Source: a virus. From it: DNA of 26,332 nucleotides. Below, in pieces: positions 1-26,332 of the stretch; position 1 is the stretch's first letter; each line of letters begins with the position of its first letter. The DNA is taken from IMG/VR virus record IMGVR_UViG_3300037258_000528, positions 1-26,332 of that record. One strand, 5' to 3'. The notes below the pieces were generated by a model. It was not told the DNA's origin. It ran no database searches and was given only the letters and a program-made list of their open reading frames with translations. A program made the position numbers and the translations under genes.

Positions 1-329
1 ACGAGATCGGTTTGTACGGCCAGCACCCAATGAGGCTCGGCTCGATCCGGCAACTCGATCCGGCAGGAATGCCATACCGCCTTCACGTTTGGGTGGATTG
101 CCGCATTCACTTCTTCTCCCGACATTTCGGCAGCCTCCACTTCGTCGATCGTTAAGGTTGACGGAGGGATTGGCGACGGCGAAAGAACATGGAGGATGCG
201 TAATGTGATCGGATTGTCGCTCACATGATGCGTGATTAGATCGCCCACCTTCGGTGTTTCGCCGGCCGTTATCGCACTTGGATCTTTAATTATGCGACCA
301 TTCTTGAGTCGGATTGTCAGAGAAAACAT
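1..329 (-). CDS. Unrecognised protein, 3' end beyond window edge
   Basis: An open frame of 109 complete codons runs from an ATG at 329 to the window edge with no stop. It has the best Shine-Dalgarno nearby: AAGGAG lies 7 nt before the ATG. The protein starts MFSLTIRLKNGRII and continues with soluble mixed sequence (ITHHVSDNPITLRILHV; a stretch rich in Glu; AVWHSCRIELPDRAEPHWVL). I see no signal peptide or membrane segment and recognise no family. Its base composition is clearly less GC-rich than the rest of the window, with AT-ending codons, which fits recently acquired cargo (a moron) at the end of the phage late operon. The plus-strand frame covering the same DNA is arginine-rich and looks like a shadow. 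Confidence 0.7.
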   Translation of the reverse strand, partial: MFSLTIRLKNGRIIKDPSAITAGETPKVGDLITHHVSDNPITLRILHVLSPSPIPPSTLTIDEVEAAEMSGEEVNAAIHPNVKAVWHSCRIELPDRAEPHWVLAVQTDL

Positions 330-331
330 AA

Positions 332-466
332 CTAATCTCCTTCATTTAAGGCCGGCACAAAAATCGGCAGCTTCAGGGTTCCCGGGCGCGAGTCGGGCTT
401 GTCCTCGACCTGGCCCGTGGCAATATCGATCATCAGCTTGGCGAGCTGAGCCGGCGCGGGCGGCAC
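332..466 (-). CDS. Possible small protein (44 aa)
   Basis: A short frame opens with GTG at 466, overlaps the 3' end of the PLD-type nuclease gene by 34 nt and stops just before the AAGGAG of the next gene. The product (VPPAPAQLAKLMIDIATG..., ending FVPALNEGD) has balanced composition, unlike the arginine-rich shadows around it, which is the main reason to list it. An internal ATG at 430 would give 33 residues. No good ribosome binding site precedes the GTG; translation by coupling to the upstream gene is possible. Function unknown. It could instead be a displaced C-terminus of the nuclease gene, but that protein already ends where PLD nucleases normally do. Confidence 0.4.
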   Translation of the reverse strand: MPPAPAQLAKLMIDIATGQVEDKPDSRPGTLKLPIFVPALNEGD

Positions 467-1080
467 CAGCGCTCGCGCGCGCCGAACGGCGTCGACAGCG
501 CCTGGCGGGCGGTCCAATAGGCGCGGTATTGCGCCGCGACGGCCGGCGACGACACGAGGTTGGTGTCCTCGGCGTTGCGCATCGCGGCGGCCGAGAAGTT
601 GAAGCTGCCGAGGATCAGCCGCGCCGCCGATGTGCCGGCGTCGATGATCAGCACCTTGTTGTGCGCGATGCGCGGCCGCGCGTCGATCATGACCGGGATG
701 CCGGCCGCCGCCAGCGCGTCGGCGCCGGCGCCGCGCTGGCACGGGCTGATCTTGTCGAGCAGCATCGCGACGTCGATGCCGCGCGCCTTGGCGCGCACCA
801 ATGCCGCGACAATCGGCGCGCTGGTGAAATTGTAGGCCTGGCCGCGGATCTCCCGCCGCGCCCCGTCGATCGCCGCGACGATGAACGCCGTCGCGTCGCA
901 CCCCGGCACCAGGCAGCTCGTGACGCTCGCCGCCATCGGGGTCGCCGGCGACAGGGGCGGCGCGGCGGCGCCGGGCGCGGAGGCCGGCGCACAGCCGGCG
1001 GCAGCGGCCACGACGAGCGCGATGGACGACAGCACACGCATGCCGCGCAGCATAGCACACGCCAAACTTGTGCCCGTCAT
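433..1080 (-). CDS. Phospholipase D-like nuclease, predicted lipoprotein
   Basis: 215 residues from an ATG whose last bases overlap the stop of the upstream peptidase gene (ATGA). A second in-frame Met at residue 14 begins a cleaner lipoprotein signal: positively charged start, hydrophobic run, then a lipobox ending AAGC with Cys30. The mature part has one HKD motif, H140-x-K142-x4-D147 (core HNKVLIID), followed by GSFNFS at 158-163 and an Asn/Glu segment near 169-171, as in small single-HKD endonucleases of the Nuc/PLD family, which act as dimers with a shared active site. Inference: a nuclease held on the periplasmic face of a membrane, where it could cut incoming or external DNA. It sits at the end of the lysis/conversion module rather than with DNA metabolism genes. 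Substrate is unknown. Confidence 0.82.
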   Translation of the reverse strand: MTGTSLACAMLRGMRVLSSIALVVAAAAGCAPASAPGAAAPPLSPATPMAASVTSCLVPGCDATAFIVAAIDGARREIRGQAYNFTSAPIVAALVRAKARGIDVAMLLDKISPCQRGAGADALAAAGIPVMIDARPRIAHNKVLIIDAGTSAARLILGSFNFSAAAMRNAEDTNLVSSPAVAAQYRAYWTARQALSTPFGARERWCRPRRLSSPS

Positions 1081-1472
1081 GCGATCGCCGCGAACCGCGT
1101 CGTGCCGGCGACCTGCTCGGCCTCGTAGCGATAGCCCGGTCGCGGTGGCTGCATCGGCGTGATGTCCGGGAAGCGGCTGTCGAGGATCCACGCCTCAGCG
1201 CCCGTGGGACCGTCGACCATGACGCGCAGGATCGCGTGGCGCTCACCGGTCTCGACGTAGCACAACACCTCGGTCAGGTCCAACGCCGGCCAGCCGGCCG
1301 CGCGCAGCAGCGTCGCCTTGCGCTGCGCATACATGCGGCACACCCAGCCATCCCCGGGAGCGGGCTCGTCGATATAGAGATCCGGCGGCTCGCCCGGCGG
1401 CATGTCGACATAGGGGATCGCGTTGACTTGCGCGTTCACCGCCTCGAGCTCGGCGCGCTGTTCGGGCGTCAT
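1077..1472 (-). CDS. Transglutaminase-like cysteine peptidase (BTLCP type)
   Basis: 131 residues. The arrangement Cys45 (GWVCRMYAQRKATLL), His79 (GERHAILRV) and Asp98 (AWILDSR) matches the catalytic Cys-His-Asp order and spacing of bacterial transglutaminase-like cysteine proteinases, small proteins common near the ends of Mu-like and related prophage late operons. The Asp-Cys-Asp often seen around the nucleophile is changed here, so activity is not certain. There is no signal peptide. The start overlaps the stop of the upstream DUF6527-like gene (ATGA), and its own stop overlaps the start of the PLD nuclease gene, so all three are translationally coupled. The role in phage growth is not established; cleavage of host or envelope protein is a guess. 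Confidence 0.72.
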   Translation of the reverse strand: MTPEQRAELEAVNAQVNAIPYVDMPPGEPPDLYIDEPAPGDGWVCRMYAQRKATLLRAAGWPALDLTEVLCYVETGERHAILRVMVDGPTGAEAWILDSRFPDITPMQPPRPGYRYEAEQVAGTTRFAAIA

Positions 1473-1849
1473 GGCAGCGGCACCTTGTCATGGGGAGCCG
1501 CCAAGTAAAACTCGTCCTCGTCGCTAGCACTGGGCCAGTCCGGTAGCGGCACCGTATTCCCAGCCAGAGCATGCGTGCAGTCGCCGAGGAACTGGATGCT
1601 GCCGGCACGGACGAACGAGTGGCATACGTCGGGCGGCTTGTGGCCGTGTCCCTTCGTCACTTTGATGCTCGGCGTGATCGTGGGCGCAGCGATATTCCCG
1701 TCCCAGCCCCAAACCGGACGTAACGCCGGGTCTCCTCGCGTGCAGACAGCGTGCGACTCGCCGCAGCCTGGACACCAGAACGCGATGCCAACCGCGGAGC
1801 CATCGGTGGTGAAGGCGACGCTACGGAGTTTTGAGTTAAGCGCGGCCAT
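1469..1849 (-). CDS. DUF6527-like phage protein
   Basis: 126 residues. It contains a CPGC pair (residues 26-29, FWCPGCGESHAV), a WGWDGN turn near 47-52, a TPSI segment, then CHSFVRAGSIQFLGDCTHALAG near 76-97. This string of short motifs (zinc-type CxxC-H, GW.GN, TPS, CHSF...G.I.FL.DCTH.LAG) is the signature I associate with small phage proteins of the DUF6527 family, usually found next to lysis genes. Cysteine/histidine spacing suggests a bound metal. No biochemical function is known to me. The start is directly preceded by the TAA of the upstream lipoprotein gene, with no intergenic space. Confidence 0.7.
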   Translation of the reverse strand: MAALNSKLRSVAFTTDGSAVGIAFWCPGCGESHAVCTRGDPALRPVWGWDGNIAAPTITPSIKVTKGHGHKPPDVCHSFVRAGSIQFLGDCTHALAGNTVPLPDWPSASDEDEFYLAAPHDKVPLP

Positions 1850-2026
1850 TTATGGGCAGGTCCCGTGATGCGGGTGCGCGGCGCAGAAGGCGGCGAATGC
1901 CGGCTCCTCGGAATGCAGGTAGGGGTCGCCGCCGGAAGCGGGCGCCGCGCAGCCGGCAAGCAGGACCAGCAGGCCGCTGGCCAGGAAGGCCGCGAGCGGC
2001 AGCCTCCCGAACGCGAGGCGGGTCAT
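1850..2026 (-). CDS. Small predicted lipoprotein (58 aa)
   Basis: A 58-residue protein starting at ATG 2026 inside the stop of the upstream gene (ATGA overlap). It has a classic lipoprotein signal: MTRLAFGR, a hydrophobic run, then LLAGC with Cys26. The mature peptide is only about 33 residues and contains two further cysteines (C48 and C57) in AFCAAHPHHGTC, suggesting a disulphide. The size and place beside lysis genes resemble o-spanin-like (Rz1) lipoproteins, but proline content is modest and the partner is unclear. It could equally be an envelope conversion protein. Confidence 0.68.
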   Translation of the reverse strand: MTRLAFGRLPLAAFLASGLLVLLAGCAAPASGGDPYLHSEEPAFAAFCAAHPHHGTCP

Positions 2027-2358
2027 GGGTTCGGCACGACCGGGCCGGACACCGCCGGCGGCGGCCGCAAGGCCTGCGCCAGCGGCACCTTGCCGGGCGT
2101 CGCCTGGTGGACCGACACGTCGAGGTCGAACACGTCCTTGGCGACGGTCAATGCGCCGGCGGCGGACGACAAGGCCATCGGCAGCCCGCCGCAACCGCCG
2201 AGCGCCAGCGGCAGCGCGAGCAGCAGCACGCGTGCGACGGCCGGGGCCATATGCCCGGCCTCGGTCTCGGCGGCGATGCGCCTGGCCTCGCTGCGCTGCC
2301 TGTCGCGCTCCCGGAGGTGTTCGAGCGCGGCGAGGTAGCGCAGATGCGGGTCGCTCAT
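2023..2358 (-). CDS. Predicted lipoprotein with possible internal start
   Basis: 111 residues from ATG 2358 (overlapping the upstream stop). Residues 1-36 are charged and helical (LEHLRERDRQRSEARR), and only then comes a lipoprotein signal, MAPAVARV...LALGGC, with the lipobox Cys at residue 56. Met37 (ATG at 2250) has its own GAGG eight bases upstream, so an internal start would give a normal 75-residue lipoprotein with its signal at the N-terminus. The mature part (ALTVAKDVFDLDVSVHQA, then proline-rich to the end) has no family I recognise. Either two products are made from one frame, or the upstream ATG is not used and the coupling overlap is accidental. Probably part of the lysis/envelope module. 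Confidence 0.65.
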   Translation of the reverse strand: MSDPHLRYLAALEHLRERDRQRSEARRIAAETEAGHMAPAVARVLLLALPLALGGCGGLPMALSSAAGALTVAKDVFDLDVSVHQATPGKVPLAQALRPPPAVSGPVVPNP

Positions 2359-3095
2359 CGCGCCGCAACCGCCGCTTCCAGCCGCAGCCGTGCCGCGGCG
2401 ACCGCGACCGGGTCTTGCGCCAGCGGCACGATCGAGCCGACCGCCTGAACCGCGCCGAGCACGGTCTGCGCGTCGGCAATCATCTGGCCGAGCGTGCCGG
2501 TGCGCGCCGCATTCGGCACCAGGCTCAATGCCGCCTGCACCAGGGCGACGAACTGGTTTGCGGTGCCCTGCGCCGCTGCGACGCCGCCGGCAAGATCGGC
2601 GATCTGCGTCGCCTCGGCGGCGATCGTCTGGCCGGTCGCGCCGCCGAGCTGGTTGCCGATCGCCGCCACCGCCTTGCCGAGCAGTTGCGCGTCGCCGGCG
2701 ACGCTCGATAGCGTGACCGGGGTGACGGTCGGCGTTGTCGTCGTGACCGGCGCCGGCGTACCGCAGCCGCCGAGGCCGAGGCTGAGCATCAGGGCGGCCG
2801 CCAGCGCCAGGCCGGCCAATGCGGCGCCGGCCGAGACGCGGCCACTCGTGCCGCCGGTTCCGGCCCCGCCCGGTGGCGGCGGCGGCGCCGGGGCGGCGAT
2901 CGTGCCGCTGGTGATCGCCTTGACCAGTGCCGGCACGTCGGCCTTCGCCTCCTCGAGCGCCGGCACGATCTGCGAGGTGTCGCCATGCGCGATCGCCTTC
3001 GCCTTGTCGAGCAGGTCGGTGATCGCATGCGCGATCGCATCGGTAATATCGATGATCGGCGTCACCTCGCCGATGATCGGCAGCAGAAACGACAT
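2355..3095 (-). CDS. Membrane or lipid-anchored protein, function unknown
   Basis: 246 residues; AAAGGA sits 8 nt before ATG 3095, just beyond the terminator that follows the muramidase gene. Layout: an N-terminal helical part (residues 1-64), a Pro/Gly linker (PAPPPPPGG, 69-77), a hydrophobic segment at about 90-110 ending LGLGGC (Cys111, lipobox-like but far from the N-terminus), a Thr/Pro linker and a long alanine-rich helical C-terminus. The middle segment should cross the membrane or, if processed, carry lipid. No good internal start codon precedes it, unlike the next gene. I do not recognise a family; a holin-associated or envelope role is only suggested by position. Confidence 0.6.
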   Translation of the reverse strand: MSFLLPIIGEVTPIIDITDAIAHAITDLLDKAKAIAHGDTSQIVPALEEAKADVPALVKAITSGTIAAPAPPPPPGGAGTGGTSGRVSAGAALAGLALAAALMLSLGLGGCGTPAPVTTTTPTVTPVTLSSVAGDAQLLGKAVAAIGNQLGGATGQTIAAEATQIADLAGGVAAAQGTANQFVALVQAALSLVPNAARTGTLGQMIADAQTVLGAVQAVGSIVPLAQDPVAVAAARLRLEAAVAAR

Positions 3096-3112
3096 GGCTT
3101 CGTCCTTTCGAC

Positions 3113-3137
3113 AAAAACCGGCCGCGCCAGGCGGCCG
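3113..3137 (-). terminator. Rho-independent terminator after the GH25 muramidase
   Basis: On the minus strand a perfect 7-bp GC stem (CGGCCGC / GCGGCCG, loop of 5) is followed at once by GG and five T residues. It lies about 80 nt after the muramidase stop and just before the ribosome binding site of the next gene, so it would end or attenuate the tail/lysis transcript there. Confidence 0.65.
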
Positions 3138-3218
3138 TGGGATGCAGGGAATGCGGGTGTCGGCTACCCCAGTGCCGCCGGCGCTGCCGTGCGTCAGCGG
3201 GCTTCGGGTGCGGCCGAT

Positions 3219-3992
3219 TCAGCCAGGGACGGCGAGCGTCGACAGCTCGGCCCGGTTCAGCGCTTCGGCCGCCGCTTCGCTGTCGTCGGCGGCGGCGGCC
3301 GCCGGCTTCGGTGTTGCGCCGACCGCTTGCGGCATCGCGCCACGCGCCCAGGCGAGCGCCGCCTCGAGCGTTTCGGCGAAGATCACGCTGCGGTCGACCG
3401 CACCCCGGATGCCGGCGACCTGGCCGACCGCGGTGTATTGCGCAAAGCGCGGCAGATTGCCGTCTTCGCCCCACCAGCGCAGCGGGTTGGCGACGACCGC
3501 CGAGGGCAATGCCGGCCAGCGCGACGCCGGCCGCGGATAGCGCGGGATAAAGCGATACCAGCCTGCCATCGCCGCGCTTGGCAGTGCCGGGGTCGCGCCC
3601 GGCAGGCCCCAATAGCCGATCGGCTTGTCGCCGGCGATCGCCGCCAACGCGGCGCCGATCGCCTCGGCGACGCGTGCCGGGCAGGTCTGCGACGCGCGGC
3701 CCTCCCAATCGAGCATGAAGCGCATGCCGGGACCCAGCCCGGAGCGCGCGGCGAATTCGAAGGCATAGGCGGCAGGGTCGGCGACCCCCGGCACAAAGGC
3801 GTAGGGGATCGCGATCACGTCGGCGGCATGTGCGGCGGCGAGCTGCCGCGGCCCGGACGGATAGGAAGTCTCCGGCCCCTGCATGATCTTGACAAAGGCG
3901 ATGCGGACGCCGTCGCGCCGCGCCGCCGGCCAATCGATCGCGGGGTTGTTGTCGGACACGTCGATGACGCAGTCGAACGGCTGCAATGCCAT
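3219..3992 (-). CDS. Endolysin, glycoside hydrolase family 25 muramidase
   Basis: 257 residues from ATG 3992 (GGGG-type ribosome site 6-7 nt upstream). The N-terminus CVIDVSDNN...IDW...DGVRIAFVKIMQG is the GH25 signature, with Asp11 in VIDVSD and the acidic pair in FMLDWEG (about residues 92-96) as the expected catalytic groups; later GYWG and FAQYTAVG also match the barrel strands of the family. GH25 enzymes cleave the beta-1,4 bond between N-acetylmuramic acid and N-acetylglucosamine. There is no signal peptide, so release to the periplasm would need a holin. The C-terminal 50 residues are alanine-rich and not part of the catalytic barrel. Upstream neighbours are small membrane proteins and a lipoprotein, consistent with a lysis cassette. 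Confidence 0.9.
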   Translation of the reverse strand: MALQPFDCVIDVSDNNPAIDWPAARRDGVRIAFVKIMQGPETSYPSGPRQLAAAHAADVIAIPYAFVPGVADPAAYAFEFAARSGLGPGMRFMLDWEGRASQTCPARVAEAIGAALAAIAGDKPIGYWGLPGATPALPSAAMAGWYRFIPRYPRPASRWPALPSAVVANPLRWWGEDGNLPRFAQYTAVGQVAGIRGAVDRSVIFAETLEAALAWARGAMPQAVGATPKPAAAAADDSEAAAEALNRAELSTLAVPG

Positions 3993-4008
3993 GCGATCCC
4001 CAGAAAGC

Positions 4009-4230
4009 TCAGAAGCAGCAATCGCCGTGGTCGATCGCCGGCGCCGGCTTTTCGTCGGCCGGGCCGGCATCGGGCACCGCGCCGCTGCCGTGGCAGCGGC
4101 CGCACAATTCCTCGCGCCGCGTGTCGAACGGATCGGGCGTTGCGATGCCGCCGACGACGAGGCGCCGCGGCTCGCGCCGCACGCTGCCGCGCCCGCCGCA
4201 CGCGCCGCACGGCTTCAGGTGCTTCGCCAT
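4009..4230 (-). CDS. Small DnaJ-type zinc-finger protein
   Basis: 73 residues from ATG 4230, which overlaps the stop of the tiny upstream frame (TGATG). It carries two CxxCxGxG motifs, CGACGGRG at 8-15 and CGRCHGSG at 43-50, as in the zinc centre of DnaJ and in stand-alone DnaJ-like zinc proteins found in many phages. The four cysteines would bind one zinc ion. The C-terminus ends CC-F after an acidic tail. There is no J domain, so it is not a co-chaperone of its own; it may bind protein or act as an assembly factor. Function unproven. Confidence 0.65.
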   Translation of the reverse strand: MAKHLKPCGACGGRGSVRREPRRLVVGGIATPDPFDTRREELCGRCHGSGAVPDAGPADEKPAPAIDHGDCCF

Positions 4231-4292
4231 CAGTGGAACAGGCGCTCGCACAGCGGCGTCAGCAGACCGACGCCGAGCGTCCATGCCGTCAT
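4230..4292 (-). CDS. Possible 20-residue hydrophobic peptide
   Basis: A 20-codon frame from ATG 4292 with GGGAG six bases upstream and its TGA overlapping the ATG of the zinc-finger gene. The peptide (MTAWTLGVGLLTPL then CERLFH) could just cross a membrane. It fills an otherwise empty 90-nt gap and keeps the tight coupling seen across the operon. It may be a leader for coupled translation rather than a functional protein. Confidence 0.42.
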   Translation of the reverse strand: MTAWTLGVGLLTPLCERLFH

Positions 4293-4320
4293 CGGCATCT
4301 CCCAAACAAAACGCAAACGG

Positions 4321-4551
4321 TCAGGGCTGTACTGCCAGCGTGTCGCGCAAGGCCCGCACCTGCCGTTCGATCGCCTCGAGGCGGGCGTCGACCGTGCCGC
4401 CCGGAAGCGGCGCGACAGGCAGCCGCCGGCGTTGGCCGCCCCACGTATCGCGAGACAATGGCGTCGCGAGCGGCGGTGCGACCGGCGGAACGGCGGCGGC
4501 GCAGGCGCCGACCGCCAAGGCCAGCAGCACGCCGCTAGCGCCGCGACGCAT
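4321..4551 (-). CDS. Small lipoprotein, o-spanin-like candidate
   Basis: 76 residues from ATG 4551, overlapping the 3' end of the upstream membrane/coiled-coil gene by 17 nt. The signal MRRGASGVLLALAVGAC has a lipobox (VGAC, Cys17), followed by a proline-rich stretch (VPPVAPPLATPL) and a short C-terminal amphipathic helix (ARLEAIERQVRALRDTL). A short, proline-rich lipoprotein overlapping a gene for an N-terminally anchored coiled-coil protein is the arrangement of Rz/Rz1 spanin pairs. Sequence identity to known Rz1 is not evident to me, so this is by architecture only. Confidence 0.6.
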   Translation of the reverse strand: MRRGASGVLLALAVGACAAAVPPVAPPLATPLSRDTWGGQRRRLPVAPLPGGTVDARLEAIERQVRALRDTLAVQP

Positions 4552-4888
4552 CGTGCGCCTGGCTGGCAACCAGCGTGCGCAAGTCGCCGATCTGGTCCGA
4601 GATCTTGCCGAGCTGCTGCCGGATCTCGGTCACCTTGCCGCGCTCGGCATCGCGCCAATCGGCCGCCAGCGCCTCGTCGGCCGAGAGCCGTTGCTTGAAC
4701 AGCGCCAGCTCGGCCTGCTGCTGATCCAGTTCCTTCTGCACCGCCTGGTAGCCGACGATCGCCCAGCCGCCGATCATCAGCAACATGGCAAACACCTGCA
4801 CAAGGTGGCCGAGCTCGATCGTCGGCGAGAACCGAAACAGCGGCGCGCCTTTCGGGCCCGCTTCCGGGACGGAATCCTGCTCGCTCAT
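4535..4888 (-). CDS. Membrane-anchored coiled-coil protein, i-spanin-like candidate
   Basis: 117 residues from ATG 4888, which overlaps the preceding stop (ATGA). After MSEQDSVPEA and a short tail comes one hydrophobic segment at about residues 25-47 (LGHLVQVFAMLLMIGGWAIVG), then a long charged helix to the end with heptad-like spacing (KELDQQQAELALFKQRL; RQQLGKISDQIGDLRTL). One membrane anchor plus a coiled coil, next to and overlapping a small lipoprotein gene, fits an inner-membrane spanin or a lysis accessory protein. The first ten residues are nearly the same as those of the 52-residue protein encoded immediately upstream. Confidence 0.62.
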   Translation of the reverse strand: MSEQDSVPEAGPKGAPLFRFSPTIELGHLVQVFAMLLMIGGWAIVGYQAVQKELDQQQAELALFKQRLSADEALAADWRDAERGKVTEIRQQLGKISDQIGDLRTLVASQAHDASRR

Positions 4889-5043
4889 ACGCTGGCCATC
4901 GTCAAATCTCGCTCGCCGGTCGGCCTGATTTCCTGGAGCGCCGTTTCCAGCGCCGTCTCCAGCGACGCGACGCGCTCGCGCAGATCCGACGGCACGCCGG
5001 CGCCGAGCCCGGCCGCTTCGGGCACGAATTTCTGCTCGCTCAT
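4885..5043 (-). CDS. Small coiled-coil protein (52 aa)
   Basis: Starts at ATG 5043 overlapping the stop of the SGNH esterase gene (ATGA) and ends overlapping the next start. It begins MSEQKFVPEA, matching MSEQDSVPEA of the following gene, then has a short helix LRERVASLETALETALQEI that could form a coiled coil. It lacks the membrane segment of its neighbour. It looks like a shortened duplicate; a partner or regulator role is possible but not shown. Confidence 0.55.
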   Translation of the reverse strand: MSEQKFVPEAAGLGAGVPSDLRERVASLETALETALQEIRPTGERDLTMASV

Positions 5044-6884
5044 GGCACCGCGACGTCTGCCAGAAACGGCACGGCCCAAGCGTCGATCGTCTTGCCAGGA
5101 AAAAGCACACTCGGCGGCCCCGCCATGACCAGGTTGCCCCGAACGCCCGATAGCAGCCCCGGGTTCGTGCCCCCGAGGCCGTACCAGGCGTACGACACCT
5201 CCAAGGCGTCCCCTGTGGATAACGCGTCGGCGACCGTGATGATGATGTTCAGGCTGCTGATCACGAGGCTCGTCAAGGTCAGGGACGAACCTCCTCGCTT
5301 CACGACAAAGCCATAATTGGCCAGTAGGCCCGGATCGGCGATGACGCCGTTCCAGTCGCCCGACGACCAGCTCAATACCCCGGAGATGAAATCCGCCCCC
5401 GCCGGTCGGTCGAACGGGATCGTGATGACCTGCCCGGAGACCGAGACCGCCGCGCCGAGGCTCTGCCACAGCGGCGTGAACGCGACGCCTTGGTCGCGCG
5501 TCAGGCAGCGGACGTAGCCCTCCCACTCGCCCCAGCGCACCGTGCCGTAGGGGCCGGTGTGGATGTTGCCGTAGGCCGGGTCGGTCGGGTCCGTCACGAA
5601 GGGCCAGGGGTAAGACGAGGCCGAGAAAAAACACCGGCCGCTCCACGTCCCGCCCTGCCCCGGCGCGTGCGTCCTGCAGAACTCCACCGTGCCGAAATAC
5701 GATGAGTTGATTTGGGTCTGCTGGGTCTGCGCCGAGGGCAGCCCGAGGTAGTAATCGGTCGTGTTGCCGAGCAGTGCGTCGTAGTCCTGCAGCATGTCGG
5801 TCAGGTCGCCGACCTTCCCAGTGTCGGTGTTGTCGGTCGACGCGCCCTGCGTATAGCCGACCGAGGAGCAACTCAGGTTCTCGATCTTGCCATTCGGCAC
5901 CAGCGCCGCGGCCGCGGCGATGATCGTCAGCATATTGGCCCAGGACACCCCCTTACACGCGAGGGTCTCGCTCACGACGGTCTGAGGGAGCGAGAACGCG
6001 TACGTTCCGATGCCGCCGGCCGAACCACTGATCTGCGCGAGCACGGTCGTGCCGGCCGGTATCCCCGGGGAGCCGGCGTTACTGGCCGTGACGACATCAC
6101 CGGGGTTGATCGTCCCGGTCACTGAAGTCAGGTAAAAGACCCCGAACAGCGAGTACCCGACCGCCGTCCAACCCGCGACGCTCGCAAAATTGATGTTCTG
6201 CCCGCCCGCGCTGTCGAGCAGCGTCGAGTAGAGGAATTGGCTGTACGTACCCGCGTCCCCGGATGGCCCGGTAAGCTGCGCGTAGATGGCCGTCTGCGCC
6301 GCGACGCCGGTGCCGCTGACCTGCTGGTTCGGCACGAAGACCCCCCCGGTCGGCGTGCCGAGAGTTAACGTCGTTCCGGAGATGCTCCCGCTGCAGGTCG
6401 GGCCGGGAGCTAGGCCGCCGCCGAGCCCGGAGGTCCACGTCGAGCCCGGGAAGGCGGTGCAGTACTCAAGCACTGGCGACGTGGCGATGCCGGCTCCCGC
6501 CCGCAACAATTGCTGCGCTAGCACCGCCGCGCGCCCGATTGACACCTGATCGGTCGCCGCGTAATTCGTAAACCCCGTGAAGGTGCCGGTCGGCAGGCTG
6601 ATGCCGGCCCCATTAGAGAGCGGCCCCGGCTTGAAGGTCGGCGTTCCGATATTGGAGACCTTGAGCGCCACCGGGGCGCTGTGCGGGAGGGCGAACCCGC
6701 CGTAACTGCTGAAGGCGTTCGTGCGCCAGGACTGCCCCTCGCTGAAGTGCACGTCGAGGATGTACGGCGAGCGCTGATCGGGGATCAGCTGGCCAGTGGC
6801 GTACGAGATCGCCGCCCGCACGCGGCGGGGGGGAGCCAGTAAACCCGCCACTGCCCCAGTCAGGAACGCGCGGCGCGTCGTCAT
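5040..6884 (-). CDS. Tat-exported SGNH-hydrolase-like esterase with inserted Ig-like repeats
   Basis: 614 residues. The start MTTRRAFLTGAVAG is a twin-arginine signal (TRRAFL) ending near VRA at 22-24. SGNH blocks can be followed: block I GQSW at 50-53 (Ser52 as nucleophile), a PGSTW near 146-150, a GYTQGAS-TD segment at 343-351 where the family often has QGExD, and a last block with DPTDPAYGNIH at 432-442 (His442, Asp432 or 435) followed by GPYGTVRWGEWEGYV. Between blocks II and III lie two beta-rich repeats (about 163-232 and 240-308) with V-SG-G-A-T and GTY patterns. The C-terminal third is beta-rich. SGNH enzymes of this type de-acylate carbohydrates. Because it follows the tail fibre genes it could be a virion depolymerase/esterase, but the Tat signal instead suggests export to the host envelope, where it could modify surface glycans. 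The start overlaps the upstream stop by one base. Confidence 0.72.
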   Translation of the reverse strand: MTTRRAFLTGAVAGLLAPPRRVRAAISYATGQLIPDQRSPYILDVHFSEGQSWRTNAFSSYGGFALPHSAPVALKVSNIGTPTFKPGPLSNGAGISLPTGTFTGFTNYAATDQVSIGRAAVLAQQLLRAGAGIATSPVLEYCTAFPGSTWTSGLGGGLAPGPTCSGSISGTTLTLGTPTGGVFVPNQQVSGTGVAAQTAIYAQLTGPSGDAGTYSQFLYSTLLDSAGGQNINFASVAGWTAVGYSLFGVFYLTSVTGTINPGDVVTASNAGSPGIPAGTTVLAQISGSAGGIGTYAFSLPQTVVSETLACKGVSWANMLTIIAAAAALVPNGKIENLSCSSVGYTQGASTDNTDTGKVGDLTDMLQDYDALLGNTTDYYLGLPSAQTQQTQINSSYFGTVEFCRTHAPGQGGTWSGRCFFSASSYPWPFVTDPTDPAYGNIHTGPYGTVRWGEWEGYVRCLTRDQGVAFTPLWQSLGAAVSVSGQVITIPFDRPAGADFISGVLSWSSGDWNGVIADPGLLANYGFVVKRGGSSLTLTSLVISSLNIIITVADALSTGDALEVSYAWYGLGGTNPGLLSGVRGNLVMAGPPSVLFPGKTIDAWAVPFLADVAVP

Positions 6885-7993
6885 CAGTAGTTCAGCCAGA
6901 TTGCGCCGGGCGCTCCGTTGCCGCCGGCCTGGTTGAGACCGCCACCGCCGCCGCCGCCGCCGAAACCGTTGCCGGGCGCGCTGCCGGGCTGCGACGAGCC
7001 GCCGCCGTTGCCGCCGCGGCCGCCATCGCCGTAGACCGACCTGCCCCCGCCGGCGCCCGCTCCGTTGCCCGTTCCGCCGGCCGCGGCCGCGAACGGGCCG
7101 ACCCCGGAGTTGCCGCCCGCACCTGCTGACCCTGCCGTGTTGCCGCCACCGCCACCGCCGGCGCCGCCGAGGTAGTAGGGGCTAAGCGGAGTCTGCGCCG
7201 ACCCGCCCACCGCACCCGCCGAGCCGCCGTTGCCCTGGCCCGGCGTGCCGCCGTTGCCCCCCGTACCGCCCGTGCCGCTGCTACCGGCGTTGCCCAGCGA
7301 TCCGCCATTGATGCTAGGCGGCCCGTAGACCATGCCGGTGACCGCTGACGCGGTAGCGTTCGTCCCGTTGGCGGCGATCGCGCCCCCAAGACCGGGCTGG
7401 CCAGGCGTCACCGTCAGCGTAGCTCCGGGCGTGACGACGAGCGGGAAATTTTCCAGATTGGCTCCCGCGCCCGCGCCCGCGCCCCCGGCGCCGCTCGTCA
7501 GCTGCCCGCCGCCACCGCCCGCGCCGCCGCCGACCGCGTTCTCCCGCAGCAGGGTGAGGTTGGCTGGCACGACCCAGCTGTATGACTGGACCGTCGCGAC
7601 CGGAGTTGAGAAGCCCGAGCCGGTGCCGCCGAGATTGGTGTTCGAGGCGGTCAACACGTCGCTCAGGAGGTACCCGGTAGCGCCATTGACACCGATCGTC
7701 GCGCCGCCCTGCGTAATCGTCACCGAGGTCACAGCGCCGCCACCGTTGACGACGATCGTCGCGAGGGCGCCGGTCGCCCCGCCCGCGGCTCCTGTTAGCG
7801 GCACGTTCGTGTAGGTGCCGGCGACATAGCCGGACCCGCCGGTGATCGCGCCGACTGTCAGCAGCGGACCACCGGTGAACTGCACCGACGTCGGCTGGTG
7901 CGGCGCGTAGGCAATATCGGCCGAGGCGGACGCAGCGCCTAGTAATTGCAGCGCGAGGAGCGCACCGCTGAGGCACTTGATCGTTCTTCCCAT
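6884..7993 (-). CDS. Exported glycine-rich fibre-like protein
   Basis: 369 residues from ATG 7993 (a GTG at 8005 overlapping the upstream stop is an alternative). It opens with a Sec signal, MGRTIKCLSGALLALQLLG...ASA, likely cut before Asp26. Residues 40-130 contain GG-G-Y--GTYTNVPLTG and related beta-strand repeats typical of phage appendages. From about 145 to the end it is dominated by glycine blocks (GGGAGGGGG, GAGGAGAGAG, GGTGGNGG, GGAGGGGGG), ending GAPGAIWLNY. Such terminal glycine-rich regions form polyglycine-helix bundles in phage adhesin and fibre tips. The non-signal-bearing fibre gene upstream ends with the same kind of module. The signal peptide is unexpected for a virion part. 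Confidence 0.72.
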   Translation of the reverse strand: MGRTIKCLSGALLALQLLGAASASADIAYAPHQPTSVQFTGGPLLTVGAITGGSGYVAGTYTNVPLTGAAGGATGALATIVVNGGGAVTSVTITQGGATIGVNGATGYLLSDVLTASNTNLGGTGSGFSTPVATVQSYSWVVPANLTLLRENAVGGGAGGGGGQLTSGAGGAGAGAGANLENFPLVVTPGATLTVTPGQPGLGGAIAANGTNATASAVTGMVYGPPSINGGSLGNAGSSGTGGTGGNGGTPGQGNGGSAGAVGGSAQTPLSPYYLGGAGGGGGGNTAGSAGAGGNSGVGPFAAAAGGTGNGAGAGGGRSVYGDGGRGGNGGGSSQPGSAPGNGFGGGGGGGGLNQAGGNGAPGAIWLNY

Positions 7994-7998
7994 GATCT

Positions 7999-8367
7999 CT
8001 ACCACTCCCGCGCGGTGAAGGACTGGCCCGTCACGGCGCCATAGATCGAGATCGCACTAGGCGCGGCCGGATTGCAGCTGAAGGCCGCGCCCGGCGGCAG
8101 CCAAAGGCTCGGCTCCGAGGGTGCGGCGGTCGTCAGATCGTTGAACCACAGGTCGCCGGGTGAGTTGTTCTGCACGAAACAACCGCGCCGGCTCGCGTTC
8201 GCGGCCATCAGCGCCTGCGCCGTGCCGCCAGCCGTGACCGTGCCGGAATGGTCGATCGGCGTTGATGCGGCGCTGACTGCGCCGCCGGGCAGCAGCACCG
8301 CCGCGGCAACGGCCAGGGCCAGTACCAGCAGCGGGCCAGGACGGCAGCGGCGGGTCTTGGTCATCAT
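7999..8367 (-). CDS. Exported small protein, duplicate of neighbour's C-terminal domain
   Basis: 122 residues from ATG 8367 (two ATGs in a row), two bases after the upstream TAG. A long signal peptide (RRCRPGPLLVLALAVAAAVLL, cut near VSA) leads into an 88-residue domain that matches residues 150-237 of the protein encoded just upstream at most positions: TPIDHSG, GC-QNNS-GDLW-NDLTTA, WLP-GAA, AIS-YGAVTGQ and the identical end TAREW. Two cysteines are conserved between copies. The fold is probably a small beta sandwich. Function unknown; export and the fibre-region location suggest a cell-surface or adhesin-related role. Confidence 0.7.
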   Translation of the reverse strand: MMTKTRRCRPGPLLVLALAVAAAVLLPGGAVSAASTPIDHSGTVTAGGTAQALMAANASRRGCFVQNNSPGDLWFNDLTTAAPSEPSLWLPPGAAFSCNPAAPSAISIYGAVTGQSFTAREW

Positions 8368-8369
8368 CG

Positions 8370-9083
8370 CTACCACTCCCGTGCCGTATAGGGCTGGCCG
8401 GTCACGGCGCCGTAAACCGAGATCGCGCCCGGGGGCGCCGGGTCGCATTGATAGGCGGCGCCGGACGGCAGCCAAATGCTCGGCGTTGCCGGCGATGCGG
8501 TCGTCAGGTCGTTGAGCCAAAGATCGCCGGAGGAATTGTTCTGGATCAGGCACCCGAGGCGGTTCGCATTCGGTGCCATCAGGGTCTGTGCCGCGCCACC
8601 AACCGCCACCCTGCCGGAATGGTCGATTGGCGTCGCGCTGACTGGGCTGCCGGCATTGGCCAGCACGAACGCCGTAGTCGCAACCTGCTGCGTGTTCGTG
8701 CCGGGCGGCGCGGTCGGCACCAGCCCGATCACCTTGAGCCAGCGGCCGGGACCGGTGACGGCGGTCGGCTGGATCACCGTCGCGCCGTCGTCGGCAGCGG
8801 TCGACTTGCTGTTCCAGTAGAACATGCCGCCAAAGCCGTCGCCGACGCTGGCCAGGCCGCGGGCGTAGACCTCGGTGCCGGTATCCTGGCCGGCGCTGGC
8901 CGGCACTGTCGCGCCGACGAAATTGCGCAGGTCGGTGACCAGGTCGGTGCTCTGGACAAACGAGTTCGCGACGCCGTGCGGGAGCACGTACTGGAACCCG
9001 AAGGTCGCCAGGTCGGCCCGCGCCGCGCCGGCGCCGAGGCCGAGCGACAGCAGCGCAACCGCAAGCGCACGTACGAGGCGCAT
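8370..9083 (-). CDS. Exported protein with tailspike-like N-terminal domain and duplicated C-terminal domain
   Basis: 237 residues from ATG 9083. A clear Sec signal (MRLVRALAVALLSLGLG, cut after ARA at 21-23) precedes a segment at about 45-119 with the pattern DLRNFVG...VYARGLASVGDGFGGMFYW...TVIQP...GRWLKV, which is the start domain I associate with phage tailspikes and pectate-lyase-like fibres. Residues 128-141 hold a fibre-type NTQQVATTAFV repeat. The last 88 residues form a domain repeated in the next gene. A virion protein normally needs no signal peptide, so this may be an exported derivative of fibre modules. Confidence 0.72.
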   Translation of the reverse strand: MRLVRALAVALLSLGLGAGAARADLATFGFQYVLPHGVANSFVQSTDLVTDLRNFVGATVPASAGQDTGTEVYARGLASVGDGFGGMFYWNSKSTAADDGATVIQPTAVTGPGRWLKVIGLVPTAPPGTNTQQVATTAFVLANAGSPVSATPIDHSGRVAVGGAAQTLMAPNANRLGCLIQNNSSGDLWLNDLTTASPATPSIWLPSGAAYQCDPAPPGAISVYGAVTGQPYTAREW

Positions 9084-9096
9084 GGCGCGATCTCCC

Positions 9097-10242
9097 TCAG
9101 CTGAATTCGTAGACGACGACGAGGCCGGCGCCGCCATCGCCGCCGGTCAGCGTGGCGCTGGCGTCGTAGCTGGCGGTGCCGCCGCCGCCGCCGCCCTGGC
9201 TGCCGGCGAGGCCGTTCAGGTTGACGGTCGCCGCCGCACCGCCCGGCCCGAGCTGCGACCGGCCGCCGGCGCCGCCCCAACCGCATTGGCCGCTGATGAC
9301 GAGGCTCTGATCGCCGGTGCCGCCGAGGATGCTGATGACGTTGGCCAGCGTCGCGGCGCCCGAGCTGCTGCCCTGGCCGCCCGAGAGCGCTTGCGCTTCC
9401 GCGCTCGAGGCGGTGCCGCCGGCGCCGCCGGGGCAGGACATGCCGCCGAACGAGGTTGCGCCGCCGTTGCCGCCGTTCGCGCCGGCGACAGCGACGCCGC
9501 CGGCGCCGATCGTGACGGTCTCGACGCCAAGCCCCTGGAAATAGCCTTTGCCGTAGGTACCGGCACCGCCGCAGGTGCCAACCGCATAGTTGTTGCCGCC
9601 GGCATTGGTCACCGGGCAGCCGCCGCCGGCGCCGCCGGCGCCGACCATCTCGACCAATTGCGACCGGGTGCCGGGGGTCGGCGTATAGGTGCCGGACCCG
9701 CTGAAAATCTGGATATTGAGGAGGCCGCCGCGCGGCCGGCTGTAGCGCCACCACACCGGCGCCGTCGAGACCGTGCGCTTCATCAGCACGACCGGCACGC
9801 CGGTGACGAGGTCGCCGGCGGCGAGCGCGCTGCCGTCGGGATAGGTGATCGGCGCCGCCGAGCCGCCCGACACCGCCAGCGTCGCCGCGCCGGTGTTGGT
9901 GTAGGCCGGCAACACGGTCAATACCGTGCCGTCGATGATCGAGGCGGCCGCCGGCAACGCCACTGGCGGCGTCACCGCCAAGGCGTTGACCCCGCCGACA
10001 TCGGCCATCGTCGCGGCCGCCAGGATCGCCTTCAGGACCTGCGCGACATCGGTCTTCGACGCCGACTGGCCGGTCTGCGTCAGCAGCGACATGAACTCGG
10101 CCGAGACCGCATTCATCCAGTCGGGATCGGCGTCGGTCGGCGCCGTCGCGCCGGTCAGGTCGTTGTTGGCCCAGCCCGGCGACACGACCGGGTTCGGCGG
10201 CGGGCGTGATGCGAGCTGGCCGCCGGCATCGCTCAATTGCAT
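9097..10242 (-). CDS. Tail fibre protein with glycine-rich tip
   Basis: 381 residues, no signal peptide. It begins with a segment seen in Mu-like fibres (NPVVSPGWANNDL..., then D-DWMNAVSAEFMSLLTQTGQSASKTDVAQVLKAI, about residues 40-72), followed by beta-rich spacer (TGAATLAVSGGSA), a short linker GGLLNIQIFSGSGTYTPTPGT near 170-190, and from about 195 a glycine-rich receptor-binding region (GAGGAGGG, GGNGGAT, GGAGGR, SQGGGGGG) ending GGAGLVVVYEFS. It directly follows gp48, where Mu-type phages place their side-fibre gene S. The FSGSGTYTP motif is a common junction to glycine-rich phage fibre tips. Confidence 0.85.
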   Translation of the reverse strand: MQLSDAGGQLASRPPPNPVVSPGWANNDLTGATAPTDADPDWMNAVSAEFMSLLTQTGQSASKTDVAQVLKAILAAATMADVGGVNALAVTPPVALPAAASIIDGTVLTVLPAYTNTGAATLAVSGGSAAPITYPDGSALAAGDLVTGVPVVLMKRTVSTAPVWWRYSRPRGGLLNIQIFSGSGTYTPTPGTRSQLVEMVGAGGAGGGCPVTNAGGNNYAVGTCGGAGTYGKGYFQGLGVETVTIGAGGVAVAGANGGNGGATSFGGMSCPGGAGGTASSAEAQALSGGQGSSSGAATLANVISILGGTGDQSLVISGQCGWGGAGGRSQLGPGGAAATVNLNGLAGSQGGGGGGTASYDASATLTGGDGGAGLVVVYEFS

Positions 10243-10252
10243 CGCATTTCCC

Positions 10253-10903
10253 TCAGCACATCGGGGTCAGGTCGACGATGAAGTCGCCGCCGCCGACAAA
10301 TTCGACCAGCGTGTGGGCCGGCTTGAGGCGCAGGATCTCGCATTCGACGGCGCCGCCGGCGAAGCTCCACAACGGGCTGCCCCACTGGTCGCGGCCCCAT
10401 TGGAAGCGGTATTCGACGCCGCCCGAGATCGTGACCTGCCAGATGTAGGCCCAGGCCTGGCAGCGCAGCGGCGCGCCCCAATGGTCGATACCCCAGCGGA
10501 ACGGCGCGTATTCGGTGACCGTGATCGTGCTGCCGAGGTTCAGCGCGAGCTGCTGGAAGTAGGGGATCGACTGGCCGCCCGAGGCCGCCAGCCGCGCCAG
10601 CACGGCGGCCTGCCGCGCCGCCACAACCGGGTTGGCGCCGAGGCACGGGTCGGGCAGCCCGAGGACGCGCTCCCAATCCGGCAGCAGCTCGACCGATGTC
10701 GGCGGAAACGCCTCGAGTTCGGTCAATGCGCCGACCCGCGCGTGCAATGCGGCAAAGGCGCCGGCGATCGCGTTCCAGAAATTCTGCAACACGCTGCCGG
10801 CGAGGCGGGTCCAGGCGAGGCCGCGCGGCAACAGGCCGTTGCCCAGCGCCGCCGCGAAATCGCCCTGCCCGAGCCCGGCGTAATTCGGCGGCAGGTCGCT
10901 CAC
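10253..10903 (-). CDS. Baseplate protein, Mu gp48 / YmfQ-like (DUF2313)
   Basis: 216 residues. Matches the gp48 pattern: LPRG-AWTR near the N-terminus (25-33), LLPDWERVLGLPDPC at about 73-87, a run of Arg/Ala helix (ARQAAVLARLAASGGQS), a central FRWGIDHWG / FQWGRDQWG double motif and a C-terminal ECEILRLKPAHT that is typical of the family. gp48 completes the baseplate wedge between gp47 and the fibres in Mu-like phages. It lies in the expected order after gp47, with a 25-nt gap. Confidence 0.88.
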   Translation of the reverse strand: MSDLPPNYAGLGQGDFAAALGNGLLPRGLAWTRLAGSVLQNFWNAIAGAFAALHARVGALTELEAFPPTSVELLPDWERVLGLPDPCLGANPVVAARQAAVLARLAASGGQSIPYFQQLALNLGSTITVTEYAPFRWGIDHWGAPLRCQAWAYIWQVTISGGVEYRFQWGRDQWGSPLWSFAGGAVECEILRLKPAHTLVEFVGGGDFIVDLTPMC

Positions 10904-10928
10904 CGGCCCCGCCTCACAAGAAGATGCC

Positions 10929-12083
10929 TCACAGGAAGGTGCAGGTGCCGAGCGTCGGCAACTCGCCGATCGAGGTCGCGATGTTGTCGGTCGGCGCCGT
11001 CACCAGCGCGCCGGCGCAGTTCGGCGCCGCCCGCACCGCCGCCTGGATGTCCGACAATTCGACCGTGCCGCCGACGACCGCGCCGGCGCTGTTGAGGCTC
11101 GCAGCCGCGCCCTCCTGGAACAGCAAGGCCGCGATCGCCGCCTCGACGGCGCTCTGCTCGCCGGACGGCACATATTTCAGCGTGAAGTTCTGCGGCACCG
11201 CGGTCGGCGCAAACGCGTAGACCAGCGCCGTCGCCGGGCGCAGCGGGTAGAGGAAATCGGCCAGCGCCAGCTGGTCGCCGGCGGCCGGCGTGTCGCGGGT
11301 CTCGGCCGTCGCGACGCCGTTGGTGCCCTGCGGGAAGCCGCCATAGGCGCTCTCGGCGACATCCTCCATGAAATAGACGACGACGGTGCCGGCGCCCTTC
11401 TGCAATGGCGCGCACCAGGCGCGGGTCACGGCCGGCAGTTCGAGCGCCCACTCGATGTAGTCGTTCTGGTCGCCGCCCTGCGGCGGCTGCCGGAACAATT
11501 GCAGGTAGCGTGCGACAAAGGCGGCGTTGCTCTCGGGCGGCGCGCCGTCGGTGATCGCGGCGACGCTGGCCCAGGTGTTGGGGATGCCGGCGATCCCCTG
11601 CACCATGGTCAAGGCCGCGCCGGCGCCGCAATTCCACTGCGAGCCGTCGCTCGCCGGCGTCGGCAACACCGCGACGATCGGCGCCGTCACATTGCCGCCG
11701 CCATCGGCCGTCGCATCCGCGCTGGTCGCAAAGACGAGACCCGGCTGCAATTGCAGCTGCGTGCCGAGCGGCACGTCGGTGCCGGTGATCGCGCCGCTGA
11801 CCGTCGCACTGCCGGTCGCCGCGACCGGGCCCTTCGGCGTCACCCCCTTCACCGCGCCCCAGCGGGTCGAATAGGGCGGGGTCGCCGTATCCGGCATCAG
11901 CGCGTTGTCGATGATCCAGTCGAGATAGCCGTATTCGCCATCGAGCGCGGCGGCGGTGACGGTCGCGGTGACCGCAAGGTTGGAGCGCCGCAAGGCCGTG
12001 ACGGCGCCCGCCAGCAAGGCCTGGAAGCCGGCGGTTATCTGCGCCGCGATCTGCGCCAGCGTCGGGCGCTGGAACGACGACAC
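10929..12083 (-). CDS. Baseplate wedge protein, Mu gp47 (baseplate J-like)
   Basis: 384 residues. N-terminal helix and the LAVTATVTAAALDGEYGYLDWIIDNALM segment, then RWG-VKGV-PKGPV-A-GSA, a beta region with PLGT-L, the YL-----PPQGGDQNDYIEWAL motif near 217-232 followed by VTRAWCAPLQKGAGTVVVYF, and a C-terminal DIQAAVRAAPNCAGALV: all are landmarks of the baseplate J family (P2 gpJ, Mu gp47). It forms the wedge ring of the contractile baseplate. The gene is separated by four bases from gp46 and keeps Mu order. Confidence 0.92.
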   Translation of the reverse strand: MSSFQRPTLAQIAAQITAGFQALLAGAVTALRRSNLAVTATVTAAALDGEYGYLDWIIDNALMPDTATPPYSTRWGAVKGVTPKGPVAATGSATVSGAITGTDVPLGTQLQLQPGLVFATSADATADGGGNVTAPIVAVLPTPASDGSQWNCGAGAALTMVQGIAGIPNTWASVAAITDGAPPESNAAFVARYLQLFRQPPQGGDQNDYIEWALELPAVTRAWCAPLQKGAGTVVVYFMEDVAESAYGGFPQGTNGVATAETRDTPAAGDQLALADFLYPLRPATALVYAFAPTAVPQNFTLKYVPSGEQSAVEAAIAALLFQEGAAASLNSAGAVVGGTVELSDIQAAVRAAPNCAGALVTAPTDNIATSIGELPTLGTCTFL

Positions 12084-12087
12084 AGGC

Positions 12088-12588
12088 TCAGGCCCACGGC
12101 AATGCGACGCCGGACACGCTGCCCGTCGTCATGTTCCACTGGAAGGCGAACCGCCGGTTGGCGGTGACGGCCCCCTGCTGCTGCGCGATCGTGATCACGA
12201 TCTCCATCATCGAGGGGCCGGAGAAACTCGGCAGCGGCACGGTCACGGCGGCGGCGACGCCGTCGTCGAGCAGCCATTGCAGTGCTTCCTCGCAATAGGC
12301 CTGCGCCAAGAGCGCGGTTTCCGGGATCGCCTTGGCCCGCGACAGCAGCCACAGCCGCGAGCCGATATGGTCGGGCGTGCCGCTCGCCAAGGGCGGCAGG
12401 TAGGCGTCGCCGCCCCAGCCACGCCGGTCGGCGGTGCCGTCGGGGATCATATCGTCCGGGTTGGCGAGGCGGTCGCTGAACAGCGCGATCGCGACCGCGG
12501 TGTAGAGCCCCTCGTCGCTCGCCAGGTCGCCGCCGGCGAGCGCCCAGTCGAACACCAATTCGGGCGACAGGACGGTGGCAAAATCCAT
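12088..12588 (-). CDS. Baseplate wedge protein, Mu gp46-like
   Basis: 166 residues. Early LYTAVAIALFSDR-A-PDD, RRGWGGDAY, IGSRLWLLSRAK and a C-terminal VTVPLPSFSGP...FQWN match the gp46 family (related to T4 gp25-type lysozyme-fold sheath initiators). This protein nucleates the first sheath ring at the baseplate. Position between the gp45 spike and gp47 is conserved. Confidence 0.88.
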   Translation of the reverse strand: MDFATVLSPELVFDWALAGGDLASDEGLYTAVAIALFSDRLANPDDMIPDGTADRRGWGGDAYLPPLASGTPDHIGSRLWLLSRAKAIPETALLAQAYCEEALQWLLDDGVAAAVTVPLPSFSGPSMMEIVITIAQQQGAVTANRRFAFQWNMTTGSVSGVALPWA

Positions 12589-12594
12589 CGCCGT

Positions 12595-13149
12595 TTACCC
12601 CGAATTGACCTTGGCGCTGCCGCTGGTGATGTGGCCGGTGCCGGCCGGACAGGTGACGGTGTCGCCGACCCGCGCGACGGCTGGACCGCCGCCGGCCAGC
12701 ACGATCGCCGCGCCTTGCACGTTGACGTTGCCGGTCGCGGTCAGGTCGCAATCGCCGGTCGTCGTGACGACCAGCTTTTTCGGCGTCGTAACCTCGACCC
12801 GGTCGCTGCGGAACACGATTTGCTGCCCGGCGCCGTCGCGAAACCCGAACTCGCCTTCCGCCAGATCCGGGACCTGCAATGCCGGGTCGGCGCCGGCGAT
12901 CGCGACCTTGTGGTCGCGGCTGGCGTTGACCTGGAACACCAGCAGGTCGGCGGTCTGCCCGACCGGCCGCGCCGACATGCCGTAGGGCAGCAGCAGTTCG
13001 ACGTTGTTGTGCACCTCGTCGGCAAACCCGGTCAGCTGCAGGAAGATGCGGCCGCCCTGCGGCGCATAGACGGCCGACACGTGCTTCGCGCGGGTGACCT
13101 GGTTCGCCAGCCCCGAGGCGAGGTCGCGCAGCCCTTGCAGCAGGTTCAC
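12595..13149 (-). CDS. Baseplate spike protein, Mu gp45-like, with PAAR-like C-terminus
   Basis: 184 residues. I chose GTG 13149 because it overlaps the stop of the P-like gene (GTGA) and begins a normal-looking protein; the longer upstream frame is arginine-rich shadow sequence. Residues 25-115 form the OB-fold region (VSAVYAPQGGRIFLQLTGFADEVHNNVELLLPYGMSARPVG...). A short beta-helix follows (VTTPKKLVVTTTGDCDLTATGNVNVQG). The last 30 residues, AVARVGDTV-CPAGTGHITSGSAKV, resemble PAAR-like tip motifs that sharpen contractile spikes. Function: central membrane-piercing spike trimer. Confidence 0.85.
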   Translation of the reverse strand: MNLLQGLRDLASGLANQVTRAKHVSAVYAPQGGRIFLQLTGFADEVHNNVELLLPYGMSARPVGQTADLLVFQVNASRDHKVAIAGADPALQVPDLAEGEFGFRDGAGQQIVFRSDRVEVTTPKKLVVTTTGDCDLTATGNVNVQGAAIVLAGGGPAVARVGDTVTCPAGTGHITSGSAKVNSG

Positions 13150-14228
13150 CCGAGCCCCGGCCCGGACGCGCCCGGCGGCTGCACGATCCCCTCCCATGGG
13201 TTCGCCGTGTTCTTTGGCGTCTTGACCTTGAGCTGGCCCGGCAGATAGGCCGACGGCGGCGCGACGAGCAATTCGGTGCGCCGCCCCTGGCCGTCCTCGC
13301 GGCGCGTCACGCCGCCGACCAGGAACTGCGCCTTTAGCGCGAGGCGCGGCACGATGCACGACGCCAATGTGTTCATCTGCCACAACTTGCCGCCGGCGCG
13401 CCATTCCGGCACGGTCAACAGGGCGCTGACCGAGCGCCCCGAGCGCGTCGATGCTTCCCACTGGACGCGGACCAGCGCATCGGCGTCAGACAGCTGGGAT
13501 TCGGCGATCCCCGACCATACCCGGTAGCGCGGCACGCCGTAATCGTAGGCGATCGCCTTGATGCCGGGCTGCACCGCGCCGCCGGTCGCCGCCATGCCGG
13601 CCTGCGAGCGGATGTCGTATTCCTGGAAACGCTCCTTGCCGTCGAGCTTGCCGCGCGCCAGCGTCACGTTGCCGCCCTGGCCCATGACCAGCGAGGCGGC
13701 TGCCGCCGCGGTGCCAAGCGTCGTCAGCACGAGGTCGCCGTTGGCGTTGTCGGTCAAGAGGACGCCGCGCTGCCGCGCCAGACGCTCCAGGAACGCAAAC
13801 GCCGTCTCCGAGCGCTCGAACGTCGCGTCCGTGAAGGCGCCGCCGACATCGACGTTGTTGCTGAGCGTCACATCGATGCCGAACGGCGTCGCGACGGCAC
13901 GGGCGATCGCATCGAGTTTTGCCCCGAGGAACTGGTTGGTCGCGAATTTCGGCATGCAGTCGACCAGGTCCATCGTCTTCGAGCCGCCGCGGATCGTCGC
14001 CCGCGTCGCGTGCGGCTCGACGACCGGCTCGACCGTCACGACATAGCCGGTCAGCACGCGCTCGCCGTCATCGTCGACCGTGCATGCCGCAAACGGCAGG
14101 ATCGGCGGCAGCAATTCGGCCGGCGTCTCGAACTCGAACTCCGATTCGACCGCGCGCAGCGAGTGCGACACCCGCACTGCGCTCCACCGCGAATAGATCT
14201 GGCCGTTGACGGTCAGCGTCACCGGCAT
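13146..14228 (-). CDS. P: Baseplate hub protein, Mu gpP (gp44)-like
   Basis: 360 residues, close to the size of Mu gpP. N-terminus VTLTVNGQIYSRWSAVRVSHSLRAVESEFEFET and a GYVVTVEPVVEPHATRATIRGGSKTMDLVDC segment are typical of the hub family (T4 gp27 / P2 gpD related), with a later ERSETAFAFLERLARQRGVLLTDNANGDLVLT motif at about 138-169. The hub holds the spike and connects it to the tube. It is placed between the N-like and gp45 genes as in Mu. Confidence 0.88.
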   Translation of the reverse strand: MPVTLTVNGQIYSRWSAVRVSHSLRAVESEFEFETPAELLPPILPFAACTVDDDGERVLTGYVVTVEPVVEPHATRATIRGGSKTMDLVDCMPKFATNQFLGAKLDAIARAVATPFGIDVTLSNNVDVGGAFTDATFERSETAFAFLERLARQRGVLLTDNANGDLVLTTLGTAAAAASLVMGQGGNVTLARGKLDGKERFQEYDIRSQAGMAATGGAVQPGIKAIAYDYGVPRYRVWSGIAESQLSDADALVRVQWEASTRSGRSVSALLTVPEWRAGGKLWQMNTLASCIVPRLALKAQFLVGGVTRREDGQGRRTELLVAPPSAYLPGQLKVKTPKNTANPWEGIVQPPGASGPGLG

Positions 14229-14231
14229 GGC

Positions 14232-15023
14232 TCAACAGCCCGCGTCGAGGTATTCGACGGCGAGCGGCATGAACAGCGGGTGCGGCGCGGCGTTGCGCTG
14301 CACCAATGCCGCCGCCTGGCTGCCGTCCTGGTAGAGGCGCTGCGCCAGATAGAGCGCCGGCAGCGGCGCCGCCGCGGTGAAGGTCGCGAGGTTCGGCAGC
14401 CCCTCGCCGCGCGCCGCGAGGTCGGTCACCGCCGCGGTCTGCGCCGCCAGCCAGGCCTGCACGATCGTGTCGTCGTCATCCGCCGCCGCCAGGTCGATCT
14501 GCGCCTGGATCAGGCCGTAGAGCTGCGCGCTGGCGGAAGCGGCGTCGCCGGCGCTGGCGAACGCGGTCTGCGCGTAGAGCATCTGCAACGCCGCCGTCGC
14601 GGTGCTGCCGACCAGTCGGATCAGCGCCGTCCAGTTGGCGAGCACGATGCCGGTGGCGCTCGCCGGCGCCGGCCCGAAGGCCGCCAATGCCGCGAGGCCC
14701 TGGCTCGGGTCGAGCGGCAGCGGCGGCAGCCGCGACGCGTCGGCATAGCCCGGCAGCAGCGTCGGGTCGGGCGTCGCGGCCGTCGCGGCATCGCCGACGA
14801 TGCCGGCGACGTAATCGGTCAGCAATTTCGCCAACGCGGCGGCATAGCCGAGCGCATCGTCCGGCGCGACCGCCAATGGCGGCAGGGCGACCGCCACCGC
14901 CGCGGCGGCGCTGCCCGGCGCCGTCAGGTTGGCCGCGAGCGCCGTCTGCGCCGCCGCCAGCGCCGCCCGCGCGGCCGCCTGCACGGTCGTGCTCTGGCCG
15001 TCATATTGCCAGACCGTCGTCAT
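14232..15023 (-). CDS. Second half of Mu gpN-like DNA circularisation/tail protein
   Basis: 263 residues, very alanine-rich and mostly helical. The C-terminus (LPALYLAQRLYQDGSQAAALVQRNAAPHPLFMPLAVEYL) closely follows the end of full-length Mu gpN-family proteins, which read L-LAyrLY-da-RA-elv-RN-i-HP-F-p----vL. It starts seven bases after the stop of the gene for the N-terminal domain, so a normally single protein appears to be made as two chains. No strong ribosome site precedes ATG 15023, so translation may depend on coupling. Confidence 0.72.
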   Translation of the reverse strand: MTTVWQYDGQSTTVQAAARAALAAAQTALAANLTAPGSAAAAVAVALPPLAVAPDDALGYAAALAKLLTDYVAGIVGDAATAATPDPTLLPGYADASRLPPLPLDPSQGLAALAAFGPAPASATGIVLANWTALIRLVGSTATAALQMLYAQTAFASAGDAASASAQLYGLIQAQIDLAAADDDDTIVQAWLAAQTAAVTDLAARGEGLPNLATFTAAAPLPALYLAQRLYQDGSQAAALVQRNAAPHPLFMPLAVEYLDAGC

Positions 15024-15030
15024 GCGACCG

Positions 15031-15579
15031 TCACGGTATATCCGGCGCCGGCATCGCCGGCGGCGCGGCGATGTTGGCCCAGGGCTGCGTCGAGGTATCG
15101 ACCGGCGTCCCGGTAAAGCTGCCGGCGGCGAGCGCCGGGATGCCCTGGCTGACAGTCAGCGACTGGCCGGCCGTGTCGGGCGTCGGCGACGGCGGCTCGG
15201 CGCCGCCGGCCTCGACAAAATTGCACTCGAAAAATGCCGCGCGCCCCTTGTCGGCGAGCTCGCGCAGCATGCAGGGGAACCGGGCGTAGACTTGCAGCGG
15301 CCCCTTGTACGGGTGCACCAATGTGCCTGGCCCGTCGCTGTCGAGCGCCGCTTCGAGCGCGTCGCGCATCGTCATGTAGTCGTCGCCGACGACGTAGATG
15401 TCGAGGCGGTATTCCTTGGCTCCGCGCCCGAGGCTCTGGACGTAGACCGCGTCCGAATCGGGGAACTCGAACACCGCCAGGCGCTGCCCGGCCGGGTTGC
15501 CGGTGTCGCGGCAAAAAAACGGCACGCCGCGCCACGACCCTCGCAGCAGCCCGTCGCGCCAGGAAAACCCGAACGCCAT
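15031..15579 (-). CDS. N: Mu gpN-like protein, N-terminal domain only
   Basis: 182 residues. WRDGLLRGSWRGVPFFCRD...R-AVFEFP, GRGAKEYRLDIYVVGDDYMTMRDALEAALD-DGPGTLVHPYKG is the DNA_circ_N domain (residues about 5-100). Mu gpN is about 490 residues; here the protein stops soon after the domain, in a Pro/Ala-rich tail (PPAMPAPDIP), and the remaining part is in the next gene. gpN-type proteins are baseplate/tail components, with an older proposed role in DNA circularisation. Twenty bases separate it from the ParB-like gene of the upstream island. Confidence 0.8.
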   Translation of the reverse strand: MAFGFSWRDGLLRGSWRGVPFFCRDTGNPAGQRLAVFEFPDSDAVYVQSLGRGAKEYRLDIYVVGDDYMTMRDALEAALDSDGPGTLVHPYKGPLQVYARFPCMLRELADKGRAAFFECNFVEAGGAEPPSPTPDTAGQSLTVSQGIPALAAGSFTGTPVDTSTQPWANIAAPPAMPAPDIP

Positions 15580-15599
15580 CAGCCGATCGCCCTAAAAGC

Positions 15600-16574
15600 T
15601 CATCGCAGCACGGCCTCGTCGGCGGCGGCGGCGCGCTTGCGCAATTCGACCGCTGGCGGCGCCCCCATTTGTGCCGCGGCCGGAAAATAGCCGGCGAGAT
15701 CGATCGCCTTGACGATCAACTTGCCGTTCGGGTGCGTCGTATAGCTCCGCTTCAGCAGATAGCGCTCGACGCACGCCACCGCGCGCGAGGTGAGAAACTG
15801 CACGGTGCTCTTTTGGTGATGCGTCTCGCGGTGCCGGTCGATCAGAAACCGCAGAGCCTCGATCGCGTCCAGCTTCAACCCCGCCTTCTCGCCATCGTTT
15901 CTTGCGTACCGCTCCCAGAACTCTTTCACGGCAAGCGCACGCTCGTTCGGCCGACCAGCGCGCCGAGGAGCATTTTCATCCACGACGTACAAAAACTCGG
16001 CGGTCCTATTGCGTCGCAGCGTCAGCAGCGCGGCGGCCGTTATTGCCCCATTGAAGTAGGTCGCGCTGATCGCAATCTCGTCGAGCAGCTTCAGCTCGGG
16101 CAGCCAATGCGCGACCAGCGTGTGGACATCGACATGCGCCGCGTTGACGTGCATCTCGATGCTGAAGGCGAGCCGCAGCGCCGCCGCGATGGCGCCGACC
16201 CGCATGAAGCCCGACGCCGGTTCGAACCCCAGCTCGCGGAAGCTGCCGAACACCTTGTCGGTCGCGGTTTCGAGCGCCGCCTGGTTGTCGCAATGGTCAT
16301 AGAGTTCGACGACCTGCGCCAGATCGGCGGCGTGATACACCGTGACCCACAACTCCGCCGGCGCCAGCTCGGCATGCTGCTGCCAGAACAGATCGCGGGT
16401 ATGGCCGTCGACCTTGAACCGGCGGCCGTCGGGCAGCACCGCCATCTTGACGGCCTGCTGATCGAGCGACGGCGTCAACAGGTGCTTTGCCCGCCGGGCG
16501 CGCTCCTCGGTGTTGCGCTGGCGCGGGTTGCCGGGGATCGCCGACCATTCGGCCGGCGTCATCGTCGTCTGCAT
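15600..16574 (-). CDS. ParB/sulfiredoxin-fold protein inside the tail operon
   Basis: 324 residues from ATG 16574, chosen because AGGAG lies 7 nt upstream; the same frame stays open further upstream but without a comparable site. The N-terminus has ParB-type motifs: IPGNPRQRN at 13-21 and FKVDGHTRDLFW at 53-64 (compare I--NP-Q-R and the DGHHR box). Residues 75-110 form a VTVYHAADLAQVVELYDHCDNQAALET helix-rich segment; the rest is helical with ALRFLIDRHRETHHQKST near 255. No HTH is obvious. ParB-fold proteins of phages are CTPases, nucleases or regulators; which applies here is not clear. It is cargo: unrelated to tail assembly, preceded by a structured leader and followed by the gpN-like gene. 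Confidence 0.68.
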   Translation of the reverse strand: MQTTMTPAEWSAIPGNPRQRNTEERARRAKHLLTPSLDQQAVKMAVLPDGRRFKVDGHTRDLFWQQHAELAPAELWVTVYHAADLAQVVELYDHCDNQAALETATDKVFGSFRELGFEPASGFMRVGAIAAALRLAFSIEMHVNAAHVDVHTLVAHWLPELKLLDEIAISATYFNGAITAAALLTLRRNRTAEFLYVVDENAPRRAGRPNERALAVKEFWERYARNDGEKAGLKLDAIEALRFLIDRHRETHHQKSTVQFLTSRAVACVERYLLKRSYTTHPNGKLIVKAIDLAGYFPAAAQMGAPPAVELRKRAAAADEAVLR

Positions 16575-16714
16575 CTTGTCTCTCCTCTGGGGCCGGGTTA
16601 GCAGACCCGGCGCGGTTCGGGCAGTCGCCCAGTGAAGGGCGACTCCCGGCCCCAGAGAAGCCTGAGGAAACCGGAAGCCGCCGCGCATCCCGCTGCTACG
16701 CGGGAACCTGATCG
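16575..16714 (-). promoter_or_regulatory. Structured leader with two exclusive folds before the ParB-like gene
   Basis: Between the S24-like and ParB-like genes, a perfect 13-bp inverted repeat (arms 16585-16597 and 16645-16657, CTCTGGGGCCGGG type) encloses a perfect 8-bp hairpin (16623-16630 / 16637-16644). The arm nearer the gene overlaps two bases of the AGGAG ribosome site (16582-16586). A competing 6-bp hairpin (16593-16598 / 16605-16610, CCGGGT/ACCCGG) shares five bases with the same arm and would free the site. This looks like translational control of the ParB-like gene. A further 6-bp hairpin sits at 16688-16705. No T run follows, so it is not a simple terminator. Confidence 0.55.
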
Positions 16715-17086
16715 TCAATTTTGATAGCAGTCCTCGAAGACCCGGCTGTCGATCACCCGGATCTCGGCGGCGACGATGCCGACCACCTTCCTGTCGAACT
16801 CTGCGCGCGGCATCGACCACCGCTCGCTGAACCGCGGGTTGTCGAACCACAGCACGACGTTCCCGGCCCCATCGTATTGACACCGGTAGACGACCGCCTC
16901 GCCGTCAATTTCGACGACGTAGAGCCCGTCGGACCGGAAGCGATCGCACGGCGTCGCGACGACGAAATCCCCTCGCCGCAGCGTCGGCTCCATGCCATTG
17001 CCCTCGATCGCGATCAGGCGTGGTCGCCCCTGCGCGGGGATCGGCGGCGAGGCATGCTCCCCGCCCAACATCAGGTCGTAAGGCAT
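16715..17086 (-). CDS. S24/LexA-like domain protein without catalytic dyad
   Basis: 123 residues from ATG 17086 with GAGGAA 8 nt upstream. The body follows the LexA/CI C-terminal peptidase fold: IEGNGMEPTLRRGDFVV at 27-43, DGLYVVEIDGEAVVYR at 53-68, WFDNPRFSERW at 80-90 and VVGIVAAEIRVI at the end. In active family members the first motif is GDSM with Ser as nucleophile; here it is GNGM (Gly31). The general-base Lys expected near VVYR is Tyr67. There is also no N-terminal DNA-binding HTH: the domain begins about 22 residues in. It is therefore probably a non-cleaving dimerisation module, possibly one that pairs with a repressor or LexA. Neighbours are the folded region upstream and the ParB-like gene. 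Confidence 0.72.
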   Translation of the reverse strand: MPYDLMLGGEHASPPIPAQGRPRLIAIEGNGMEPTLRRGDFVVATPCDRFRSDGLYVVEIDGEAVVYRCQYDGAGNVVLWFDNPRFSERWSMPRAEFDRKVVGIVAAEIRVIDSRVFEDCYQN

Positions 17087-17373
17087 CGTCGGTTTCCTCG
17101 GTTCGGCTTGCTAGGCCGCGGCCCGGTAACGGACCGGGCGCCGGGAGCTAGCAACACGACCGAAGGCACGTGCCCCGCGCTTTCCCCCTCTCGGGGTATT
17201 GCATGGCAGCGGGACTCCCGGCACAGTGGGGCCGGGCACGCCCGCAAGGCAAAGCGGGCATGATGCTCTTCGGGAGATCGGCCGCGTCAACGGCAATCGC
17301 CCTATCGGTGCGGTTGCTAGCCGCGCGCCGATTCTGCCGAAGCCTGCTGCGCTTTGCAACGGGCCTTTTCTGC
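17087..17373. other. Folded intergenic region, possible non-coding RNA
   Basis: No convincing gene is present. The stretch holds several perfect inverted repeats: an outer 7-bp stem TTGCTAG/CTAGCAA (17108-17114 / 17148-17154) around a 7-bp GCCCGGT/ACCGGGC hairpin (17121-17127 / 17133-17139), a 10-bp palindrome GGCACGTGCC near 17165, a CCCC-TCTC-GGGG hairpin near 17185-17196, and two adjacent 6-bp hairpins (CCCGGC/GCCGGG near 17216-17235; GCCCGC/GCGGGC near 17238-17257). Minus-strand frames through it are rich in Arg, Pro and Cys and look non-coding. It forms the 5' leader side of the S24-like gene and the upstream side of the plus-strand moron promoter. Confidence 0.45.
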
Positions 17374-17402
17374 TTGCCAGACCCGTCGGTTCCAAATTGA
17401 AT
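17374..17402 (+). promoter_or_regulatory. Sigma-70-type promoter for the moron
   Basis: TTGCCA (17374-17379, five of six matches to -35) is separated by exactly 17 bp from TTGAAT (17397-17402, four of six to -10). The start point would be near 17409, 34 nt before ATG 17443. It faces the only plus-strand gene and lies in locally AT-richer DNA. The earlier ATG at 17401 falls within the -10 box, so it cannot be the start for this promoter. Confidence 0.5.
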
Positions 17403-17442
17403 GTGCTCTCGCGTCCCTCTACCGCAGGCCGAGAGTTTTTCC

Positions 17443-17997
17443 ATGCTTCACCGGGCATTGCTGCTGGCGCTGCTGTTCACTCACCTTGCCGCCTCGCGCC
17501 TCGCAGCAGAGAGTTCAGCGGGGGCGCCCGAGGACTCCGCTGAGCAGATCGCCGACGCTCTCGGCTGCACACATACGCTTTCCGCCGGCGTACCCTTTGG
17601 GCATCTGCGGGTGCGCTGCCTACAGTCGACGCTAGTTGATGAAATCCCATCGCTGCAAAAGGCGGGACTGATAAACCAGGAGTACGATCAAACTTATATC
17701 AACACCCATGATACTTCGCTCGCCGCAGTAGTGCTCCTTCAGGTTACGGCGTTTTTGCTTCCCAGTACGTACCGGTCAAGCGAGATTGACTCTCTTACTG
17801 TCGAGAGCGTTCTCGGCGCGGCAGATGATTTTGGACATATTGTAGACCAGTCCGTTTTCAATTTTAGGTTCACCCGTGCCCTATTCGCCAAGATCGATTG
17901 GGATCATTTCGAGACGCGCCGGCTGTCTAAAATCGCCCCGGGCTTTACCGCCAGTCCCTGGCTGCTCCGCGCGACAGCAAATGAGCCTGACCGCTAA
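17443..17997 (+). CDS. Exported moron protein on the opposite strand
   Basis: 184 residues from ATG 17443, the only well-supported plus-strand gene. It has a Sec signal (MLHRALLLALLFTHLAASRLAA). The mature protein has cysteines at 42 and 59 (possible disulphide), a moderately hydrophobic segment at about 92-107 and a helical, mixed-charge C-terminus. I recognise no family. The DNA from about 17640 to 17900 is distinctly less GC-rich than the tail genes. It is convergent with the tape measure gene and their stop codons interlock in the four bases CTAA (17994-17997), leaving no room for a terminator. Own promoter, opposite strand, unlike composition and a non-structural exported product are the marks of a lysogenic conversion gene (moron). 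Confidence 0.75.
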   Translation: MLHRALLLALLFTHLAASRLAAESSAGAPEDSAEQIADALGCTHTLSAGVPFGHLRVRCLQSTLVDEIPSLQKAGLINQEYDQTYINTHDTSLAAVVLLQVTAFLLPSTYRSSEIDSLTVESVLGAADDFGHIVDQSVFNFRFTRALFAKIDWDHFETRRLSKIAPGFTASPWLLRATANEPDR

Positions 17998-20042
17998 AAC
18001 GGCATCGCGTAGCCGAGGTTGAGGTCCAGATCGGCCGGGTGGCCGAGATGCTCGACCGCGGGCCGCGTATTGCGCGGCAGGCCCTGCAGGTCGAGCGTGA
18101 CCTTGGTGTGGCTCAATGCGCCGCCGGCGCGCAGCCCGCCGCCGGCCGCCAGCTTTGCCAGCAGGTCGCCGGCCGGCGCGAGGTTGACCGGCGAGGCGCC
18201 GTAATCGAGAAACCGGTCGTGCATCTCGCGCACGACCGCGTCGGGGTCGGTTTGCGAGCGGAAGCCGGGGTGTAGCCGCTCCATCGTGGCCAGCACATAG
18301 CGCGTCTGGGCCGCGACATCGCCCACCTGGCCGCCGCCGGCGAGATAGGCGTCGAGCCGGCCGCCCTGATGCAATTGCCAGGGACCGAAGCTGGTGCCGT
18401 TGTCGCCCGGCTTCCAGCCCTGCCACACGCCGCCCTCGCCGAGCGCCGCCGCGACGACGCCCTGGATCACCGCATCGGTCGCCCCGCCGGCGCGCAGGCT
18501 GCCGACGATCTGCCCCAGTACCGGGCCGCCGGCGCCGGCGCCGGTCGATGCGGCGTGCGCGCGCAATTGCGCCGGCGTCCACGGCGTGCCCGGCACGTGT
18601 TCGGGGACCGGCGTGAGGTAGCCCCACAGCCCCATGGCGGCATCGCGCATCTTGTCGGTGATCGGCTCAAGGCGTTTCCAGGCGTCCGTGAAGACGTCGT
18701 CAATGTCATTCCACAGGACGCGGAAGAATTCGACTTCCGGGCGCCACGCATCGGCGATCAGCTTGGCGGCCTTCGACAGGCTCGCGGTGACCGATCCCCA
18801 GGTTTCGATCGCCTTCGCCTTGATGGTGTCCCAATGTTCATAGATCTCGTAACCCGCGATGCCGCCCGCGACGGCCACGCCCAAGATCGCTGCCGCTATC
18901 GGATTTGCCAGCAGCGCCGCACCGACGACGGCGACGGTCTGCGCGATGGCGCCCCCGAGAGAGGCGAAGCTCGCAATCGCCGGCCCGAACGTCAGCGCCG
19001 CGATCCCGCCGAGTACCAGAGTCATGCCGCCGAGGTGGTTGTATGCCCACGCGGCCGCGCTGCCGAACTCGCGCATGCCGCCAATCACGCCCTTCCAATC
19101 GATGCCCTTCAGGTAGGTGCCGAACTCCTTGACCGCGTCGCCGATTTGCTGCGCCAGCCAGGGGCGGTTGGCGTCCATCCAGGCGCTCATGCCCTTGACT
19201 GCATCGGTCAGCGACGGGAATAGCTGGTTTCCGATCGCCAATTGCAGACCGAGCACGGCGCCGCTCATGCCCTTGTAGGCTTCCTCGAATTCGAGCGCGC
19301 CCTGCGTCTCTTCCTTGGTCGGCATCAGCCCGTGCGCCGCGGCGTCGGTGAACATCTCGCCGATCCAGTCCTGCCCCTTGCCGAACAGCGGCATCAGGCG
19401 GGCGCCCATGCGCTCGCCGAGCATCGTCGACAGCATCTGCGTCGCGAGCGGCGTCTGCCCGGTATCGATCAGGTGCTTGGTTTCCCAGGTGAGGCGCCCG
19501 AGCGCATCGGCCGTATCGGCGATGTGGCCCGGCGCGTTGTGCATTCCCAGCTTAAGCAACAGCGACTGCACATCCTTGGCCTTGCCGCTGGCCGCCTCGG
19601 CGATGCGCCGGTTGAGGTAGGTAAAGCTGCGGTCGAGCTGCTGCGCGTCGATGTTGGCGATGCCGGCGGCGTAGTGCCAGCTCGCCATCGCCTTCGTCGA
19701 TAGCCCGGTCTGGATCGCCGAGAAGCCCAGCTTCTCGGAATATTCGGTCGTCTTTTTGACGATCTCGCCGAGCCCGGCGATGCTGCCGACCGCGCCCAAT
19801 GCCGCCAGCGGCGTCAACAGCTCGAACAGCCCCTCGCCGAGGCCGCGCACCCGCTCCAATGCCAGGCGGGAATGCTCGGCGAGGTTTTTGAGGCCGCTCT
19901 GCTCGCCAATCTCGCCGAGCCGGCTGTGGATCTCGCGCAGCGGCGCCGACATCGTGCGGAACCGTTCGTTGATCCGCCGCAATGGCTCGGCCGTCTGGTC
20001 GAGCACCGTGATGATCGCGCGCAGCGTCTGGTCGGAGGCCAT
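17994..20042 (-). CDS. Tape measure protein with lysozyme-like C-terminal domain
   Basis: 682 residues, near the size of Mu gp42. The N-terminus (LRAIITVLDQTAEPLRRINERFRTM...LREIHSRLGEIGEQSGL) and a long helical body with TTEYSEKLGFSA-QTGLSTKAM at about 98-120 are typical of Mu-type tape measures. Hydrophobic helices at about 336-400 match the membrane-inserting region. At about 515-615 there is a tail-lysozyme-like domain: GVVAAALGEGG-WQGWKPGDNGTSFGPWQLHQGGRLDAYL, with Glu536 as the likely catalytic acid, comparable to phage tail lysozyme domains that locally open peptidoglycan during infection. The gene starts one base after the frameshift extension of the tail chaperone, and its stop interlocks with that of the plus-strand moron. 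Confidence 0.9.
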   Translation of the reverse strand: MASDQTLRAIITVLDQTAEPLRRINERFRTMSAPLREIHSRLGEIGEQSGLKNLAEHSRLALERVRGLGEGLFELLTPLAALGAVGSIAGLGEIVKKTTEYSEKLGFSAIQTGLSTKAMASWHYAAGIANIDAQQLDRSFTYLNRRIAEAASGKAKDVQSLLLKLGMHNAPGHIADTADALGRLTWETKHLIDTGQTPLATQMLSTMLGERMGARLMPLFGKGQDWIGEMFTDAAAHGLMPTKEETQGALEFEEAYKGMSGAVLGLQLAIGNQLFPSLTDAVKGMSAWMDANRPWLAQQIGDAVKEFGTYLKGIDWKGVIGGMREFGSAAAWAYNHLGGMTLVLGGIAALTFGPAIASFASLGGAIAQTVAVVGAALLANPIAAAILGVAVAGGIAGYEIYEHWDTIKAKAIETWGSVTASLSKAAKLIADAWRPEVEFFRVLWNDIDDVFTDAWKRLEPITDKMRDAAMGLWGYLTPVPEHVPGTPWTPAQLRAHAASTGAGAGGPVLGQIVGSLRAGGATDAVIQGVVAAALGEGGVWQGWKPGDNGTSFGPWQLHQGGRLDAYLAGGGQVGDVAAQTRYVLATMERLHPGFRSQTDPDAVVREMHDRFLDYGASPVNLAPAGDLLAKLAAGGGLRAGGALSHTKVTLDLQGLPRNTRPAVEHLGHPADLDLNLGYAMPF

Positions 20043-20221
20043 CTACTGGTCCCTTATTCGGTCGGCGATGCGGTGCGACTGCGCTTCGAGCAGCGCCAGC
20101 TCGGTGTGCGACAACTCCATCACTCGGTAGGGGTCAAGTTTCCAGAACCACGCGAGGTCGAAACAGAGGTCAATAAGGACGCGCGGATCTCGGAGAGAGA
20201 CTTTGCCGTCGCGCCCATGGA
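20043..20221 (-). CDS. -1 frameshift extension of the tail chaperone (GpE-like)
   Basis: The -1 frame relative to the chaperone gene stays open past its stop and ends exactly one base before the tape measure start. Its C-terminal part, LIDLCFDLAWFWKLDPYRVMELSHTELALLEAQ, resembles P2 GpE' type extensions (helical, W-aromatic, L-ELL pattern). It has no ribosome site or sensible start of its own, so it should be made by programmed -1 frameshifting, as known for lambda G-GT and P2 E-E'. No perfect X-XXY-YYZ heptamer is visible; the most likely slip is the GGGGTTTT run (20221-20228). The coordinates start from that run and are approximate. Confidence 0.7.
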
Positions 20222-20491
20222 AAACCCCACCAAAATTGCGCACGCCGACGCAAAATCGTTGTACTCCATGCGGTCGACGCTCGACGGCGGGATGCCACAC
20301 ATCAAACTGATCAGTAAGGCGCAATTGCCGAAATCCGGCGCGCTTGATCCCAGGCCGCCGACAAAGGGCGCGCCAGCCCGGCGCAGCTCGCTTACGAGCG
20401 GCGGGCGCAATTTAAGCTCGCTGAGGGTTTCGCCGTGCGCCGGGATCGGCGTCGACAGTTTCAACGTGAAGACATTGTCATCATCGGCCAT
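20120..20491 (-). CDS. Tail assembly chaperone, Mu gp41-like
   Basis: 123 residues from ATG 20491. VFTLKLSTPIPAHGETLSELKLRPPLVSELRRAG and a central CGIPPSSVDRMEYNDF-ACAILVGF segment match the Mu gp41 type tail assembly chaperones that bind the tape measure protein while the tube polymerises. It lies between the tube and tape measure genes, the standard position. The last 40 residues overlap the -1 frame extension, so the short form and a longer form of roughly 149 residues are both expected. Confidence 0.85.
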   Translation of the reverse strand: MADDDNVFTLKLSTPIPAHGETLSELKLRPPLVSELRRAGAPFVGGLGSSAPDFGNCALLISLMCGIPPSSVDRMEYNDFASACAILVGFSMGATAKSLSEIRASLLTSVSTSRGSGNLTPTE

Positions 20492-20532
20492 GCCTGCGGG
20501 CTCCGCTGAAATGGTTGAGGAAAGACGGGCGG

Positions 20533-20898
20533 TTACTGCAGCTCGTAGCAGGCGACGCCGCCGATCTTGAACGTGATCTCGCCCTTGACCGTGTCGAGCT
20601 TGGTTTCGCCCCACTGCGCCGCCTGCTGCAACGTGTAGGTCTTGCCGTTGATCAGTTCGGCGGTGACGGTGACGCCCTGCGCGGCGTTCAGCGCCTGCAA
20701 CGACAGCCCGTCGCTGTCCGACACCTTCAGCTGCATGTAGGGCGTCACCGCCTTCTGGGTGAACACCTGGGTGCCGTCCTGGTTGGCCAGCCACTCGTTT
20801 TCGGTCACGTTGGGCTGGATCTCGAGTTCGCCGCGCAGCTCGTACTGCAACCCGTTGATCTTGAAGAACGCGATGCCGGCGATCGGGCCGATTGCCAT
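20533..20898 (-). CDS. M: Tail tube protein, Mu gpM-like
   Basis: 121 residues (Mu gpM is 118). GIAFFKINGLQYELRGELEIQPNVTENEWLANQDGTQVFTQKAVTPYMQLKVSD and the C-terminal KGEITFKIGGVACYEL follow the tail tube family of Mu-like phages. It polymerises into hexameric rings forming the inner tube through which DNA passes. It is next to the sheath gene, 19 nt downstream. Confidence 0.93.
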   Translation of the reverse strand: MAIGPIAGIAFFKINGLQYELRGELEIQPNVTENEWLANQDGTQVFTQKAVTPYMQLKVSDSDGLSLQALNAAQGVTVTAELINGKTYTLQQAAQWGETKLDTVKGEITFKIGGVACYELQ

Positions 20899-20917
20899 GG
20901 CTCAAGCTCCCTTTGCG

Positions 20918-22489
20918 TCAGGCCGCGCCGGCCGGGTTGTCGGTCAGGCGGAACTGGTTCAATACCGCGATCATCCGCAGCCCGCCGATCAGGACCGGGT
21001 CGTCGAGGATGTCGAGGCGGTTGGGGTTCGCCCCGTTGATCTGGCATTGCAGCCCGGCGGCATAGGTCGTCGGGTCCTGCATGATCGTCACCAAATCGCC
21101 GCCCGGGCACATCCGGGCATATTCGGCGACCAGTTCGGCCTTCATGACCTTCGGCGTGACGATCGACGGCGTGTCAGTGCCGAGGTTGCCCATCTGGCCG
21201 AAACTCGTGCCGTCCTGCGCCAGCTTGGCGCGGGGAAATTTCTGCGTCAGGTTGGCCTTCTGGTCGCGCACGTAGAACATCAGGATGAACAGCGTCTCGG
21301 CGTCGAGATAGGAGGCGTCGGGCTGGCTCCAGCTGTTCAGCTGATAGGTCGTGACGGTGCGCAGGATCTCCATCGTGCCGCCGGGCGACGGCTGCATCAA
21401 CGCGATGCCGGTCGACAACAATGCCTGCAAGGTCGCAAAGCCGAAGCGGCTGCCGGCCGGTGCCGGCAGGATGTTGGGGCACAGCAGCGTCTGCGACGGC
21501 CGCGCCGGATCGGCCTTCGCGGCCTGCGCGAAGGCGCCCATGTAGCCGGCGGCGATCTCGAACGGCGTGTTCGGCACGCCGGCCTCGTAGCCGATCACGG
21601 TCATGTGCGGGTCGTTGCGGGTCGCCCCGAAGGTCAAGAGGTCGCTGCCCGAGAAGCCGGACGAGCGGTAGGCGGTCCAGACATGCCCGAACAGCTGCTG
21701 CGAATAGGACCAGCGGCCCGAGGCAAAGCTCATCAGAGCCTGCATCGCGTTGAGCTGGGTCGCGCCGGTGTAGCCGGCGAGCGCGATGAAATCGTAGCTG
21801 GTCGTGCCGAGCGCCGCCGCGACGCCGCTGAACGACGGGTCGGTCGCGCCGCCCACCATCGCGGTGACCGTGACCGTGACCCCGGCCGGCGTCGCCTCGC
21901 CGCCCGCGCTGCCGAAATAATTGAGGCCGAGCGGGATAGCGTTGCCGACCGCGCCGCCGTTGAGCGCGATGATGTTGACCTGGTAGGCGTTTGTGCCATC
22001 GACCGCGGCGGTGACCGGCAATGCCATGCCGTTCGCGTCGCGGTAGGCGATGATGGCGGCGGCGACGGCGGTCGCGATCGCTGTCGCGGCGGTGCCGGAT
22101 GCGACGCCGACCGCGACCTCGCGGCCGGCGACCATCAGGTAGAGCGTGCCGGCGGCGGTCGCCGGGCCGACGAACGAAAAATTGCCCTCGGCCTGCGTCG
22201 CGCTGCCGTCATCGGCCAGCGGCAAGGCGTAGAGGATGCCCTCGAGATCGCCCTGGTAGTACGCCGCCGCCATCAACGCGAGGTGCGAGCCGGCGCCGAA
22301 CTGGTTGGCCGCCCACGCGGCGCTCGGCACATAAACCGGCTGGACCGGCTGGGCGTTGACCGTCTGGCCGATCAGCAGCGAATTCTGCAGGCCGCCGCCG
22401 GCGACCCCGGAATTCGAGCTGTCGAACTCGACGAAATAGAACGGGACCTTGTTGTTCGCCGGGATCTGGGTGAACGGGATGTCCGACAT
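20918..22489 (-). CDS. L: Contractile tail sheath protein, Mu gpL-like
   Basis: 523 residues, a little longer than Mu gpL. MSDIPFTQIPANNKVPFYFVEFDSS, a QNSLLIGQT strand, AAWAANQFGAGSHLALMAAAYY near 56-77, YDFIALAGYT and the long C-terminal part with AKLAQDG-SFGQMGNLGTDTPSIVTPKVMKAELVAEYARMCPGGD and ANPNRLDILDDPVLIGGLRMIAVLNQFRL are clear sheath-family landmarks. The sheath contracts to drive the tube through the envelope, so the particle has myovirus morphology. It precedes the tube gene as in Mu. Confidence 0.95.
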   Translation of the reverse strand: MSDIPFTQIPANNKVPFYFVEFDSSNSGVAGGGLQNSLLIGQTVNAQPVQPVYVPSAAWAANQFGAGSHLALMAAAYYQGDLEGILYALPLADDGSATQAEGNFSFVGPATAAGTLYLMVAGREVAVGVASGTAATAIATAVAAAIIAYRDANGMALPVTAAVDGTNAYQVNIIALNGGAVGNAIPLGLNYFGSAGGEATPAGVTVTVTAMVGGATDPSFSGVAAALGTTSYDFIALAGYTGATQLNAMQALMSFASGRWSYSQQLFGHVWTAYRSSGFSGSDLLTFGATRNDPHMTVIGYEAGVPNTPFEIAAGYMGAFAQAAKADPARPSQTLLCPNILPAPAGSRFGFATLQALLSTGIALMQPSPGGTMEILRTVTTYQLNSWSQPDASYLDAETLFILMFYVRDQKANLTQKFPRAKLAQDGTSFGQMGNLGTDTPSIVTPKVMKAELVAEYARMCPGGDLVTIMQDPTTYAAGLQCQINGANPNRLDILDDPVLIGGLRMIAVLNQFRLTDNPAGAA

Positions 22490-22533
22490 GCGACATGATC
22501 CTCAAGCTGAATTCGCGAAACGCCGCACCAGCC

Positions 22534-23478
22534 TCAGCGGCCGCTGACCGGGGTCACGTCGAGGATGAACTCGCTGCTGGCCGGGGCGGCGCCGAAGCTG
22601 ACGTAATTCCCGGCCGCCACCTCGACGACGAGCTGAAAGCCGTCGCCGGCGCTGAACGGCACCAGCCCGCCGGCGATCGTGAAGCTGAGGCCGCCCCCAC
22701 TGAACGGCGCGCCGACCGTGCCGCTGCCGGCCGCACTGGCGTCCGGCGCCGTCACGCTGAACGCGGCCGCCGAGGTGAACGCGATGGCGTAGCTGCCGAT
22801 TTGCGCCCCGAGCCCGACCGCGATCGGGCCGACTTCGCCGTTGCCGGCGTTGCCCTCGTTCGGGATCGCGCCGGCCTGCGGGTTGATCAGCCCGACCAGT
22901 TCGCCGAGCGCGTTCGGGATCAGCGGCTCGAAGGTCTCGGTCAATACCAGCTCGAAGGCGAGCGCGGCGTTGCCGGCGATGCGCTGGCCCATATCGTCGA
23001 GCCGGTCGGCGGTCTCGATGCTGCGGATCTCCTCGAGCGCCGCCACGCCGCCGTTGAGCGCCATGACCGCGACGCCGAGTCCCTGGCACACCGCCTTCTT
23101 GACCGCAAAGCTCAGGGCTTCGAGCTGGCCGTCGATCGCGGCGGCGATCTGCATCGCGCTCGGCACCGCCGGCAACGCGGCATTGGCCGCCGGCGTCCGG
23201 GTTTCGACCCGCGCCTCGACGACCAGCGTCAGCACCGTCTTGAACTGCGGCGCCGTCGTGTTCTGCGAGATCGTTTCGGACTTCTCCTCCCAGCCGTAGA
23301 GCAGCAGCTGGTTCGGCAAGGGCGCGCTGCCGGGCGCCGGCGATTGCGACGGCCAGCTCTGCCCGACATAGACCGGCGCGCCGATCAGCGGGGCAAAATC
23401 CGGGTCGGGCGGGTCGAGCGCCGCGGCCGCCGACAACGCCCCGAGCGCCGCCTGGCGTAATAGCGTGCGAGGCGTCAC
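22534..23478 (-). CDS. Tail terminator-like protein fused to a decoration-type beta module
   Basis: 314 residues from GTG 23478, which overlaps the upstream TGA (GTGA). Residues 1-195 look like a gpU-type tail terminator: LLRQAALGALSAAAAL, then LPNQLLLYGWEEKSE near 55-69, VLTLVVEARVE, an AAAIDGQLEALSFAVKKAV helix and DRLDDMGQRIAGNAALAFELVLTETF. From about 207 to 288 there is a separate module (GNAGNGEVGPIAVG...GSYAIAFT...FSVTAPD...GGLSFTIAGGLVPFSAGDGFQLVV) that matches the repeat in the decoration protein at the right edge. The terminator ring caps the tube and joins it to the head. The extra module would be displayed at the neck. Confidence 0.75.
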   Translation of the reverse strand: MTPRTLLRQAALGALSAAAALDPPDPDFAPLIGAPVYVGQSWPSQSPAPGSAPLPNQLLLYGWEEKSETISQNTTAPQFKTVLTLVVEARVETRTPAANAALPAVPSAMQIAAAIDGQLEALSFAVKKAVCQGLGVAVMALNGGVAALEEIRSIETADRLDDMGQRIAGNAALAFELVLTETFEPLIPNALGELVGLINPQAGAIPNEGNAGNGEVGPIAVGLGAQIGSYAIAFTSAAAFSVTAPDASAAGSGTVGAPFSGGGLSFTIAGGLVPFSAGDGFQLVVEVAAGNYVSFGAAPASSEFILDVTPVSGR

Positions 23479-23822
23479 GCCTCGCGCAGCTCCAGCGTCG
23501 CCAGCCCGTCGCCGTCGAGCCGGACATCGGCGACCGTATAGGCGACGCCGCGCACCGTGACCTGGTCGCCCTGCGCCGGCACGATTCCGGCGGGAAACTG
23601 CGACACGCGCAAGTCGAGCTCGGGCTTGCGGCTGGTCATCCCCGGCGCGCCGCCGGCGCCGAGTCGCTCGAACACATCCTGCGTCGGCAGCCGGAACACG
23701 CCGTCGATCGCGAACGCGGCGCCGCCGGCCGGGGTGTACTCCGGCACCGCGAAGCCGCGATTGGCCTCGCCGAACGCCGCGTGCGCCGGCGCGAGCACCA
23801 GCGCGTCGAGATCGAGCGGCAT
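23475..23822 (-). CDS. Head-tail joining protein, lambda FII-like
   Basis: 115 residues. Starts inside the stop of the preceding gene (TGATG). AAFAIDGVFRLPTQDVFE, then LDLRVSQFPAGIVPAQGDQVTVRGVAYTVADVRLDGDGLATLELREA has the pattern of gpFII-type head-tail attachment proteins: a small beta barrel ending with G-dG---L-LR. It stands in the lambda position, between capsid/FI and tail terminator genes. Confidence 0.78.
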   Translation of the reverse strand: MPLDLDALVLAPAHAAFGEANRGFAVPEYTPAGGAAFAIDGVFRLPTQDVFERLGAGGAPGMTSRKPELDLRVSQFPAGIVPAQGDQVTVRGVAYTVADVRLDGDGLATLELREA

Positions 23823-24043
23823 CAGGCCTTGTCGGCCGGGGGCGCTGCCGCGTCAGCGGCCGCAGGCAGCGCCTTCGCCGCCGCCGGCTGCCGGTCGGCC
23901 TCGGTCTCGACGTGGCCGGCGGCGCGCAGCAGCGCGGCATGGTCGCTGCGCAGCGGCACCGGCCCGGCGGCAAAGCCGAACGTGCCGCCAGGCAGGAAGA
24001 TCGTCACCCCCGGCTTCGGGTAGACCACGGTATGCTCGGCCAT
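23822..24043 (-). CDS. Small head protein in the gpFI position
   Basis: 73 residues from ATG 24043, 31 nt after the capsid gene stop. The first 25 residues (HTVVYPKPGVTIFLPGGTFGFA) are beta-like with several glycines; residues 32-47 form a helix and the C-terminus is alanine/proline-rich and probably disordered. No clear family match. Place and size parallel lambda gpFI, which helps DNA packaging, but the sequence does not prove it. Confidence 0.6.
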   Translation of the reverse strand: MAEHTVVYPKPGVTIFLPGGTFGFAAGPVPLRSDHAALLRAAGHVETEADRQPAAAKALPAAADAAAPPADKA

Positions 24044-24074
24044 TGCTCAGCCTCCCCAAACGGCGGCGCTACGC

Positions 24075-25388
24075 TCAGTCGGCGGTCGCATCCATCGTGC
24101 CCGACTGCAATGTGTCGGGCCGGGTGCAGATATGCAGCGGGTAGGTGTCCATCTCGGCCCGCACCCATTCGTTGCGGTCGCGGTCCGGGATGATGCGGAC
24201 GTATTCCGGCTTGCCGAGCGTGTTGATCCACTCGAAGCTGTCGCCCGGCGCCATGATCTTCTCGAAGACGCCCGGGGCAAACCGCGGGGCAAACTTGACT
24301 TTGTTGGCCGGGATCGCGATCGCGCCGCCCCCGGTGTACTGGTTGCCGCCGCCGAGGTTGTAAACGCCGGCGACGGTCTGGTTGGCGTGGACGCTGTTGG
24401 CCAGCGTAAAGCTGGTGCCGGCGACGACCGAGCCGACCGTCGCATTGGCCGGGATGCCGGGGCCGCTGACCTGCAGCCCGACAACCGGCACCGATTTGCC
24501 CAAGATCGTGTAGGACGCCTGGACGCCCGAGCAGGCGATGACGCCGGAACCGCTCGTCGCACTGCCGACCAGCCCGAGCGTGTCATCGGAGCCACGGTAG
24601 TTGACCCAGTCGATGCCGCCCCAGTTGAACACCTCGAACGCGAGGTTCTGGCGCAGCTCGACCGCCTGCATCCAGTTCAGGTAGGTGCCGCGGACTTCGG
24701 GATTGCTGATCAATGCGTCGAAGAACGCATCGCCGCACAACGCGGCGGCGCGGCTGCGCCCCTCGATCCAGGCGCCCTGCGCACCCCGCTTCATGTTGCG
24801 CACGAGCTGGTTGCACAACGGCCGCAGTGCCGCGATGCCGGACGAGATGTATTCTGACTGCAGATTGGCGAAGTTGAAGACGATCTCGGTCGGCTGGGAA
24901 ATCCCGAATTCGTTGAACCAGTTGAACCGCACCTCGCCGTCGCTGTCGAGCAGCAGCCCCTGGATCGCCGCCAGCTTGTGGTATTCCAGCGTATAGAGGA
25001 TGTTGCTGCGCAGTCCGGTCGGACCGACCAGGCGGCGCCCCAGTTCCTTCTGCACCTGCATCAGCTCGGTCTCGCTGCCGAACTCGCGGATCGCCGCGAT
25101 CTCCTCGGCGTAGAGCGTGTCGGCCATGCCGATATGCGGCACGTTGAAGTGCCGCGCCGTGCGCAATTCGGTCGTGCGCTCGGTGCGCGGCGCGCCGCGG
25201 TCGCTGAACGGCAGCACCTGCAGGATGCCCTGGCGCTGCTCGACCATCGCGACCTTGCTGCGGATCGGTTTCGGCTCGAACAGCCCGAGCGAATCAATGC
25301 CCATCGGCAGGTACGGCACCCGCTCGATCGCCGTCGTCAGCTGAATGGTCGTGAACGGGTCCTGGTTGAAGACATCGAGCGATGCCAT
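24075..25388 (-). CDS. Major capsid protein, lambda gpE family, with inserted domain
   Basis: 437 residues from ATG 25388 with AAGGAG about 9 nt upstream; the longer open frame further upstream is shadow. MASLDVFNQDPFTTIQLTTAIERVPYLP, IRSKVAMVEQRQG, TRTxHFxVPH-type RTARHFNVPHIGM and a C-terminus with KFAPRFAPGVFEKIMAPGDSFEWINTLGKPEY...PLHICTRPDTLQ are the hallmarks of the phage capsid E family (HK97 fold). Between NYRGS (residue 267) and AIAIPANKVKFAP (356) there are about 90 extra residues, beta-rich, including VPVVGLQVSGPGIPANATVGSVVAGTSFTLANS, which normal members lack. The insert is likely a surface-exposed Ig-like domain. Confidence 0.92.
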   Translation of the reverse strand: MASLDVFNQDPFTTIQLTTAIERVPYLPMGIDSLGLFEPKPIRSKVAMVEQRQGILQVLPFSDRGAPRTERTTELRTARHFNVPHIGMADTLYAEEIAAIREFGSETELMQVQKELGRRLVGPTGLRSNILYTLEYHKLAAIQGLLLDSDGEVRFNWFNEFGISQPTEIVFNFANLQSEYISSGIAALRPLCNQLVRNMKRGAQGAWIEGRSRAAALCGDAFFDALISNPEVRGTYLNWMQAVELRQNLAFEVFNWGGIDWVNYRGSDDTLGLVGSATSGSGVIACSGVQASYTILGKSVPVVGLQVSGPGIPANATVGSVVAGTSFTLANSVHANQTVAGVYNLGGGNQYTGGGAIAIPANKVKFAPRFAPGVFEKIMAPGDSFEWINTLGKPEYVRIIPDRDRNEWVRAEMDTYPLHICTRPDTLQSGTMDATAD

Positions 25389-25422
25389 GATGCTTGGCTC
25401 CTTTGCAAAGTGAGGGCGCGGC

Positions 25423-26332
25423 TCAGCGCACGATGACGCCGAGCGCCGCCAGCTGGACGTTGACCGCGGCGATCTGCGAGGCCGACGCGCCGTTCGGGTA
25501 GACCAGCTCGGAGCCGTTGACCTGGGCGGCGCGGTCGATGACCGTGACCTTGGTGTTGCCCTGGCTCGCATCGGTCTCGTTGGCGAGGATGCCGGCGGGG
25601 TTCTGCGTGCCGTCGACGGCGCCGAGGTTGAGCGGCGCCCAGTACCCGCTGCCGGCCGACAGCGCGATCGTGAAGCTGTCGCCGACGACAAACTTAGTCG
25701 CGCTGTTGCTCAGCGTGAACGCCAGTTCGTCGCTGTAGGCCGTGCCGGCGATGACGTTCGGCAATGCGACGCCTTTCGGGTCGGTCATGCTGAATTGGCA
25801 GACGCCGTTGTCGGTGACGACGATGTCCCAGGTATCGCCGGCGGTCATCGTGCCGCCGTTGGCCAGCGTGAAGCTCAGGCCGCCATGCGCGAAGGCCGAC
25901 GCGACGTTGCCGGTGCCGACCAAGGCCCCGGTCGGCCCGAACACGTCAAACGCCGCCGTGGCGCCGGTCGCGGTCAGCACCAGCTTGTAGGCGCCGAGCG
26001 CGGCGGCCGAGCCCGGCGTGACGGTGCCGATCGAGCCGGTGCCGACGTTGCCCGCTTCGGGGATGCCGGTCGCCGCCGGCGTGCCGGTCGTCGCCTGGAT
26101 GCAGGCGAGCGTGTAGGTACCGACCGGCGCGCCGGCCAGATTGGTGATCGCGCCGAACGTGCCGGTGCCGGTATTGCTGCCGGCGGTCGCGACAGCGCTG
26201 CCGTCGAGCGTCGCGCCGAGCACGGTGCCGGCCGACAGGATCGGCGCCGGCTCGATGCCGGGCGGCGGCACGCCGGCGGCGAGCGCCGTCAGCGTAAAGC
26301 CGGTGCCGATCGCGATCGGCGAGGTGTTCTGC
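25423..26332 (-). CDS. Head decoration protein, lambda gpD-like, 5' end beyond window
   Basis: The frame is open to the right edge: in front of the GTG at 26271 it continues upstream with ...TSPIAIGTGFTLTALAAGV, so the true start is outside. The last ~70 residues (YWAPLN---VDGTQNPAGILANETDA...KVTVIDRAAQVNGSELVYPNGAS) are the decoration protein D fold. Before it are two related beta modules: numbering from 26271, one runs 34-60 and resumes at about 155-206, and a full second copy sits between at about 71-154. Decoration trimers cap capsid three-fold axes and stabilise the full head. It stands directly before the capsid gene, as in lambda. Confidence 0.85.
   Translation of the reverse strand, partial: QNTSPIAIGTGFTLTALAAGVPPPGIEPAPILSAGTVLGATLDGSAVATAGSNTGTGTFGAITNLAGAPVGTYTLACIQATTGTPAATGIPEAGNVGTGSIGTVTPGSAAALGAYKLVLTATGATAAFDVFGPTGALVGTGNVASAFAHGGLSFTLANGGTMTAGDTWDIVVTDNGVCQFSMTDPKGVALPNVIAGTAYSDELAFTLSNSATKFVVGDSFTIALSAGSGYWAPLNLGAVDGTQNPAGILANETDASQGNTKVTVIDRAAQVNGSELVYPNGASASQIAAVNVQLAALGVIVR

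Follow-up and report, generated by a model that had tools for sequence, protein, structure and literature searches.

With its 26,332 bases, the window analysed here covers an IMG/VR contig in full and carries a Mu-like structural region on its minus strand. Along that strand the gene order runs from Mu Gp48 (Pfam, 102.9 bits) and a tail fibre through four genes, here termed A, B, C and D, to a spanin-like gene, a small Rz1-like gene and a GH25 endolysin; names given to tail-module genes that have no profile match are our reading of the open reading frames. The tail fibre (9097..10242, minus strand; phrog_863, E=4e-39) is an ordinary, signal-less one that lies upstream of the exported set and outside it. 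Gene A (8370..9083, minus strand, 237 aa) joins a Sec signal to a tailspike-type segment, a fibre repeat and a C-terminal phrog_22789 jellyroll-type domain with a cysteine pair, and gene B (7999..8367, minus strand, 122 aa) consists of a Sec signal and the same type of domain. Gene C (6884..7993, minus strand, 369 aa) has a Sec signal, a GSGY-type repeat and a Gly_rich_2 domain, and gene D (5040..6884, minus strand, 614 aa) encodes a large cysteine-containing protein behind a Tat-type signal. Ribosome sites of the GGGAG type lie shortly 5' of A, B and C, and the start ATG of D overlaps the stop codon of C (TGATG).

Each of the four reading frames opens with an export signal, as the first-pass annotation had proposed: three are of Sec type and one, that of D, which is the weakest, appears to be of Tat type. 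Signals were graded with a home-made score and starts were picked by a simple rule. In A the signal peptide (residues 1-23; 9015..9083, minus strand) reads MRLVRALAVALLSLGLGAGAARA before the cut and D after it, with RxxR in its n-region, a hydrophobic core and an ARA cleavage motif (score 4.9). That of B (residues 1-33; 8269..8367, minus strand), recognised from the sequence, reads MMTKTRRCRPGPLLVLALAVAAAVLLPGGAVSA and then A (score 5.4), while that of C (residues 1-25; 7919..7993, minus strand) reads MGRTIKCLSGALLALQLLGAASASA and then D, with an ASASA cleavage motif (score 4.3). All three have the positive n-region, hydrophobic core and small residues at -3 and -1 expected of Sec signals. The signal of D (residues 1-24; 6813..6884, minus strand), MTTRRAFLTGAVAGLLAPPRRVRA followed by A, contains TTRRAFLTG with the Tat motif TRRAFL, a charged c-region and a VRA-A site; its score is only 3.2, so the Tat call for D is made on the motif. 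Among 47 control Mu-like loci, 23 of 818 genes (2.8%) scored as signal-bearing and no run of four such genes was found.

When the sequences of A to D were read by eye for a lipobox, no cysteine was seen after the cleavage motif in any of them, and in the Tat-type partner proteins of related contigs, described below, it is a Q that precedes the cysteine. As neither a convincing lipobox nor any other anchor for the outer membrane was seen, Sec and Tat would take A to D only as far as the periplasm before lysis. The suggestion that the cassette coats the surface of the host cell is therefore not supported in the form in which it was first made.

Some other genes in the window may be noted. A gene near the lysis genes (433-1080, minus strand) pairs a lipoprotein-like signal, VAAAAGC, with a PLD-like domain (PLDc_2, 63 bits) and is a further exported phage protein. 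Inside the tail region, an opposite-strand gene with a Sec-type signal and no Pfam match (17401-17997, plus strand) is a possible moron. At 15600-17086 (minus strand), between tail genes, there is a Peptidase_S24 gene of the LexA/repressor type (31 bits), and beside it a ParB-like-looking open reading frame with no Pfam match.

The modules originally assigned to the four genes were tailspike start, fibre repeat, glycine-rich tip and SGNH esterase, and all but the last can be recognised. The tailspike-type match of A is weak (phrog_38440, E=0.006), and its tail-fibre repeat is common to a tail fibre of contig L004. C matches Pfam Gly_rich_2 (PF21722) with 37.2 bits against a cut-off of 24.3, and has no match in cultured phages. 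The domain of about 88 residues in B is also the C-terminus of A; the two are 71% identical and look like a duplication that was fused in A, and phrog_22789 matches each over most of the domain (E=1.2e-9 for A, E=3.3e-15 for B). The B domain is modelled as a small beta sandwich with a pLDDT above 95 over the domain, and its fold matches, which are weak, are to jellyroll/cupin-type proteins and include the viral spike PM2 P1 (E=0.004).

For D, no family was matched in Pfam, PHROGs, NCBIfam or PDB sequence searches. Its SGNH-like motifs are limited to GQS (residue 50) and IHTG (residue 441), its fold prediction is of low confidence (pLDDT 33), and no similarity is detectable to the SGNH proteins of contig L096 or phage phiM5; for want of that similarity and of a family match, the SGNH label was dropped. 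The scan of viral contigs gave no close relatives of D or of the baseplate protein.

To see how widely the arrangement recurs, IMG/VR was scanned with an alignment of the phrog_22789 domain, which gave 149 contigs, of which 80 were kept; the contigs are metagenomic and some are near-duplicates. Over all loci the domain stands directly behind a signal peptide in 68 of 91 domain reading frames, a proportion biased by the choice of this set for similarity to B. The next gene is also signal-bearing in 60 of the 68, mostly with a Tat-type signal (RRSLLLAG); in 60 of 68 contigs the signal-bearing neighbours adjoin directly, the gaps ranging from -7 to +5 nt. When a larger number of unique domains was compared, domain gene and next gene were both signal-bearing in 51 cases and both signal-less in 22, and they disagreed in 8 (signal on the domain gene alone in 6, on the next gene alone in 2). 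At least four of these eight are artefacts of start choice or scoring. Among the discordant pairs, L096 and L134 do have the signal from another start, gene A of the window carries its signal far upstream of its domain, and L075 is a false positive with a glycine-rich start; a portal gene comes next in L113 and L060, and in L201/L204 a Tat-type fibre lies just upstream.

Four consecutive signal-bearing genes, as in the window, were found in two other contigs, L096 and L059. The row in L096 consists of a Sec-type domain gene, a Sec-type gene, a Tat-type SGNH gene and another Sec-type gene, the third of which matches phrog_8480, the SGNH esterase family seen in phiM5 (E=3e-22). L059 has four Sec-type genes in a row between the portal and major head protein genes, and in the related phages the cassette sits between the terminase/portal and capsid genes. 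Domain genes without a signal occur as well: in phiM5 one precedes an SGNH gene, and in L079 and L112 they precede glycine-rich fibres that resemble gene C in type, so the same kinds of pair are known in signal-bearing and in signal-less form. A signal-less branch of homologues, with starts beyond the signal, had been named as evidence against export and is thus present; the signal-bearing branch is nevertheless both sizeable and conserved, and export is not refuted.

Three records of 40-42 kb hold one domain copy each, so no cytosolic copy was seen in them. The signal-bearing form was found in none of the cultured phages of the collection, and an integrase is present in only one of nine records. 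Few genomes contain the phrog_22789 domain at all (in one class, 3 of 385), so evidence from host prophages is thin. Nor did we find an exported spike cassette of this kind described in the literature searched, and we regard the locus as a genuine exported form of such a cassette, apparently not described before.

Several further signal-bearing genes were seen in these contigs. One is found among the fibre genes of a phage record of 42 kb (L221 12740-13306; record G001:C1:32740-33306; MKVLSWLLLAGLLIPPAPAQ...) and seemingly resembles the gene at L096 11447-12016. In L059, two small Sec-signal genes (10675-10935 and 10932-11150), one of them cysteine-rich, lie behind an exported larger protein; this contig, with its portal and head genes, was binned as Armatimonadetes, which may be wrong.

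In the main lineage the domain gene is partnered by a gene whose product has a Tat signal and is homologous to Rcc01080, the head spike fibre of a gene transfer agent. A profile of 21 such partners matches PDB entry 6tb9, chain Rcc01080, with E=6e-46, and the partners score above the cut-off of NCBIfam GTA_spike_fiber; searches of Pfam, PHROGs and NCBIfam gave no homologue of this family among A to D. The motif QCV at the mature N-terminus is invariant in the 21 sequences, the remainder of which is very variable. Their PHROG match begins at about position 355 of the 801 in the profile, and the Tat partners therefore lack the N-terminal part of typical members. Signal-less relatives of the head spike fibre (L166, L168, L177, L199, L150, L152 and others) open with a conserved four-cysteine module, KCGYCRFFVAPRACGKVIGPVSPQGWCKYFSR, that recalls iron-sulfur proteins, although L168 has no Pfam match.

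The cysteines of the small domain go together with the signals. Those at B positions 63 and 98 are present in 50 of 51 aligned signal-bearing domains and in none of 20 signal-less ones. The exception, L059, belongs to a distant lineage and has its pair at 66 and 95; in L201/L204, where the signal-bearing domains are divergent, the cysteines are at 74 and 89. In the B model Cys63 lies on strand 63-67 and Cys98 on strand 95-98, residues 73-76 and 88-90 also form strands, and the sum of 63 and 98 equals that of 66 and 95, as a single antiparallel ladder predicts. Judged from strand positions on this model, from which contact between the cysteines is deduced, the pairs at three positions in three lineages lie on strands that can pair with each other. 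L057, the nearest relative of L059, has neither signal nor cysteines, and the two cysteines in each of the signal-less L075 and L124 are at places that do not fit these strand pairs.

This distribution is what export to an oxidising periplasm predicts, and it argues that the proteins do reach an oxidising compartment; the signals themselves are retained in other phages, and the original proposal of export is supported. The argument is strong by its pattern and not by a formal test: the tree forces the signal to have been gained independently just twice, so that an independent-contrast test of cysteines against signals could not reach significance, and that test scored the L059 pair as absent because its cysteines fall in other columns. 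The cysteine content of the fibre core does not differ between Tat-type and signal-less fibres (0.66 against 0.62 per 100 residues), so the argument is drawn only from the B domain and the invariant N-terminal QCV.

Dozens of uncultured soil phages carry this kind of cassette, which suggests that some phages export the spike proteins that bind their hosts and do not retain them in the cytoplasm, where the virions are. In the window the cassette would consist of B, a small protein of jellyroll type that was duplicated and fused in A, and of the partner proteins C and D behind it. Late in infection A to D would leave the cytoplasm through Sec and Tat, and the B-type domains would then form their disulfide in the periplasm. 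The next steps are less certain. Small protein and partner may also form a complex there; the QCV that is constant in otherwise variable fibres is a hint that base and partner could join in this compartment. At lysis such complexes might meet the virions and become attached to them as spikes that bind or modify the host.

The reading we put forward, tentatively, is that A to D form a secreted phage spike cassette, completed outside the cytoplasm and mounted on virions at lysis. The first-pass annotation had held that exported fibre-like proteins make no sense as virion parts, a view that does not agree with the families involved, which are virion spike families, as seen from the phiM5 pair annotated as present in particles and the homologues of Rcc01080. 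An end on virions is preferred to one in which the proteins stay free or change the host surface because of the phiM5 proteome annotation, the location between terminase/portal and capsid genes in related phages, and the single copy per record. Against it, the window cassette adjoins the tail fibre and lysis genes rather than head genes, and neither of its partners, C and D, is the head-spike-fibre homologue. In the literature searched, no precedent was found for attachment to a capsid after export. On the usual view, tailed-phage virions are put together entirely within the cytoplasm. That a group of tailed phages builds its host-binding spikes outside, with base and fibre leaving by two separate host pathways, Sec and Tat, becoming oxidised in the periplasm and joining the virions only at lysis, is a broader proposal and slightly more speculative.

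In a broader form of the original proposal, the proteins might instead be exported and act free of the virion, binding or chemically changing surface polysaccharide in the periplasm or on release, and so preventing progeny from being caught on debris, altering or masking receptors, or aiding escape from the matrix, a purpose comparable to that of T5 Llp. The Sec and Tat signals fit this, as do the SGNH esterase-type partner in L096, the Tat partners that lack the N-terminal part of typical PHROG members, and the presence among the partners of homologues of a head spike fibre that enables attachment to the capsule in the gene transfer agent RcGTA of Rhodobacter capsulatus. Free proteins might mask or modify surface polysaccharide, hide receptors or block superinfection, but we consider it rather doubtful that the cassette works in this way: surface display before lysis is left unexplained where no convincing lipobox or outer-membrane anchor is seen, each record has one copy and no separate virion version was seen, and the homologous signal-less pair of phiM5 is annotated as present in particles.

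It is a good deal less probable that the hydrophobic N-termini are docking peptides for virion assembly that resemble signals by coincidence. In RcGTA the fibre does rely on a hydrophobic peptide at its N-terminus, and co-evolving docking could also put signal-like sequences on neighbouring genes. Against this stand the twin-arginine motif with an AxA-type cleavage site and a charged c-region, and the Sec-type sequences on one gene and Tat-type on the next, with more Sec-type neighbours in L096 and L059. The restriction of cysteine pairs to signal-bearing domains, at three separate positions, also speaks against docking peptides, and mature B would have roughly the length of the entire virion protein phiM5_13, which is signal-less. 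Similarly improbable is a mixed set in which only some of the four, for example A to C by Sec, are exported and D is an unrelated gene with an incidental Tat motif. The low score of D, its lack of a family match, its low-confidence fold and its lack of detectable similarity to the Tat-type SGNH protein of L096 would all agree with this, yet D shows the TRRAFL motif, could plausibly be cleaved at VRA-A and has a start that overlaps the preceding gene, as a coupled gene should, and Tat partners beside Sec-type genes of the B kind are common. A recurrent paired Sec/Tat cassette of spike type, with cysteine pairs confined to its signal-bearing forms and present in many uncultured soil phages, means either that virion assembly may use the periplasm or that free secreted spike proteins target the host envelope.

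Exported late phage proteins are familiar in the form of spanins, SAR endolysins and T5 Llp, a receptor-blocking lipoprotein, which travel through Sec to the periplasm or outer membrane. To our knowledge none of these belongs to a spike or fibre family with a head-spike-fibre homologue as its partner, and we know of none that uses Tat.

Closer in kind is the spike of RcGTA, a capsid-mounted pentamer of the jellyroll base Rcc01079 with one fibre, Rcc01080 (PMC7296036). The N-terminus of this fibre, IALGLGLGL, docks into the base pentamer, the N-termini of the base bind the capsid, and the spike fibres enable attachment to the capsule (PMC7296036). The likeness lies in the Tat partners of the related contigs, which are homologous to Rcc01080, and in the pairing of a small beta-sandwich/jellyroll-type protein with a fibre. 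The B domain had no sequence match in the PDB that would join it to Rcc01079, which is also absent among the 50 PDB fold matches listed, and a term search of the RcGTA spike papers found no mention of signal peptides in the text covered. The two systems differ in that the RcGTA fibre N-terminus serves docking, whereas here export signals are seen on both genes and a cysteine pair in the small domain; moreover, the partners in the window are C and D and not members of the Rcc01080 family.

The Sinorhizobium podovirus phiM5 offers the second comparison. Its domain gene, phiM5_13, lies by the capsid gene and differs from the window cassette in that neither it nor its neighbour has a signal peptide and its domain is without cysteines. 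It nevertheless resembles the cassettes described here in being a phrog_22789 domain gene directly followed by an SGNH hydrolase gene, phiM5_14, and the products of both genes are annotated as 'detected in phage particle proteome'.
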